A DNA stretch of 64,000 bases. Origin: Paramicrobacterium chengjingii (GTDB lineage: Bacteria; Actinomycetota; Actinomycetes; Actinomycetales; Microbacteriaceae). The translations under genes and the position numbers were made by a program. Of this stretch, positions 1-64,000 are shown one piece after another. How positions within the stretch are numbered: position 1 is the stretch's first letter; each line of letters starts with the position of its first letter. The DNA is taken from the NCBI RefSeq assembly GCF_011751765.2, contig NZ_CP061169.1:1-64000 (forward strand), given 5' to 3'. The notes below the pieces were generated by a model that saw only the letters and a list, made by a program, of their open reading frames with translations, was not told the origin of the DNA and made no database searches.

Positions 1-155
1 TCCAACCGGAATCCCGCGGAATTTTGCCTTGGCCTCTTCCTCAGACTAGCGTGATGTGATCTAGTTATCCACAGCCCACAATTTGCACGCGTGCATTCAC
101 GGGCGCTCGGGGGTTAAATCGGTGGATAACGCTGTGGATAAGTACGGGGGAAACT
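1..155. promoter_or_regulatory. dnaA upstream region with DnaA boxes
   Basis: This stretch holds a consensus DnaA box TTATCCACA at 65-73 and two inverted boxes, TTATCCACC (complement of 121-129) and TTATCCACA (complement of 133-141). The dnaA ribosome site (GGGGGAAA) follows just before the ATG at 156. Boxes in the dnaA promoter fit the known autoregulation of dnaA and may be part of a bipartite origin. No gene is seen here. Confidence 0.8.
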
Positions 156-1580
156 ATGTCTGACGAGCAGCAGGATGTTGCCGGAACCTGGCAGGTTGTG
201 CTGGATGCACTCGCTGATGATGAACGCATCACCCCTCCACTGCAGGGATTTCTCAGCCTCGTTGTTCCTAAGGGAATCATGGGCGGAACGTTCTACCTCG
301 AAGTGCCGAACGAGTTCACCGCCGGTCAGCTCAACGCTCGAATGCGAGCCTCCATTCTGGAGGCCTTCGCTCGCACGATCGAAGAGTCTCACGGAGCATC
401 CACTTTTGCCGTCGTCGTCAATCCCGAGATCATCGAGCAGGAGTACGACTTTTCTGCAGAGCCACGGCGTGAGGCAGTGCGCCCAACGCAGCAGGAAGAG
501 AAGCCTTCTTACTCGACACCAGACTCAGTGCTCCCCGCGCGGCAGAACGACACCCGACTAAATCCCAAGTATTCGTTCGACAACTTTGTTATCGGTCAGT
601 CGAACCGATTCGCTCACGCAGCGGCTGTCGCCGTATCGGAAGCTCCGGCGAAGGCCTACAACCCACTCTTCGTCTACGGGGACTCCGGTCTCGGCAAAAC
701 ACATCTCCTGCACGCAATCGGCCATTACGCCATGAATCTCTACCCCGGGATTCGCGTGCGCTATGTCTCGAGCGAAGAATTCACGAACGACTTCATCAAC
801 TCCATCGCAAACAACCGTGGCCCAGAGTTTCAGGCGCGCTATCGCAACATCGACATTCTGCTGATCGACGACATTCAGTTTCTGCAGAACAAGGCGGAAA
901 CCCAGGAAGCCTTCTTCCATACGTTCAACACCCTGCACGACCACAATAAGCAGGTGGTGATCACCAGCGACCTTCCACCGAAACACCTGACAGGATTCGA
1001 AGACCGTATGCGTTCACGCTTCGAATGGGGCCTCATTACCGACGTTCAGGTGCCCGACCTGGAAACGCGCATCGCAATTCTGCGCAAGAAGGCGCAGAGC
1101 GAGCGGCTGCAAATTCCCGATGAAGTGCTTGAGTTCATTGCCTCGAAGGTCTCGAGCAACATCCGAGAACTCGAGGGCACGCTCATACGAGTCACCGCGT
1201 TCGCGAGTCTCAATCACACCCCCGTCGACATGGCTCTCGTGCAGACCGTGCTCAAAGACATCATCACGCTCGATGAAGACAACGTGATCTCACCCGTCGA
1301 CATCATCAATACAACCGCCGCGTACTTCAAACTGACTGTCGACGATCTCTATGGATCCAGTCGCTCCCAAGCCGTCGCGACATCACGGCAGATCGCCATG
1401 TATCTCTGTCGCGAACTCACCAACCTTTCGCTTCCCAAGATCGGCCAGCTCTTCGGCAATCGCGACCACACGACAGTGATGTACGCGAACAAGAAGATTG
1501 GCGACCTGATGCAGGAGCGGCGGTCGATTTACAACCAGGTGACCGAGCTCACAAGTCGCATCAAACAGGGAAACCGCTGA
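156..1580 (+). CDS. dnaA: Chromosomal replication initiator protein DnaA
   Basis: AAA+ initiator that binds DnaA boxes and melts the origin. At 474 residues it has the usual four domains: an N-terminal interaction domain (about 1-90), a short variable linker rich in Q, E and S (about 100-135), the AAA+ core with Walker A GDSGLGKT at about 175-182 and Walker B LLIDDIQF, and a C-terminal DNA-binding domain with the signature [12 protein letters not shown]. The start is ATG after a GGGGG-type ribosome site. DnaA boxes lie on both sides of the gene, so it is very likely autoregulated. The product name is secure. Confidence 0.98.
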
Positions 1581-1953
1581 TCCACCTGGCCTTTTGTTAT
1601 CCCTTGTGGATAACTTGTGGAGAAGATCCGGAAAACTCCTCTTAACTGGGGACAAGATCGCCCTGCCTGTGAGTTGAGACGCCGTGACGGCTCCGGCTCA
1701 CAACCGTGTAATTACGCGGCTCCCACACCAGTTGAACAACTCACACGCGTGTAGTTCCCATATTTCATGAGGCGTGTCGGGACTTATCCACAGTTTCCAC
1801 AGCGGTTAAGCCCGTTAAGAGAATTACTTAAACAATATTTATGCGGGAACCTTGACCCATTAGAGCTCGATTCTTCGAATGACAGATTTTCTGACCCCGA
1901 TGTGGGGCTAGCATGGTGTGCGACTTGTCCATCGAGTTCGACAGGGGTACCAC
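1581..1953. other. Probable oriC (dnaA-dnaN intergenic region)
   Basis: This 373-bp gap has no credible gene. It carries DnaA boxes on the minus strand at 1605-1613 (TTATCCACA) and 1616-1624 (TTCTCCACA), and on the plus strand at 1784-1792 (TTATCCACA) and 1793-1801 (GTTTCCACA). An AT-rich stretch at about 1804-1845 follows the last pair and could be the unwinding element. Near-palindromes CGTGTAATTACGCG (about 1705-1718) and ACACGCGTGT (about 1743-1752) lie between the box pairs. The position between dnaA and dnaN is the classical actinobacterial origin site. Confidence 0.85.
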
Positions 1954-3102
1954 GTGCGTTTCAGCGTCAACCGCGATGTCTTGAGCGAAGCCGTCTCATT
2001 TGCCGTCAAACTGCTCCCGCAGCGAACAACGCTGCCCATCCTCAGCGGTGTGCTGATCGAAACAACGGAATCTGGGCTGCGTCTCTCGAGCTTCGACTAC
2101 GAAGTCTCGTCGCAGACCGAGATTGACGCGTCCATCGAGGAGGAGGGAACCATTCTGGTCTCCGGTCGCCTTCTCGCCGACATCGCCAGTCGACTGCCGA
2201 ACGCACCGGTCAACTTCGCAACCGACGAAAACAAGATTCTCGTCACCTGCGGCTCCGCGAACTTTACATTGCTGTCAATGCCTGTTGAGGAGTACCCAAC
2301 TGTTCCTCAAGTCGAAGGGCAGACAGGTCTCGTTCCGGGAGAGGAATTCGCGACATCGGTTGCTCAGGTCGCGGTTGCGGCATCCCGTGATGATGTCACC
2401 CCTGTCATTACCGGAGTACAGCTCGAGGTCAATGACAACAGCCTCGGCATGGTTGCGACCGACCGCTACCGCGTAGCCGTGCGCGAGATCGACTGGGATG
2501 GAAGCGACATCACCGGTGACGACGCGCTCACAGCGCTTGTGCCGGCTCGCACACTCCAAGAAGTCGGCAAGACGTTTGGACACAGCGGGAACATTTCGAT
2601 TTCGTTCGCGAATAAGGACGATCGGGAGCTTGTCTCGTTCTCCGTTGACCGCAAAACAGTGACGTCGCTGTTGATCAAAGGTTCGTTCCCTCCTGTGCGT
2701 CGTCTGTTCCCCGAGAATGTCGACAATTACGCAGTCATCAACACCTCGGAACTCATCGAAGCCGTGCGCCGTGTCTCCCTCGTTCTCGAGCGCGAAGCTG
2801 CACTTCGTTTCTCGTTCAGCATCGATGGACTCACCATGGAAGCCATCGGCTCCGAACAGGCACAGGCGTCTGAATTGGTGGATGCGCTGCTGACAGGCGA
2901 CGACATCGTTCTGTCGCTCAAGCCCTCGTTCTTGATCGACGGCCTCAATGCCGTACGCAGTGAATTTGTTCGCTTCTCGTTCACGAAGTCAGAGAACACA
3001 AACAAGCCGGGCCCGATGCTCATCACGAGCCAGTCATCGAAAGACCAACCGGGCGCCGACAGCTACAAGTACTTGCTGCAGCCGAACCTGCTGCTGCGCT
3101 GA
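1954..3102 (+). CDS. dnaN: DNA polymerase III sliding clamp (beta subunit)
   Basis: Ring-shaped processivity factor that tethers the replicative polymerase. The chosen GTG start at 1954 follows an AGGGG ribosome site by seven bases and gives 382 residues beginning MRFSVNRDV, the normal beta-clamp opening. An upstream GTG at 1918 would add 12 residues but has no comparable ribosome site. The three repeated clamp domains are present, with typical stretches such as LPILSGVLIE near the N terminus and an RYRVAVRE-type motif in the middle. The C terminus (SYKYLLQPNLLLR) deviates from the very common MPMRL-type ending but is a plausible clamp tail. Confidence 0.96.
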   Translation: MRFSVNRDVLSEAVSFAVKLLPQRTTLPILSGVLIETTESGLRLSSFDYEVSSQTEIDASIEEEGTILVSGRLLADIASRLPNAPVNFATDENKILVTCGSANFTLLSMPVEEYPTVPQVEGQTGLVPGEEFATSVAQVAVAASRDDVTPVITGVQLEVNDNSLGMVATDRYRVAVREIDWDGSDITGDDALTALVPARTLQEVGKTFGHSGNISISFANKDDRELVSFSVDRKTVTSLLIKGSFPPVRRLFPENVDNYAVINTSELIEAVRRVSLVLEREAALRFSFSIDGLTMEAIGSEQAQASELVDALLTGDDIVLSLKPSFLIDGLNAVRSEFVRFSFTKSENTNKPGPMLITSQSSKDQPGADSYKYLLQPNLLLR

Positions 3103-3136
3103 TCACACCCCTCGCGGCTGACGAAAGGCGAATGCC

Positions 3137-4027
3137 ATGCACATCGGATTAGTTGGACTCGGTCGCATGGGGGGCAACATGCGCACGCGTCTGCGCGCCG
3201 CGGGCATCGAGGTTACGGGGTACGATCCGAATCCCGATGTGAGCGATGTGGCGAGCCTCGACGAGATGGTCGCAGCGCTGCCGACACCTCGCACGGTGTG
3301 GGTCATGGTGCCGGCAGGGAAGGTCACAGATTCGGTGATTTCCGATCTGGAGAAACGACTCGACGCGGGTGACCTCGTGATCGACGGTGGCAACAGCAAG
3401 TTTTCAGATGACTTTCGCCACGACACGATGCTCGAGAAGAAGGGCATTGACTACATCGACGCCGGCGTCTCCGGCGGCGTCTGGGGACTTGACAACGGTT
3501 ACGGCCTGATGGTCGGTGGGCCAGAAGAGCAAGTTCAGCGAGTCATGCCCGTCTTTGATGCACTGCGTCCGGACGGTCCGCGCGACGAAGGTTTCGTTCA
3601 TGCAGGAGAGGTCGGCGCCGGCCACTACGCGAAAATGGTGCATAACGGAATCGAGTACGCGCTCATGCAGGCGTATGCCGAAGGCTTCGAGCTGTTGGAA
3701 AAGCGCAGCGACCTTCTCAAGGATGTTCCCGGCACGTTCAAGGCATGGCAGCGGGGAACGGTCGTGCGCTCATGGCTGCTCGAGCTGCTTGTTCGCGCGT
3801 TGGACGAAGACGATGATCTGTCTGAGATCGAGGGATACGTCGAGGATTCCGGTGAAGGACGCTGGACGATCGAAGAGGCAATCGTCAACGCCGTGCCTGT
3901 TCCCACGATCTCCGCGTCGATCTTCGCTCGTTTTGTGTCACGCCAAGAGGATTCGCCCGCGATGAAAGCCGTTGCCGCGTTACGGCATCAGTTTGGCGGA
4001 CACGCCGTGAAGAAGTCCGACGACTGA
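3137..4027 (+). CDS. gnd: 6-phosphogluconate dehydrogenase, short NAD-type
   Basis: Oxidatively decarboxylates 6-phosphogluconate to ribulose 5-phosphate in the pentose phosphate pathway. The N-terminal Rossmann motif GLVGLGRMGGNM, the DGGNSKFSDD segment, the substrate motif DAGVSGGVWGL and KMVHNGIEYALMQ with the catalytic lysine are all visible. At 296 residues it belongs to the short form (about 300 residues), not the long 470-residue enzyme. That form is usually NAD-preferring, which is inference here. It sits between dnaN and recF, a position common in actinobacteria. Confidence 0.93.
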   Translation: MHIGLVGLGRMGGNMRTRLRAAGIEVTGYDPNPDVSDVASLDEMVAALPTPRTVWVMVPAGKVTDSVISDLEKRLDAGDLVIDGGNSKFSDDFRHDTMLEKKGIDYIDAGVSGGVWGLDNGYGLMVGGPEEQVQRVMPVFDALRPDGPRDEGFVHAGEVGAGHYAKMVHNGIEYALMQAYAEGFELLEKRSDLLKDVPGTFKAWQRGTVVRSWLLELLVRALDEDDDLSEIEGYVEDSGEGRWTIEEAIVNAVPVPTISASIFARFVSRQEDSPAMKAVAALRHQFGGHAVKKSDD

Positions 4028-4077
4028 CAGCATCCGAAACCTTGGCAACGTGAGTAACGTCATGCGCACCGCCTACG

Positions 4078-5247
4078 ATGGAACGCGTGATCGTCACGCA
4101 CCTGAACCTCAGCGATTTTCGCAACTATGCGACAGCTGATGTGACGCTTCAGCCGGGAGCTAATCTCTTTATCGGCCGCAACGGGCAAGGTAAGACGAAC
4201 CTTGTCGAGTCCCTCGGATACCTTTCGACGCTGGGCTCTCATCGAGTTTCGAGTGACAAGGCATTGATTCGGGCGGGTGAGGATGCCGCGATCGTTCGCG
4301 CGAAACTTCATCACGCCGGTCGCGACATGCTCGTCGAGGTGCAAATCAACATAGCTGGTCCGAACAAGGCACAAGTGAATCGCGGCGTTATCAAGCCCAG
4401 AGAACTGCCCCGCTACTTCTCAAGCGTGCTGTTCGCACCAGAAGACCTGGGGATCGTTCGTGGCGACCCCGGAGCACGCCGCCGCTTTCTCGACGAGCTT
4501 CTTGTACTGAGAACACCGCGTCTGGCTGGAGTGCTCTCTGACTACGAGCGAACTCTCAAGCAGCGCAACACTCTGATGAAGTCCGCCCGGGCGTCGGGGT
4601 TGCGGGGAGGTCAGCTGAACACGCTCGAGGTGTGGGATGACAAGCTCATTGCATTGGGAAGCGAGATCATCGACGAGCGTCGTGCCCTCGTGGATGCCCT
4701 CCGCGAACCTCTCGCCACGGCGTATGCGCAGGTCGTTGACGACGACCACAGTCCAGGACTCGAGCCGCTGCTCTCAATTGCGGGAAGGGACGCCGACGAC
4801 GACGACGCTCAGAAGCAAGCGGATGCTGCGACAGCATCCGGGAACCTGACGACGCCCGAGCGGTTTCGTGCCGCTCTCGATTCGCGTCGCCAGCAGGAAC
4901 TTGAGCGCGGACTGACACTCGTGGGTCCGCACAGAGACGACGTGCTGTTTTCTCTGAACAATCTTCCGGTGAAGGGGTATGCGAGCCACGGGGAGTCGTG
5001 GTCATTCGCGCTCGCCCTGAAACTCGCTTCTGCGCAGCTTCTGCGTCGCGACTCGTATTCGGGAGACCCGGTATTGATGCTTGACGACGTGTTCGCCGAG
5101 CTCGACAAGGGGCGACGGGCGCGTCTGGCCGAGGCTGTCGCCGATTTTGAGCAGGTGCTGATCACCGCAGCGGTGATCGAAGACATTCCCGAGCAGCTCA
5201 CTGCACACACAGTGCACATCACTGGGGGAACGATCGTCGATGGCTGA
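4078..5247 (+). CDS. recF: DNA replication and repair protein RecF
   Basis: SMC-like ATPase that helps load RecA on gapped DNA at stalled forks. Walker A GRNGQGKTN is at about 33-41 and the Walker B/D-loop LMLDDVFAELD at about 332-342, with the coiled-coil arm region between. Length (389) is normal. The start could be the ATG at 4078 or the GTG at 4087; neither has a strong ribosome site. The 3' end overlaps the next gene by 8 bases, so the two are probably co-translated. Confidence 0.96.
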   Translation: MERVIVTHLNLSDFRNYATADVTLQPGANLFIGRNGQGKTNLVESLGYLSTLGSHRVSSDKALIRAGEDAAIVRAKLHHAGRDMLVEVQINIAGPNKAQVNRGVIKPRELPRYFSSVLFAPEDLGIVRGDPGARRRFLDELLVLRTPRLAGVLSDYERTLKQRNTLMKSARASGLRGGQLNTLEVWDDKLIALGSEIIDERRALVDALREPLATAYAQVVDDDHSPGLEPLLSIAGRDADDDDAQKQADAATASGNLTTPERFRAALDSRRQQELERGLTLVGPHRDDVLFSLNNLPVKGYASHGESWSFALALKLASAQLLRRDSYSGDPVLMLDDVFAELDKGRRARLAEAVADFEQVLITAAVIEDIPEQLTAHTVHITGGTIVDG

Positions 5248-5728
5248 GAACGAGAGCGAATCCACACGCGTCTACCTGCGTTTCAAGGAGATCTTCGGCG
5301 GTCGCAAGCGAGCTCGGGGTCGGGGGAAGCGCTCCGACGACGACAACGCGTCGAGCAGACCTTTCGGCTCGGGACGCGACCCGAAAGGCATCGGCGACGT
5401 CATGAATACGCTGACGAGCCGCCTCGGTTGGGACTCAACCCTCTCGCAAGCCGAGCTGATCAACCGGTGGGCCGAGGTCGCTGGTGACAGCACGGCTGCC
5501 CATTCGGAACCCGTCGGAATCGAGGGCGGATTACTCACGGTGAAGTGCGACTCAACAGCGTGGGCAACTCAGCTGCGGTTGATGCGTGTCGAGATTCTCG
5601 GGCGCATCGCCACACGGTTTCCCGAAGCGGGCATTGAGAGCATCCGTTTTCAAGGCCCCAACGTCCCATCATTCAAACGTGGCCCTAGATCGGTTCAGGG
5701 CCGTGGTGTGCGCGATACCTACGGTTAA
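5240..5728 (+). CDS. DUF721 (DciA-like) protein
   Basis: This 162-residue protein has a basic, arginine-rich N-terminal segment (about 20-45) and a DUF721 domain with the stretch INRWAEVAGDSTAAHSEPV and a following beta-rich part. In other actinobacteria the family member next to recF belongs to the DciA group, predicted to load the replicative helicase DnaB. The direct function of this copy is inferred from family and location. It overlaps recF and lies 120 bp before gyrB, separated by a short promoter-like gap. Confidence 0.85.
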   Translation: MAENESESTRVYLRFKEIFGGRKRARGRGKRSDDDNASSRPFGSGRDPKGIGDVMNTLTSRLGWDSTLSQAELINRWAEVAGDSTAAHSEPVGIEGGLLTVKCDSTAWATQLRLMRVEILGRIATRFPEAGIESIRFQGPNVPSFKRGPRSVQGRGVRDTYG

Positions 5729-5812
5729 GGTGACAAATCTGGTGGATCTTGGTAAGAAAGGCCCTCAAACGGGCGTTCAGCGCCTTTTTCCCAGTCTCAT
5801 TTGGTAGACTGA

Positions 5813-10502
<4,690 letters not shown>

Positions 10503-10504
10503 GA

Positions 10505-10909
10505 ATGACAAGCGTTGCCGACAAGCTGGCTAAGAAGTCAGCGCGAAAGCCGTCGAGTAAGCAGGTGCGCCTGAAGCTCGTATATATCGACTTCTGGTCG
10601 GCACTGAAACTGTCGTTCCTGATAGCAATCGCAGTGGCCATTATCACTGTCGTGTTCTTCTTCTTGGTGTTCACCGTTCTCGACGCAACAGGTGTCTTCG
10701 ATCAGGTGTCGAGTCTCTACAAAGAGGTAACCGGATCGAAGGATGGCCTCGAGACCATCATCGGTCTGGGCCGAGTGATGGGCTTTGCTCTTGTCGTGGC
10801 GATTCTGAACCTGGTGATCGTCACTGTTCTCGGGGCTCTTGCCGCTGCGTTGTACAACTTGGCAGTCAAGATTACGGGCGGACTGCTCGTCGGTTTCACG
10901 AACAACTGA
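10505..10909 (+). CDS. DUF3566 membrane protein
   Basis: A 134-residue protein with a basic N-terminal tail and two strongly hydrophobic segments, at about 35-60 and 90-120. It matches the DUF3566 proteins found directly after gyrA in many actinobacteria. The gene starts two bases after the gyrA stop, so it is almost certainly in the gyrBA transcript. Its role is unknown; a link with the cell envelope is only suggested by the membrane segments. Confidence 0.88.
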   Translation: MTSVADKLAKKSARKPSSKQVRLKLVYIDFWSALKLSFLIAIAVAIITVVFFFLVFTVLDATGVFDQVSSLYKEVTGSKDGLETIIGLGRVMGFALVVAILNLVIVTVLGALAAALYNLAVKITGGLLVGFTNN

Positions 10910-10993
10910 TCTCGACACTCCCGGCGTGCCGGAGAGCGGTTTTCGATTGGGAAATCGCGACCATTTCGGGTAATCTCGAATCTGGTCAAAAAC

Positions 10994-11067
10994 GGGGCTA
11001 TAGCTCAGGCGGTTAGAGCGCTTCGCTGATAACGAAGAGGTCCCAGGTTCAAGTCCTGGTAGCCCCA
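10994..11067 (+). tRNA. tRNA-Ile (GAT anticodon)
   Basis: A 74-nt cloverleaf with acceptor arms GGGGCTA/TAGCCCC, a D arm with GGCGGTTAGAGC, anticodon loop CTGATAA (GAT) and a T arm GGTTCAAGTCC. CCA is not encoded. It stands 36 bp before tRNA-Ala, as is usual after gyrA in this group. Confidence 0.97.
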
Positions 11068-11103
11068 CTTTGGGAGTCACGTTAAACTGATCTCTCATTT
11101 TCG

Positions 11104-11176
11104 GGGGCCTTAGCTCAATTGGTAGAGCGCCTGCTTTGCAAGCAGGAGGTCAGGGGTTCGATTCCCCTAGGCTCCA
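11104..11176 (+). tRNA. tRNA-Ala (TGC anticodon)
   Basis: A 73-nt cloverleaf with acceptor arms GGGGCCT/AGGCTCC (one G-U pair), a D arm with ATTGGTAGAGC, anticodon loop TTTGCAA (TGC) and T arm GGGTTCGATTCCC. CCA is not encoded. It follows tRNA-Ile on the same strand. Confidence 0.97.
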
Positions 11177-11253
11177 CAATTTCAGACGTCGTCGAGGCGG
11201 AGACGCGTGTGACACCTCCTTCGACGTTGACGAACTCTGTGCGTGTCCAACGT

Positions 11254-11796
11254 CTAACGGAGGACGCGGTAACGGTGGTGGGATTCGCTGGCGAAAGCTG
11301 AGGTCTCGATGCGTTCGAGTTCGATGCGCTGGCCAAGACCGGCGAATAGTGAAATACCTTTGCCGAGAAGGACCGGTGCGATGTCAAGGTGCAGCTCGTC
11401 GACGAGCCCGAGTAGGAGGCACTGCCGGGAGATGCTTCCCCCAAGGAGGCTGACCCACTTGTCACCGGCCGCCTGCTTCGACAACTCGACCGCTTGTGCG
11501 ATGTCCTCGACGACGAAGGTGTACTTGATGCCGTCTCGCTCGATCGGGTCGTGAGCGCTGTGGGTCATGAGAAAGACCGGTGCCATTATGGTGCCGCCGT
11601 AGGGTATCTCGCCATCCTCAATAGTCTGCGTCTTGTTCGCTCCACCGACCACAGCGCCGATGCGATCCAGGACTTTCGCGACGACGGCGTCGTCGTCGGG
11701 GCTGGAGGGACGGCCGAACATCCAGTCGAGTCCGCCGTCGGGCTCGGCGAGGAATCCGTCAACGGTCACCGTCGCGTGCACGATCACACGAGTCAT
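11254..11796 (-). CDS. Dihydrofolate reductase family protein (RibD C-like), copy 1
   Basis: A 180-residue protein of the RibD C-terminal/dihydrofolate reductase-like fold. The N terminus (TVDGFLAEPDGGLDW) and the GGSISRQCLLLGLVDELHLDIAPV-type region match the family's NADPH-binding core. The ATG at 11796 follows AGGGAGAAG. Members are NADPH-dependent reductases of mostly unknown substrate, so the substrate here cannot be named. It is divergent from the HxlR regulator at 11937 and is one of three paralogs within 2.4 kb. Confidence 0.85.
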   Translation of the reverse strand: MTRVIVHATVTVDGFLAEPDGGLDWMFGRPSSPDDDAVVAKVLDRIGAVVGGANKTQTIEDGEIPYGGTIMAPVFLMTHSAHDPIERDGIKYTFVVEDIAQAVELSKQAAGDKWVSLLGGSISRQCLLLGLVDELHLDIAPVLLGKGISLFAGLGQRIELERIETSAFASESHHRYRVLR

Positions 11797-11873
11797 CAGA
11801 TTCTTCTCCCTCTAAATATGCATGTGGTGGCGGGTACGCCTCTTCACTCGCGTGCCCCTAAGCGATCCCAAAA

Positions 11874-11925
11874 TGCAATCAGTTAGATGAGTTTAGATTA
11901 AGCAGTGGTAGAGTGCAATCACTTG
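11874..11925. promoter_or_regulatory. Two copies of a TGCAATCA-type operator
   Basis: TGCAATCAGTTAG at 11874 and TGCAATCACTTG at 11914-11925 lie 40 bp apart between the divergent reductase and the HxlR gene. The second includes AGTG-N4-CACT symmetry (11912-11923) and ends just before the regulator's ribosome site. The same 12-mer recurs at 13724, upstream of the other two reductases. This is a likely binding site for the HxlR protein; the assignment is inference. Confidence 0.55.
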
Positions 11926-11936
11926 TAGGAGGTTCG

Positions 11937-12428
11937 ATGCCGAGTGCACCACGGTCGGGCTGCGCGATTAACGCCGCTGTTGAAGTCTTGGGCGATCCTT
12001 GGGCAGTGTTGGTGCTCAGGGATATCATGTTCGGCAATAGGCGCCACTTTCGCGAGTTGCTTGCTGGGTCCGAAGAGGGCATCGCCAGCAACATCCTGAG
12101 CAGCAGACTCAAACGACTGACGGAGCAGGGCCTGCTCAGCCGAGCGACGGCGCGACGCGGTCAACGTGCCCTGTACTCGCTGACGGAGGCCGGAATCCAG
12201 GTACTTCCGATCATGGTCGCGCTCGGAAACTGGGGCCTAGATCATCGCGACGGTGACAAGCGCCTGCGCGTTCGTGCCGAACTTCTCCGAGATGGAGGTC
12301 CGGCACTTATTGAGGCGATGATGGATGAGCTCCGGGAGATTCATCAGGGCATCCCGCGACCCGACCCTGACGCGCCGCGTCCGAGCGAGCAGCTCCAGAC
12401 GGCCTATGCCGCCGCCGTCCGCGATTAG
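11937..12428 (+). CDS. HxlR-family transcriptional regulator
   Basis: A 163-residue winged-helix regulator. The family's hallmark order is visible: GCAINAAVEVLGDPWAVLVLRDIMFGNRRHF-like N terminus, then SRLKRLTEQGLLSRA and the wing segment. A cysteine sits near residue 8, the position often used for redox or electrophile sensing in HxlR proteins. The ATG at 11937 follows AGGAGG by four bases. An earlier GTG at 11913 overlaps an operator-like repeat and is less likely. It probably controls the three reductase genes around it. Confidence 0.87.
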   Translation: MPSAPRSGCAINAAVEVLGDPWAVLVLRDIMFGNRRHFRELLAGSEEGIASNILSSRLKRLTEQGLLSRATARRGQRALYSLTEAGIQVLPIMVALGNWGLDHRDGDKRLRVRAELLRDGGPALIEAMMDELREIHQGIPRPDPDAPRPSEQLQTAYAAAVRD

Positions 12429-12454
12429 CGACTGGTACGGAGAGGCACGTCTCG

Positions 12455-13024
12455 TCATTCCGTCTGTTGCGTGGGCCGATATCTCATTGCGACCGCGCCG
12501 GACCGGAAGTCGCGGCGATCCACAAGCTCAAGGCGGACCCGCTCACTCAGCCCTGCGAGCAGCGTCGGTCCGTGTCCGGCGAGAACGGGGTGCACGACGA
12601 ACTCGTACTCGTCGATTAACCCGTGATCTGCCAAAGCCAGCGGCAGTGTTACACCACCGACCCACAGGCCCTCGCCTGGCTCCTGCTTGAGTTGCCGAAC
12701 CGCCTGCTCCACATCGCCCCGCAGTAGCTCTGAGTTCCAGTCGGCCACGTCCAGAGTGCTGGATACGACGTACTTCTTCGCCCGGTCAATGGCTTCGGCG
12801 AAGGGGATCTCCCAATCACCCATCCAGCCTGGCCACGCTCCCGTGGCTGGCTTTCGCCACGCCGACTCCATCATCTGGTAGGTCACCCTGCCGTAGAGCA
12901 GGGCATCGGCTCGTTCCATCTCTGCAGTCCAGTACTGCATCGATTCCTCATCCGGGGCGAGGCCCGCTTCGTGATGGCAGCATCCGTCGAGGGTGACGTT
13001 GATCGAGTATCGAAGTGGTCTCAT
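12455..13024 (-). CDS. Dihydrofolate reductase family protein (RibD C-like), copy 2
   Basis: A 189-residue paralog of the RibD C-terminal fold, with the opening YSINVTLDGCCHHEAGL, the family stretch LLYGRVTYQMME and the C-terminal VGGVTLPLALADHGLIDEYEFVV. It ends 27 bp from the convergent HxlR gene. It lies 33 bp downstream of copy 3 on the same strand, so the two are probably one transcript. Predicted NADPH-dependent reductase; substrate unknown. Confidence 0.85.
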   Translation of the reverse strand: MRPLRYSINVTLDGCCHHEAGLAPDEESMQYWTAEMERADALLYGRVTYQMMESAWRKPATGAWPGWMGDWEIPFAEAIDRAKKYVVSSTLDVADWNSELLRGDVEQAVRQLKQEPGEGLWVGGVTLPLALADHGLIDEYEFVVHPVLAGHGPTLLAGLSERVRLELVDRRDFRSGAVAMRYRPTQQTE

Positions 13025-13057
13025 CGTGATGCCTTCTGTGTCGCCTCGCGGCTGGCG

Positions 13058-13657
13058 TCAAACGTCGCGCTCAGCGTGCCGTTCGATGCGTGACGTTTGT
13101 TCTGCGCTTGGCACGGCGTATCTGAGCAGCACACCTCCGGTGTCGATCGCACGCGCCTCGACGAGCTGGAGGGGGAGGGGGGAGGCGGCCGGCTTGAACA
13201 ACGGCGTGCCTTCGCCGAGTATCACGGGCGCAATGCCGATGAGGAGTTCGTCGACGAGGCCGGCTTGGAGAAGAGAGTCGGTGAGCAGAGCACTGCCGAA
13301 GACATAGATCGGCCGTTCATCTACCCGCTTGCGTCGAGAGAGCTCGTCGACAATATCAGCAGCGACCTCAGTGTTGTGCCATGTTGCCGTGGTGAGTGTT
13401 CGTGAGGCGACGAGTTTCGGCGCGGCATTCATGTACTCGGCGATCTCGGACTCGTCATCGGCGTCAGGCCAGTGGGCGGCCATTCCCTCGTAGGTGACGC
13501 GACCGAACACCAGTAGACCGAGTTCTTCACCGAACCTCAGGCTGAGTTGCCTGAGGTCTTCGCCCCAGATGTGCTCGTGGAGACGGAGATCCCACTGTTG
13601 CGCGCCCTCGAAGTAGCCATCAACAGACGCGATGTTCCAGACAACCAGTTTCCCCAT
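13058..13657 (-). CDS. Dihydrofolate reductase family protein (RibD C-like), copy 3
   Basis: A 199-residue paralog beginning MGKLVVWNIASVDGYFEG, with VFGRVTYEGMAAHW and a C-terminal FGSALLTDSLLQAGLVDELLIG-type region. The ATG at 13657 is preceded by an AGAAGGG ribosome site. A longer reading to 13732 would run through the operator-like repeat and is rejected. It is the first gene of a likely two-gene transcript with copy 2. Reductase fold is clear, substrate unknown. Confidence 0.85.
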   Translation of the reverse strand: MGKLVVWNIASVDGYFEGAQQWDLRLHEHIWGEDLRQLSLRFGEELGLLVFGRVTYEGMAAHWPDADDESEIAEYMNAAPKLVASRTLTTATWHNTEVAADIVDELSRRKRVDERPIYVFGSALLTDSLLQAGLVDELLIGIAPVILGEGTPLFKPAASPLPLQLVEARAIDTGGVLLRYAVPSAEQTSRIERHAERDV

Positions 13658-13723
13658 GATCACGCCCTTCTGCTTGCAGTCTGCAACCTGTATCGAAATA
13701 GCGTAAATCATCGAGTTGCGAAT

Positions 13724-13735
13724 TGCAATCACTTG
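13724..13735. promoter_or_regulatory. Third copy of the HxlR-linked operator
   Basis: TGCAATCACTTG is identical over 12 bases to the copy at 11914-11925. It lies 67 bp upstream of reductase copy 3 and about 70 bp before the divergent Imm5-like gene, so it could control both. It overlaps a TTGCAA palindrome. Confidence 0.5.
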
Positions 13736-13806
13736 TGGCCAGTGTCTGGGTTCACGTCACTTTCGCGCCAATGTCGACGAAGCAGGCGACCTGCAAGAAT
13801 CGATAC

Positions 13807-14355
13807 ATGTCATCTCCACAATCACTCAGCGAAGCAGAGCGGCGTCTCGTCGCAACATGGGCGGCAGACTGCGCCGAGCGGGTACTGCCGTTGTTCACCG
13901 TTGAGGCCCCGGATGATGACCGAGCGCGCGACGGCATCACGCGTGCTCGGTCCTTCGGGCACGGAGAACGTGACACCGCCGACGAGATTCGGAACCGATT
14001 TGTCGCTGGTCGCGCGGCCCAATCGGCACGATCACCAGAGGCAATCGCGGCCGCCCGCTCAGCTGGACAGGCGTCGGGGGTTGCGCACATGGCCGCCCAC
14101 GCCCTGGGGGCAGCCGCATATGCGGCGAAGGCAGCGTCGCTTTCTGCGAATGTTCAGGATGCTGCGCGCAGGGAGGAGGTTCGTTGGCAACTGGCGCACA
14201 TGTCGGACGACGTTCGTGGTGCCCTTGCACGTTTGCCGCTGCTCGGGGAAAATTCGTCCGGGCCGTTGGGGCACGGTCTCCTGACATCGGGCGCGCTCGC
14301 CACGACGATTCGAGAAATTCAGCAATACATCTCATCCGACGCTACTGCTACGTAG
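13807..14355 (+). CDS. Imm5-like putative immunity protein
   Basis: A 182-residue alanine-rich helical protein. The N-terminal stretch RRLVATWAADCAERVLPLF and the later HMAAHALGAAAYAAKAAS match the Imm-5-like family described as putative immunity proteins in polymorphic-toxin surveys. No toxin gene is visible beside it, so an immunity role is only a family label. The ATG at 13807 was chosen because it leads straight into the conserved part; its ribosome site is weak. It is divergent from the reductase pair and may share their operator. Confidence 0.7.
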   Translation: MSSPQSLSEAERRLVATWAADCAERVLPLFTVEAPDDDRARDGITRARSFGHGERDTADEIRNRFVAGRAAQSARSPEAIAAARSAGQASGVAHMAAHALGAAAYAAKAASLSANVQDAARREEVRWQLAHMSDDVRGALARLPLLGENSSGPLGHGLLTSGALATTIREIQQYISSDATAT

Positions 14356-14576
14356 CTGACGGCGGGCCAGGCGACCTCGAGTCGCGAAGAGACGTGTTCG
14401 ACGAGCGGCTCTGGAAGCGGTGGACGCCCGATGATTTATGGTCGACTCCGAGCTTTGGCACGAACTGGTCAGGCGGGGCTCGCGTCCAGACGCTCCCAGA
14501 ATCGCGAGGACAGGGTTCGGCTCGCTGCCAGTTTGCTCACGGCCGGGAGTCACTCACGCGCGGGTGCGCAGACCGT

Positions 14577-14762
14577 TCAGGGTGACGTCAGCAGGCGTTC
14601 GGCCTGTTGCCGCTGGTCAGGGCGTGCAGAGGTCAGAGCGATGCCTTCCAATGCGGCTCCAATGTCGGTCGGGCGGATATCTGTGCGTATCGCTCCGGCT
14701 GATGCGCAGGCGCCCATCAGCGTGCTCAGTGCGTGCAGGGTTCCCCTCGTTACTAGATAGTG
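14577..14762 (-). pseudogene. TetR regulator remnant (C-terminal domain only)
   Basis: Read on the minus strand, about 60 codons give the ligand-domain end of a TetR protein: LHALSTLMGACASAGAIRTD, then RPTDIGAALEGIALTS and ARPDQRQQAERLLTSP, then a TGA at 14577-14579. The frame is closed upstream by a stop at 14763-14765, and no helix-turn-helix region is present. Its operator at 14756-14770 and the divergent DUF1772 gene remain, so an internal deletion probably removed the DNA-binding half. The 220 bp from 14356 to 14576 hold nothing I recognise. Confidence 0.75.
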
Positions 14763-14770
14763 CTACTATC
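14756..14770. promoter_or_regulatory. Palindromic operator upstream of DUF1772 gene
   Basis: GATAGT-GCT-ACTATC is a perfect 6-3-6 inverted repeat, 33 bp before the DUF1772 start. It is typical of TetR operators and adjoins the TetR remnant, so it is probably an orphaned site. Confidence 0.65.
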
Positions 14771-14803
14771 CAGGTATGCAGTCAACAGAATGGGAGGCTC
14801 GAT

Positions 14804-15241
14804 ATGAACTGGCTTGAAATCTGCGCTGTCGTGATCGTCGGATTCGTCGGCTGTGCCGAGTTCGGGTCTGCCGTTCTGGTGCACCCCGTCATTCGGACGC
14901 TCGCGCCGGACCACCAATTGACATTCGAGAAGGGTCTTCTGAAGACGTTTGGTCGAGTGATGCCTGTCGGGATGACGATCGCAACCGTTCTAGCCGTCAT
15001 CGTTGCCGTTGACTCTGCGGGCATGTGGCTCATCACTGCCGCTGTGGCGCTTGGAATTGCGCTCGTGGTCACGATCGTGGGCAACGTGCCGATCAATACC
15101 CGTACCGGACGCATCAACCAGGAGACCGCGCCAGCCGGCTTTATTGCTCTTCGGCGCCGGTGGGACGTCTTCCAACTCACGCGAGCCTCGCTTCAGCTCT
15201 TAGGCTTTGTGCTCCTGACGATCGGCGTCGTGGGAACGTAA
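14804..15241 (+). CDS. DUF1772 (anthrone oxygenase-like) membrane protein
   Basis: A 145-residue protein with four predicted membrane segments (about 5-25, 52-72, 76-96 and 122-142). Between the third and fourth lies the family stretch NTRTGRINQETAP. DUF1772 proteins include fungal anthrone oxygenase relatives and bacterial proteins often paired with a TetR repressor. A chemical function for this copy cannot be inferred. The ATG at 14804 follows GGGAGG by six bases. With the repressor broken, expression may be constitutive. Confidence 0.82.
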   Translation: MNWLEICAVVIVGFVGCAEFGSAVLVHPVIRTLAPDHQLTFEKGLLKTFGRVMPVGMTIATVLAVIVAVDSAGMWLITAAVALGIALVVTIVGNVPINTRTGRINQETAPAGFIALRRRWDVFQLTRASLQLLGFVLLTIGVVGT

Positions 15242-15359
15242 GGATGGTTGGAAGACGTGGAAGACGTGGACGACGTATCCACAGGTCGGACGCCGCGCTA
15301 TGCATCCACGGGCAACTCCGACATGATGGGAAGTGTTGCAGCAAGAGCTTGGAGGCTTC

Positions 15360-16850
15360 ATGGAATACGCCATAGCGGGCGGCGTCTTGGTACTGGTCGG
15401 GATCATCGCGGCGATTGTCATCGTCGTTCTGATAATCGCCCTGATTATCGCGAAGATGTGGATCAAAGTCGCTCGATCGGATGAGGCGCTCGTCGTCTCG
15501 GGGAAGTCGAAGAAGAACAAAGACGAGTCATCGCTCGCCGTCATTGTGAACGGCAAGGCGCTCGTCAACCCACTGACACAACGTCACGAGATCATCTCTC
15601 TGCGCTCGCGCCAGGTTTCAATGCAGGCAGAGGCCCAATCGTATGATGGCGTCACCCTCGAGGTCGAGGCCGTCGCGATGGTCAAGATCGGTTCGACCAA
15701 GCAACTCGTGCAAAGGGCGGCCGAGCGCTTTGCGTCGCAAGACAAGGCGATCGAGCAATTCACAACCGAGCAGCTTGAGGGCGCGCTCCGTGGCATCGTG
15801 GCGACCCTCGCGGTCGTCAGCCTGATGCGCGACCGCAAGAAGTTCTCGGACCAGATCGCTGCGGACGTCTCGGGCGAGCTCGCCGATCAGGGACTGATCC
15901 TCGACTCGTTCCAGATCAAGGGGATCACCGACGATCTCGGCTACATCGCCTCGCTTGGTGCACCTGAGGTGCAGTCGAAGCGTCAGGCGGCCGAGATCGC
16001 CGCGACGAACGCCGAGCGTGCGATCCGAAAGCAGCAGATCACCAACGACGAGGCAAACCTTGTCGAGCAAACGGCGTACGACAAGAACGAGGCGGACTCC
16101 AAGGCCGAGGTCGGTCAGGCGAACGCCAGAGCCGAGCAAGCCGAAGCGCTCGCACGCGTTGAGGCTCGGCAGGACGTTCTGCAGCAGGAAGCAGAGAACA
16201 AGCAGGCCCAGCTGGATGCAGACGTGAAGCGTGTCGCCGACGCCGCCCAATACGAGAAGGAGCGCGAGGCAGACGCGAAGGCGTACACCCAGGTCAAGGC
16301 AGCCGAGGCCGAAGTGAAGATCGCCGAGAGCGAAGCCGCGGCAATTCGAGAGCGCGCCTCTGCTGAAGCAGACTCGGTGCGGCTGGCCGGTGAGGCCAAG
16401 GGTGAGGCAATCCGAGCCGAGGCCGAGGCTCTGCACGAGAACCTTGAGGGCATCATCGCCCAGCACGCTCTCGACATTCTGCCCGACCTCATGGAGCGGT
16501 TCGCTCAGGGCTACTCGCGGATTGGGACGATCAGCGTCATCGGCTCGGGTTCTGACTCGTCACCCGCCGGCAGCCAGTTCTCGGGCGAGTCGGCATCGGC
16601 GATGCGAGGTGTCTTCGAGTCCGTCAAGGAAGCGACGGGCGTCGATCTCGCGGGCGTCATTCAGGGGCGAGTCACGGGCAGCGCAATCGGTGATGCACTG
16701 CGCGAGTCGTCGGCACCATCACCCGAGCCGGAGAAGCCACGGCACGTCTCATCGCCAAGCGAAATGGCACCGGATGCCGCGAATCTCTCCGATTCTGCAA
16801 CGGACAACTCGGCGGATTCCGATGGTGAGCCGCCGGTCAGCGAGAGCTGA
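15360..16850 (+). CDS. Flotillin-family (band 7/SPFH) protein
   Basis: A membrane scaffold protein of about 496 residues. One hydrophobic segment (about 5-32) is followed by the SPFH/band 7 domain (about 35-200) and a long coiled coil rich in A, E and K with repeated EAEA-type stretches (about 205-370). The tail is low-complexity, rich in S, P and D. The order matches bacterial flotillins such as FloT/YuaG, which organise membrane microdomains. The ATG at 15360 follows TTGGAGG; an upstream TTG at 15333 adds nine residues of no family character. A strong hairpin follows the stop. Confidence 0.9.
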   Translation: MEYAIAGGVLVLVGIIAAIVIVVLIIALIIAKMWIKVARSDEALVVSGKSKKNKDESSLAVIVNGKALVNPLTQRHEIISLRSRQVSMQAEAQSYDGVTLEVEAVAMVKIGSTKQLVQRAAERFASQDKAIEQFTTEQLEGALRGIVATLAVVSLMRDRKKFSDQIAADVSGELADQGLILDSFQIKGITDDLGYIASLGAPEVQSKRQAAEIAATNAERAIRKQQITNDEANLVEQTAYDKNEADSKAEVGQANARAEQAEALARVEARQDVLQQEAENKQAQLDADVKRVADAAQYEKEREADAKAYTQVKAAEAEVKIAESEAAAIRERASAEADSVRLAGEAKGEAIRAEAEALHENLEGIIAQHALDILPDLMERFAQGYSRIGTISVIGSGSDSSPAGSQFSGESASAMRGVFESVKEATGVDLAGVIQGRVTGSAIGDALRESSAPSPEPEKPRHVSSPSEMAPDAANLSDSATDNSADSDGEPPVSES

Positions 16851-16858
16851 TCTCACGA

Positions 16859-16903
16859 CAGAAAGCTGTGGGCGGGCGCAATGCGCTCGCCCACAGCTTT
16901 CTG
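16859..16903. terminator. Long hairpin after the flotillin gene
   Basis: Arms CAGAAAGCTGTGGGCG and CGCCCACAGCTTTCTG, with a short GC-rich inner stem, form a nearly perfect 20-bp hairpin right after the flotillin stop. There is no U tract, which is common for hairpin terminators in high-GC actinobacteria. Confidence 0.8.
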
Positions 16904-16951
16904 CCGTGAGTGCTTCGCGACGTCGAGCGTTACTCTCGGCGGCCATATCGG

Positions 16952-17173
16952 ATGCCCCTGCGCGTCGCTCTGGTGATTCTCGCGGTCTGCGCGCTTGTTG
17001 TGATCATTGAAGTGATTTTGCCTGTCGGAGGCAGCCGGCTGATTTCCTCACGGGGCTACCCTGAACTCAGTGTGGCGTGGGTTGCCGTCGTCAGCGGCGT
17101 AGCATCCGGTTTTGTTCTGCTTGCCTTCGGACTGTGGGCATTCGCGCCAGACAGATCGCAGCCCTCCGCCTGA
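16952..17173 (+). CDS. Small two-segment membrane protein
   Basis: A 73-residue hypothetical protein with two hydrophobic segments (about 4-24 and 41-64) separated by a short loop. I recognise no family. The ATG at 16952 was chosen; a GTG at 16910 would add 14 basic residues and remains possible. It sits between two strong hairpins, so it is its own transcription unit. Confidence 0.55.
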   Translation: MPLRVALVILAVCALVVIIEVILPVGGSRLISSRGYPELSVAWVAVVSGVASGFVLLAFGLWAFAPDRSQPSA

Positions 17174-17189
17174 CGGCAGAGGGCTGCGA
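17156..17189. terminator. Bidirectional terminator hairpin
   Basis: TCGCAGCCCTC pairs with GAGGGCTGCGA around a 12-base loop. It overlaps the stop of the small membrane gene and lies just before the convergent HbpS-like stop, so it can serve both strands. Confidence 0.75.
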
Positions 17190-17201
17190 CTCGACGCTGA
17201 T

Positions 17202-17600
17202 TCAGAACCCGGCGACGCCGGCCTCTGCGACCGTCTGGTCTTGATCGCCAGAGCCGCCGCTGACGCCGACTGCCCCGACGACAGTGCCATCCTGCGTCAG
17301 CGGTATGCCGCCGGCGAAGATCGCAACCTTTCCGTTGTTTGTGGCGTGGATGCCGAAGAACTGCTGCGTTGGCTGCGAGTTCTCACCGAGATCTTTCGTC
17401 GCAATGTCAAACGCTCTCGACGTCCAGGCCTTACTGATCGAGATGTCGACGCTGCCGATCCACGCTCCGTCTTGGCGCACATGGGCGACGAGATTTCCCC
17501 CGGCATCAACGACGGCAATGTTCATCGGCTGGCCGATCTCATCTGCACGACGCTCGGCGGCGGCGATGACTCGACGAGCATCCTCGAGAGTGACTGACAT
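17202..17600 (-). CDS. GlcG/HbpS-family heme-binding-like protein
   Basis: A 132-residue protein of the GlcG/HbpS/PduO-C fold. It opens with a helix (LEDARRVIAAAERRADEIG) and has the family stretches MNIAVVDAGGNLVAHVRQDGA and GGIPLTQDGTVVGAVGVSGG. HbpS of Streptomyces binds heme and signals redox state; many relatives have no known ligand. The ATG at 17600 is preceded by GGAG at good spacing. It lies 35 bp downstream of the formaldehyde dehydrogenase gene on the same strand, so they are probably co-transcribed. No signal peptide is seen. Confidence 0.85.
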   Translation of the reverse strand: MSVTLEDARRVIAAAERRADEIGQPMNIAVVDAGGNLVAHVRQDGAWIGSVDISISKAWTSRAFDIATKDLGENSQPTQQFFGIHATNNGKVAIFAGGIPLTQDGTVVGAVGVSGGSGDQDQTVAEAGVAGF

Positions 17601-17635
17601 GGGCATTCTCCGTTCTCTTGTTTTTGTGAGATGGG

Positions 17636-18856
17636 TCAGGATGTTGTGATGTAGCCGTTGGGGTTGAGCACGTACTTCTGCGCGGCGCCCTGGTCGAACT
17701 CGGCATACCCTCGAGGGGCGTCTTCGAGCGAGATCGGTGTAGCTTTCACTGCCTTGGCGATCTGCACCTTGTCGTGAAGGATCGCCATCATGAGCTGTCG
17801 GTTGTACTTCATCACCGGGCATTGACCGGTCGTGAACGACAGTGACTTCGCCCAGCCGAGGCCAAGGCGCAGCGACAGTGACCCTTGCTGGGCCGCCTCG
17901 TCGACGCCGCCCGGGTCACCCGTGACGTAGAGCCCGGGGATGCCGAGGGCACCACCGGCCGCCGTGACGTCGAACAGCGAGTTGAGCACCGTGGCAGGGG
18001 CTTCATGCGCCGAATCGGCGCCATGCCCGCGCGCTTCGAATCCCACGGCGTCGACCGCGGCATCCACCTCGGGGAACCCGAGAATCTGCTCAATCTGATC
18101 TTTCGGGTCCCCCGTCGAAATATCAACTGTCTCGCACCCAAACGATCGCGCCTGAGCGAGACGGTCCTCGTTGAGATCGCCGACGATCACGGCTGCGGCT
18201 CCGAGCAACTGAGCTCCGACGGCCGCGGCAAGGCCAACGGGCCCCGCGCCGGCAATGTATACAGTCGAGCCTGGTCCAACTCCTGCCGTGTAGGCACCGT
18301 GGAAGCCGGTGGGGAAGATGTCGGACAGCATCGTCAGGTCAAGAATCTTGTCGAGAGCCTGGTCGCGGTCGGGAAACTTCAGCAGGTTCCAGTCGGCATA
18401 GGGCACGAGTACAAACTCGGCTTGCCCGCCGACCCATCCGCCCATGTCGACGTAGCCGTAAGCGCTGCCTGGCCGGTCGGGGTTGACGTTGAGGCAGATT
18501 CCGGTCTTGCCCTCCTTACAGTTGCGGCATCGGCCACAGGCAATATTGAAGGGAACGGACACGATGTCGCCGACCTTGATGAACTCGACGCCCGGGCCTA
18601 CTTCGACCACTTCTCCGGTGATCTCGTGTCCGAGAATGAGTCCTTCGGGCGCCGTCGTGCGACCGCGGACCATGTGCTGGTCCGACCCGCAGATGTTCGT
18701 GGCCACCGTGCGCAGAATGGCGCCGTGGGGAACTTTGCGTCCTACGTTCGCCGGATTCACGCCGGGGCCGTCTTTGAGTTCAAATGTGGGGTAGGGGGTG
18801 TCGACGACTTCGACGACTCCTGTTCCCTTGTACGCTACCGCGCGATTCTCAGTCAT
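17636..18856 (-). CDS. fdhA: Glutathione-independent formaldehyde dehydrogenase (Zn-dependent)
   Basis: A 406-residue medium-chain dehydrogenase closely resembling Pseudomonas FdhA, which oxidises formaldehyde with tightly bound NAD and no thiol cofactor. Visible are the catalytic zinc site ATNICGSDQHM with GHEITGEVVEVG, the structural zinc cysteines (CGRCRNCKEGKTGIC) and the Rossmann motif GAGPVGLAAAVGAQLLGA. The insertion typical of FdhA (KSLSFTTGQCPV region) is present near the C terminus. The second of two adjacent ATGs, at 18856, has the better spacing from AAGGAG. A perfect palindrome lies upstream and a regulator is divergent. Confidence 0.9.
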   Translation of the reverse strand: MTENRAVAYKGTGVVEVVDTPYPTFELKDGPGVNPANVGRKVPHGAILRTVATNICGSDQHMVRGRTTAPEGLILGHEITGEVVEVGPGVEFIKVGDIVSVPFNIACGRCRNCKEGKTGICLNVNPDRPGSAYGYVDMGGWVGGQAEFVLVPYADWNLLKFPDRDQALDKILDLTMLSDIFPTGFHGAYTAGVGPGSTVYIAGAGPVGLAAAVGAQLLGAAAVIVGDLNEDRLAQARSFGCETVDISTGDPKDQIEQILGFPEVDAAVDAVGFEARGHGADSAHEAPATVLNSLFDVTAAGGALGIPGLYVTGDPGGVDEAAQQGSLSLRLGLGWAKSLSFTTGQCPVMKYNRQLMMAILHDKVQIAKAVKATPISLEDAPRGYAEFDQGAAQKYVLNPNGYITTS

Positions 18857-18887
18857 CATTGACTCCTTGGCATTGCACTGGATCACC

Positions 18888-18901
18888 GTGGCGATCGCCA
18901 C
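18888..18901. promoter_or_regulatory. 14-bp palindrome in the fdhA promoter region
   Basis: GTGGCGATCGCCAC is a perfect palindrome, 32 bp upstream of the fdhA start and between it and the divergent HATPase-LuxR gene. It is a candidate operator for that regulator. Confidence 0.4.
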
Positions 18902-18995
18902 TCCTCTGAGCATCTCCCGCGCTTTCGTATAGTTCAATGACCCCATCGAGCGAGAACACCTACCCTTTCGAGTAGTGATTGCTACGCTGTGCAGT

Positions 18996-20249
18996 ATGTC
19001 CACAGTGCAACCGAACGATTCGTTTCTGCGCGGGCTCGTTGATCTGATGAGCATGCCCACGCGCGACATTCCGCGTGGGCTCTCGGCACTGCTGACCCCA
19101 CACCTTGCGCACTCGGCGCTGATCATCTTGACGGCAGACGGAGCAGGAGGGCATCGGCAGGAAGTCGGCGATCCAGCGTTTCTCGCTGGGGTCACGGCGC
19201 TGGAGCTGGATCAAATGCGAAGGGACGCTCCGAATGTCGAGTCGGTTAAGCGAACGACTCTGCAAATGCGGGATGGGCTGAGGCCCGCACTCCACGCTCA
19301 CGCGCGAAATGGCGCACTGTTGCTCATCGCCGATCCGGGGTCTTCCGATGCCGATGATCTTGTGTTGGCTACGTGGAACATTGTCGCGCTTTACGTGCAG
19401 AAGCGTGCGGACGAAGGGTCACCGCACTACCTGCAGCACGCGCGCGCGGCAGCTGGCGTGCGAATGGAAGCGCTCACTGAGTTGTCTGACGAGTATTCGA
19501 CGACGCTGGAGTCGGTGCTCTCGGCGCTGCGCTCCACGCTTCTCGATGATGCTTCAGCGCGCAATCGCGCAATTGCCCTAGCATCGGGAGGGCTCGTTCA
19601 CCTGCGCACGGCGACAGATAAAGCACGCACCTTCACGGAAGAGCCGGTCACGACGGCGTTTGCGCGACTACAAGACGACCTGCGCCCGATTACCCGGTAT
19701 CTTGACATTGACGTGCAGTTCGTCGAGCCTCCGGCCGATGGTCGGCCCCTGCCCGGTGAGGTTGCACACGGTGCTCGAGCCGTCGTGCGGGGAACGATTC
19801 TCGCGTTGACCGATCTTCCTGATGTTTCGAAGGTGCGGGTGCAGTGGGATTGCGACGGCACGAATCTGCTGGTGAATGTGCGAGACGATGGACCAGGCGA
19901 TCATTCCGAGACCAGCACCCTGCTGCGCTTCGTTCGCGAACGCGTGCGTGCTCTCGACGGACACCTCGCCGTCGACGCGACACCGGGGTGGGGAACCGAG
20001 ATGGCCATCGTTGTTCCGCTCGACCCGCCGAGTTCCGGCATCGTATCGTCGGCGATGGCCAACTTGAGACCGCGCGAGATTCAGGTGATCGATCTGCTCG
20101 CCGCCGGGCACCGCAATCGCTCCATTGCTGAGCGCCTGGGCATCAGCGAGAACACGGTGAAGTTTCACGTGTCGCGAATTCTTCGCAAACTCGGGGCGTC
20201 ATCGCGATCCGAGGCGATCTCCATGCTTTACGCTGACCGTCGTGCTTGA
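18996..20249 (+). CDS. LuxR-type regulator with degenerate histidine-kinase-like core
   Basis: A 417-residue protein. The C-terminal 65 residues are a clear LuxR helix-turn-helix (LRPREIQVIDLLAAGHRN, then SIAERLGISENTVKFHVSRI). Before it, at about 235-345, lies an HATPase-like region with an N1-type segment and a DDGPGD G1 box near 293, then GWGTEMAIVVPL. The helical part before that (about 150-200) resembles a dimerisation domain but has no obvious phosphoacceptor histidine. The N-terminal 120 residues look GAF-like. It is divergent from fdhA and may control it. The ATG at 18996 was preferred to a GTG at 18975. Confidence 0.75.
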   Translation: MSTVQPNDSFLRGLVDLMSMPTRDIPRGLSALLTPHLAHSALIILTADGAGGHRQEVGDPAFLAGVTALELDQMRRDAPNVESVKRTTLQMRDGLRPALHAHARNGALLLIADPGSSDADDLVLATWNIVALYVQKRADEGSPHYLQHARAAAGVRMEALTELSDEYSTTLESVLSALRSTLLDDASARNRAIALASGGLVHLRTATDKARTFTEEPVTTAFARLQDDLRPITRYLDIDVQFVEPPADGRPLPGEVAHGARAVVRGTILALTDLPDVSKVRVQWDCDGTNLLVNVRDDGPGDHSETSTLLRFVRERVRALDGHLAVDATPGWGTEMAIVVPLDPPSSGIVSSAMANLRPREIQVIDLLAAGHRNRSIAERLGISENTVKFHVSRILRKLGASSRSEAISMLYADRRA

Positions 20250-20255
20250 CGACCC

Positions 20256-20888
20256 TCACTCGGGCGGATGCTCAGAATGCAGCGCGTCTGTTTCGGGGAG
20301 CAGCGAGAACAATGCTCGGCTGAGTCGGCGCCCGGGTGCGGGCGTGTTCGCCCACCCGGAACGGCGGAGCTCGAGCTCCGCACGCTGCAGAGCCTGAGCG
20401 TAGATCGCGGCTTCATCGTCGGTGAGCCACAGCGTTGATTCGCTGATGCCGACGTAGCTGTCCCTCTCCTCCTCGCTTATGGTGCGACTGGCCTGGAGGC
20501 GCCCGCGGAGTTCTGAGACGGCGATGCTCGTGAGGGCATCCTGTGCCTCCCACACCCCCTCGGCTTCGCTGCCGTGAATGAAGATCGACGTTCCCGACGC
20601 ACGCCATGGGCGCGTTCGCGAGTCGCCGGTCTGCGACTCTGTCCGTTCGACGAGGCCGGCCTTCTCGAGCGCTCGCAGGTGGTAGCTCATGGCACTGGGG
20701 GTGAGGCCGGTCAGCTCAGAGAGTTGTGTTGAGGTGTGCGGCAATTGGTCGGCGAACAGCAGGTTGACCACTCGCTGTCGCGCGGGGTGCGCGAGCACGC
20801 GAATCGCCTCGGCGTCTCGCAGATGAATCGGCAGGTTCGGTATGCCGCTCGCGGCAGCAAGTTCGGCATCGATCTCATTGGGCGGCAT
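20256..20888 (-). CDS. ArsR-like winged-helix regulator
   Basis: A 210-residue regulator. The HTH lies at about 25-95, with the stretch EAIRVLAHPARQRVVNLLF followed by STQLSELTGLTPSAMSYHLR and an ALEKAGLVER wing, as in ArsR/HTH_20 proteins. The C-terminal half is helical with no cysteine metal motif, so metal sensing is unlikely. It is divergent from a small coiled-coil gene, and a perfect inverted repeat overlaps the promoter between them, so that gene is the probable target. Confidence 0.82.
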   Translation of the reverse strand: MPPNEIDAELAAASGIPNLPIHLRDAEAIRVLAHPARQRVVNLLFADQLPHTSTQLSELTGLTPSAMSYHLRALEKAGLVERTESQTGDSRTRPWRASGTSIFIHGSEAEGVWEAQDALTSIAVSELRGRLQASRTISEEERDSYVGISESTLWLTDDEAAIYAQALQRAELELRRSGWANTPAPGRRLSRALFSLLPETDALHSEHPPE

Positions 20889-20921
20889 GCGGTCAGTCTA
20901 TGCGAGATATGAAAATGTCCC

Positions 20922-20955
20922 TTGACATCTTCAATATGAAGCGTAGGCTTCATAT
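20922..20955 (+). promoter_or_regulatory. Promoter with overlapping palindromic operator
   Basis: TTGACA (20922-20927) and TAGGCT (20944-20949) stand 16 bp apart as a plausible -35/-10 pair reading toward the 84-residue gene. ATATGAAG-CGTAGG-CTTCATAT (20934-20955) is a perfect 8-6-8 inverted repeat covering the -10 element. A protein bound there would block transcription; the divergent ArsR-like protein is the obvious candidate. A half-site GATATGAAA lies at about 20906-20914. Confidence 0.65.
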
Positions 20956-20993
20956 ATCTGAAACAGACCTTTCACAACTGGGCAGGGGGATTC

Positions 20994-21248
20994 ATGGATC
21001 AGTTCAGCCTTTACGCCACCGAGCGTCACGGGGCATCAGCACTCCCGGGATCCACCGAACACGGCACGCCCGGCACGCGTGGCTACGAGAAATGGGCACA
21101 AGAAGAACGGATGCTGAGGGCCGCGCGCGAGCGTTCGGCGGCCCGACGTCTTGAGCGCAGACGGCGTCGCCTGGAGCATCGGCTCACCTCGCTGAACGAG
21201 CGGATCGAGGCGCATTCGTGCAGGGCTCCCGTCGTTGCGGGCAGCTGA
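20994..21248 (+). CDS. Small arginine-rich coiled-coil protein
   Basis: An 84-residue protein with an N-terminal loop of about 35 residues and a highly charged helix at about 36-72 (AARERSAARRLERRRRRLEH). I recognise no family. The ATG at 20994 follows CAGGGGGA. The well-formed promoter and operator upstream argue that it is a real gene. It ends 16 bp before a convergent ABC ATPase gene. Confidence 0.6.
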   Translation: MDQFSLYATERHGASALPGSTEHGTPGTRGYEKWAQEERMLRAARERSAARRLERRRRRLEHRLTSLNERIEAHSCRAPVVAGS

Positions 21249-21264
21249 CCCGAGACCGCTGTGT

Positions 21265-22089
21265 TTACGCGCTCAGCGCTGCTGCGGCATCCGGATCGAA
21301 CGTGCGGCGCACGGCCCGGGCGCTCCACCGCCCGTCATGCTTGCCCACCCGGATCGGGTGCGCGAATGCATGTGAGATGGTCTCTGATGTGATGACGTCG
21401 TCGGCGAGCCCCGACGCGACACTGGCTCCCTCGGCAATGACGAGAGCATGTGTCGTCGACACGGGGAGCTCCTCGAGGTGGTGGGTGACGAGCACTGTCG
21501 CGACGTTCGGCGCTGATACGGCGAGATCGTCGATGGTCTCGAGAAGCTGCTCACGAGCAGCCACGTCGAGTCCTGTTGTCGGCTCGTCGAGAAGAAGCAG
21601 CTTCGGCTGTGCGACCAGGGCACGCGCAATGAGCGCGCGGCCCCGTTCGCCCTGAGAGAGCGTTGGCCACAGTGCGTCACGCCGAGACGAGAGCCCTACC
21701 TGGTCGACCAACTCGATCGCCTGCGCCGTCTCGTCTTCCGACGCCTGCCACCTCATCGGCAGCTCGATGGTACCGGTGAGACCGGTGAGTACGACGTCAA
21801 CGACAGAGAGCGGAGAACGAACCGGATGCCGCGGGTCGACGTGCCCGATGCCACGTCGCAGCTCCTGCATGTCGACACGACCGAGTCGCTCGCCGAGAAT
21901 TTCGACGACACCGGACGTAGGGTGCGTCCGCGCGCCGCAGAACCCGAGCATCGTTGACTTGCCCGCTCCATTAGGGCCGAGCAGCGCCCAGTGCTCACCG
22001 GCCCGCACGTCGAACGATATATCGGAGAGAATGCGATTGCCATTGCGCGAGAACGAGACGTCCGACAGGTTGATTACCAGGCTGTTCAT
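21265..22089 (-). CDS. ABC transporter ATP-binding protein, stand-alone
   Basis: A 274-residue ATPase with Walker A GPNGAGKST at about 39-47, signature LSQGERGRA, Walker B LLLLDEPTTGLD and switch histidine in VTHHLEEL. Sequence style is that of the ModF/YlmA-like group of single ABC proteins. No permease or binding protein is adjacent, so substrate and even a transport role are open. The ATG at 22089 is preceded by a GAAGGAG ribosome site. Confidence 0.8.
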   Translation of the reverse strand: MNSLVINLSDVSFSRNGNRILSDISFDVRAGEHWALLGPNGAGKSTMLGFCGARTHPTSGVVEILGERLGRVDMQELRRGIGHVDPRHPVRSPLSVVDVVLTGLTGTIELPMRWQASEDETAQAIELVDQVGLSSRRDALWPTLSQGERGRALIARALVAQPKLLLLDEPTTGLDVAAREQLLETIDDLAVSAPNVATVLVTHHLEELPVSTTHALVIAEGASVASGLADDVITSETISHAFAHPIRVGKHDGRWSARAVRRTFDPDAAAALSA

Positions 22090-22189
22090 TCGAAACGCTC
22101 CTTCTAGCTGGTGAGGTGTTCTCGGGTGATGCCGGGCAGCATCTTACCCGGCACTAAATTCTGGAGTCTCTACACGGGGTGGCACTCGC

Positions 22190-22756
22190 TCAGGCGGGAC
22201 GCAGTGCGGAGTCGATAAGCACCGCGGCCGCCGAACGCGCCTGCACGGCGACGGCGGGATCCGCCGAGATCGCCGCCGTCGTCTGCGCTCCCTCGGCGAG
22301 GATGGAGAGCTGTGCCGCAAGCTCATCGGGCGCGCCGAGGTCGCGCACGAGCGTTGAGACATACTGCTGAAACGCAGCCTTCTGGTCTCGCACGATTGTC
22401 GCAATTTGCGGGTGTGTTCCCCCGAGTTCGCCAAAGGCGTTGATGAATGCACAGCCGCGAAAGCCGTCGGATGCAAACCAGTCCTGAAGGTAGCTGTAGA
22501 TGGCGAGAAGCCGTTCGCGTGGGTCCGCAGGCGCCGCCTCGACACGTTCGGTCAGGTTCGTCTCCCATTCACTTTGCTTGTCGTGCAGAACAGCGGTGAT
22601 GATGTCGACCTTCGACGGGAAGAGTGCGTAGAGGCGACGCAACGACACTCCTGCCGCGGAACGCAACTCGTCCATGCCAACCGCGGAGTACCCCTTGTTG
22701 TAATACAACTCTTCCGCCGCGGCAAGGATGCGTTCACGAGCCTCTTCTACATTCAT
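22190..22756 (-). CDS. TetR/AcrR-family regulator (hydrolase repressor)
   Basis: A 188-residue TetR protein: the HTH is at about 5-50 (RERILAAAEELYYNKGYSAV, then SLRRLYALFPSK) and the helical ligand domain follows, with a GCAFINAFGELGG stretch as in TetR_C_11-like members. The ATG at 22756 gives the normal length; the open frame continues upstream only through the operator and hydrolase gene. Two identical palindromes separate it from the divergent hydrolase, so it probably represses that gene and itself. Confidence 0.88.
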   Translation of the reverse strand: MNVEEARERILAAAEELYYNKGYSAVGMDELRSAAGVSLRRLYALFPSKVDIITAVLHDKQSEWETNLTERVEAAPADPRERLLAIYSYLQDWFASDGFRGCAFINAFGELGGTHPQIATIVRDQKAAFQQYVSTLVRDLGAPDELAAQLSILAEGAQTTAAISADPAVAVQARSAAAVLIDSALRPA

Positions 22757-22776
22757 AAGCCCAGTGTACTTGACTT

Positions 22777-23695
<919 letters not shown>

Positions 23696-23734
23696 GCGGA
23701 TGCTGGTTCGCGCCACGTTCACCAAACAGAGCAC

Positions 23735-23772
23735 GCACAGCGCCCCGAAGACTTGTCGGCGGGGCGCTGTGC
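23735..23772. terminator. Convergent terminator hairpin
   Basis: GCACAGCGCCCCG pairs perfectly with CGGGGCGCTGTGC around a 12-base loop, between the hydrolase stop and the convergent oxidoreductase stop. Confidence 0.8.
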
Positions 23773-23784
23773 TGCGCCGGCAGC

Positions 23785-24759
23785 CTAAACCGCAACCACC
23801 TCGATCACGTGCTTGCCGCGGACACCGCCGGCCGCGAGCGCACGGTGAGCTTGAGCAACGTTCTCGAGCGAATGCACGGTGTCGACAACGGGCGTGATCG
23901 CCCCTGCATCCACGAGCTCAGCGAGGTGACGAAGCACCTCGGTGCTCGGCTTGCCGCGAAAGAACCGTATGCGACGAGACCCGTGCACCGTGGAGAGTGC
24001 AACGAACCAGATGCTCCGCAGCAGGTGTGTAAAGTCGAGCGCCACGGCGATCATGCGCCCACTCCGCGACAGCAAACGGCGAGAGCGGTGTAGGTCCGCG
24101 CCCACGGTATCGACGACGACGTCGAACGGCCCAGATGGAAGTGCGCCGTCGCGGGCATAGTCGTGCACGTGCTGAGCGCCGAGCCCTGCGACGAACTCAC
24201 GATTGCGCGTGCTCGCGATGCCTGTGACGCGCGCACCCAGGTGTCGGCCGAGCTGCACGGCGACGCTGCCCACACCGCCGTTCGCTCCGCGCACGAGTAG
24301 GCGTTCGTCTGGTTTCAACTGCGCCTTCGAGGTGAGTGCAAGGAGCGCAGTCACACCGCCGACGAGCACGCTCGCCGCCTCGGTCAGTGAGACTGATTCC
24401 GGAGCGAGTGAGATGACATCGGGTGAGACGGCAACGTACTCGGAGGCTGCTCCGAACTTGTCATCAGCGAGAATCCCCCAGACGCGGTCACCGACGGCAT
24501 GGTCGTCGACATTGGCTCCGACGTTCACGATCACGCCGGTGAAGTCGATGCCCATGCGCTGAGGAAACTTCGTGCCTGTTATGAGTGAGGCCCGGCCTTC
24601 GCGCGCGAAGAGCTCGCCGCCGTTAACCGTCGTCGCAAACACCCGAACGAGAACCTCATCGTCGGCGTTTGTCGGTCGCGGCAGGTCGATGATCTTCAGC
24701 ACATCTGGCGAACCGAACGCGGTGAGCACAGCGGCGCGCATAGTTGGATCAGCGGTCAT
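23785..24759 (-). CDS. Zinc-free MDR oxidoreductase (quinone reductase-like)
   Basis: A 324-residue medium-chain reductase: N-terminal GroES-like part with MGIDFTGVIVNVGANV, VGDRVWGI, and a Rossmann motif VRGANGGVGSVAVQLGRHLGA. The cysteine set for structural zinc is missing, so it belongs to the zinc-free quinone reductase-like branch, which uses NADPH. The ATG at 24759 faces a divergent TetR gene, with a palindromic site between them. Substrate unknown. Confidence 0.85.
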   Translation of the reverse strand: MTADPTMRAAVLTAFGSPDVLKIIDLPRPTNADDEVLVRVFATTVNGGELFAREGRASLITGTKFPQRMGIDFTGVIVNVGANVDDHAVGDRVWGILADDKFGAASEYVAVSPDVISLAPESVSLTEAASVLVGGVTALLALTSKAQLKPDERLLVRGANGGVGSVAVQLGRHLGARVTGIASTRNREFVAGLGAQHVHDYARDGALPSGPFDVVVDTVGADLHRSRRLLSRSGRMIAVALDFTHLLRSIWFVALSTVHGSRRIRFFRGKPSTEVLRHLAELVDAGAITPVVDTVHSLENVAQAHRALAAGGVRGKHVIEVVAV

Positions 24760-24830
24760 AAATGTGTCCTAACGTCAGTGCGACGCTCATCGCCGCTGAG
24801 GTCAAGAACGGCCGAAACGGACGAATGATT

Positions 24831-24849
24831 CCACTTACCCGTAAAGTGG
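24831..24849. promoter_or_regulatory. Inverted repeat between MDR and TetR genes
   Basis: CCACTT-N7-AAGTGG is a perfect inverted repeat ending five bases before the TetR start codon. It is a likely autoregulatory operator that may also affect the divergent oxidoreductase gene. Confidence 0.55.
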
Positions 24850-24854
24850 GAGTC

Positions 24855-25547
24855 ATGTCGGCAGTACGCTCTCACAACGCTGTTCCAGAACCTCGTGACG
24901 ACTCTTCAGGCGGCAATGCTCAGCGGGCGCTTCGTGCAGACGCCGAGCACAATAGGGAACGCATCCTCGTCGCCGCCCGTGAGCTCGTCAGGCGCGACGG
25001 CATCGACGTGCCGCTCGCGACGATCGCCCGACGAGCTGGTGTCGGCGTGGCAACTCTCTATCGGCGCTTTCCGACACGAAACGACCTGATCGCCGCGGTG
25101 TATGCTGAGCAACGACAGCGGTGCATCGATGTGTTGCACGCGAGCATGAGGGATCCCGATGCCTGGCGAGGGTTGTGCTCGCTGATTTCGACGGTGTGCA
25201 GCATTCAGGCAGTGGATCAGGGCTTCAACGGCATCCTGGCCACCCAATTGCCCGATGCGATCGATGCCAAACACGATGATTACCTGTTCGCTCTCGACTC
25301 TCTTGATCAGCTGGTGTCGGCGGCACATGCGCAACGACGCTTGCGCCTTGGGGTGACCGGCACCGACGTCCTGCTCATTGTGCTGGCGAACAGCGCGGTC
25401 GTGGGCGGAGATCGGCGTCGTTCCCTCGCCGCGTCGCGGCGCCTCGTTGCCCATCTTCTGGCAGGCATCGGAGCACCCGAGACGCTCGTGTCGCTTCCCA
25501 CGGAAGACATCGTGCTTGACGATCTCGTTCGTGAGCGACTGGGATGA
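24855..25547 (+). CDS. TetR/AcrR-family regulator
   Basis: A 230-residue TetR protein with its HTH at about 36-85 (RILVAARELVRRDGIDVPLA, then GVGVATLYRRFPTRNDLI). The C-terminal domain resembles SbtR-like proteins common in actinobacteria. The ATG at 24855 was chosen because GTGGGAG precedes it. It is divergent from the MDR oxidoreductase, its likely target. Confidence 0.85.
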   Translation: MSAVRSHNAVPEPRDDSSGGNAQRALRADAEHNRERILVAARELVRRDGIDVPLATIARRAGVGVATLYRRFPTRNDLIAAVYAEQRQRCIDVLHASMRDPDAWRGLCSLISTVCSIQAVDQGFNGILATQLPDAIDAKHDDYLFALDSLDQLVSAAHAQRRLRLGVTGTDVLLIVLANSAVVGGDRRRSLAASRRLVAHLLAGIGAPETLVSLPTEDIVLDDLVRERLG

Positions 25548-25661
25548 TGCAGGTCTGGATGCCGCTCGCGGGCAAAGTGCACATTCAGGCACGGAGCTTC
25601 GGACGCGAGCGAGCCCGTCGGGAGGGCGCCCGCGGCGTTGCATGACGCATACGCTGAGTAC

Positions 25662-25982
25662 ATGAACCCTGAGCGCAAGAGCCCCGCGCCGACGCCCGAA
25701 CCACGGCGCATCAGTCTGACGCTTCATCGCCCGTGGTTTGGTTGGCACCCACGGCCGACTGTCGTGTTTGGCGGCCGCGGGCAGCCCGCTCAGTGGGGCA
25801 CGGGGACATGGCAACTTCCCACCGGCGACACGACGATCAGGGTGTTCTTGTACAACCGTGCTTGGCGCTACGGCGAAGCCGAAATCGAGCTCAACGCCGA
25901 TGCCGGCGTGGATGCTGTGGAGTACAGAGCGCCAGCTCTGCCGTTTCTGCGAGGCACGCTTCAGGAGAAGACGATGGACTGA
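25662..25982 (+). CDS. Hypothetical protein
   Basis: A 106-residue protein with no signal peptide or membrane segment. It has a proline-rich start and a beta-rich body (RRISLTLHRPWFGWHPRPTV, then GTWQLPTGDTTIRVFLYNRA), with PALPFLRGTL near the end. I do not recognise the family. The ATG at 25662 was taken over an earlier ATG at 25638. About 110 bp separate it from the TetR gene. The codon usage looks coding. Confidence 0.55.
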   Translation: MNPERKSPAPTPEPRRISLTLHRPWFGWHPRPTVVFGGRGQPAQWGTGTWQLPTGDTTIRVFLYNRAWRYGEAEIELNADAGVDAVEYRAPALPFLRGTLQEKTMD

Positions 25983-26094
25983 GAAGCGCTCACACCGGGC
26001 GCAAGACGGGTGCGTGATGCACGCTTGGAATACCGAAATCATGCACATTAACGCCTGATAAGATCGCAAACTCTCTTGACTACAAATCAGGACA

Positions 26095-26130
26095 ACTTGC
26101 CATTGTCGCAAGTGTGACGGTAGTGTCGCA
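26095..26130. promoter_or_regulatory. Composite operator before the XRE-TetR gene
   Basis: ACTTGC-N7-GCAAGT (26095-26113) is an inverted repeat. TGTCGCA occurs at 26104-26110 and again at 26124-26130, exactly 20 bp apart (about two helical turns). Both elements end just before the ATG at 26134. Two kinds of repeat fit a regulator with two DNA-binding domains, which is inference. Confidence 0.5.
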
Positions 26131-26133
26131 GTC

Positions 26134-27003
26134 ATGCCGTCTTCAACAGTCGACCCGCAGCAGCTCGCACAGCGCATCCGCGAGGCGATCCGCGACTCTG
26201 GGCTGAGCCAGCGCGAGGTGTCGAAACAGATCGAGCTCGACGAGACGAAGCTGTCGAAATCGCTCACAGGCGTGCGTCGGCTGAACTCCGATGAGCTTCT
26301 GAAGATGGCGCGCGTGACCGGTGTCACAACCAACTGGCTTCTCACCGGTCGCGACGATGGACTGGAGATGACCGGGCCGGTTCGCATTCCACCGAACAGA
26401 TCCGTCGAAGAATCAGAGAAGGCTTTGCGACGTCGTCGCATCATCGAGGAGGCGTGGTGGCTGTTTGCGCAGCGGGGCTACGCAGACGTGCGAATCGCTG
26501 ACATCGCGCGTCAGGCCGGGGTTTCGAGCCCAGCCGTGCACTACTACTTCGCCACCAAGAGGGCGATATTCGCTGAGACCCTGCGATACTCGGTCAAGCT
26601 CGCCTTTGACAGGCAGATCGCCTCACTCTTCACGATTGAGGGGCCGGTCGAGCGACTTATCGAGCTGTGCCGGCTGCAGCTGCCGATCACCGAGGAACGG
26701 CGGGCATCGTGGTCGATTTGGCTGCAGACCTGGGCCGACGTCGCCACCGTGGATGATGGCCGCAAGAATCATGCTGAGGGTTACCAGCGCTGGCAGCAGA
26801 TGGTGCGCTCGATCATTGTGGAGGGGCAGGAGTTCGGTGTCTTCCGCCTCGCCGATCCTGATGCTCTCACGAGCGATCTCACCTCTCTCATTGATGGTTA
26901 CGGCATCAAGGTCATGACCGGCCTCGTCTCGGGTGACCGGATGCTGAGGCACGTCGCCGGATACATCGAGTCCCATTTGGTCATCGGAAAGCCTCCCGGC
27001 TGA
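26134..27003 (+). CDS. Dual-domain regulator: XRE helix-turn-helix fused to TetR
   Basis: A 289-residue protein. Residues about 9-75 form an XRE/Cro helix-turn-helix (GLSQREVSKQIELDETKLSK, then NSDELLKMARVTGVTTNWLL). After a 20-residue linker, residues about 97-150 are a TetR helix-turn-helix (AWWLFAQRGYADVRIADIAR, then VSSPAVHYYFATKRAIF), and the rest is a BetI/TetR_C_6-like ligand domain. Both DNA-binding units look intact. It directly precedes a peptide-type ABC operon on the same strand and is the likely regulator of that operon. Confidence 0.88.
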   Translation: MPSSTVDPQQLAQRIREAIRDSGLSQREVSKQIELDETKLSKSLTGVRRLNSDELLKMARVTGVTTNWLLTGRDDGLEMTGPVRIPPNRSVEESEKALRRRRIIEEAWWLFAQRGYADVRIADIARQAGVSSPAVHYYFATKRAIFAETLRYSVKLAFDRQIASLFTIEGPVERLIELCRLQLPITEERRASWSIWLQTWADVATVDDGRKNHAEGYQRWQQMVRSIIVEGQEFGVFRLADPDALTSDLTSLIDGYGIKVMTGLVSGDRMLRHVAGYIESHLVIGKPPG

Positions 27004-27069
27004 CGCGGCCAGAATCTGCACCAGAAACCGACAGCCCACGGCAGTGACCTCACAAGGAAAGACACCGAC

Positions 27070-28665
27070 GTGACACCCGAATTCCCTCATTCCTCTTCGC
27101 ACCTTCGCCCGGCGCTTACGCGACGCAGCCTGCTTGGCGGTGGCGTCGCCCTCGGGCTGGGCGTGCTGCTCACGGCATGCACGTCGCCCGAGAGCACGAT
27201 CGAGGCGCTTGCGACCGGGGATCCTGTGAGCGGCGGTCGGCTTCGAGTCGGACTCGCCGGAGGCGGAGCATCCGACACTCTCGATGCCCACGTCCCGGTG
27301 GGCACTCTCGACATCGCGCGCGTCGTCAACCTGTACGAGCCATTGTTCTACTGGGACGACGTATACAAGCTGCAGCCGCGTCTTGCGACGAAGGCGATGC
27401 CCAACGAGAGCGCGACATTGTGGACCGTGACCCTGCGTGACGGAGTACTGTTTCACAACGGGCGACCGCTGACGGCCGCCGATGTTGTGGCGACGTTCGA
27501 GCGAATCACCGACCCGGACGATCCGAAGGCCGGTGCCGCGGGCCTTGCCGAACTGGACCACGTCGAGGTCATCGACAATCTCACGGTGGCATTCCACCTC
27601 AGCACTCCGCTCGCGACATTCGACGACTCGCTTGCGCAGTACATGAACGGTATCGTGCCTGCCGACTACGATCCGGCCAGCCCGATCGGCACCGGTCCTT
27701 TCAAAGTTGACTCGTTCACGGCGGGACGTCGCAGCGTGTTCATGCGCAACGATGACTACTGGCAGGGAGGCGAGCCCTATCTCGACGAGCTTGAAATTCT
27801 CAACTTCAACGATGAAGATGCCCTCATTAACGCATTGCTGTCGACGCAGGTCGACGCTGTCGGGCAGGTGCCGCTTTCGCTTCTGGAGGTGATCGGGGCG
27901 GATCCGCGCATCGCTGTTCTCAATTCTGAGACAGGAACGTGGCTGCCTTTCACGATGCGCGTCGACAAGGCTCCGTTCGACGACGAGCGCGTTCGCCAGG
28001 CGTTCCGTCTTGCGGTCGACCGGCCGCAGATGGTCGAGCAGGTGCTCTCGGGCAACGGAACTGTCGGCAATGATCTCTACGCTCCGTTCGACCCCGGGTA
28101 CAACACGTCGCTTCCACAGCGCAAGCAGGACGTCACCGAGGCGAAGAGACTGCTCGCTGACGCGGGCTACCCCGACGGCATCGACGTCGAGCTTGTGACG
28201 GCACCCATTCAGGCCGGCGTCGTCGAGGCCGCGCAGGTGTTCGCCCAGCAGGCCACGGCAGCGGGGATCCGCGTCAAGATCCGCAAGGTCGACGTCACGA
28301 CGTTCTTCGGCGACAGCTATCTCGAGTGGCCGTTTGCTCAGGACTTCTGGTACACCCGAAACTTCATCTCGCAGTCCGGCCAGGGATCGCTGCCCAACTC
28401 GCCGTTCAATGAGACGCATTGGGACGATCCGGAGTTCCAGAGTCTCATCGAGCAGGCAAAAGAGACGGTGGATGCTGACAAGCGCAACGCTCTTGTCGCC
28501 GAGGCTCAGAAGATCGAGTACGAGAAGGGCGGCTACATCGTCTGGGGCTTCGCGAATCAGGCTGACGCGTACCAGAAGTACGTTGCAGGCCTCGTCGAGA
28601 ATCGGACAGGCCTCCCGTTGTCTGGATTCGAATTTCGCCGCGTATGGATGGCGGTGGAGAAATGA
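27070..28665 (+). CDS. Peptide/nickel-type ABC transporter substrate-binding lipoprotein
   Basis: A 531-residue family 5 extracellular solute-binding protein. The signal region has a twin-arginine motif (TRRSLLGG at about 17-24) and a lipobox LTAC with Cys37, so it is probably exported folded and lipid-anchored. The core shows the SBP_bac_5 stretches LRDGVLFHNGRPLTAADVVATF-like (about 125-145) and DERVRQAFRLAVDR (about 305-320). Start is GTG at 27070 after AAGGAAAG. Its stop overlaps the first permease gene. The ligand (peptide or other) cannot be read from sequence. Confidence 0.92.
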   Translation: MTPEFPHSSSHLRPALTRRSLLGGGVALGLGVLLTACTSPESTIEALATGDPVSGGRLRVGLAGGGASDTLDAHVPVGTLDIARVVNLYEPLFYWDDVYKLQPRLATKAMPNESATLWTVTLRDGVLFHNGRPLTAADVVATFERITDPDDPKAGAAGLAELDHVEVIDNLTVAFHLSTPLATFDDSLAQYMNGIVPADYDPASPIGTGPFKVDSFTAGRRSVFMRNDDYWQGGEPYLDELEILNFNDEDALINALLSTQVDAVGQVPLSLLEVIGADPRIAVLNSETGTWLPFTMRVDKAPFDDERVRQAFRLAVDRPQMVEQVLSGNGTVGNDLYAPFDPGYNTSLPQRKQDVTEAKRLLADAGYPDGIDVELVTAPIQAGVVEAAQVFAQQATAAGIRVKIRKVDVTTFFGDSYLEWPFAQDFWYTRNFISQSGQGSLPNSPFNETHWDDPEFQSLIEQAKETVDADKRNALVAEAQKIEYEKGGYIVWGFANQADAYQKYVAGLVENRTGLPLSGFEFRRVWMAVEK

Positions 28666-29621
28666 TCCTCAGAATGGTGCTCAAGCGCGTGGCCGTCAGC
28701 GCGCTCATTCTCTTCGTCGTGTCACTCATGGTGTTCGCTGCCACGCTTCTGTTGCCGGGCGATCCGGCGCAGGCTATCCTCGGTCAGCAGGCGACGCCGG
28801 AGCGCCTTGATGCACTACGTGAGCAGATGGGTCTCAACGACCCGCCGTGGGTTCGCTACCTCTCATGGCTCGGCGGACTAGTGACGGGAGATTTTGGCTA
28901 TTCTGCCGCGTCGGGCGGCCCCGTTTCCGCGCTTTTGGGAGATCGGGTGTCGGCGTCGCTGGTCTTGATGCTCGTCGCCGCGATCATCGCGATTCCGCTC
29001 GGCATCCTCGTGGGAACCTATGCTGCCTTGCGTCGCGACCGCATGGGCGATCATGTCACGACAGTCGTGTCGCTTGTGCTCGCGGCTCTGCCCGAGTTCG
29101 TCGTGGGAATCCTGCTCATCACCCTTCTGGCGACGAGTGTGTTCCCGATTCTGCCGTCCGTGACGATGGCCCCGCCTGGCGAACAGGTGTGGCAGCATCC
29201 GTCTCAGCTGGTTCTGCCCGTGCTCACTCTCGTGCTCGTCGTGACCCCGTACATCGTGCGCATGATGCGCGCCACCATGGCGGAGGTTCTCGACTCGGGC
29301 TATGTAGAGATGGCGAGGCTCAAGGGCGTTCCTGAACGACAGGTCATCACACGCCACGCCATTCCGCACGCGATCGCACCTGTCGCTCAGGTCATCGCGA
29401 TCCAGCTTGCGTGGATGGCCGGAGGTGTGGTCGTTGTCGAGTTCCTGTTCCGGTACCCGGGAATCGGGCAGGCACTCGTGGATGCTGTCGCGAACCGCGA
29501 CGTGCAGGTCGTGCAGGCGCTCGCAATGCTCGTCGCTGTCATCTACGTCATCGTCAATCTGCTGGCCGACCTCGTCGGACTGCTCACAAATCCCAAGCTG
29601 CGAACGGAGGCATCAGCATGA
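28662..29621 (+). CDS. ABC transporter permease (DppB-type)
   Basis: A 319-residue inner-membrane permease with six membrane segments and the EAA-type cytoplasmic motif ARLKGVPERQVITRHAIPHA. The N-terminal opening (RVAVSALILFVVSLMVFA) and the LPGDPAQAILGQQATPE loop are standard for DppB/OppB. The ATG overlaps the stop of the binding protein as ATGA. Confidence 0.93.
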   Translation: MILRMVLKRVAVSALILFVVSLMVFAATLLLPGDPAQAILGQQATPERLDALREQMGLNDPPWVRYLSWLGGLVTGDFGYSAASGGPVSALLGDRVSASLVLMLVAAIIAIPLGILVGTYAALRRDRMGDHVTTVVSLVLAALPEFVVGILLITLLATSVFPILPSVTMAPPGEQVWQHPSQLVLPVLTLVLVVTPYIVRMMRATMAEVLDSGYVEMARLKGVPERQVITRHAIPHAIAPVAQVIAIQLAWMAGGVVVVEFLFRYPGIGQALVDAVANRDVQVVQALAMLVAVIYVIVNLLADLVGLLTNPKLRTEASA

Positions 29622-30517
29622 GCGCAGACGCCCACGGTACAGATGCCACACAGGTGTACGACGAACCCGCAGAGACACTCTCGCCGCCGAAGCTCATGCG
29701 CAGATTCATCGCGCAACGTCAGGCGAAGGTGGGGCTCGTGCTGATGGCAATCGTCGTGATCATCGCCGTCTTCGGATCGCTCATGCTGCCGTGGCTCACC
29801 GGCTACTCGGCTACCGAGTTCGCCGGCAGGCCGTTCAAGCCGGATGGCCTGTTCGGCACAGACAATCTCGGGCGTGACGTGTTGTCTCGATTCCTCGCCG
29901 GAGGGCTGCAGCTTCTACTCTTCGCCGCACTCGCGACGCTTCTCGGCATGGTGTTCGGGGTGATCGCCGGCATGGTTGCTGCGTATGCCCGCGGCGCGAC
30001 AGACGCAATCATCATGCGCGGCAATGATGTGCTGCTGGCGATCCCGCAGTTGGTGTTTGCGCTCCTTGCCGTGACGGTGCTGGGTCCGCAGGGCTGGGTG
30101 CTCGTCACGGTAATCGGCATCACTCACGCACCCCGCATCGCTCGCGTCACTCGCTCGGCCACGGTTTCGGTGATCAGCGAGGACTACGTGCGTGCGAGCG
30201 AAATGTACGCTGTGCCACGCTGGCGCATTCTCGCGAGCGATGTGCTGCCCAATATCACTGGGCCGCTCATGGTCGAGCTCGGGCTGCGCATGACGTACTC
30301 GATCGGCGCCATCGCCTCACTGTCGTTCCTCGGGCTGGGCCTGCAGCCGCCCACGGCCGACTGGGGTCTCATGATCAACGAGAACCGGATTGCGCTCGCC
30401 GTGCAGCCGTGGGGCGTGATCCTCCCCGTTCTCGCGATCGCCGTGCTCACGGTCGGCATCAACCTGCTCACCGACTCGCTCGCGCGAGCATCCGCCAACC
30501 TGAACCCGGGGGAGTGA
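29618..30517 (+). CDS. ABC transporter permease (DppC-type)
   Basis: A 299-residue permease. It has the OppC N-terminal domain with the FGTDNLGRDVLSRFLAGG motif and the EAA loop (ASEMYAVPRWRILASDVLPN), with five to six membrane segments. The ATG at 29618 overlaps the stop of the first permease (ATGA); a longer reading frame upstream lies inside the previous gene. It pairs with the DppB-type subunit. Confidence 0.93.
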   Translation: MSADAHGTDATQVYDEPAETLSPPKLMRRFIAQRQAKVGLVLMAIVVIIAVFGSLMLPWLTGYSATEFAGRPFKPDGLFGTDNLGRDVLSRFLAGGLQLLLFAALATLLGMVFGVIAGMVAAYARGATDAIIMRGNDVLLAIPQLVFALLAVTVLGPQGWVLVTVIGITHAPRIARVTRSATVSVISEDYVRASEMYAVPRWRILASDVLPNITGPLMVELGLRMTYSIGAIASLSFLGLGLQPPTADWGLMINENRIALAVQPWGVILPVLAIAVLTVGINLLTDSLARASANLNPGE

Positions 30518-30518
30518 G

Positions 30519-32312
30519 ATGACGACTCCAACGCTCACTTCCCCGACTCTCGTCACCGACGACCTCCGCATCTCGGTCGTCGGTGGTGACGAGATTCTGC
30601 ATGGCGTCTCTTTCTCCCTGCATCCGGGCCGAATTCTCGCACTCGTCGGCGAATCGGGTTCGGGCAAGACCACGGCCGGCCTCGCGTGCCTCGGGCACTT
30701 CCGCGCGGGACTCGAGAATACCGGCGGACGTGTGTGCATCACTCGTGAGCACGATGATGTCATCAGCTTGCTCGACCTGACGGAGGCGCAGCGCCGACGA
30801 CTGCGGGGCGGAACCATCTCGTACGTGCCGCAAGATCCCGCGCTGTCTCTCAACCCGGCGATGCGCATCGGCGAGCAGATTCTCGAGACGTTGCGAGTGC
30901 ACGATTTCGGCGCAAGCGAGGCTGCGCGGCGCGAGCGCGCGACGGAGGTGCTTGCCGAGGTGGGACTACAGAACGACGCGGCCCATCAGCGGCGGTACCC
31001 CCACCAACTGTCCGGAGGCCAGCAGCAGCGTGTCGGGATCGCCATGGCGTTCGCGTGTCGTCCCGCCGTGATGGTTCTCGATGAGCCGACGACGGGACTC
31101 GACGTGACAACCCAGGCGCTTGTGCTCCAGACCATCGACGAGCTGGCCGAGAGGCACCAGGTCGCCGGTCTGTACATCACGCATGACCTCGCGGTCGTTG
31201 CCACGGTGGCCGACGAGGTCGCGGTGATGTTACGCGGTGACATCGTGGAGTCTGGCGACGCGCCGACGGTCCTCTTCGACCCGCAGCATCCGTACACCCG
31301 CAAGCTGCTCGCCGCCGTTCCCGACCTGGCAGGAAAGCGCCGCGTGGGTCGTGTCGAAGCGATCACTGGTGAAGTTTCTGCCGTGACGGGAAGCACGCCA
31401 GTTCAGGTCAAGACAGAGATCGAGGATGCTGACGCGACACCGACCGTGTCCGAGCGCGTGAACGCGGCCGCACGGGTATACGGCCCCGTTGGCGTTGATG
31501 TGCCTTCACCTCACAGTGCCGGCACTGCGCCCGTGGCCGTCGATGAAGACGCCCCGGTGATCAGCGTGCGGAGTCTGCGACAGGCGTATGGCTCGACGGT
31601 GGTTCTGGACGGTATCGACCTCGATCTCGCTCGCGGGGAGTCGCTCATGCTCCTGGGCGAGTCCGGTTCGGGCAAGACGACGCTGTCGCGATGCATCGCG
31701 GGGCTGAACGCCGGGTACACGGGCAGCGTGACGCTCGACGGCGATGAGCTTGCCCCCGGAACCCGCGATCGGTCGACGGCACAGCGCCAGAGCATCCAGT
31801 ACGTGTTCCAGTCGCCATTCTCGTCGCTGAACCCCAGGCGAACAATTGGTGAGTCCATTGAGGCTCCCATGCGCATGAGTGGCATCCTGACCAAGAAGCA
31901 GAGGCGCGCCACAGTTCTCGAGGCGCTCGACCACGTGCGTCTTGGTTCGGCGTATGTCGACAGGCGCCCCGGGGACCTCTCAGGCGGCGAAAGGCAGAGG
32001 GCTGCGATCGCCCGGGCGCTTGTCAACGCGCCATCAGTGCTGGTGTGCGATGAGGTGACGAGTGCGCTCGACGTTTCGGTGCAGGCGTCCATTCTCGATC
32101 TGCTGCGCACGTTGCAGCTCGAAACCGGCATGTCGATGCTGTTTGTGACCCACAACATCGCGCTGGCGCGACACATCTCGCAGCGCCTTGCCGTTCTGCA
32201 GAAGGGCTCAATCGTCGACCTCGGGCTCACGGACGACGTGCTTGAGAACCCGCAGCACGCCTACACGAAGGAGTTGCTGGCTAACGTTCCGACGTTTGAG
32301 GAGCAGCGCTGA
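30519..32312 (+). CDS. Fused ABC ATPase (DppD-DppF type)
   Basis: A 597-residue protein with two complete ATPase domains joined by a linker at about 270-345. Domain 1 has Walker A GESGSGKTT, signature LSGGQQQRV and VLDEPTTGLDV. Domain 2 has GESGSGKTT, signature LSGGERQRA and CDEVTSALDV. This is the fused form of DppD and DppF. It starts one base after the DppC stop and completes the transporter. Confidence 0.94.
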   Translation: MTTPTLTSPTLVTDDLRISVVGGDEILHGVSFSLHPGRILALVGESGSGKTTAGLACLGHFRAGLENTGGRVCITREHDDVISLLDLTEAQRRRLRGGTISYVPQDPALSLNPAMRIGEQILETLRVHDFGASEAARRERATEVLAEVGLQNDAAHQRRYPHQLSGGQQQRVGIAMAFACRPAVMVLDEPTTGLDVTTQALVLQTIDELAERHQVAGLYITHDLAVVATVADEVAVMLRGDIVESGDAPTVLFDPQHPYTRKLLAAVPDLAGKRRVGRVEAITGEVSAVTGSTPVQVKTEIEDADATPTVSERVNAAARVYGPVGVDVPSPHSAGTAPVAVDEDAPVISVRSLRQAYGSTVVLDGIDLDLARGESLMLLGESGSGKTTLSRCIAGLNAGYTGSVTLDGDELAPGTRDRSTAQRQSIQYVFQSPFSSLNPRRTIGESIEAPMRMSGILTKKQRRATVLEALDHVRLGSAYVDRRPGDLSGGERQRAAIARALVNAPSVLVCDEVTSALDVSVQASILDLLRTLQLETGMSMLFVTHNIALARHISQRLAVLQKGSIVDLGLTDDVLENPQHAYTKELLANVPTFEEQR

Positions 32313-32437
32313 GTTGCGTCGCGTCGCATTCCTGTGGCGGTCGTCGCCGTGCAGCACACGCAGCGTCCACTGCAATTCTGAACGGATGCTGTCCCGGTGG
32401 CGACGTCACACGGCATCCGCATTGCTAGGGTTTCGAC

Positions 32438-32860
32438 ATGGGCATGGACATGCGCGTCGCCGCGTACGGCGTCATCATCAATGACGGGCGGATGCTGCTG
32501 TCGCACTGGAACGAGGGCGGACGCCAGGCGTGGACGCTGCCCGGCGGCGGCCTCGAACCGGGGGAGCATCCGGCCGACGCTGCCGTCCGCGAGATTCGCG
32601 AAGAGACTGGATACGATGCCGACATTGACGGCGTGCTCGGCGTCGATTCGATCGTGATTCCGGCGGTGGCGCGCTTCGCCGCGGGGATCGACCGACCGCT
32701 GCAGGCGCTGCGCATTGTGTACCGTGCTCACATCACGGGCGGAACGCTCACTTACGAGCTCGACGGTTCGACAGACTATGCCGAGTGGCACGACCTCGAC
32801 GCGGTGCAGTCGCTGCACCGGGTCGAGCTGGTGAACGTCGCCCTTGGCATGCTTGGCTGA
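32438..32860 (+). CDS. NUDIX hydrolase
   Basis: A 140-residue NUDIX protein. The box GGGLEPGEHPADAAVREIRE followed by ETGYD (about 33-57) carries the metal-binding glutamates. Substrate is likely a nucleoside diphosphate derivative but cannot be specified. The ATG at 32438 or a second one at 32444 could be the start. It follows the ABC operon after a 125-bp gap. Confidence 0.87.
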   Translation: MGMDMRVAAYGVIINDGRMLLSHWNEGGRQAWTLPGGGLEPGEHPADAAVREIREETGYDADIDGVLGVDSIVIPAVARFAAGIDRPLQALRIVYRAHITGGTLTYELDGSTDYAEWHDLDAVQSLHRVELVNVALGMLG

Positions 32861-32967
32861 CGACGCTGCGTGAAACTGCCCTGGGCAGAACTCATGCGCG
32901 ATTGCGCCGTGCGACAGATGAGGGGCACCGCCTCAGGCGATACCCCTCTTCAGCAAAAGCTCTCAGC

Positions 32968-33486
32968 TCAGTTGCCTGGCAGCGAATCGTCGTCGTCGGC
33001 AACCCACAGCTCGTCGTCGGCGCGGAACGTCTGCCACACGGCATACGCGACGCCCGCAGCGGCAACGAGGCCGGCAGTCAGTGCGATCGCCCGCCCGGCA
33101 CCCGACTTCTTCTTGGGAGCGGGCTGGGCTACCTTGCCAAACGCCGCCTTGACGCGGCCGTCCCGCGCAGCATCTCCGAGCGCCATGACGGTGCCGAGGG
33201 CGCCGCCCATAGCGGGGAGCACCTTCTTGTCGAAGTTGTGCTTGGCGACCTGGCGAGCGTCGTACGTCGCGGCATCCACTCGGTGAACGACCGGCTGCAG
33301 CTTGTCTTCGTATGCGCGTGCGAGGCGCGGCGCGATCTCATCGCGGCTGTACGCAGAGAGCTGGCGACTCGCATCACGAGCCACGGAGTTCGCCTGATCC
33401 AGCAGATCTTGCTGCGCGGCCCACAGGGCGTTTGCGTCACCCTTGAGGCGTTTCAGCTGCTTCTTGCGCTTGCGTGTCATGCTCAC
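32968..33486 (-). CDS. Membrane-anchored hypothetical protein
   Basis: A 172-residue protein with a lysine/arginine-rich N terminus (TRKRKKQLKRLKG), a long amphipathic helical region (about 18-125), one hydrophobic segment (about 132-152) and an acidic tail (ELWVADDDDS). Related proteins of unknown function occur near ppiA in Microbacteriaceae-like genomes; this is recollection, not a search. The GTG at 33486 follows GGAGG by seven bases; the ATG two codons later is less well spaced. Confidence 0.65.
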   Translation of the reverse strand: MSMTRKRKKQLKRLKGDANALWAAQQDLLDQANSVARDASRQLSAYSRDEIAPRLARAYEDKLQPVVHRVDAATYDARQVAKHNFDKKVLPAMGGALGTVMALGDAARDGRVKAAFGKVAQPAPKKKSGAGRAIALTAGLVAAAGVAYAVWQTFRADDELWVADDDDSLPGN

Positions 33487-33590
33487 TGGGGGACCTCCAT
33501 TGATCTCGTGACAAACGATTCACCCTATCTTGTCATGAGAGGCTGGGAGCGTCACAAGAGGCACGGCATTCATTATGCAAGAATTGACAT

Positions 33591-34133
33591 ATGTCTATTC
33601 ACACCGCTGTCGCCACGATCCACACCAACTACGGCGACATCAAGGTAAATCTCTTTGGCGATCATGCCCCCAAGACCGTCGAAAACTTTGTCGGGCTCGC
33701 CACCGGTTCGAAGGATTGGACCGACGAAACGACGGGCGAGACCAAGACGAACACCCCGCTGTACAACGGTGTTGTCTTTCACCGCATCATCCCCGGGTTC
33801 ATGATTCAGGGCGGGGACCCGCTCGGCAACGGAACAGGTGGACCCGGCTACAAGTTCAACGACGAGATCCACCCGGAGCTCAACTTCACGCAGCCGTACA
33901 TGTTCGCCATGGCGAACGCCGGAACCATTGCGGGCGAGGGCACCAACGGGTCGCAGTTCTTCATCACCGTCGGCGCGACCACGTGGCTTCAGGGCAAGCA
34001 CACCATCTTCGGTGAGGTTGCCGACGACGCAGGACGCAAGATCGTTGACAAGCTCGCTACCGTGCCGACGGACGCTCGTGACCGGCCTCTCGACGACGTC
34101 GTCATCGAGAGCGTCGACGTCGAGAATGTCTGA
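33591..34133 (+). CDS. ppiA: Cyclophilin-type peptidyl-prolyl isomerase
   Basis: A 180-residue cytoplasmic cyclophilin. The core motifs VVFHRIIPGFMIQGGDPLGN, FAMANAGTIAGEGTNGSQFF and the HTIFGEVADD loop are in order, with the catalytic arginine in FHRI. No signal peptide. In actinobacteria this gene lies near crgA and a rhomboid gene, as here. Confidence 0.95.
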   Translation: MSIHTAVATIHTNYGDIKVNLFGDHAPKTVENFVGLATGSKDWTDETTGETKTNTPLYNGVVFHRIIPGFMIQGGDPLGNGTGGPGYKFNDEIHPELNFTQPYMFAMANAGTIAGEGTNGSQFFITVGATTWLQGKHTIFGEVADDAGRKIVDKLATVPTDARDRPLDDVVIESVDVENV

Positions 34134-34145
34134 ACCTGAGGGTCA

Positions 34146-35009
34146 GTGAGCACCTTCCCGACGGGCCGCGAGAACTTCTGCTACCGGCATCCTGATCGGC
34201 AGAGCTTTGTGCTCTGCCAACGGTGCGGTCGCACAATCTGCGCCGAATGCCAGACGCAGGCGCCCGTCGGGGTGGTGTGTCCCGAGTGCATGCGTGAGCA
34301 GCGTGCCTCGGCACCCAAGGTCAAGTCGGCCGCGGCGACTCGATTCTCGAGTGTCATGCGCAAAGGATCGGGCCACCCGGCCGTCACCTATGTGATCATC
34401 GCGCTCACCCTCGCGGTCTTTGTGCTCCAGCTGCTTCCGCTGGGAGTCACCGACGCTCTTCTGTATGCCGGCGTCTACAGTGTTCCCGAGCTCGGTTTCT
34501 TTGAACCATGGCGGATGCTGACTGTCGCTCTCGTGCACTCGAAATCGTTCATTCTGCACGTCGCGCTCAACATGTACACGCTGTGGATTTTCGGCAGAAT
34601 GCTTGAGCCGATGATCGGGCGCTGGCGATTTGCGACGCTCTACGTCATTACGGCCTTCGGTTCGTCGGTGGGCGTTCTGCTGCTGTCGAACCCTCTGCAG
34701 CCCGTGGTCGGAGCGTCCGGGGCGATCTTCGGCCTGATGGGCGCGACCCTCGTTATCGTGCACAAGCTGGGCGGAAACATGACGGGACTTCTGGTGCTTG
34801 TCGGCATCAACCTCGTCATCGGCTTCATTCCGGGCACCAACATAGCCTGGCAAGCGCATCTCGGCGGCCTCATCACCGGAGCCTTGCTTGGCCTAGTCTT
34901 TGTGAGCACGCGGCGTCGCAAGCAGCAGAAGATGCAGAAGCTCGGCGTTGCCGGAATCGTTGTGCTGCTGCTCGTGCTGACGGTTGTCGGAACCCGTCTT
35001 TACGTGTAA
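34146..35009 (+). CDS. Rhomboid intramembrane serine protease
   Basis: A 287-residue rhomboid. The first 45 residues have a zinc-ribbon-like set of Cys and His (CYRHPDR, CQRCGRTICAEC, CPEC). The membrane part has six or seven segments, with HVALNMYTLWIFG, the catalytic serine in GASGAIFGLMG (near 190) and the catalytic histidine in AHLGGLITG (near 238). The start is GTG at 34146, 12 bp after ppiA, so co-transcription is likely. Substrate unknown. Confidence 0.92.
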   Translation: MSTFPTGRENFCYRHPDRQSFVLCQRCGRTICAECQTQAPVGVVCPECMREQRASAPKVKSAAATRFSSVMRKGSGHPAVTYVIIALTLAVFVLQLLPLGVTDALLYAGVYSVPELGFFEPWRMLTVALVHSKSFILHVALNMYTLWIFGRMLEPMIGRWRFATLYVITAFGSSVGVLLLSNPLQPVVGASGAIFGLMGATLVIVHKLGGNMTGLLVLVGINLVIGFIPGTNIAWQAHLGGLITGALLGLVFVSTRRRKQQKMQKLGVAGIVVLLLVLTVVGTRLYV

Positions 35010-35334
35010 ACGCCTCCGACGGTGTCATTGCGGTTCTCGCATCAAAACGCGGCGGGCATTCATACGTGTTCGTCCACACGTTTTCCACACGGAAGTGGGC
35101 ATTTCACACAGATCGCCCACAAGCCGTCCCCAGAGTTATCCACAGGTTTGTCCACACTGTGGAGAATTACAGGCATGTAACTCGACACCGGCCGGGGAAG
35201 TTACTCACAGGAGTTATCAACACCTGGGGAGAACTACACTCGTGTAATTCGGTGCGACGCGGCATCCTTCGTTCGCGGCGATAACTGGTGCCGCCCGGCG
35301 TACGCTGGGGAGAGGCCGAGGAGAGGATGCTCGA
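35010..35334. other. Intergenic cluster of DnaA-box sequences
   Basis: This 325-bp gap has no gene. It holds TCGTCCACA (35070-35078), TTTTCCACA (35081-35089), TTATCCACA (35136-35144), TTGTCCACA (35148-35156), TTCTCCACA on the minus strand (35158-35166) and TTATCAACA (35214-35222), with a weaker TTACTCACA at 35201-35209. TTGTCCACA is the favoured actinobacterial box. A CGTGTAATTC element at 35241 and TTACA-N4-TGTAA at about 35166-35179 recall motifs in the dnaA-dnaN origin. It may titrate DnaA or be a second origin-like element. Confidence 0.7.
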
Positions 35335-36162
35335 ATGGTGACACGTGAGCGCATACGCCACGAACTCGAGGTTCGGCGCACGACTGTTGAGCGCGTCGAC
35401 TGGCTCAACGATGCCATGGTGCGCATCACCGTGACAGGCGAGAGCCTGAGAGGTTTTACGGCTCGGGGCCCGAACGACCACGTCAAGGTATTCTTTCCCG
35501 ACCCCGACACGGGAACCCTCACGGCGCCGCACAGAACGGCCGAGGGCCTCACGCGCCCGACGGACGGCCTGATTCTTTCGCGAGACCTCACACCTCTCAC
35601 ATTTCGTGAGAACAACTCGGCGGGCGTTCCCGAACTCGACATCGACATTGTCGTTCACGGCGACGACGCACCCGCGACGTCGTTCGCAACGCATGCCCAT
35701 CCCGGTCAGCCGCTCGGCATCGCCGGGCCGCGCGGATCACGCCTCGTCCCCGACGGCATCACGCGTGCAGTGCTCATCGCCGATGAGACGGCGCTGCCCG
35801 CCTTCACTCGCTGACTGCGGATGCTGTCGCCCGACGTAAAGATCACCTCCATTGTTCAGGTGAACACCGAAGAGGCCGATCAATACATCACACAGGAGCA
35901 TCGCGACCGCTCGAACATTGAGCTTCTCTATCGTGAAGACGGCCCGGGACAGCTGATCGAGGCAGTGCGTTCTCTCGGATCGATCAGCGACGACACGTAT
36001 GTGTGGGCCGCCGGCGAGGCGAACGAGCTCGTCGAGGTGCGCCGTCACCTTCGCCGTGACCTCGGTCTTTCCCCGGATCAGGTAGAGGTAGAGGGCTACT
36101 GGAAGCGCGGAATCGTCAACCTCGATCACCACGCCCCGCTCGACCCCAGTGATCCTGACTGA
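35335..36162 (+). pseudogene. Siderophore-interacting protein with in-frame TGA
   Basis: The first part (160 codons) is an FAD-binding siderophore-interacting domain (WLNDAMVRITVTGESLRGF, then GPRGSRLVPDGITRAVLIAD). A TGA at 35812-35814 falls between PAFTR and LRMLSPDVKI. The same frame then continues to 36162 through TYVWAAGEANELVEVRRHLR, the family's NAD-binding end. A tryptophan codon fits the family at this position, so one G-to-A change explains it. The family releases iron from siderophores using NADPH. The second half has no ribosome site, so the gene is probably inactive unless read through. Its end overlaps the flavin reductase start (TGATG). Confidence 0.85.
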
Positions 36163-36692
36163 TGGCACACGAGATCGTCGACGTCGATGCATCCGCGCTG
36201 GGTCGCACGGTGAAAGACAGGTACCGGATGCTGTCGGGCAGCGCAGCAAAGGGCGTTGCCGTTGTAACGACCGTCGCTGCCCGATACGACCACGCAACGA
36301 CTGTCACCGATTACCTTTCGGTGTCATACGACCCGCCGACCATGCTCGTGAGTCTTTATGGGCTGTCGCGCACGGCTGAGGCCGCCACGGACTCGGGGCG
36401 GTGGGCGCTGAGTCTGCTCGCCAGCGATCAGCGCGCCATTGCCGATGAGCTCGGGGAACTTGGAGCGCCGCTCAGGGGTCTGCTCGCGCGCACGCCGCAT
36501 TGGCGGCGCGAACCGGGTGCGCCGGCAATCATCGAGGGCAGTGTTGCATGGTTCGAATGTCGAACGACGGCGGTGCACACGGCGGCAACGCATCAGCTCG
36601 TCGTCGGCGAGGTCGTGGCGATGGGGCGCAGCGAAGATCACCGTGCGAAACCGCTCGTTTTCTACCGGTCGGAATTTGGCACCACGACATAG
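36162..36692 (+). CDS. Flavin reductase domain protein
   Basis: A 176-residue protein of the flavin reductase/FMN-binding split-barrel type. The stretches GVAVVTTVAARYDHATTVTD and VSYDPPTMLVSLYGLSRTAE match, and ATHQLVVGEVVAMG lies near the C terminus. It would bind FMN or FAD and NAD(P)H. Its ATG overlaps the stop of the siderophore-interacting pseudogene, so it was probably translated with it. A terminator hairpin follows. Confidence 0.85.
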   Translation: MAHEIVDVDASALGRTVKDRYRMLSGSAAKGVAVVTTVAARYDHATTVTDYLSVSYDPPTMLVSLYGLSRTAEAATDSGRWALSLLASDQRAIADELGELGAPLRGLLARTPHWRREPGAPAIIEGSVAWFECRTTAVHTAATHQLVVGEVVAMGRSEDHRAKPLVFYRSEFGTTT

Positions 36693-36693
36693 C

Positions 36694-36720
36694 AAAGGCC
36701 TCCGCCGAAACGGAGGCCTT
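36694..36720. terminator. Bidirectional terminator hairpin
   Basis: AAGGCCTCCG and CGGAGGCCTT form a perfect 10-bp stem around CCGAAA, between the flavin reductase and the convergent crgA stop. Confidence 0.85.
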
Positions 36721-36741
36721 GTGCGAGAAGTCTGTGCGCGG

Positions 36742-36999
36742 CTATCGCCAGCGTGTGGTCATGAGAAAGCCGATGAAGGCGATGCCGAAACCGACCAGAA
36801 TGTTCCACGAGCCGAGGGCGGCAACGGGCAGAAGCCCCTGTGAGAGGTAGAACACGATGATCCAGGCGAGTCCGATCAGCATGAAGCCGAACATGACCGG
36901 CTTGAACCACACCGGGTTCGGTGCGTCGTCACCGCTGCGCTGAGCCTGCTGCTGCTGTTGAGCGCGAGCTGCTGCAGCTTTGTTCTTCGTGCGTGCCAT
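36742..36999 (-). CDS. crgA: Cell division protein CrgA
   Basis: An 85-residue membrane protein with a basic, glutamine-rich N-terminal tail and two membrane segments (about 35-52 and 60-80) joined by the SQGLLPVAALGSWN loop. It ends with the typical FIGFLMTTRWR. CrgA stabilises the FtsZ-linked septum and recruits wall enzymes in actinobacteria. Start is the ATG at 36999; another ATG at 37008 would add three residues. It stands between ppiA/rhomboid and the sortase, its normal place. Confidence 0.93.
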   Translation of the reverse strand: MARTKNKAAAARAQQQQQAQRSGDDAPNPVWFKPVMFGFMLIGLAWIIVFYLSQGLLPVAALGSWNILVGFGIAFIGFLMTTRWR

Positions 37000-37044
37000 G
37001 CCAGCCATTCTATCTATACATGAGCGATCAGTAGAATCAGCCCT

Positions 37045-37848
37045 ATGGTACATGGTGACCCGGATGCCGCCGGCGGGGGTCGGGCACAGAGGCGACGATC
37101 TGCCGGGCGGCCTGCCGCACGGTCGCGTCCGCGCGTCACCGTGGTCGGAGTGTTGGGTGAGCTGCTCATCACGGCGGGTGTGCTCATTCTGCTGTTCCTC
37201 TTTTGGCAGCTGTGGCTCAACGACATCATTGTCAGAGCCGAGCAGAACGACGTCGCGCACGATCGAGCGCAAAGCTGGCTCTCTGATGCGGCCGAGGCTC
37301 CCGATCCGATTGTCGCCGACGATGGCACCGAGGTTTATGAGCCGATCATTCCCGAACCGGCTGCCGATACCGAGATCTTCGGAGTGATGACCATTCCGCG
37401 CTTCGGTGCCGACTATGCCGCTGATGTCGCGGGAGGCGTCACACGCCCCGGCACACTCGACCCGATCGGGCTCGGTCATTACCTGGGCACGCAGTCACCG
37501 GGTGAACCGGGCAACTTCGCTCTTGCCGGACACCGCACCACCTACGGCAAGCCCCTCAACCAGATCGCCGAGCTGCGTGTCGGCGACGCGATCGTGCTGC
37601 AGACCAAAGATGGCTGGTATACGTATCGTTTCCGCACGCTTGAGTACGTCACGCCGCAGTCGGTGGACGTGCTCAATCCGATTCCGCAGAGCGACGAGGC
37701 CGAGGTGACCGACAGCTTCATCACGCTCACGGCGTGCAGCCCCATGTTCTCGGCGGCCGAGCGCATCATCGCCTACGGAACGTTCGAATCGTTCACCCCC
37801 ACGGCCGTCGGCCCGCCGGCATCCCTCACCGAGAACCTGGAGGACTGA
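37045..37848 (+). CDS. Class E sortase
   Basis: A 267-residue sortase. An arginine-rich cytoplasmic tail leads into one membrane segment (about 34-60). The extracellular domain contains FALAGHRTTYGKPL with the catalytic histidine and the cysteine motif ITLTACSP near 227-233, with the arginine in AERIIAYG. Class E enzymes attach proteins with LAXTG-type signals to the wall; no such substrate is visible in this window. It is divergent from crgA and followed 2 bp later by a small gene. Confidence 0.9.
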   Translation: MVHGDPDAAGGGRAQRRRSAGRPAARSRPRVTVVGVLGELLITAGVLILLFLFWQLWLNDIIVRAEQNDVAHDRAQSWLSDAAEAPDPIVADDGTEVYEPIIPEPAADTEIFGVMTIPRFGADYAADVAGGVTRPGTLDPIGLGHYLGTQSPGEPGNFALAGHRTTYGKPLNQIAELRVGDAIVLQTKDGWYTYRFRTLEYVTPQSVDVLNPIPQSDEAEVTDSFITLTACSPMFSAAERIIAYGTFESFTPTAVGPPASLTENLED

Positions 37849-37850
37849 CC

Positions 37851-38009
37851 GTGTACGCAGCACTCTGGCGCATTCTGCCCGGCCCTGTCGTCGTCAAGCT
37901 TCTCATTCTGCTTGCGCTTATTGCGGCTGTGCTTTACGTGCTCTTCGCCTTCGCCTTTCCGTGGGTGCAGACGCTCATTCCCGTGCCTGACGCCACGCTC
38001 GATGAATAG
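37851..38009 (+). CDS. Small single-pass membrane protein
   Basis: A 52-residue protein: VYAALWRILPGPVVVKLLIL opens it (the GTG is read as Met), followed by a hydrophobic run to about residue 40 and a short outside tail ending LDE. GTG at 37851 follows GGAGG by seven bases. Similar short proteins sit between sortase E and pabA in relatives, from memory. It is probably in one transcript with both. Confidence 0.7.
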   Translation: MYAALWRILPGPVVVKLLILLALIAAVLYVLFAFAFPWVQTLIPVPDATLDE

Positions 38010-38018
38010 ACTCGGGTT

Positions 38019-38693
38019 ATGACTCGTGTTCTCGTCGTCGACAATTACGACAGCTTCGTCTATACCCTCGACGGCTATCTGCAGCAGATCGGTGCCGAGA
38101 CCGAAGTTGTGCGCAACGACGCATTCAGCGAAGCGGATGCCGCGGCATATGCCGCGACGTTCGATGCCGTGCTGTTGTCGCCTGGCCCGGGCAAACCAGC
38201 GGATGCCGGAGTGTCGATCTCTCTTGTGCACGTGGCAGTGGCGTCGGGGCAGCCATTGCTGGGAGTCTGCCTTGGCCATCAGGCGATCGCTGAGGCGTTT
38301 GGAGGCGTCGTCACGAACGCGGTGGAGCTCATGCACGGCAAAACTTCGCAGGTGGAACACGACGGAAGTCCGTTTTATGCGGGGGTTCCGCAGCCGTTCA
38401 CGGCGACGCGGTATCACTCGCTCGCCGTCGTCGACGGCACTGTGCCCGACGAGATCGTGGTGAATAGTCGCACACAAGGCGGCGTCATTATGGGACTGCA
38501 TCATCGCAGTCAACCGATCTTCGGAGTGCAGTTTCATCCCGAGAGTGTCTTGACCGAGGGTGGCTATCGCATGTTGGGCAACTGGCTCGAAACTGCGGGG
38601 CTCCACGACGCAGTGCGCACAGCCGCCGAGCTTCACCCGTTGATGGCGACGGATGTTGCGCCGGCGACCGCAACGAAGGCGACTCCCGCCTGA
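38019..38693 (+). CDS. pabA: Glutamine amidotransferase, anthranilate/PABA synthase component II
   Basis: A 224-residue class I glutamine amidotransferase. The opening LVVDNYDSFVYTL, the cysteine motif LLGVCLGHQAI (near 83) and the histidine/glutamate motif VQFHPES are complete. It supplies ammonia to a chorismate-using partner, making PABA or anthranilate; no partner is nearby. The C-terminal 30 residues are alanine/threonine-rich. It lies just after the sortase cluster. Confidence 0.92.
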   Translation: MTRVLVVDNYDSFVYTLDGYLQQIGAETEVVRNDAFSEADAAAYAATFDAVLLSPGPGKPADAGVSISLVHVAVASGQPLLGVCLGHQAIAEAFGGVVTNAVELMHGKTSQVEHDGSPFYAGVPQPFTATRYHSLAVVDGTVPDEIVVNSRTQGGVIMGLHHRSQPIFGVQFHPESVLTEGGYRMLGNWLETAGLHDAVRTAAELHPLMATDVAPATATKATPA

Positions 38694-38882
38694 CGCACGT
38701 GGTCGGCGTTCGGTTCATAGCAATCGCTCACTAGGCCAACTTGTGCGGGTGGCGCAACGCCGCAGGGCACGCCGTGCAGCGCATCGAGCGTTTCAGCTCG
38801 TTCAGTAACTGCCGGGCGCACTCTGCGTGGCGCGTCGAGTGGTGTGACTCGTGCGTGGTGTTCCCTCGGGGCCGCCGCGTAC

Positions 38883-40343
38883 TCAGGTGCGCGGCCTGGT
38901 ATCTCGTCCGGGGTCGGGTCCGGTGTCGTTGTCGTCTCCGGGTTTGCGCCGCCTGCCGAGATACCGTCGGTTCACGTACCAGTCTGGTGGAATCAGTCTC
39001 GGGTGCCCGGTGTTGTCGCGGGTGAGGGACCATTCGCCGCGTTCAACCAGACGGTGATGAAACCAACACAGCATGACACCGTTCGTGGTGTCGGTTTTGC
39101 CGTCTTTTGCCCACCCCTGCACATGGTGTGCTTCACACAGCCAGGCGGGAATGTCACAGTCGGCAGCAACACACGTGCCGCCATCGCGTGCGATCAGGGC
39201 GAGGCGTTGCTTCGGGGTGAACTCACGTCTGGCATACCCGAGGTTCAACACGTCACCGTGCTCATCGATACGCACCTGTCGGGTGTCGCCGTCGCATCGC
39301 ATCTGCTTCACAAACGACATGGGTAACGGTGCCGGGGTTCCCGGCGACCACGCAGCACCCGTGCCTGCTTCGAGGTCATCGTTTTTCACGGTGACGAGCA
39401 CGGTGGGTCCTCTGCCGTGGAGTTTCGGTGCAGACTTCTGTTTCCCGGTGCCGCCGATGATCGCTGTGAACACGTCAGCACGTTCCTGCTGCCTCGACCG
39501 CACTTCCGGTTCCTGGCCGTGGGCGGCTAACTCTTCGGTCTCCATGAACTTCGGGCTGGTGCGTTTGGACATGAATGCGTCAAACACGGGTGTCACCTGT
39601 GCTGCCTGTTCCGGGGAGAGAGTGCCGGTGATTTTCATGCTGCCATCATCCCGATGACGAAACAGCAGAGCGCGTGCTTGATGGAGTTCTTCCGCTGTGG
39701 GTTCCACACCATCCGGATCCAACGCAACACAAAACATGCGTGCCTGCTGCCGCAGAGCATCCGCCGACACCGGCACCTCACCGTATGCACCGGTGGCGTT
39801 ACCCAACAGTGTGCTCTCGGCCCACTCTGCTTGTTCTGGTGCCACCCGCGACAGAACCGGCGCCAACGCCGACGTGATCACCTCGGCAACATCCAAACCG
39901 ATCGTGCCCTCAGCAAGCGCCGCAGCCGTCTGGGTGAAGACCGGATCCAACGGCAACCCCGTGTCAGACACCCGCGGTGTCGCCTGTTCGGCAACCTTCG
40001 CGTACCGGTGCGCTGTGGAGTTCTTCACCCCCGTCACCTTCTCAAACAATGCCGTCGCAGACGACGATCCGTGACGGGCCGCAAGACCATCAAACCCCGC
40101 ATCGGTATCGGAGCGCCGGGCAATATCACCAACATTGCCAATTTGGCGGCCCTCAAGGAATCGGGTCGCCGTTGCGAGCAACCCCATATAGTGCAGCAAA
40201 CCCTCCGCGGTGAGAGTCTGCGGGTCAACACCAGAAAGATCCGTCAGCGTATCGAGCAACCGCTCAGCCGCAGCGCACGCGACAGCATCCCGACCCTCCA
40301 TAGGCCCGAAATCTGATGCCGCCGCTGTGTTGTGCATGACCAT
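38883..40343 (-). CDS. DUF222/HNH endonuclease domain protein
   Basis: A 486-residue protein. The N-terminal 300 residues are DUF222 (13E12 repeat family, as in mycobacteria), with an LSPEQAAQVTPVFDAFMSKR-type stretch near its end. The C terminus is an HNH motif: CDIPAWLCEAHHVQGWAKDG followed by CWFHHRLVERGEW. Such genes occur in many copies in actinobacterial genomes and are often lost or duplicated. The ATG at 40343 has no good ribosome site. It interrupts the usual pabA-pknB neighbourhood. Confidence 0.85.
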   Translation of the reverse strand: MVMHNTAAASDFGPMEGRDAVACAAAERLLDTLTDLSGVDPQTLTAEGLLHYMGLLATATRFLEGRQIGNVGDIARRSDTDAGFDGLAARHGSSSATALFEKVTGVKNSTAHRYAKVAEQATPRVSDTGLPLDPVFTQTAAALAEGTIGLDVAEVITSALAPVLSRVAPEQAEWAESTLLGNATGAYGEVPVSADALRQQARMFCVALDPDGVEPTAEELHQARALLFRHRDDGSMKITGTLSPEQAAQVTPVFDAFMSKRTSPKFMETEELAAHGQEPEVRSRQQERADVFTAIIGGTGKQKSAPKLHGRGPTVLVTVKNDDLEAGTGAAWSPGTPAPLPMSFVKQMRCDGDTRQVRIDEHGDVLNLGYARREFTPKQRLALIARDGGTCVAADCDIPAWLCEAHHVQGWAKDGKTDTTNGVMLCWFHHRLVERGEWSLTRDNTGHPRLIPPDWYVNRRYLGRRRKPGDDNDTGPDPGRDTRPRT

Positions 40344-40576
40344 AGTTTGCCAGGGGCCACTGACATTGCACCGACACAAACCCCCGATCAAACCACCATT
40401 GTGGATAACTCGCAAAACTTTCTACCTGTGGACGAAGAAGCACGGACGTGAGCCGTTTGATCGGGCGTTCACAGCGACATTTCGACGCACGGGCAACCCG
40501 AGACGTGCTCTACGAGCGGGTGAGCCGGTTCGGCTACGTCAGCGAGCAACGCCCCTGAACCACACGTCAGAGTAGT

Positions 40577-42406
40577 TCAGTCGTGCTCACGGACGGCGAC
40601 GCTCTGAGTATCCGGGGTGCCCTGGCCGCCTTGGTTACCTTGGCCGCCCTTGTTTCCCTGGCCACCTTCGCCATCGTCTCCGCCGCCGTCGTCAGGGGCG
40701 CCCGTGCAGTAGGTCAGCTCGATTGTGGAATGTTGGGGAACTTCGCCTGGACCGATCGACTGGGAGGTCACGGGGTTACCCTCTTGGGCGACACAGGAGT
40801 CATCGGTGACCTCGATCACCGTGAGCGCATACTTCTCGCCCTCGAGCTCTTGCCTAGCGGTTTCCAGAGCTTTGCCTGACATATCGGGAATCGTCACCAT
40901 GCCGTCTGAGATCACGATGTCGATCGTGGTTCCCTCAGGGACGTCCTCGCCAACGGCGGGCGATGTAGACAAAACGGTGTCTTTGGGTACTGACGCTGAA
41001 TTTTCGGAGCTGATCGAACCCACTTCGAGCCCAGCATCCTCAATCGTGGCTTGTGCTTCGTCAAGAGTCATATTTGCCACGTCGGGGATCGTGTTGAGGT
41101 CGGCGCCCGTCGAAATGTACACCTTCACCTGGGTATTCGGAGCCACTCGAGTGCCCGCCTCAGGGTCGAGGGAGATCACTTCACCGGCGGGAACATCCGC
41201 ACTAGCTTCCTCGTATTTGGTCGGCAGCAGGTCGAGGTCGGTAAGAGTCTTCTCTGCGCTGTCCCACGTTGTTCCGGTCAAACTGGGAATCGTGCGCGAT
41301 GCTGAGGGCACCTGCGCAGCCTGAGGCAGAGTCATCACCCACCAGAGCACGGCCAGCATAATTACGGCCACAACGGTCACGCCGGCCCAGATCCACACGA
41401 CGGGAGGGCGACGTTGTGTGCGGGTCACCGTGTCGTCGTTCGTGAGCTGCCGCAGCGCCTGCTCGGTGTCGTTGACAGGCGGTGGTGCGGCGCCGAAGAG
41501 CTCGGTCGCAACATCGTCGTCGTGCGCCATTGCCACCGTGTCGAGCGGAATGTGTCCATCGGCGGCCATACTGAGCGCTTCGCTGAAGTCGCTTGCCGTC
41601 TGATACCGCTGGTAACGGTCTTTTGCCAGCCCGGTGAGCACCACTTTGTCGATGGCAGCGGTCACGGCACTGTTGAGCGACGAAGGCTTGACCGGGGTTT
41701 CGCTGACGTGCTGGTAAGCGACCGAAACGGCAGTGTCACCGACGAACGGCGCGCGTCCCGTGAGCATCTCAAAGAGAACAACGGATGCCGAATAGATGTC
41801 GGTGCGGGCGTCGACGGTTTCGCCTTTCGCCTGCTCAGGCGAGAAGTATGAGGCAGTTCCGAGAATCTGCGTGGTCTGGGCAACCGTCGACGATGTGTCG
41901 CTCACCGCGCGCGCAATGCCGAAGTCCATCACCTTGACGGTGCCTTCGGGAGTGATCATGATGTTGCCCGGCTTGATATCCCGGTGCACGACGCCAGCGC
42001 GGTGTGAGTACTCGAGTGCAGTGAGAATGTCTTGCGTAATGCTCACTGCCTCGTCTACCTCGAGGGGCCCCTGAGCAATCAGGTCCTTGAGCTGGTGCCC
42101 TTGCACATACTCCATGACGATGAAGGGCTCGCGCTCCAGCTCGCCGTTGTCGCGCCGCACCGACTCTTCGCCGGCGTCGAAAACGCGCACAATGCCGGAG
42201 TGTGACATGCGCGATGCAGACTGTGCCTCTTGGCGAAAGCGTGTGCGAAATGCTGGGTCGCTAGCGAGTTCTGACTTGAGAATCTTGACGGCGACGTTGC
42301 GGCCGAGCTTGGTGTCTCGTCCTTTGTAGACGACAGCCATGCCCCCTCGTCCGATGACGGAACCGATGCGGTACCGCCCAGCGAGGATCCGCTCTTCGTC
42401 AACCAC
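40577..42406 (-). CDS. pknB: Serine/threonine protein kinase PknB with three PASTA domains
   Basis: A 609-residue membrane kinase. The kinase domain (about 1-270) has the GRGGMAVVYKGRD loop, the VAVKILK lysine, HRDIKPGN catalytic loop and DFGIARA. One membrane segment is at about 345-365. Outside are three PASTA repeats (about 377-575), then a glycine/glutamine-rich tail (GGQGNKGGQGNQGGQG). PASTA domains sense muropeptides or lipid II and control growth and division. It is last in the fhaA-to-pknB gene set, after a 120-bp gap. Confidence 0.95.
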   Translation of the reverse strand: MVDEERILAGRYRIGSVIGRGGMAVVYKGRDTKLGRNVAVKILKSELASDPAFRTRFRQEAQSASRMSHSGIVRVFDAGEESVRRDNGELEREPFIVMEYVQGHQLKDLIAQGPLEVDEAVSITQDILTALEYSHRAGVVHRDIKPGNIMITPEGTVKVMDFGIARAVSDTSSTVAQTTQILGTASYFSPEQAKGETVDARTDIYSASVVLFEMLTGRAPFVGDTAVSVAYQHVSETPVKPSSLNSAVTAAIDKVVLTGLAKDRYQRYQTASDFSEALSMAADGHIPLDTVAMAHDDDVATELFGAAPPPVNDTEQALRQLTNDDTVTRTQRRPPVVWIWAGVTVVAVIMLAVLWWVMTLPQAAQVPSASRTIPSLTGTTWDSAEKTLTDLDLLPTKYEEASADVPAGEVISLDPEAGTRVAPNTQVKVYISTGADLNTIPDVANMTLDEAQATIEDAGLEVGSISSENSASVPKDTVLSTSPAVGEDVPEGTTIDIVISDGMVTIPDMSGKALETARQELEGEKYALTVIEVTDDSCVAQEGNPVTSQSIGPGEVPQHSTIELTYCTGAPDDGGGDDGEGGQGNKGGQGNQGGQGTPDTQSVAVREHD

Positions 42407-42527
42407 CCCATGAACTCCGAATCGTCGGACATCGCCCCGGTTGGGGCCTTGAACGCGTATAGCCTATCGGGCGGATGCTGGACAGTCGCCGGAATTGTGG
42501 AGTATTGCCCTGGATCGCGCTGTTCCG

Positions 42528-44348
42528 CTACCCGCGAGTGCCCACTTCTTCGCGTGACGGCTCCGAGGTGAGGCCGAGTCCGTCGCTTGTCGAGTTCGCG
42601 TTTCCCTCACCAGTCTCGCCACCACCGGTCTCGCCACCACCTTGGTCGTCCCATGTGATCGACGTCACAGTATTGGGCGAGGTCTGGGATTCGGCTTCAC
42701 CGCACAGCACGCTCCATGACACCGTGAGCTGTGTTGCGCCTTCATCGATTGTGACGGTCACTGCCTGGTTTCCGCCCGGCTTGATGTCTGTGCTGTTGAC
42801 CGAGCCGCCGCTGACTTGAATGCGGTAGCCGGTGACGCTCGTTCCGGCGGGACAATTCGTGTAAGTGTTCCACGTTGCCGTCACCGTGTTGTTCTCGGGG
42901 CTTGCCGTGAACTCACAGCCAGCGCCGCTGCAGTTATTGACGGACGGCGCTTCTGTTGGGGCATCCGGAGAGGCAAGCGAGCCGTAGACGGTGAGCGTGA
43001 TGGTGTCGCCGGGGTTCACCTTGCCGTAGGGGTTGACGTCGGTGACCTTATCGACCTGGTCGCTCGAGGTAGCGGGGTCGCCAACCTGCTTCTCTGCGAC
43101 GAGCCCGAGTCCGTCGAGCTTGCTCGCTGCTTCGTCGTACGAGAGACCGACGAAGTCGCTCTTGTCGATGGAAACGCGGGTGTTCTCTGGCGCCGGCTCG
43201 CTCGTTTCTTCTGCAGGCGTCGACGACATCGTGGTCGGAGGCGTCGTCGTGCTGCCGGCATCCGAGTCGCTGTTCATGTTGACGAGCGCAAAGATTGTTC
43301 CGCCGAGAACGAGCACGAGAACGGCGATCAGCACGATGAGCGGCCACGTCCACGGACTGCGCTTCTTCTTTGCGCCCTCTTCGCCCTCGCCGGCGACGGG
43401 TAGCGATGCGGTTCCCGTGTCTTCGTGTTCGCTGATCAGCTGTGTGGAGTCGGCATCCGACCCGGCGATGATGCTTGTTCCGCCGGTTCCCTCACCGACG
43501 GCGGGAACAGCGGCGGTTGCTGCCGCGACATCGCCGCGACGCAGAGCGTTCGCCGCACGCACGACGTGTGCCGTTGTCGCTGGTCGGTCGTCTGGGTTCT
43601 TCGCGATCATCGAGAACACCAGGTTGCGCACGGGCTCTGCCACCGTGGCGGGGAGCTCCGGCGGCGCTTCATTGATCTGCGCCATCGCGATCGCCACCTG
43701 CGATTCGCCCGTGAACGGGCGCTTTCCCGCCAGGGCCTCGTAGGCGACGATGCCGAGCGAGTAGATGTCGGTGGAGGGTGATGCCGGATGCCCGGACGCC
43801 TGCTCAGGCGATAGGTACTGCACGGTACCCATGACTTGGCCGGTTGCCGTGAGCGGAACCTGGTCGGCGATGCGGGCGATGCCGAAGTCGGTGATCTTCA
43901 CGCGACGGTCTGGCGTGATCAGCAGGTTTCCCGGTTTGATGTCGCGGTGAACAAGTCCAGCCGTGTGGGCTGCCTGCAGTGCGGCGGCCGTCTGGGCGAC
44001 AATATCAAGCGTTGCATCGGTCGACAGCACGTGTTCGCGCTCGAGCGTTGACGACAGAGCTTCGCCGGGGACGAGCTCCATGACGAGGAACGCCGAACCG
44101 TTCTCTTCGCCGTAGTCGAAGACGTTGGCGATGCCCTCGTGGTTGACGAGGGCAGCGTGGCGCGCCTCGGCACGGAACCGCTCGAGGAAGCCGGGGTCGC
44201 CCATGTACTCGTCTTTGAGGATCTTGATGGCGACTGTGCGTCCGATGACGTTGTCTGTCGCTTTCCAGACTTCGCCCATGCCTCCGATGGCGATTCGAGA
44301 CTCCAACTCGTATCGCCCGCCGAAGGTCACCCCTGCCATGGGTCTCAT
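42528..44348 (-). CDS. pknA: Serine/threonine protein kinase PknA with an unusual extracellular part
   Basis: A 606-residue kinase. The kinase domain (about 10-275) has IAIGGMGEVWKATD, VAIKILKDEY, HRDIKPGNLL and DFGIARI. After a low-complexity stretch comes one membrane segment (about 335-357). Outside are one PASTA-like unit (near 395-455) and a further beta-rich domain with paired cysteines (NNCSGAGCEF, TNCPAG), likely fibronectin III-like. Mycobacterial PknA lacks both. Its ATG overlaps the pbpA stop. Confidence 0.9.
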   Translation of the reverse strand: MRPMAGVTFGGRYELESRIAIGGMGEVWKATDNVIGRTVAIKILKDEYMGDPGFLERFRAEARHAALVNHEGIANVFDYGEENGSAFLVMELVPGEALSSTLEREHVLSTDATLDIVAQTAAALQAAHTAGLVHRDIKPGNLLITPDRRVKITDFGIARIADQVPLTATGQVMGTVQYLSPEQASGHPASPSTDIYSLGIVAYEALAGKRPFTGESQVAIAMAQINEAPPELPATVAEPVRNLVFSMIAKNPDDRPATTAHVVRAANALRRGDVAAATAAVPAVGEGTGGTSIIAGSDADSTQLISEHEDTGTASLPVAGEGEEGAKKKRSPWTWPLIVLIAVLVLVLGGTIFALVNMNSDSDAGSTTTPPTTMSSTPAEETSEPAPENTRVSIDKSDFVGLSYDEAASKLDGLGLVAEKQVGDPATSSDQVDKVTDVNPYGKVNPGDTITLTVYGSLASPDAPTEAPSVNNCSGAGCEFTASPENNTVTATWNTYTNCPAGTSVTGYRIQVSGGSVNSTDIKPGGNQAVTVTIDEGATQLTVSWSVLCGEAESQTSPNTVTSITWDDQGGGETGGGETGEGNANSTSDGLGLTSEPSREEVGTRG

Positions 44349-45805
44349 TCGTTCAGCACCGCCTCAATAACCTTTTTGGCGACCGGAGCGGCAATCTCAT
44401 TGCCACTGCCGGACTGGCCCTTTCCGCCACCATCTTCAATTACGACTGCTACTGCAACCTGAGGGTTGTCCGCGGGGGCGAAGCCGGTGAACCACAGGGA
44501 GTATGGCTCGTCGGACCCGTTTTCTGCCGTGCCCGTCTTTCCCGCCACACTGACTCCGTCTATTGTGGCATTACTCGCGGCTCCGCTTCGGACGCTGAGC
44601 TGCATAGCGGCAGACACATCCGCTGCCACATCGGGCGTCGTTGCTTCGTTGTACACCGAGGGAGTGAAGCTCTGAAGCACCTCGAGGTTGCGCCCGGTCA
44701 CCCTGTCAACGAGCGTCGGTTGCATGACTGTTCCCTCGTTCGCAATGCCAGACGAGACCATCGCCATCTGAAGCGGCGTCGACTTGACGTCACCCTGCCC
44801 GAAGGCAGACAGCGCAGTCTCGGCATCGTTCAGGCCCTCTTGGGGGTAGTTGCTGGTGCCACACTGCAATGGAATCGTGATGTTCTCGTCGTTGAACCCA
44901 AACGACTCGGCCGTGTCCCGAATCGCCTCGTCGCCCAGCTTCACCCCGAGCTCCGCCATAGGGATGTTGCAGCTGAGGCGGATCGCGTCGGCGATCGACA
45001 CGTCGTCACCCGGTCCGCAGGTGCCGCGGCTGGCGTTGTAGATCTTCGTCGATGTTCCCGGCAACGTGTACGAGGCTGGGTTGGGAAGCTTTGAATCGGG
45101 TGTGTAGTCGCCAGACGCAAAAGCCGCGGCGGCAACGACAACCTTGAATGTCGACCCTGGCGGGTTCTGGTCGCCGCTGATCGCGCGATTGTAAAACGGC
45201 TTGCTCGGTTCATCGAGCAGAGCGTTGTACCGCTCGAGAACCTTGGTGCTGTCATGCTCGGCGAGAGTATTCGGGTCGTAGGTTGGTGTCGTGACCATGG
45301 CAAGAATGCGCCCGGTCTTCGGCTCAACGGCGACGAGTCCGCCGGTGTAGCCCTTCATGGCGTTCCACGCGGCTTCCTGCACGGCAGGATTGATCGTCAC
45401 CTCCACGGCGGCCCCCTTGGGGTCCTGACCGGCGATGATCTGGTTGAGACTGTCGAGAAACTGCGAATTCGACGTGCCCGAGAGGTACTGATTCATCGAA
45501 TGCTCGAGGCCTGACGACCCTTGTGTCGGGTTGAAGTAACCCGTGACAGCTGCATACATTTCGCCCTGCGGGTACTCGCGCTGATACACGAACTGGTCAC
45601 CGGTCGGCTTCGATGAGGCGAGAACCGTGTCGCCGGCGAGAATAGCGCCGCGTTCGGTCTGGTAGCTGTCGTACAGCGATCGCGTGTTGCGGGAGTCGGC
45701 CGCGAGGGAGTCTGCCTGGATGCCCTGAATGACCGTCGTCGAGACGAAGAGGGTGAGAAACATCGCCACCATCACGATGCTGACGCGTTTGAACTCTCTG
45801 TTCAT
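44345..45805 (-). CDS. pbpA: Penicillin-binding protein 2 (class B transpeptidase, PbpA)
   Basis: A 486-residue class B PBP. A single membrane segment at about 7-27 is followed by the dimerisation domain and the transpeptidase domain with PPGSTFKV (SxxK serine near 218), the SCN motif in RLSCNIPMAELG and the KTG motif in GVSVAGKTGTAENG. It cross-links peptidoglycan and works with the RodA-type protein next to it. It overlaps its upstream and downstream neighbours by ATGA. Confidence 0.95.
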   Translation of the reverse strand: MNREFKRVSIVMVAMFLTLFVSTTVIQGIQADSLAADSRNTRSLYDSYQTERGAILAGDTVLASSKPTGDQFVYQREYPQGEMYAAVTGYFNPTQGSSGLEHSMNQYLSGTSNSQFLDSLNQIIAGQDPKGAAVEVTINPAVQEAAWNAMKGYTGGLVAVEPKTGRILAMVTTPTYDPNTLAEHDSTKVLERYNALLDEPSKPFYNRAISGDQNPPGSTFKVVVAAAAFASGDYTPDSKLPNPASYTLPGTSTKIYNASRGTCGPGDDVSIADAIRLSCNIPMAELGVKLGDEAIRDTAESFGFNDENITIPLQCGTSNYPQEGLNDAETALSAFGQGDVKSTPLQMAMVSSGIANEGTVMQPTLVDRVTGRNLEVLQSFTPSVYNEATTPDVAADVSAAMQLSVRSGAASNATIDGVSVAGKTGTAENGSDEPYSLWFTGFAPADNPQVAVAVVIEDGGGKGQSGSGNEIAAPVAKKVIEAVLNE

Positions 45806-47208
45806 GAGCTCACCTCCGCAGGCTTGCGCCTGACGCTGTCGCTCACGCGCAGCAGAATCGCGACGATCATCCAGTTGGCGACGAGCGACGAGCCTCCTGC
45901 CGCGAGGAACGGAGCGGTCAGACCGGTGAGCGGGATCACGCGAGTGACGCCGCCGACCATGATGAACACCTGCAAAGCAATGGTGAACGCGAGGCCGAGA
46001 GCCAGCAGCTTGCTGAAGTCGTCTTGGCCGACGAAGCCGATGCGGAACCCGCGTGAAACAAGCACGAGGTAGAGCACGAGAATGGCGAACATGCCGGCGA
46101 GACCGAGTTCCTCGCCGAGGCTCGCGATGATGTAGTCACTCTCTGCAAGCGGTGTGAGCTGCGGGCGGCCTTGGCCGAGGCCCGTCCCGATGAGACCGCC
46201 GTGCGCCAGCCCGAAGATTCCCTGCACAAGCTGGTAGCTATTGCCAGCATCCCCGCCGTTGTAAACGGTATCGCTGAACGCGTAGAGCCAGTTGTTGAAA
46301 CGGTTCTGCACGTAGGTGAGCGACTGGCTCGCCACGAACGCGCCAGCGCCGAACAGGCCTCCGCCGATGAGCACCCAGCTCAGTCGCGCGGTGGCGACAT
46401 AGAGCATGACAGTGAACATTCCGAAGTAGAGCAGGGCTGTGCCGAGATCGCGCTCGAAAATGATGATGAGCATTGCGAACACCCACACCACCATGATGGG
46501 TCCGAGGTCTCGCAGTCGGGGGAATCGCACCCCGAGCACTTTCTTGCCCACCATTGACAGGCTGTCTCGAGTGCGCACGAGGTAGCCCGCGAAGAAGATG
46601 GCGAGGGCAATCTTCGCAATCTCACCGGGCTGAAACGACAGCAGGTCGCCGATGCCGATCCACACCCTTGCGCCGCCAACGCTCTTGCCGAGCCCTGGAA
46701 CAAGTGGCAGAAGCAGCAGCACGAAGGCGCCGAGGCCGAAGATGTACGTGTAGCGGAACAGCACTCGGTGGTTCTTGAGTATGAGGATCACCGCGATTGC
46801 GGCGATGATCGCAATCGCGCTCCAGGCGATTTGACGAGTGGATGCTGCGGCCCAGCCGACGTTTCCCTCGGCGATGTCGATGCGATAGATCTCGGCGATA
46901 CCCAGTCCGTTGAGCACGGTGGCGATGGGAAGCAGAAGCGGGTCGGATTGGGCGGCGACGTAGCGCAGGCAGATGTGCAGTCCGAAGACGAGCACAGACA
47001 ACGCTGCCCCGAAGTAGATCAGTGAGTAGTCGAGCTCGCCGATGGCCCCCAGCTGCACGAGCATGATCGAGACGGTGTTCACGAGGCAGGCGAAGATGAG
47101 CAGCATGAGCTCGCGGTTGCGCATCTTCTGCGGAACGTGGAGCTTGCGCATGATGCGAATCACCGCGGTGTCGGGGGTGACGCTGTCGGCGCTTTTCACG
47201 TCGGTCAT
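45802..47208 (-). CDS. rodA: SEDS-family peptidoglycan polymerase (RodA/FtsW-type)
   Basis: A 468-residue polytopic protein with about 12 hydrophobic segments. Family motifs include GARVWIGIGDLLSFQPGEIAKI (about 180-200) and the C-terminal PLTGLTAPFLAAGGSSLVAN. SEDS proteins polymerise glycan strands with a cognate class B PBP, here PbpA, with which it shares an ATGA overlap. FtsW versus RodA naming follows the neighbourhood, and RodA fits best. Confidence 0.92.
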   Translation of the reverse strand: MTDVKSADSVTPDTAVIRIMRKLHVPQKMRNRELMLLIFACLVNTVSIMLVQLGAIGELDYSLIYFGAALSVLVFGLHICLRYVAAQSDPLLLPIATVLNGLGIAEIYRIDIAEGNVGWAAASTRQIAWSAIAIIAAIAVILILKNHRVLFRYTYIFGLGAFVLLLLPLVPGLGKSVGGARVWIGIGDLLSFQPGEIAKIALAIFFAGYLVRTRDSLSMVGKKVLGVRFPRLRDLGPIMVVWVFAMLIIIFERDLGTALLYFGMFTVMLYVATARLSWVLIGGGLFGAGAFVASQSLTYVQNRFNNWLYAFSDTVYNGGDAGNSYQLVQGIFGLAHGGLIGTGLGQGRPQLTPLAESDYIIASLGEELGLAGMFAILVLYLVLVSRGFRIGFVGQDDFSKLLALGLAFTIALQVFIMVGGVTRVIPLTGLTAPFLAAGGSSLVANWMIVAILLRVSDSVRRKPAEVSS

Positions 47209-48530
47209 CCGTCTCCCTCCGGTGTCGTAGTCGTAGTCGTAGTCGGGGCCGGCGTCGGCGTCTCGCTCGAGGTGCCCGAGTCGGCATCCTGCTCGTCATC
47301 TTGGTTGACGCGCAGGCGCGACACGATGTCTCGCGCGTCGTCGAGGCTTGCTGCGCTGATGGTGCGCTCAACCTCCTGCCTGTCGTAGAACGACAACTCA
47401 CCGAGAAGGATGCCTGTGTCGTTGTACTCGTGCGAGAGCGAGAGGGGACCGACGTTCTGCTGGATGCCCTGGAAGATCACAACGCTGTCGCCGTCTGCAC
47501 CGACGTAGTAGCGCGTCTGCGTCCACGAATACGCGGCGAGCAGACTCAGCACGAGGGCGAGCACCAGCACGAAGATGCCGAGGGTCCAGGTAAGACGCCG
47601 GCGGCGCACGCGTCGGGCATCCTCTTCGATCAGCTCTTCGAGGTAGTCATCCGATGCAGGCTCGAAGTGCGAGGGATCGAGCGGGGCGACGCGGCCCGTG
47701 TGCAGCCGGAGCGCGGGAATGAGCCCAGTGCGGCGTGATGGCTTGACTTCGAACGCGAGGGGGCGGGACGCCGAACCGACAACGACGGGCCCCTCGGCCG
47801 TGCTCTTTGCACCGACGTCGAGCACCACGACGGTGACGTTGTCGGGCGCCCCGTTGTCGAGGGTCTTCTTCACGAGCCGATCGGCGGTCTTCTGCGCGTT
47901 CTGCCCCGCGGCGACGATGCGCAGTGTGTCACGGTCGTCGACGTAGTCGCTCAGTCCGTCGGAACAGATGATCCAGCGGTCGCCGTCGTGCACCTGCATC
48001 GAGAGCGTGTCGACCTCGGGTGACGTATCGACGTCGCCAAGCACCCGCATGAGCACAGAGCGGCGCGGGTGAACACGTGCCTCAGCCGGTGTGATGCGGC
48101 CGGAGTCTACGAGCTTCTGCACGAATGTGTGGTCGGTGGTGATCTGCGTCAGTTCGCCGTCGCGGTAGAGGTAGATGCGGGAATCGCCGATGTGTGCGAT
48201 CGCCACTTCGTCGCCCACCACCATGAGGGCGTCGACTGTCGTGCCCATTCCCGTGAGCTCCGGGTGCTCGAAGACCGTTTCGCTCAGCTGATCGTTCGCC
48301 GCCATAATGGCGTCTTGCATCGCGAACTGCGCGTCTTCGACCGTGGCGTACGGGGCATCCGCTTCGATGATGCGGTTGGCGGCGATGGCCGAGGCGACGT
48401 CGCCGCCCGCGTGCCCGCCCATGCCGTCGGCGATCATAAACAGGTGGGTGCCGGCATACCCGGAGTCCTGGTTGTTCGACCGGATCTTGCCGACGTCGGT
48501 AGCCGCCGCCGCGTTTGCCGAAAGGGGCAT
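47205..48530 (-). CDS. pstP: PP2C-type protein phosphatase PstP
   Basis: A 441-residue phosphatase. The PP2C domain (about 5-240) has SNNQDSGYAG, FMIADGMGGHAGGD with metal aspartates, and ICSDGLSDYV. One membrane segment lies at about 308-330, followed by an external domain and a T/P-rich tail. It reverses phosphorylation by PknA and PknB. It overlaps rodA by four bases and follows fhaB by two. Confidence 0.94.
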   Translation of the reverse strand: MPLSANAAAATDVGKIRSNNQDSGYAGTHLFMIADGMGGHAGGDVASAIAANRIIEADAPYATVEDAQFAMQDAIMAANDQLSETVFEHPELTGMGTTVDALMVVGDEVAIAHIGDSRIYLYRDGELTQITTDHTFVQKLVDSGRITPAEARVHPRRSVLMRVLGDVDTSPEVDTLSMQVHDGDRWIICSDGLSDYVDDRDTLRIVAAGQNAQKTADRLVKKTLDNGAPDNVTVVVLDVGAKSTAEGPVVVGSASRPLAFEVKPSRRTGLIPALRLHTGRVAPLDPSHFEPASDDYLEELIEEDARRVRRRRLTWTLGIFVLVLALVLSLLAAYSWTQTRYYVGADGDSVVIFQGIQQNVGPLSLSHEYNDTGILLGELSFYDRQEVERTISAASLDDARDIVSRLRVNQDDEQDADSGTSSETPTPAPTTTTTTTPEGDG

Positions 48531-48532
48531 GG

Positions 48533-49042
48533 TCAGCCTCGCAGCTCAAACGTCGTCTGGCCGACCTTGATGGGGGCGCCGAGCTTGATCTGGGTCGGTG
48601 CGCCAACGCGCTTGCCGGCGAGAAACGTGCCGTTCGTCGAGTCGAGGTCCTGCAGCATCCAATCGTCGTTCCACAGCAGCAGTCGGGCGTGGTGTGTCGA
48701 GGTGTAGTCGTCGCGCAGCACAAGCGTCGAGTCGGCGGCGCGACCGATGGTGAGGGGGCCTTTGCCCAGGGGAATCTCGCTGCCCTGCTTGGTTCCCGAG
48801 GTGATCACAATGCGTGTGGCATTGTGCACTGTTGCGTTGCCGCTTCGCGCTGAACTGGGTGCGGCCATCGGCTTCGCCTGCGGGGGAGCGGATGCCGCTT
48901 TGACGGCCGGCTGCTTGACTGCATCGACCTTGCGGCCCTGCCCGAACAGGTCAGAGCGCAGAGCGTAGACCACCCCGAGCACGAAAAACCAAAGGAGAAT
49001 GAGGAAGCCGAAGCGCAATACGAGAAGGGTGAGCTCACTCAC
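48533..49042 (-). CDS. fhaB: FHA-domain protein FhaB
   Basis: A 169-residue protein with an N-terminal membrane segment (about 7-27), a linker rich in A, P and K, and a C-terminal FHA domain (TIGRAADSTLVLRDDYTST, then HHARLLL and LDSTNGTFL). FHA domains bind phosphothreonine; FhaB (FipA) links PknB to the SEDS/PBP machinery. GTG start overlaps the fhaA stop. Confidence 0.92.
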   Translation of the reverse strand: MSELTLLVLRFGFLILLWFFVLGVVYALRSDLFGQGRKVDAVKQPAVKAASAPPQAKPMAAPSSARSGNATVHNATRIVITSGTKQGSEIPLGKGPLTIGRAADSTLVLRDDYTSTHHARLLLWNDDWMLQDLDSTNGTFLAGKRVGAPTQIKLGAPIKVGQTTFELRG

Positions 49043-49776
49043 GAGTTAGGCCCCCAGAATCCGCCCATGTCAGTGCGTCGTGTGGGAACATCCGCCCCAG
49101 ACGCGGGCTGCCGAGACTGCGCGAGCACGCGGAAGGTGATGCGGGTGCGACCGATCTGAATTACCGAATCGGGCGCCAACGCTGCCTGGGAGATCTTTGC
49201 GCCGTTGAGGGTTGAGCCGTTCGTCGAGCCGAGGTCGCGCACCTGTGCGCGCTCGCCGTCCCAGAGAATCTCAACGTGCTTGCGGCTTGTGCCTGTGTCG
49301 TTGACCGTAATGTCGGCGTCGCTGCCGCGGCCGATGACAGTGCGCGACTGCCTGATGGGGTGACGTTTGCCGTCGATGTCGACGACGGGCTGCCAGGTGA
49401 CATCGCCCTTGACGTTTTCCGAGTCCACTTGCAGCATCCCATCGCTGAGATTTGGGTCGGCGGTGAGAGTGATGTCGATTCCTCCGGCGAACTGGTAGCC
49501 CTGCTGCTTTGCGTGCTTCTGTACGACGCTCGTGAGTTCGTCGATGAGGGTGGGGCCAATGCGGTCCATACGCTCATGATCGTCGACGGACAGAGATACG
49601 GAAAATCGGTTGGGAACGAGAATGCGGTCGCGTGTGACGACGGCTGCTTTGGTATCGAGTTCGCGTTTGAGCGCACTGGAGATCTCCACGGGCTGCACGC
49701 CCGCGCGGAAGGTCTTGGCGAACGCGCCGTTGACGGCACGCTCCAGTCCCTTCTCAAAGTTATCGAGAATCCCCAC
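49039..49776 (-). CDS. fhaA: DUF3662 and FHA protein FhaA
   Basis: A 245-residue cytoplasmic protein: DUF3662 (about 1-120, starting MGILDNFEKGLERAVNGAF) and a C-terminal FHA domain (about 155-230) with VIGRGSDADITVND, SRKHVEILWDG and LGSTNGSTLNG. It binds phosphorylated PknB substrates such as MviN in mycobacteria. It is the first gene of the minus-strand cluster and faces tRNA-Leu. Confidence 0.93.
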   Translation of the reverse strand: MGILDNFEKGLERAVNGAFAKTFRAGVQPVEISSALKRELDTKAAVVTRDRILVPNRFSVSLSVDDHERMDRIGPTLIDELTSVVQKHAKQQGYQFAGGIDITLTADPNLSDGMLQVDSENVKGDVTWQPVVDIDGKRHPIRQSRTVIGRGSDADITVNDTGTSRKHVEILWDGERAQVRDLGSTNGSTLNGAKISQAALAPDSVIQIGRTRITFRVLAQSRQPASGADVPTRRTDMGGFWGPNS

Positions 49777-49952
49777 GGCTCTCCCGTTTTCGTTCAGTGG
49801 CTACGCACATGCTAGTAGGAAGCGCTGGGAGAGGCATCTTGTGAAGCGCTCTCTGAGGCAATGTGATGCCGTCTCCCGGAAGCTTCCCGGAATAGGAAGC
49901 ACGCGTCTTTTCATGCTAATCTCGCTGAGTTGACACAGTGCTGTCAGCACTC

Positions 49953-50036
<84 letters not shown>

Positions 50037-50375
50037 CAGTAGGGTGGATCCAATTTTGCGGATCAGTAATCGTTTATTCATTCGGGCCGTTTATTCCCGA
50101 CCAAAAACAACCATCGCGCTTAAACGGTACTTAGCGCGTCGATCGCTTGCGGTAGTGGCCGGTGACCCATCGACCACTTCGCCACGTGCACGGCTACCAG
50201 AGGCCGCGTGAAACTGGCTTGCCCATCGCGGTCTGCCCGTTAAAACGCGGTATGGCTCTGGCGATCAGATTTTCACCTCGTGTCCGGCTATCCTGACGTG
50301 AAGTTCGTGAGAGGTCGACACCAGCGGGCAATCCGCCTCCCGGCGACATAGTGTCACGACGTGAAAGAGGTGGCA
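50037..50375. other. Gap with an AT-rich start, no gene
   Basis: 339 bp without a credible gene, directly after tRNA-Leu. The first 90 bp are clearly richer in A and T (TTTATTCATTCGG, CCAAAAACAACC) than the surrounding sequence. GATCC-N8-GGATC (about 50047-50064) is a small inverted repeat. No integrase or direct copy of the tRNA 3' end was seen. Confidence 0.5.
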
Positions 50376-50762
50376 ATGATACGGATCAATGGTGAAAAGT
50401 TTGGACGATGGAGCCTTCGTCTTGACGCCGCTTACTGCGCCGTGCTGGGTTGCGCTGTTGCGCTGTTCGCGGAGCAGATCGCTGAGGGGGTTGCGCTCTC
50501 GCCCTTCTTGATCGCGGTTGCCGGCATCGTCGTCGTGGTATGGGCAGGGTGGATCGTGCTGATGCTCGCTCGCTTGCCGCTGCAGCTTGTACTCCGGATT
50601 GTGATGGTTGCCAATGTGCTCGCGGCTCTCGCCGTGGGGTCTGCCTCATTGGCCGCAGCGACGGTTCTGATCGTTGCCGCCGTCGTCGCTGTAGCGATCG
50701 ACATCGCACTCTTCGCCACGAGCCAGCTGATTGCGTTGCGCACACTTCCCGAACTCACCTGA
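50376..50762 (+). CDS. Four-segment hypothetical membrane protein
   Basis: A 128-residue protein with four hydrophobic segments (about 15-35, 43-65, 70-93 and 97-119) and short loops. No family recognised. ATG at 50376 follows AGAGG by six bases; a GTG at 50361 would add five residues. It stands alone between tRNA-Leu and the convergent msrA. Confidence 0.6.
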   Translation: MIRINGEKFGRWSLRLDAAYCAVLGCAVALFAEQIAEGVALSPFLIAVAGIVVVVWAGWIVLMLARLPLQLVLRIVMVANVLAALAVGSASLAAATVLIVAAVVAVAIDIALFATSQLIALRTLPELT

Positions 50763-50833
50763 CCGCCGATTGTTCGGCACCGACGCCCTTAATCGAGAAC
50801 CTTCGAATCGAGCGCAGCGACCGCGCTCAGCGG

Positions 50834-51388
50834 TCAGGCAGATGCCGCGTCTCGCTTCGGTAGCACCCATCCTGCGCGCGGGAAGTGACAGGTGTACCCG
50901 TTGGGGTACATCTCCAGGTAGTCCTGGTGCTCAGGCTCGGCCTCCCAGAACGCTCCGAGAGGCTCGATCGTCGTCACAGCCTTTCCGGGCCACAGCCCCG
51001 ACGCGTCGACATCCGCGATCGTCTCACGGGCGACCGCCTCTTGCTCGGGCGTGACGGGGAAGATCGCCGATCGATAGCTTGTGCCCCTGTCGTTGCCCTG
51101 CTGATTGAGGGTTGACGGGTCGTGGATCTGGAAGAAAAAGGCGAGAACGTCGCGATACGTCGTCTGCGCGGGATCAAAGACGACCTCCAGCGCTTCGGCG
51201 TGCCCGGGGTGGTGGCGATACGTCGCGTGGTCGTTCTCCCCGCCTGTGTACCCGACGCGCGTTGCCAGCACTCCGGGCTGCCTGCGGACGAGATCTTCCA
51301 TGCCCCAGAAGCATCCGCCCGCCAGAATGGCGGTCTCGGCACCTTCGCTACGGGTGATCTCTCCGGAATCCTGCACTCCGCTCGTCAT
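50834..51388 (-). CDS. msrA: Peptide methionine sulfoxide reductase A
   Basis: A 184-residue MsrA that reduces the S-epimer of methionine sulfoxide. The active-site motif GGCFWGMED (Cys near 27), [26 protein letters not shown] and [15 protein letters not shown] are in order. The ATG at 51388 follows GGAG. No methionine reductase B lies nearby. Confidence 0.93.
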
Positions 51389-51636
51389 GATGCATTCTCC
51401 TTCTCGTGACGCTGTCGGGCAGCTCAAATGAGGCTCGTCATTACCGTAACCCCGAGGTGTGCGCTCGTGGGCGCCGAAGACGAGCACGTTCACCGGCTTC
51501 ACTCGGTATAACAACGCAGACGGTTGTTTTGATTCCGCACGCGCGAACGTTGCTCGTCAGCATCCTCGGGTCACTCACAGTTTGCGGTGTGCGATCGTGC
51601 GGGAAGATCGCGGCGCACCGAGGCGTTGCATCGAGC

Positions 51637-52782
51637 ATGGCCACCACTCAGAGCACCGCGACAGTCGTCGTAATCGGTGCCGGGCAGGCGGGGCTTTCGG
51701 CCGCCTTCCACCTGCAGCGTCTCGGGTACGAGAGTGCGCTCGATGATGATGCCGGAGATCGGTCGTTTGTCGTGCTCGACGCCAACCCGGTGCCGGGCGG
51801 GGCATGGCAGCATCGTTGGGAGTCGCTCACGATGAATACGGTGAACGGCATCTTCGACCTGCCAGGCATGGAGAAGCCGCCCATCGACGACTCGGAACCG
51901 AGCAGGACGGCTGTGCCACACTATTTCGCCGACTACGAGAGCGCGTTCGACCTTCCGATCATGAGACCCGTGCGCGTGATATCTGTCGAACGGGCGGATG
52001 CTGCGCCCGACGGCGATCTCGTCGTCGAGACAAGCGCCGAGACCTGGCGCACGCGGGCGATCATCAATGCCACCGGCACCTGGGACAACCCGCGCCTTCC
52101 CACCTTCCCGGGGGCCGAGACCTTCCGGGGCCGCCAGCTGCACACGCGCGACTACGTCTCGCTCGACGAATTCGCGGGCCAGCGCGTGGCCATCGTCGGC
52201 GGCGGCATCTCGGCGATTCAGCACCTTGAAGAGGTTTCACGCGTTGCGACGACGCTTTGGTACACCCGACGCGAACCAGTCTGGCTCGACGGTTCGTTTA
52301 GACCGGAGACCGAAGGGCGTGCCACGATCACCGCTGTGAAAGCCGACGTCGAGGCAGGGCGCCCCTCAGGCAGCATCGTCTCGTACACGGGACTTCCCTG
52401 GACGTCGTACGCGCTCGAGGCGAAGGCGCGCGGTGTGCTCGATCGTCGGCCGATGTTCACAGCGCTCGAACCGCACGGCGTTCGCGAGGCGGATGGCTCT
52501 CTCACGACGGTCGACACCATTCTCCGGGCGACGGGCTTCGCGGCATCCCTCGCGCATCTGGAACCGCTGCGGCTTCGACACGAACTCGGCGGCATCGTGA
52601 CACGCAGCACGCGCGTCGTGGTCGAACCACGTGTGCACCTCGTCGGTTTCGGCCCATCGCAGTCGACACTTGGAGCCAACCGCGACGGCAGGCACGCGGC
52701 GACAGAGATCGATCGGATGCTGGGACGCGACGAGGTTTCTCACCGCGCGCGCGACACGGCCGCATCCGGAGCCGTTGCCTGA
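51637..52782 (+). CDS. FAD-dependent NAD(P)-binding oxidoreductase
   Basis: A 381-residue flavoprotein. An N-terminal FAD motif VVVIGAGQAGLSAAFHLQRLG and a second Rossmann motif VAIVGGGISAIQHLEEV (about 185-205) place it near flavin monooxygenases and YpdA/CzcO-type proteins. ATG at 51637 was chosen since it starts the FAD fold; the longer frame upstream is unlike the family. Substrate unknown. Confidence 0.86.
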   Translation: MATTQSTATVVVIGAGQAGLSAAFHLQRLGYESALDDDAGDRSFVVLDANPVPGGAWQHRWESLTMNTVNGIFDLPGMEKPPIDDSEPSRTAVPHYFADYESAFDLPIMRPVRVISVERADAAPDGDLVVETSAETWRTRAIINATGTWDNPRLPTFPGAETFRGRQLHTRDYVSLDEFAGQRVAIVGGGISAIQHLEEVSRVATTLWYTRREPVWLDGSFRPETEGRATITAVKADVEAGRPSGSIVSYTGLPWTSYALEAKARGVLDRRPMFTALEPHGVREADGSLTTVDTILRATGFAASLAHLEPLRLRHELGGIVTRSTRVVVEPRVHLVGFGPSQSTLGANRDGRHAATEIDRMLGRDEVSHRARDTAASGAVA

Positions 52783-52830
52783 GGCGAGGCAACCGTCGTC
52801 CACGAGTACGCGGGCAATTGCAGGACGCTC

Positions 52831-53604
52831 CTACGACACGTCGGCGACGCGATACAGTCGGCGCGCGTTCTCGACGAGCACGGCATCGGCACGGGCGTCG
52901 CCCACCGCTTCGCGCACCCGGTCGAGATCGGTGTCGGCGAACGGTACCGTCGCGCGGGTTGACGGCAGATCGCTGCCGAAGATGAGCGCATTCGGGTTCG
53001 CCCGATCGATCGTCGCCATGAGAGCATCCGGATCACTCACCGACATGCGCCCGAAACCGGTCGCCTTCACGACAAGGCCGGCCTCGACGAGCGAGAGCAG
53101 CGTGCCTGTGGCGTCGTCGCTCATGCCAAGGTGGTCGACGGAGGCTTGCGGGAGGCGCCGGAGCGTGCTTTTGAGGTCGGGCAGGTCGGCAGCATCCACA
53201 TAGAGTTCGCTGTGCCAACCGGCGACATCGTGCACCCGGTTTGCGAACTGCTCCATGTCTGACAGTTCGATCGTCGCGCCGCGGTAGAGGTTGAAACGCA
53301 CGGCGCGGACGCCGGCGGCATCCAGTCGCGTGATCTCGTCGTCCGTGACGTCGGCGGTCAGCTGCGTGACGCCCACGAAGCCGGGGCCCAGGCGTTCGAG
53401 CGCGGCGACGAGGTAGCTCTGGTCGGTGCCCTGGAATGAACCACTCACCACAGTGCCACCCGTGATGCCGAGATGACGCGTTCGCTGGAGGTAGTCGTCT
53501 GCCGTGAACGCGTCGGGCAGATACCCGTTGTTCGGAATGAGCGGAAATGCGGGGTCAACGATGTGGAAGTGAGCGTCGAAGACTGCGTTGTCGGTCGGTT
53601 GCAT
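52831..53604 (-). CDS. Amidohydrolase family (TIM-barrel metal hydrolase)
   Basis: A 257-residue amidohydrolase-2 type protein. FDAHFHIVDPAFPLIPNNGY opens it with the metal HxH motif; LIFGSDLPSTRAT with the conserved aspartate lies near the C terminus. Relatives include 2-pyrone-4,6-dicarboxylate lactonase-like enzymes. The exact reaction cannot be read. It is transcribed toward the flavoprotein gene. Confidence 0.87.
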   Translation of the reverse strand: MQPTDNAVFDAHFHIVDPAFPLIPNNGYLPDAFTADDYLQRTRHLGITGGTVVSGSFQGTDQSYLVAALERLGPGFVGVTQLTADVTDDEITRLDAAGVRAVRFNLYRGATIELSDMEQFANRVHDVAGWHSELYVDAADLPDLKSTLRRLPQASVDHLGMSDDATGTLLSLVEAGLVVKATGFGRMSVSDPDALMATIDRANPNALIFGSDLPSTRATVPFADTDLDRVREAVGDARADAVLVENARRLYRVADVS

Positions 53605-53694
53605 GGCACCACTTTACGAGCACGGGCGACCTGACATTGGTGAAACGGAGAGAATTGTGCGGCAAAGCGCCGAGTTGCCAAAGGGTTGGGGCGG

Positions 53695-54354
53695 TCACCA
53701 ACCGCGGTCACGCCAGTCGGGGAGCGCGGGCCGCTCGGAACCGAGCGTCGTCGGCTCGCCATGGCCAGGGAACACTCGCGTGATGTCGGAGAAACGATCG
53801 AAGATCCGTGTCGTGACATCGGTGAACAGCTGCTCGAACCGCACAGGATCGTCGCCCGTGTTTCCGACGCCGCCGGGAAAAAGGCTGTCCCCGGTGAACA
53901 GCAGTGTGGGCTCCCCGGGTAGCGCAAGTGCGACCGATCCCGGTGTGTGACCCCGCAGCGCAATGACCTCGAGCGCGACACCGTCGACGCGCACCCGGTC
54001 GCCGTGGTCAAGCAGCACCTCGGCGTCAATGCCACGCTCGGCGGCGAGCTGCGCAGCATCCGCCCGCCCGATCGCCACCTGTGCCCCCGTTTGGCGCGCC
54101 ACCTCGGCCGTCGCGCGTGTGTGATCCCAGTGGGCGTGTGTTGTCACGATCGTGGCGAGGCGCGCCTCGCGGTCGGCATCCTTCTCGCCGTGTCTCAGGA
54201 GCGACGAGATGGATGCCGCATCCGCCGCCGCATCGATGAGCAGTTGTTCGCCCGACTGCCGTGCCGTGACGAGATACACGGCGTTGTTCATCGTCGAGAC
54301 GAAGCAGCGGCGCACGGTGAAGTCCGGCCGGTCGGCGAGTAGTTCAGTGGCCAC
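53695..54354 (-). CDS. Metallo-beta-lactamase fold hydrolase
   Basis: A 219-residue MBL-fold protein. The metal motif THAHWDHTRA (near 76), the aspartate in FTGDSLFPGG and the histidine in FPGHGEPT are present. The arrangement is that of glyoxalase II-like hydrolases. GTG at 54354 follows TTGGAG; longer readings run back into the divergent gene. Substrate unknown. Confidence 0.86.
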   Translation of the reverse strand: MATELLADRPDFTVRRCFVSTMNNAVYLVTARQSGEQLLIDAAADAASISSLLRHGEKDADREARLATIVTTHAHWDHTRATAEVARQTGAQVAIGRADAAQLAAERGIDAEVLLDHGDRVRVDGVALEVIALRGHTPGSVALALPGEPTLLFTGDSLFPGGVGNTGDDPVRFEQLFTDVTTRIFDRFSDITRVFPGHGEPTTLGSERPALPDWRDRGW

Positions 54355-54513
54355 GGTGACTCCAATCGAAAGAGACAGTGTGTCTCCACTCTGCCAGGCA
54401 TGGCAATCGCTCGTGCCGCCACTGTTCTGATGTCGAGGGTTCCCGGCGCGCAACGTGTCGAGAAATCGAGCGCGTAGCTTCAGTTTGTCACCGGCGCTTC
54501 GTAGGATCACAGG

Positions 54514-55734
54514 ATGAACGCGCTTTTGGTGACGACGGGCAGCCGCGGCGACGTCGAGCCGTTCGTGGCTCTGGCGCGCGGCCTTGTCGACGCCGGCCAC
54601 TGCCCAACGCTTGCCGCTCCGGCACGGTTTCGCGCGCTCGCCGAGGGGCACGGCATCACATACATCGCGCTGGATGACAGCCTGTTTGAGCTGCAAGATG
54701 CGCTGGCTAACGCAGGCACGTTCGCTGCCCTGACGGGGGCCGTGCGGGCCAAGTCGGCGCTCAAGCTCTTTCTCAACGACGTCGCGGATCTCATCACTGT
54801 TGCCACAGACATCGTCGTTTACCACCCGAAGACACTGGCGGCTCCGCTCGTAGCCGAGCACCGCGGGGTACCGTCGATGGCCGTCCAGCTGATTCCTCTT
54901 TATCAGCCCACGACGGCATTCCCCTCGCCTCTGCTCAGCGTCCCCGTTCCGCGGGCGATGAATCGCGTGAGCTGGCGGCTCAGCTCCGCAATCGAGGCAC
55001 CGTGGCGGGGGATGCTTCGCACGCTGCACCGCGACCGACTGGGGCTGTCGACGCCAGTCGTCGGAATCGCGGATCGCGTAGCGGCCGATGGGGCCCTCAA
55101 CGCCTGGAGTCCTCACCTGCTGCCGGCACCCGCCGACTGGCCCGCGAGCGCCGCGCCGCTCGGGTTCTGGCGTCTGCCCGCCTCCTCGGAATCGCCCACG
55201 CCGAAGCTCGTCGAGTTTCTCAACGACGGTGAGCCGCCCGTGTATGTCGGATTCGGCAGCATGGTCTCGAAGCATCCGGATGCTGTGGGAGCTGCCATTC
55301 GCGATGCATTGCGTCGCATCGGCCGCCGCGGTGTCGTCGTGACGGGCGCTGGGGCCGTGGAGCTTGAGGGCGACGACAGCATCCTGGTTCTCGACCACGT
55401 CTCGCACGACTGGCTGTTGCCCCGAACGGCCGTCGCCGTTCATCATGGCGGCGTGGGCACGGTCGGAGCGGCATTGTCAGCCGGTGTTCCGCAGGTGATC
55501 AGACCGTTTCTGGGCGATCAGCAGTTCTGGGCGAAACGCGTCGTCGAGATCGGCGCGGGCGTCAGGCTGCGGCAGCTCACGGCGGAGTCGCTTGTGGAAG
55601 CGATCGTTGCGGCGGAATCGTGTGCGCCTCGTGCGCGAGCGCACGCCGACAGCATCCGGGGCAATACTGATGGTGTTGCACAGGCCGTTGGCCGCATCGA
55701 GCAGCGCCTCGCCGAGTGGAAGGAACAGCGATGA
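54514..55734 (+). CDS. Glycosyltransferase, GT1/UGT-like
   Basis: A 406-residue GT-B enzyme. TTGSRGDVEPFVALARGL at the N terminus resembles sterol and macrolide glucosyltransferases. The donor-binding region VYVGFGSMVSKHP and the C-terminal HHGGVGTVGAALSAGVPQV with LGDQQFWAKRV are complete. Acceptor unknown, perhaps a sterol-like, polyketide or lipid molecule. ATG overlap (ATGA) with the MgtC gene suggests one transcript. Confidence 0.9.
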   Translation: MNALLVTTGSRGDVEPFVALARGLVDAGHCPTLAAPARFRALAEGHGITYIALDDSLFELQDALANAGTFAALTGAVRAKSALKLFLNDVADLITVATDIVVYHPKTLAAPLVAEHRGVPSMAVQLIPLYQPTTAFPSPLLSVPVPRAMNRVSWRLSSAIEAPWRGMLRTLHRDRLGLSTPVVGIADRVAADGALNAWSPHLLPAPADWPASAAPLGFWRLPASSESPTPKLVEFLNDGEPPVYVGFGSMVSKHPDAVGAAIRDALRRIGRRGVVVTGAGAVELEGDDSILVLDHVSHDWLLPRTAVAVHHGGVGTVGAALSAGVPQVIRPFLGDQQFWAKRVVEIGAGVRLRQLTAESLVEAIVAAESCAPRARAHADSIRGNTDGVAQAVGRIEQRLAEWKEQR

Positions 55735-56438
55735 TCGAGATCACCTGGCTTCCCGACACGATCCTCACCGAACTGATCTTGCTGTGCATCGCGTTCGGGC
55801 TCTCGGCGATTGTCGGGTTTGAACGCCAGCGGCAGTTGAAATCGGCTGGCATGCGCACGCACGCTGTCGTGGGTCTTGGCGCCGCCCTGTTCACGCTGGT
55901 TTCGGCGTATGGCTTCCAGAACGTGCTTGGCGCCGACATCGTTCTCGACCCGTCGCGCATCGCTGCGCAGATCGTCTCGGGGATCGGTTTTCTCGGCGCC
56001 GGCGTCATCTTCGTGCGCCAGAACATTGTCAACGGGCTCACCACTGCCGCATCCATCTGGGTGACCGCCGCGATCGGCATGGCGTGCGGCGCAGGAATGC
56101 CGGTCATCGCCGCCGCCGCGACAGCGCTGTACCTGATCGCCGTCATGGCGCTGAGCGTCGTCGCGTCACGCATCCCATCAGTCGAACGCGGTGCACGGCT
56201 CACGGTGACGTATCGCAACAACAAGGGTGCGCTTCGCCGCATTCTCGCGTGCGCTACGGAACTCGGCTACGAAACGTCGCTCTCCAACACCCGCAAGACC
56301 GAGGAGGGCAACACCGACATGATCGAGGCGAGCATGCGGTTCACGCGCGCCAAGACCGGACCGACAGATGACCTCGTTGAGGCGCTGTCCGATGTGAAAG
56401 ACGTGCTCTCGATCTCGTCGCCCGACGACAATGATTGA
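55731..56438 (+). CDS. MgtC/SapB-family membrane protein
   Basis: A 235-residue protein. The membrane domain (about 10-135, four segments) has IVGFERQRQLKSAGMRTHAV, GIGFLGAGVIF and a TTAASIWVTAAIGMACG stretch. The C-terminal part (about 150-235) is soluble and ACT-like. MgtC proteins are tied to magnesium adaptation; the role is unproven here. The ATG at 55731 overlaps the glycosyltransferase stop. Confidence 0.9.
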   Translation: MIEITWLPDTILTELILLCIAFGLSAIVGFERQRQLKSAGMRTHAVVGLGAALFTLVSAYGFQNVLGADIVLDPSRIAAQIVSGIGFLGAGVIFVRQNIVNGLTTAASIWVTAAIGMACGAGMPVIAAAATALYLIAVMALSVVASRIPSVERGARLTVTYRNNKGALRRILACATELGYETSLSNTRKTEEGNTDMIEASMRFTRAKTGPTDDLVEALSDVKDVLSISSPDDND

Positions 56439-56471
56439 CGAGGGCTTTCACGCCACAGAAAGGAACTCAGG

Positions 56472-57041
56472 ATGCTGCGACGAGTGACCGTCTTCACCGG
56501 ATCCGCTGTCGGAAACGACCCCCTGTACGCCACCGCGGTGACATCGTTCGGGCACGCGCTCGCCGAGGCGGGCATCGGTGCCGTGTATGGCGGCGGGCAC
56601 GTCGGGCTGATGGGCGCCGTCGCTGACGCGCTTCTCTCACGTGGCGGCGAGGTACGCGGAGTGATGCCGCAGGCGCTCGTCGATCGCGAGATCGCGCATA
56701 AGAGTCTCACTCACCTCGAGGTTGTGTCCGATATGCATCAGCGCAAGCAGCGCATGGCTGAGCTTGGCGACGGGTTCGTTGCGCTGCCGGGTGGTGCAGG
56801 CACGCTGGAGGAGCTCTTCGAAGCGTGGACGTGGCAGCAGTTGGGCATCCACGCCAAGCCGGTCGCGCTGCTCGACGTCGACGGATTCTGGCAGCCGCTC
56901 GTGAGCATGATCGCGTCAATGACAGAGAAGGGGTTCATCGCTCCGGCGTTCAGCGACGCCCTGATCGTCGAGGAGAATCCGAGTACGCTGCTTCGAGCGA
57001 TGGCGGAGTGGACACCGCCCCCGCCCAAATGGGAGCGGTGA
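56472..57041 (+). CDS. LOG-family Rossmann protein (TIGR00730)
   Basis: A 189-residue protein with the family motifs VYGGGHVGLMGAVADALLS (about 37-56) and ALPGGAGTLEELFEAWTWQQ, the latter being the PGGxGTxxE signature. Members are nucleotide 5'-monophosphate phosphoribohydrolases, first known from cytokinin activation in plants. The ATG at 56472 follows AAAGGAAC. It ends directly against the convergent VapC gene. Confidence 0.9.
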   Translation: MLRRVTVFTGSAVGNDPLYATAVTSFGHALAEAGIGAVYGGGHVGLMGAVADALLSRGGEVRGVMPQALVDREIAHKSLTHLEVVSDMHQRKQRMAELGDGFVALPGGAGTLEELFEAWTWQQLGIHAKPVALLDVDGFWQPLVSMIASMTEKGFIAPAFSDALIVEENPSTLLRAMAEWTPPPPKWER

Positions 57042-57437
57042 CTAGTGCCGACCGTCAGTCGCTACGCGCACTCCAAGTGCCGCGGCGGTGGTGGCGAGCT
57101 TTTGATCGAACGTCGCGAGACTCGAACTGGTTTCGATGGCGGCATCGAGAACACAACAGTCGGGCAGTTTCAGTGATGATTCTGCGCGAAGGGTAGCGAG
57201 CCGGGCTGCGCTGCCCTCGCCAGGCGACCACTCTGAGATGCCGAGTCCGTCAATAGCCCGGAGCGCGACAGTCTCGCGGCGGGCGCGTACGGGACCAACG
57301 AGAATCTCAGCGAGCGTCAACGAGTGCGCGATGTAGCCTTCGCTGAACGTGGAGTGAAAGAAGGAAACGGCTCGATTGTGGTGGTCGTCGTCATTCGAGA
57401 GAAGTGCGATGACAATGCTCGCGTCGAGAACGATCAC
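57042..57437 (-). CDS. vapC: PIN-domain toxin VapC
   Basis: A 131-residue PIN ribonuclease: MIVLDASIVIALLSNDD with the first aspartate, the glutamate in TLAEILVGP, and D in LPDCCVLDAAIE and FDQKL. GTG start overlaps the antitoxin stop by four bases (GTGA). Targets of such toxins are usually tRNA or rRNA; not known here. Confidence 0.85.
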   Translation of the reverse strand: MIVLDASIVIALLSNDDDHHNRAVSFFHSTFSEGYIAHSLTLAEILVGPVRARRETVALRAIDGLGISEWSPGEGSAARLATLRAESSLKLPDCCVLDAAIETSSSLATFDQKLATTAAALGVRVATDGRH

Positions 57438-57697
57438 TCGGGCCAGTCCTGTCGAAGACTCTCGAGGTAATCGGGCTCGTACGCGGCGGTGAGAAGACCA
57501 GATGCGAAGTCGATTGCTTCTTGACGGCGCTCACGTTGAGATTCGTTCTCGTCAGCGATGGCTGCGGCGCCGGTAGTGAAGAGGCGCGCCACAAGCTCAC
57601 TGCGCGTTGCCTCGGGCCAGCGCTCCCCGGCAACAGTAAGGGCCCACTTGACATCGTCGGTCTGGGTCACTTGGAATCGAGGCAATGCGGTGGGCAC
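57434..57697 (-). CDS. vapB: VapB-type antitoxin partner
   Basis: An 87-residue protein. It starts with a short beta-like stretch (TALPRFQVTQTDDVKWAL), then helices with RSELVARLFTTGAAA and an acidic C terminus. The DNA-binding type is not one I recognise well; position before VapC and the palindrome upstream support the antitoxin role. GTG at 57697 was chosen; a longer frame would run through the operator. Confidence 0.7.
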   Translation of the reverse strand: MPTALPRFQVTQTDDVKWALTVAGERWPEATRSELVARLFTTGAAAIADENESQRERRQEAIDFASGLLTAAYEPDYLESLRQDWPE

Positions 57698-57705
57698 GAT
57701 TCTCA

Positions 57706-57734
57706 GTGTACCACCTGACAATGTGGTGGTACAC
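57706..57734. promoter_or_regulatory. Operator palindrome before vapBC
   Basis: GTGTACCACC-N9-GGTGGTACAC is a perfect 10-9-10 inverted repeat that ends nine bases upstream of the antitoxin start. It is a likely autoregulatory operator for the toxin-antitoxin pair. Confidence 0.75.
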
Positions 57735-57753
57735 CGCAATTGAGGTGGCTGAG

Positions 57754-57921
57754 CTATCGCCGCTTTCGTGCGATCAGTGTGATCCATCGTTCTGCGGATC
57801 GCGGCATCTCGGAGCGTTTGAGGTGCAGCAGCTCGGCATTGGCGAGTGCGTCACGACCCGGACCGCTTCCTAGCTCAAGTACTTCGGCACCCGCAGGCAC
57901 CAGCTCAAGGCGCCGATCGTA
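57754..57921 (-). pseudogene. Methyltransferase gene remnant
   Basis: On the minus strand, right after the ATPase stop, a frame reads TYDRRLELVPAGAEVLELGS, then GPGRDALANAELLHLKRS, then EMPRSAERWITLIARKRR and a TAG at 57754-57756. LELGSGPGRDA is motif I of class I SAM-dependent methyltransferases. The frame has no start and is too short for the fold, so the middle seems deleted and only the ends remain. Confidence 0.6.
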
Positions 57922-57924
57922 AGT

Positions 57925-59175
57925 TTAGACACCGAGGGTCGTGAGAGGCACCACGAAGACGCCGTCGATTCGTCGATGGGCGACTCCGGAGGGCACGACG
58001 ATGACGACCGCCGCCGGCTGCCGTGCAATCTTCGACGTCACGCGCAGAAGGTTCGATGCAGCCGAATCGACGGCCTTGATTCCAAGCTTTACCTCGATGG
58101 CGACCCACGAGCCGTCGTCGTCCTCGATGACGATATCGATCTCGTCGCGGCCCTTAGAGTCTCGATAATGGAAGACTCCGCGGGCACCAAGGGCTTGTGC
58201 ATACACGCGAAGATCGTGGACGACCTGAGATTCGAAGAGAAACCCCAGCGTCTCCGGTTCGAGAAGCAGTCGCTTCGTCCCAGCGCCGAGGAGCGCTGCG
58301 GCGAGGGACGGATCGGCGAGATGTCGCTTCGGCATCTGCAGGAGTGCGCTGCGCGAGCGGAGACGTGGGGCCCATGCCGGTTGATCTTCGACGAGAAACA
58401 TCCTCTCGGCGAGGTCATGGAGTATCGGTACAGTACCAAGGCTTGCCGAGAGGCTGCTCTCTTCCTGCATTCGTCGTGTGATCGTGGTGTAGCCAGCTGG
58501 CTGTGCTGATAGCCCCGCGATTGCACGCATATAGGCCATGAACCGTCGGGGGTCTCGCCGCGTGCCTGCAACCTGGGGGAAGTCGTGCTGAGCAATGTCG
58601 GCGGCGTACGATGAACCGCGCGCGAGGGCATCAGTCTCGCTGCTGTCATGCCAACCCGGCCAACCGCCGGTCACAATGCGCGTCACGACGGTTTCAAAGT
58701 CAGACGGGGACTCAGCGTTCGGGATGGTGTCGCCGGCGAGCAGCGCACCGAGTGACACCGCGCCCGAAGACTCACCCGTTTCTGTCAAGGCCAGCGTTCG
58801 CATGGTGAGTTGCCGAAACCGACCGGCCCCGGAATGTCGAGTGGCATCGTCGTCTGGCGTCGCTGATCCCGAGAGGATGAACTGTGCGACGCGACGTCGG
58901 TCGTCGACCTCGTGGCGAACAGCATTCCAGAGTTCAGGGACCAGCTGCCACTCGTCCAGAAGTCGTGGTGTGGGTCCGTCCAAGGCTGAGGCAGGCTGTT
59001 CTCTCGCTAAGACGGCGCGGGCATCGGACGCATCAAGTCGCAACTCTGACGCGGCCACACGCCGGGCCGATTCAGTCTTTCCCACGGCTCGAGCGCCGTG
59101 AATGACGAGCGCTCCGCTCGAGTTCAGTCCTGCTGCGATTTCGGCGTCGACAATGCGGTCGATGTAACCAGTCAT
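57925..59175 (-). CDS. AAA ATPase with DUF4143
   Basis: A 416-residue protein of the AAA_14/DUF4143 class. Walker A GARAVGKTESARR (about 28-40) and a Walker B-like region RLLDEWQLVPELWNAV near 72-87 are present. The C-terminal half is the DUF4143 domain, with GVFHYRDSKGRDEIDIVIED, an archaeal-type nuclease-like fold (PD-(D/E)XK style). Function is unknown for the family. The promoter region holds four repeats at an exact 23-bp period. Confidence 0.88.
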   Translation of the reverse strand: MTGYIDRIVDAEIAAGLNSSGALVIHGARAVGKTESARRVAASELRLDASDARAVLAREQPASALDGPTPRLLDEWQLVPELWNAVRHEVDDRRRVAQFILSGSATPDDDATRHSGAGRFRQLTMRTLALTETGESSGAVSLGALLAGDTIPNAESPSDFETVVTRIVTGGWPGWHDSSETDALARGSSYAADIAQHDFPQVAGTRRDPRRFMAYMRAIAGLSAQPAGYTTITRRMQEESSLSASLGTVPILHDLAERMFLVEDQPAWAPRLRSRSALLQMPKRHLADPSLAAALLGAGTKRLLLEPETLGFLFESQVVHDLRVYAQALGARGVFHYRDSKGRDEIDIVIEDDDGSWVAIEVKLGIKAVDSAASNLLRVTSKIARQPAAVVIVVPSGVAHRRIDGVFVVPLTTLGV

Positions 59176-59197
59176 GGGTGCAGTTTAGCAAACTGGT

Positions 59198-59277
59198 GGA
59201 TTACTCCAACTTAATGCAACGGATTACTCCGGTGTTTAGTGGTGGATTACTCCACCAGGTGGTACCCGATTATTCCA
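59198..59277. repeat. Four direct repeats at 23-bp period
   Basis: GGATTACTCC occurs at 59198-59207, 59221-59230 and 59244-59253. The fourth copy is CGATTATTCC at 59267-59276. Starts are exactly 23 bp apart; the 13 bases between copies differ. The first copy is 23 bp from the ATPase start codon. Such iteron-like arrays are usually protein-binding sites. Confidence 0.85.
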
Positions 59278-59316
59278 CGACGCGCGCTGGTCTGGGGTTT
59301 TGCGTCAGCACCCGCG

Positions 59317-59856
59317 CTAGTGTCCCGTTGGCGGATACGTGACTGAGCGGTCAGCGTGAGTGACCGCGCCGGACATCAGGCTCGCAGCATCCGCTTTCGT
59401 CACACTCATGATGTGGTGAACGTCATCCCCATGAGAGATCAGGTGATCGGCGATGATGCGCCGGTGGCACCGCCACCACACGGCCTCCGAGCACATCACG
59501 GCCGTGCGGTGATGACTGCTCAGCTCACGTAACCGGGCGAGGCCGTGGCCGAATTCGGCGCCGAGCGCATAGTCGGCGTAGTTGTGGAAGCTGCGATTGT
59601 TCCAGAATGCGTTCACCTCAAACGGAACGTCCTTCGAAACGGGGCGCCTGCCCGTCAGCTCCTCAACGCGCAGGTACCCGATGCCGGCGGTACGCAGTGA
59701 TTCAGCCAGGGAATCATCATTGAATTGTGGATGCGCACGCGAGCCCGGGAGTCTGCGCACGTCGACGATCTGACCGACGTCGTGCGCACGCAGCATCCCG
59801 ATGAAATCGTCGATCGAACGATCGGAGTGCCCGATCGTGAAAACCGGAACAGACAC
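59317..59856 (-). CDS. DUF488-family protein
   Basis: A 179-residue protein beginning FTIGHSDRSIDDFIGMLRAH, with IVDVRRLPGSRAHPQFNDDS and the conserved MCSEAVWWRCHRRIIADHL near 115-135. These features define DUF488, a family of unknown function. It lies upstream of the repeat array and points toward the ATPase. Confidence 0.88.
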   Translation of the reverse strand: MSVPVFTIGHSDRSIDDFIGMLRAHDVGQIVDVRRLPGSRAHPQFNDDSLAESLRTAGIGYLRVEELTGRRPVSKDVPFEVNAFWNNRSFHNYADYALGAEFGHGLARLRELSSHHRTAVMCSEAVWWRCHRRIIADHLISHGDDVHHIMSVTKADAASLMSGAVTHADRSVTYPPTGH

Positions 59857-59861
59857 GGATG

Positions 59862-60074
59862 CTACTTCGCGATGCGCTTCAGAGCCGAGCCCTTGTGCGC
59901 CGCGATGTGGTCTGTTTTGTCGCTCTTGATCTCATACTGCGGGTCATCGTCCGACGCGTGCCGTGTGTGCCCCTTGTACGCGAAGTCAGTCGTGTGCACC
60001 TTCGTGATCGTGCCCGAGACGCTCCCGGCTTCGGAATTCCAGCTCACGTGGTCGCCGACGCTGAACTTTGGCAT
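59862..60074 (-). CDS. DUF2945 (HVA1/TUDOR-like) small protein
   Basis: A 70-residue protein with FSVGDHVSWNSEAGSVSGTI and YEIKSDKTDHIAAHKGSAL. This pattern is the DUF2945/hypervirulence-associated TUDOR domain. ATG at 60074. It ends five bases before the DUF488 gene on the same strand, so co-transcription is likely. Role unknown. Confidence 0.85.
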   Translation of the reverse strand: MPKFSVGDHVSWNSEAGSVSGTITKVHTTDFAYKGHTRHASDDDPQYEIKSDKTDHIAAHKGSALKRIAK

Positions 60075-60261
60075 CGCTACCGCCTTTCTCATGACCCCCC
60101 GCCATCGTACGGCCACAACGAAATCGCACACGACACCGACATTCGCGACGAAAGCGAGGCCGGGCACCCACAGCATCCGGTGCTTCGTAACATGCAAGCT
60201 GTGCCGACGCGGATGGCTCCGCGTAGCATGGCCGCACGCAACCTTTCTGGAATGAGGACGC

Positions 60262-60801
60262 ATGTTCGCGAAGAAGCTTCTCGGTACGAGTGCACTCGTG
60301 ACGGCCACCGCGCTCGTCGGTGCCGCGGCGACGCAAGACGTTAACGGTCGCTGGTACAAGAAACTGTATAAGCCCGATTTTCAGCCACCGGCAAAGACGT
60401 TTCCCCTTGTCTGGCCGGTATTGTATGCGAGCATCGCGCTGACCTCGGCGGCAGTACTCGTGCCGCGCGCCCGGGAGCGGGCCGCGCAGAAGCGCCGTGA
60501 GAGCCTCGGCGTGAAGTACGCGGGACCGCAGGCAGATGCAGCATCGGATCCAGCACACGGGTATCGGCGCGCACTGCTGCTGAATCTCGCGCTCAACGCG
60601 AGCTGGTCGTGGACCTTCTTTCGTCAGCACGATCTTGATCTGGCTCTCGGCACCGCGACGGGTCTCGCGGTCAGCAGCACCGATCTTGCCCGGAGGGCGG
60701 GCCGGGTGCATCGGGGACTCGGCTGGGCGCTCGCGCCATACGCTGCGTGGTGCTGGTTTGCGACCGCGCTCACCTCGCGCATCCGCACGCTGAACAACTG
60801 A
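60262..60801 (+). CDS. TspO/MBR-family protein
   Basis: A 179-residue membrane protein with the TspO signature WYKKLYKPDFQPPAKTFPLV and a later LNASWSWTFFRQHD stretch, over about five membrane segments. TspO proteins bind tetrapyrroles and lipids and act in stress. A charged insertion (about 70-100) between segments is longer than in the shortest family members. Confidence 0.9.
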   Translation: MFAKKLLGTSALVTATALVGAAATQDVNGRWYKKLYKPDFQPPAKTFPLVWPVLYASIALTSAAVLVPRARERAAQKRRESLGVKYAGPQADAASDPAHGYRRALLLNLALNASWSWTFFRQHDLDLALGTATGLAVSSTDLARRAGRVHRGLGWALAPYAAWCWFATALTSRIRTLNN

Positions 60802-60913
60802 GCAGCCTGATACAGGGTGCGTCCTGGCTCAGATCCGTGTGGGCTACTGATTCAATGGAGGGCGTGACCCACGCGCCGCTGCGTCACGCCCAAGAGCCAC
60901 GAGGGAGCAGCCC

Positions 60914-62014
60914 ATGCAGACACCCATTACCACGCGCAGCCTGTTCGGCCCGGGGCCGACGAACCCCTACGCCGAGGCGACAATGGCGCTCGGGTACCCG
61001 CTGCTCGGGCACCTCGACCCGCTCTTCATCGAGCGGATCGACCGCACGTGCGACGGTCTGCGCGAGGTATGGGGAACGCAGAATGCGCGCACGCTGCCGC
61101 TCAGTGCGACAGGATCGGCCGGCATGGAGGCCGCATTCGTCAACATGGTCGAGCCGGGCGACGTCGTCGTCATCGCCGTGAACGGCCTCTTCGGTGAGCG
61201 CATGTGCGACGTCGCAGGGCGGTGCGGGGCAGCGGTCGTTCGTGTCGACCACGAATACGGGCAGCCGATCGACCCGCAGCGCGTCGCCGACGCGCATCCG
61301 AACCCCAAAATCATCGCCGCCGTGCACGCCGAGACCTCAACGGGCGTGCTTTCTGACATCGCGGCGCTCGGCGCGTTGAAGGGCGACGCCCTGCTGCTCG
61401 TCGATGCAGTCACCTCCATCGGCGGCGTCGAGCTGCGCGCGGACGACTGGGGAATCGACATCGGCTACGCCGGAACGCAGAAGTGCCTCGGCGTCGCGCC
61501 GGGACTCGCACCGTTCACGGTGTCAGACCGTGCCTTCGACCGCCGGGTCGAGAATCCGCGCTCCTGGTATCTCGACCTCGGAATGCTGGGCGGCTATGTC
61601 GGCGCTGCATCGGGCGCCAAGCGCACCTACCACCACACGGCGCCCGTCGCCATGATCGCGAGCCTCGAGGCGGCGCTCGACCGCATCCTCGGTGAGGGTC
61701 TTGAGAACGTGTGGGCGCGCCACGCGGCGGCTGGCACAGCGCTGCGCGACGGGTTGCAGGAGCGGGGCTTCGAGCTGTTCGCAGCCGAGGGCCACCGGCT
61801 GCCGTCGTTGACGACGGTGAAGGTTCCCGGTGACGTCGACTCGGCAGCTGTGCGCAGCTTTCTGCTCGAGAAGTACAGCATGGAGATCGGCGCAGGAGTC
61901 GGCGTCTACGCGGATTCGGTGTGGCGCATTGGCCTCATGGGGCCGAATGCGACGGACGGCATCGCCGAATTCATTCTGTCGGCCCTTCAGGATGCTGTGA
62001 CGGCGACGCGCTGA
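60914..62014 (+). CDS. Class V aminotransferase (alanine-glyoxylate type)
   Basis: A 366-residue PLP enzyme. LFGPGPTNPYAEATMALG opens it; the SATGSAGMEAAFVN binding loop and the lysine in YAGTQKCLGVAPGLAPF (near 190) are present. It resembles AGXT/serine-pyruvate aminotransferases, which convert glyoxylate to glycine or serine to hydroxypyruvate. ATG at 60914 follows GAGGGAG. Its 3' end overlaps the convergent zinc-ABC ATPase gene by 44 bases. Confidence 0.9.
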   Translation: MQTPITTRSLFGPGPTNPYAEATMALGYPLLGHLDPLFIERIDRTCDGLREVWGTQNARTLPLSATGSAGMEAAFVNMVEPGDVVVIAVNGLFGERMCDVAGRCGAAVVRVDHEYGQPIDPQRVADAHPNPKIIAAVHAETSTGVLSDIAALGALKGDALLLVDAVTSIGGVELRADDWGIDIGYAGTQKCLGVAPGLAPFTVSDRAFDRRVENPRSWYLDLGMLGGYVGAASGAKRTYHHTAPVAMIASLEAALDRILGEGLENVWARHAAAGTALRDGLQERGFELFAAEGHRLPSLTTVKVPGDVDSAAVRSFLLEKYSMEIGAGVGVYADSVWRIGLMGPNATDGIAEFILSALQDAVTATR

Positions 62015-62636
62015 CGACGCGACCGTGCTCGAGACGGACGATCCGGTCGGCCGCCCCGATCGCGTCGTCGTCATGGGTGACGCAGACGACCGCGGCACCC
62101 CGCGATGCCTCTTCCGCGAGGATGGCTTGGGTACGCGCACGGCTGTGGGCGTCGAGGCCGGCGGCCGGCTCGTCGAGCAGAAGTAATGCCGGGCGCCTGA
62201 CGATGCCCTGAGCGACGAGCGCTCGCTGACGCTGACCGCCCGACAACGAGGTCAGCGGCCGGGACGCGAGTGCGGTGAGGCCGACGCGCTCGATCGCCTC
62301 GGCGACAGCTGCCCGGGTGGCAGCTCCGCGAAGGCGGTGCCCGCGCGCCCACGTGCCCATGGTGACGACGTCGCGCACGGTTACGGGCAGGGCTTCTGGA
62401 GCCTGCGGACGTTGCACGACAAGGGCGATGTTGCCGGAACGCTCGATGCTGCCCCGTCGCGGGGCCAGCACGCCGGCGAGAAGCTCGACGAGCGTTGATT
62501 TGCCCGAGCCGTTGGCCCCTGTCAGGGCCGTGACCTCGCCGCGCGCGAGCTCGACGGAGACGTCGTGCAGAACATCGCTCTGCTGGTAGGCGAAGCAGAC
62601 AGACTCGGCACGGACAGCGTGGTGTGAGGGAAGCAT
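61971..62636 (-). CDS. Metal ABC transporter ATPase (AztA-like)
   Basis: A 221-residue ATPase: Walker A GANGSGKSTL, signature LSGGQRQRA, Walker B LLLLDEPAAGLD and VTHDDD. It is divergent from an ABC-3 type permease, and the short gap between them has a Zur-like box, so zinc or manganese uptake is likely. ATG at 62636. The 3' end overlaps the aminotransferase gene. Confidence 0.88.
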   Translation of the reverse strand: MLPSHHAVRAESVCFAYQQSDVLHDVSVELARGEVTALTGANGSGKSTLVELLAGVLAPRRGSIERSGNIALVVQRPQAPEALPVTVRDVVTMGTWARGHRLRGAATRAAVAEAIERVGLTALASRPLTSLSGGQRQRALVAQGIVRRPALLLLDEPAAGLDAHSRARTQAILAEEASRGAAVVCVTHDDDAIGAADRIVRLEHGRVVSASPSQHPEGPTE

Positions 62637-62653
62637 CGATCCACTATAGCAAT

Positions 62654-62668
62654 TGATAATCGTTCTCA
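62654..62668. promoter_or_regulatory. Zur/Fur-like box
   Basis: TGATAAT-C-GTTCTCA is an imperfect 7-1-7 inverted repeat in the 53-bp gap between the ATPase and permease genes. It resembles the Zur box consensus (TGATAATCATTATCA type) and could serve both promoters. Confidence 0.6.
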
Positions 62669-62689
62669 TTCTCGACTAGTGTCTGTTCT

Positions 62690-63640
62690 GTGTCCTGGCT
62701 CATTGATCCCCTCACCGCCGATTTCGTCGTGCGCGCCGCCGTCGGAGGCCTGCTCGTCGCGGCAATCTGCGGCGTTGTCGGAACCTGGGTCGTTATTCGG
62801 GGGATGGCGTTTCTTGGCGAGGCCATCGGGCACGGGATGCTGCCGGGCGTCGCTCTCGCAAGTCTGCTGGGCTTCCCTCTCGTCGCCGGCGCCGCGGTGA
62901 GCGCGATCGCGATGAGCACGGCCATCGGACTACTTCAGCGACGTGGCCGCTTGTCGTACGACACGAGCATCGGCCTGCTGTTCGTCGGGATGCTCTCGCT
63001 CGGCGTGATCATCGTCTCTCATTCGCGCACTTTCGCAACTGACGCGACGGCGATGCTGTTCGGTGACATTCTCGCCATCGGTGCCGGTGACATCGCGATC
63101 CTCGCTGTCGCCCTCGCCGCGACACTCGTCGTCGCTGGCGTGCTCCATCGGGCATTCGTCGTCGCCGCGTTCGACGGGCGGATTGCGACGACCCTCGGCC
63201 TCGCCCCTCAGGTCGCTCACGGTGCGCTCGTGGGCCTCGTGACGCTTGCCGTTGTAGCGTCGTACCAGGCAGTGGGATCGCTGCTCGTCGTCGGACTTCT
63301 GATCGCTCCCGCCGTCGCCGCCCGGGTCTGGGCCGATCGCATCCCCGCGATCATGGCGCTCGCCGCCGCAGTGGGTGCTGTCGCCGTGCTGACCGGCCTA
63401 CTCCTGTCGTGGCACTTCGGCACCGCGGCCGGGGCATCCATCGCTCTGTCCGCCATCGTGCTCGCCGCGGCATCCTCGCTGGCCCGCACTGCCGCCGAGC
63501 GGCTGCGCCGAGAGGCGACTCCCCACGACAGCATCCGGCCCCAGACGCCGCCAGAGTCCACGTCACCTGCGGCCCCCTTCGCACAGACAACATCTCGTGC
63601 ACCCGCATCGCCCGTTTCATCGATCCTCGAAAGGTCCTGA
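62690..63640 (+). CDS. Metal ABC transporter permease (AztB-like)
   Basis: A 316-residue ABC-3 permease with about eight membrane segments. GMAFLGEAIGHGMLPGVALA is the family motif, and SYQAVGSLLVVGLLIAPAVA lies in the later part. The C-terminal 45 residues are a low-complexity tail rich in S, T and P. GTG at 62690. The stop overlaps the next ATG (TGATG). Confidence 0.9.
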   Translation: MSWLIDPLTADFVVRAAVGGLLVAAICGVVGTWVVIRGMAFLGEAIGHGMLPGVALASLLGFPLVAGAAVSAIAMSTAIGLLQRRGRLSYDTSIGLLFVGMLSLGVIIVSHSRTFATDATAMLFGDILAIGAGDIAILAVALAATLVVAGVLHRAFVVAAFDGRIATTLGLAPQVAHGALVGLVTLAVVASYQAVGSLLVVGLLIAPAVAARVWADRIPAIMALAAAVGAVAVLTGLLLSWHFGTAAGASIALSAIVLAAASSLARTAAERLRREATPHDSIRPQTPPESTSPAAPFAQTTSRAPASPVSSILERS

Positions 63641-64000
63641 TGTCGCTTCGCCGTCCACTCCTTCTCGCTTCGACCGTCGTGCTGCTTCTCGCCACGTCGG
63701 CATGCTCTGCCGCAACATCCGACGCGAAGGCCCCACCGGGGAAATCAGATGACGGCCACGGCGCTGTCGCCGGAGCCGTCGAAGCCGCCGAGCCCCCACT
63801 GCAGCTCGTGTCGATCGATGAGTCGGGAGCCGCTGGCGTGCTCGACCTCCTTGACGGGGAGACGACGATGCTCGGAGAGATCGGAGCACCGCACGAGACG
63901 GCGACAGACGGCCGGTACGTATTTGCCACGACAGATGCGGGCATTGAGGTAATCGACAGCGGCGTCTGGACGTGGGATCACGTCGACCACTTTCACTACT
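63640..64000 (+). CDS. Secreted metallochaperone-like lipoprotein (AztD-like), cut by window end
   Basis: 120 codons are visible. A signal peptide (MSLRRPLLLASTVVLLLATS) ends at ATSACSA with the likely lipid-bearing Cys near 22; the -3 residue is a threonine, a little unusual. A spacer with GHGAV is followed by a beta-propeller-like repeat (LDLLDGETTMLGEIG) and TWDHVDHFHYY at the edge. Histidine-rich WDHxDHFHY is what I recall in AztD zinc chaperones. The ATG overlaps the permease stop. Confidence 0.7.
   Translation, partial: MSLRRPLLLASTVVLLLATSACSAATSDAKAPPGKSDDGHGAVAGAVEAAEPPLQLVSIDESGAAGVLDLLDGETTMLGEIGAPHETATDGRYVFATTDAGIEVIDSGVWTWDHVDHFHY

What the first reader, a model, noticed from the sequence alone, without database searches (positions are those of the whole stretch)
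35070..35252. Second cluster of DnaA boxes 33 kb from oriC
Six strong and one weaker DnaA-box-like 9-mers fall in 153 bp between the rhomboid gene and the broken SIP gene. They include TTATCCACA and TTGTCCACA, on both strands. The dnaA-dnaN gap has only four. Two extra motifs, CGTGTAATT and TTACA-N4-TGTAA, recall ones in the origin. A datA-like DnaA sink or a second origin part is conceivable.
Basis: partly seen in the sequence, partly recalled or inferred. Interest (0 to 1): 0.78.

Follow-up and report, generated by a model that had tools for sequence, protein, structure and literature searches.

The report
Conserved DnaA docking site near crgA
Next to the cell-division gene crgA, close to the replication origin, this bacterium carries a short ordered row of likely binding sites for the replication starter DnaA; similar rows recur across the actinobacterial class, so it is probably an old, little-studied control point for chromosome copying.

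Summary
The cluster is real: six DnaA-box 9-mers (at most 1 mismatch to TTRTCCACA) lie in 153 bp at 35070-35222; the genome's own density predicts about 1e-7 such clusters. It is not local. Within 200 bp 3' of crgA, 30 of 40 hand-picked loci from 24 families of the class have two or more boxes, against 0 of 536 (mostly coding) control windows. The core layout recurs: palindrome AAYTACACNNGTGTARTT ("P-box"), box 1, box 2 head-to-head, box 3 in line with box 2; the P-box was found in 24 of the 40. Pattern searches for box plus P-box land mainly in the rhomboid/crgA gap (27 of 30 and 9 of 11 fetched loci). In M. tuberculosis the homologous site (Rv0010c-Rv0011c; Rv0011c is crgA) is one of five top DnaA-binding regions; its authors saw no counterpart in other species (PMC7738170). 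This supplies one. It does not look like a second origin. Best reading: an origin-proximal site acting on DnaA itself. Box order resembles E. coli DARS, but one spacing differs. DnaA binding in this organism, the P-box binder and the sign of the effect are untested.

The parts
35136..35144 (+). Core box 3: DnaA box TTATCCACA (exact)
   Evidence: invariant in the five genomes aligned
35148..35156 (+). Core box 2: DnaA box TTGTCCACA (exact), 12 bp start-to-start from box 3
   Evidence: 12-bp same-strand spacing (read on the crgA strand) is the commonest pair class (25 of 163 pairs)
35158..35166 (-). Core box 1: DnaA box TTCTCCACA on the other strand, 1 bp from box 2 (head-to-head); overlaps the P-box
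   Evidence: kept in 4 of the 5 genomes aligned, a 2-bp insertion breaks it in G002
35165..35182 (.). P-box 1: palindrome AATTACAGGCATGTAACT
   Evidence: with box 1 it forms composite 35158-35182
35225..35249 (.). Second composite: weak box TTCTCCCCA (-) overlapping P-box 2 AACTACACTCGTGTAATT (35232-35249)
   Evidence: the only other exact composite in the whole genome
35214..35222 (+). Outer DnaA box TTATCAACA (1 mismatch)
   Evidence: present in 4 of the 5 genomes aligned, own included
35070..35089 (+). Two outer DnaA-box-like 9-mers, TCGTCCACA and TTTTCCACA
   Evidence: less conserved than the core
34146..35009 (+). Rhomboid protease gene, upstream neighbour (PF01694)
36742..36999 (-). crgA, cell-division protein (PF06781), facing rhomboid
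   Evidence: start codon read from the sequence
35335..36162 (+). Siderophore-interacting protein gene with an in-frame stop in this genome; lies between element and crgA in this genus
36162..36692 (+). Flavin reductase-like gene between element and crgA in this genus
1578..1917 (.). dnaA-dnaN gap: four DnaA boxes, AT-rich stretch near 1815, P-box-like TCACACGCGTGTAG at 1741-1754 (predicted oriC)

Best explanation
An ancient origin-proximal DnaA-binding control site of the actinobacterial class to which this genome belongs, lying just 3' of crgA. Three DnaA molecules are expected to dock in fixed geometry on the core (box 1 facing box 2, box 3 in line behind box 2), next to a palindrome (P-box) that probably binds a second, unidentified protein. 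Because the site is copied soon after initiation and in most loci lies between genes that face each other, it most likely acts on DnaA itself (amount or ATP/ADP state available to oriC) rather than on a neighbouring promoter. Shown: the sites, their order, their conservation and their origin-proximal place. Shown in mycobacteria by others: DnaA binding, and cell-length change when the site is altered. Inferred: DnaA binding in this organism, a P-box protein, and feedback on initiation; whether the effect is negative (datA-like or titration) or positive (DARS-like) is undecided, and I put them at about 3 to 2.
For: Chance expectation about 1.4e-7. Boxes within 200 bp 3' of crgA: at least one in 35 of 40 and at least two in 30 of 40 class loci, against 17 and 0 of 536 control windows from the same loci, mostly coding; P-box (at most 2 mismatches) 24 of 40 against 4 of 536. 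Named Microbacteriaceae loci: at least one box in 74 of 79, 6.9 boxes/kb against 0.16 in the rest of the loci; P-box (at most 1 mismatch) 60 of 79. Intergenic control: 145 other gaps in the same 80 loci have 0.41 boxes/kb, at least one box in 10 and at least two in 2, P-box in 0. Unbiased composite searches: 54 of 120 family genomes, 0 for the reversed control; of the 30 loci fetched out of 66 places, 27 lie 3' of rhomboid and/or crgA. Class-wide: 11 of 394 genomes, control 0, 9 of 11 loci at the gap. The core is kept while spacing to both neighbours changed within the genus. Origin-proximal: rhomboid lies a median 13.9 kb from dnaN in 45 genomes, own included. M. tuberculosis DnaA binds the homologous site, and M. 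[quoted passage not shown]); in a Mycobacterium-like genome the box 1-box 2 palindrome starts 66 bp before a PH-domain gene, where the paper puts it (65 bp). Neither neighbour's expression is altered in M. tuberculosis dnaA mutants. Own genome also has boxes upstream of dnaB and dnaA, as in that paper.
Against: No binding or function test in this organism. 5 of 40 class loci lack boxes within 200 bp, and 16 of 40 lack a P-box at the cut-off used, among them the three f35 and the three Streptomyces-like f37 loci. The class-wide composite pattern hit only 11 of 394 genomes, not including this one, so the letters drift. The mycobacterial dnaA mutants showed no change in initiation rate, so an effect on initiation is not demonstrated. 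In this genus and in mycobacteria the site lies upstream of a gene reading away from it, so a promoter role is possible there; one family composite lies on the 5' side of crgA (L323). The same composite geometry occurs upstream of nrdI in several relatives, a likely promoter context. Three core boxes would titrate little DnaA (inference).
Confidence: 0.62

Rival explanations
1. Transcriptional operator: DnaA and the P-box protein control a neighbouring promoter (SIP in this genus, the PH-domain gene in mycobacteria, crgA or rhomboid elsewhere), tying it to the cell cycle.
For: Box 3 lies 183-251 bp before SIP in five congeneric genomes, own included, and the palindrome lies 66 bp before the PH-domain gene in a Mycobacterium-like genome. 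Upstream of nrdI, 23 of 30 loci have a P-box (at most 2 mismatches) within 1 kb, and in 9 of 30 it sits at the same distance from a box as here. One composite lies just 5' of crgA (L323).
Against: In 29 of 29 class loci where rhomboid was found it faces crgA, though in 8 of the 29 it is more than 800 bp away, so another gene may lie between; no sigma-70-like promoter found in 34900-35400 by a simple consensus scan; expression of neither flanking gene altered in M. tuberculosis dnaA mutants.
Confidence: 0.17
2. Chromosome-architecture site: DnaA and a partner bridge oriC and this site, or hold the origin region, with no role in DnaA activity.
For: P-box-like motif within 600 bp upstream of dnaN (at most 2 mismatches in 26 of 30 against 0 of 30 dnaN coding controls); rhomboid within 100 kb of dnaN in 44 of 45 genomes; domain I contacts proposed to link distant box clusters of the Streptomyces oriC (PMC13270200, passages).
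Against: The distance to dnaN varies from 8 to 176 kb; no direct evidence of bridging.
Confidence: 0.12
3. Second part of a split replication origin.
For: Box number exceeds that of the dnaA-dnaN gap.
Against: No AT-rich unwinding stretch (max 0.57 in 30 bp against 0.80 in the dnaA-dnaN gap); GC-skew minimum of the stretch examined at about 2.5 kb; rhomboid lies 8 to 176 kb from dnaN.
Confidence: 0.03
4. Transcription terminator or chance cluster whose hairpin mimics DnaA boxes.
For: Boxes 1 and 2 form an inverted repeat, in most loci between two gene ends.
Against: No terminator-like site found by a simple scan; box 3 is a direct repeat and the P-box is a separate palindrome, both recurring; chance expectation 1.4e-7.
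Confidence: 0.02

Closest known systems
Mycobacterial Rv0010c-Rv0011c DnaA interaction site (Hicks et al. 2020, PMC7738170; abstract, passages and sections 7, 9, 10, 12 read)
   Same: Directly 3' of crgA (Rv0011c, PMC3989709 table passage); palindrome of two box-like sequences; [quoted passage not shown] smegmatis
   Different: Known only in mycobacteria, said to have no obvious correspondence in other species; no P-box or three-box layout appears in the parts I read; in the Mycobacterium-like genomes I read the next gene runs in crgA's direction rather than facing it
Escherichia coli DARS1/DARS2 core
   Same: Three boxes, first opposite to second and third; 12 bp from second to third (reviews, passages)
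   Different: First-to-second offset 14 in both E. coli cores, 10 here; no IHF or Fis sites known here; DARS lie far from oriC (recalled)
Escherichia coli datA
   Same: DnaA boxes in a gap between converging transcription units
   Different: Boxes spread over about 250 bp with an IHF site (review passages); here a compact core with a palindrome
Streptomyces coelicolor D78, H24, H69 clusters (Smulczyk-Krawczyszyn 2006; cluster names and details recalled, paper not held)
   Different: Whether one of them is the crgA gap was not tested; the three f37 genomes examined have boxes there but no P-box at the cut-off used

Membership tests
Mycobacterial crgA-linked DnaA site | DnaA-box cluster immediately 3' of crgA | tested here: met
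   Met for family and class. In this genus two genes lie between the element and crgA
Mycobacterial crgA-linked DnaA site | Head-to-head pair of boxes (palindrome) | tested here: met
   35148+/35158-
Mycobacterial crgA-linked DnaA site | Bound by DnaA | not testable with these tools
   Published for mycobacteria only, as far as my searches show
DARS | Three-box core, box I opposite to II and III | tested here: met
   Searches compared with L340 and L338 and PMC5742627 (passages)
DARS | Core spacing of E. coli (offsets 14 and 12) | tested here: not met
   Offsets 10 and 12 in the window; common offsets in the class 10-12 and 12-13
DARS | Releases ADP from DnaA | not testable with these tools
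   Needs purified protein
datA | Box 7 - box 2 - IHF site - box 3 arrangement | tested here: not met
   E. coli boxes at L339 1178, 1245, 1407, 1419 against the compact core here; an IHF-like site was not searched for
datA | Stimulates DnaA-ATP hydrolysis | not testable with these tools
   Needs purified protein
oriC (second part) | AT-rich unwinding element | tested here: not met
oriC (second part) | GC-skew turning point | tested here: not met
   over 71.5 kb; skew is weak in this genome
Streptomyces H69/H24/D78 | Identity of locus and sequence | not tested
   Paper and cosmid sequence not held

The most novel reading that the evidence does not exclude
The crgA-3' element is a class-wide actinobacterial counterpart of the DARS/datA systems: a DNA cofactor that resets the ATP/ADP state of DnaA through a head-to-head DnaA pair, gated by a still unknown P-box protein. 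That protein would also bind oriC and the nrd promoter and so link DnaA activity, dNTP supply and initiation, while the 'cryptic' mycobacterial resistance-linked site is the mycobacterial copy of the switch.
Probability: 0.27. Interest if true: 0.9.

Novelty: new variant of a known kind. Interest (0 to 1): 0.75.

Why it matters
How actinobacteria limit DnaA is poorly known (general knowledge). One strong DnaA site outside oriC, in the tubercle bacillus, was reported as having no obvious correspondence in other species. This work indicates that it belongs to an old, ordered element found in many families of the class, with a second conserved motif that predicts an unknown partner protein, perhaps acting at oriC and at ribonucleotide-reductase genes too. 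Harmless relatives can therefore be used to find out what it does.

Tried and rejected
Second-origin reading: rejected on AT content, skew and distance. Terminator reading: none found by a simple scan. datA membership: layout differs. DARS membership: one spacing differs. P-box as a known site: the four pattern strings searched gave 0 papers. From memory it differs in spacing from BldD and NrdR sites; this was not tested. A pattern for tandem boxes (TTRTCCACA-N3-TTNTCCACA) matched 58 of 296 class genomes; I did not compare its places with crgA systematically. The list of one-mismatch boxes of the own genome was cut by the tool, so only the count of 713 was used. Of the own genome's other exact box pairs, 2833179/2833236 lies upstream of dnaB and 2828806/2828911 near the start of an HNH-type gene. 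Composite outliers: L323 lies 5' of crgA, L313 and L318 near neither gene, L343 and L347 likewise; ORFs of L313 and L318 were listed without a clear context, the last two were not followed. 36 of the 66 places were not fetched as loci. Class loci are 40 of the 289 genomes with CrgA, chosen by hand from the listed places, which the tool cut; families f45, f51 and others were not examined. Rhomboid loci: 56 of 59 genomes matched, 55 loci including the own one were analysed; G015 was not fetched. Of those 55, 49 have at least one box within 600 bp; of the six without, L002 has its module further on. The distances use rhomboid ends extrapolated where the match stopped short, so they are approximate.

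Literature: ten searches. No title or abstract start listed there describes a class-wide crgA-linked DnaA site; subscription papers are mostly not held, so this is not proof of absence.

Full report
OBSERVATION. The genome (3,622,515 bases, one contig) has 55 exact TTRTCCACA and 713 within one mismatch. At that density a group of six in 153 bp is expected 1.4e-7 times. Of 29 gaps in the window found by a rough ORF filter, only the dnaA-dnaN gap and this one hold two or more boxes. The window probably belongs to a Microbacteriaceae bacterium: the 80 best of 546 named relatives of a CrgA alignment that starts with its own are nearly all labelled Microbacteriaceae or genera that I know as such, apart from a few generic or odd metagenome labels, one of them 'Acidobacteria'.

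CORE LAYOUT. Read on the crgA strand, the core is: P-box AAYTACACNNGTGTARTT, then box 1 (often TTATCCCCA, overlapping the P-box end), box 2 on the other strand about 1 bp away, and box 3 in line with box 2 with 3-4 bp between. In the window (other strand) these are 35136+, 35148+, 35158- and P-box 35165-35182; a second box-plus-P-box composite lies at 35225-35249. The whole genome has only these two exact composites.

CONSERVATION IN THE GENUS. In four congeners the box 3-box 2 pair is kept in all and both composites in three of four. In the alignment of all five genomes, boxes 3 and 2 and the outer letters of P-box 1 are invariant while the flanks diverge; box 1 is broken by a 2-bp insertion in G002. 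Spacing to the neighbours changed: rhomboid to core is about 130 (own), 949, 827, 252 and 889 bp, and SIP plus flavin reductase lie between core and crgA in all five. The element is thus kept although its neighbours move.

CONSERVATION IN THE FAMILY AND CLASS. Downstream of rhomboid, 49 of 55 loci have at least one box within 600 bp. In 79 usable of 80 named loci, 74 have a box within 400 bp 3' of crgA; density is 6.9 per kb against 0.16 in the rest of the loci, and a P-box (at most 1 mismatch) is in 60 of 79 against 3 occurrences in all control sequence. Because that control is mostly coding, I also counted 145 other gaps in the same 80 loci: 0.41 boxes per kb, at least one box in 10, at least two in 2, P-box in none. 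In 40 loci of 24 families of the class, 35 have at least one and 30 at least two boxes within 200 bp of the crgA stop; of 536 control windows 17 and 0 do; P-box 24 of 40 against 4 of 536. Misses: L099, L108, L124, L125 and L129 have no box within 200 bp; 16 loci lack the P-box at the cut-off, among them all three of f35 and all three of f37. Spacings recur: of 163 neighbouring pairs up to 40 bp apart, 25 are same-strand at 12 bp, 23 opposite at 22 bp and 12 opposite at 10 bp. In 29 of 29 loci where rhomboid was found it faces crgA; in 8 of the 29 it is more than 800 bp away.

UNBIASED SEARCH. The composite TGKGGANAAYTACANNNNTGTARYT was found in 54 of 120 family genomes (66 places), with none for the reversed pattern. 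Of 30 loci fetched, 24 lie between rhomboid and crgA, 3 lie 3' of the one of the two that was found, 1 lies 5' of crgA and 2 near neither. A longer class-wide pattern with up to 3 mismatches hit 11 of 394 genomes (not this one), none for the control, and 9 of the 11 loci lie at the gap.

OTHER DnaA PLACES. Upstream of dnaB the own genome has four boxes at 2833179-2833254, and 28 of 30 loci, own included, have at least two within 500 bp (124 boxes against 3.7 expected from coding sequence). Boxes also lie upstream of dnaA. So by boxes the own genome shows four of the five places that DnaA binds in M. tuberculosis: oriC, upstream of dnaA, upstream of dnaB, and crgA 3'. The P-box is not confined to this gap: a variant lies within 600 bp upstream of dnaN (at most 2 mismatches in 26 of 30 against 0 of 30 dnaN coding stretches), and upstream of nrdI 23 of 30 loci have one within 1 kb (at most 2 mismatches; no matched control was run), in 9 of 30 at the same distance from a box as in the window.

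LINK TO PUBLISHED WORK. Hicks et al. (PMC7738170; sections 7, 9, 10 and 12 and passages read) found that M. tuberculosis DnaA enriches five regions, one being Rv0010c-Rv0011c, with homologs of the same five found by ChIP-seq in M. smegmatis, and state that this site has no obvious correspondence in other species. Rv0011c is crgA (PMC3989709, passages). The site holds a palindrome of two box-like sequences 65 bp before Rv0010c. Altered sites gave longer cells, like dnaA alleles that the authors compare with hypomorphs; initiation rate of the dnaA mutants was unchanged, and expression of neither neighbour is altered in them.

MECHANISM. Position near oriC (rhomboid a median 13.9 kb and 8 to 176 kb from dnaN in 45 genomes with both on one contig) means that the site doubles soon after initiation, which suits negative feedback, as cited for DnaA-box clusters of B. 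subtilis and S. coelicolor (PMC4585315, PMC5742627, passages). The box order equals that of E. coli DARS cores, in which the head-to-head pair is essential for ADP release (PMC10380432, PMC5742627, passages). I measured offsets 14 and 12 in both E. coli cores against 10 and 12 here, so the complex would be turned differently and membership is not claimed. The phenotype resembling low DnaA activity would fit a positive site; the evidence is indirect. I therefore commit to a site acting on DnaA, leave its sign open, and give an operator role 0.17.

NOT AN ORIGIN. The GC-skew minimum of the 71.5 kb examined is near 2.5 kb, and the highest AT fraction in 30 bp is 0.57 in the cluster against 0.80 near 1815 in the dnaA-dnaN gap.

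LIMITS. No binding data exist for this organism. Class loci were chosen by hand, 40 of 289. Whether Streptomyces H69, recalled as a cosmid name, is this gap was not tested.

Noticed in passing
L056:5117-6505 (- strand), boxes at genome 2833179-2833254: Four DnaA boxes upstream of dnaB; at least two boxes there in 28 of 30 loci, as in mycobacteria.
   Followed up: yes
L242:1207-1224 and 1256-1275 (genome 2214206-2214274): P-box and two near-boxes upstream of nrdI; similar pairs in relatives.
   Followed up: partly
window 1741-1754: P-box-like motif in the dnaA-dnaN gap, recurring in the family; binder unknown.
   Followed up: partly
window 35335-36162: The siderophore-interacting protein gene has an in-frame stop in this genome; the four congeners examined have no stop there.
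   Followed up: partly
window 38883-40415 and L056:1841-3949: Two very similar HNH-type genes (type recalled from the sequence) each carry DnaA-box-like 9-mers near their start (40400-40435; 2828806-2828919), probably through duplication.
   Followed up: no
L054, within 600 bp after rhomboid: 21 box matches within one mismatch, 4 exact (a palindromic one counted on both strands), in one relative of the order: an enlarged cluster.
   Followed up: no
L024 and L025: Two family-f6 relatives carry 8 and 11 boxes within 600 bp after rhomboid; in L025 the module looks repeated.
   Followed up: no
L313, L318, L323, L343, L347: Composite-motif hits outside the rhomboid/crgA gap: L323 just 5' of crgA, the others in unclear context.
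   Followed up: partly
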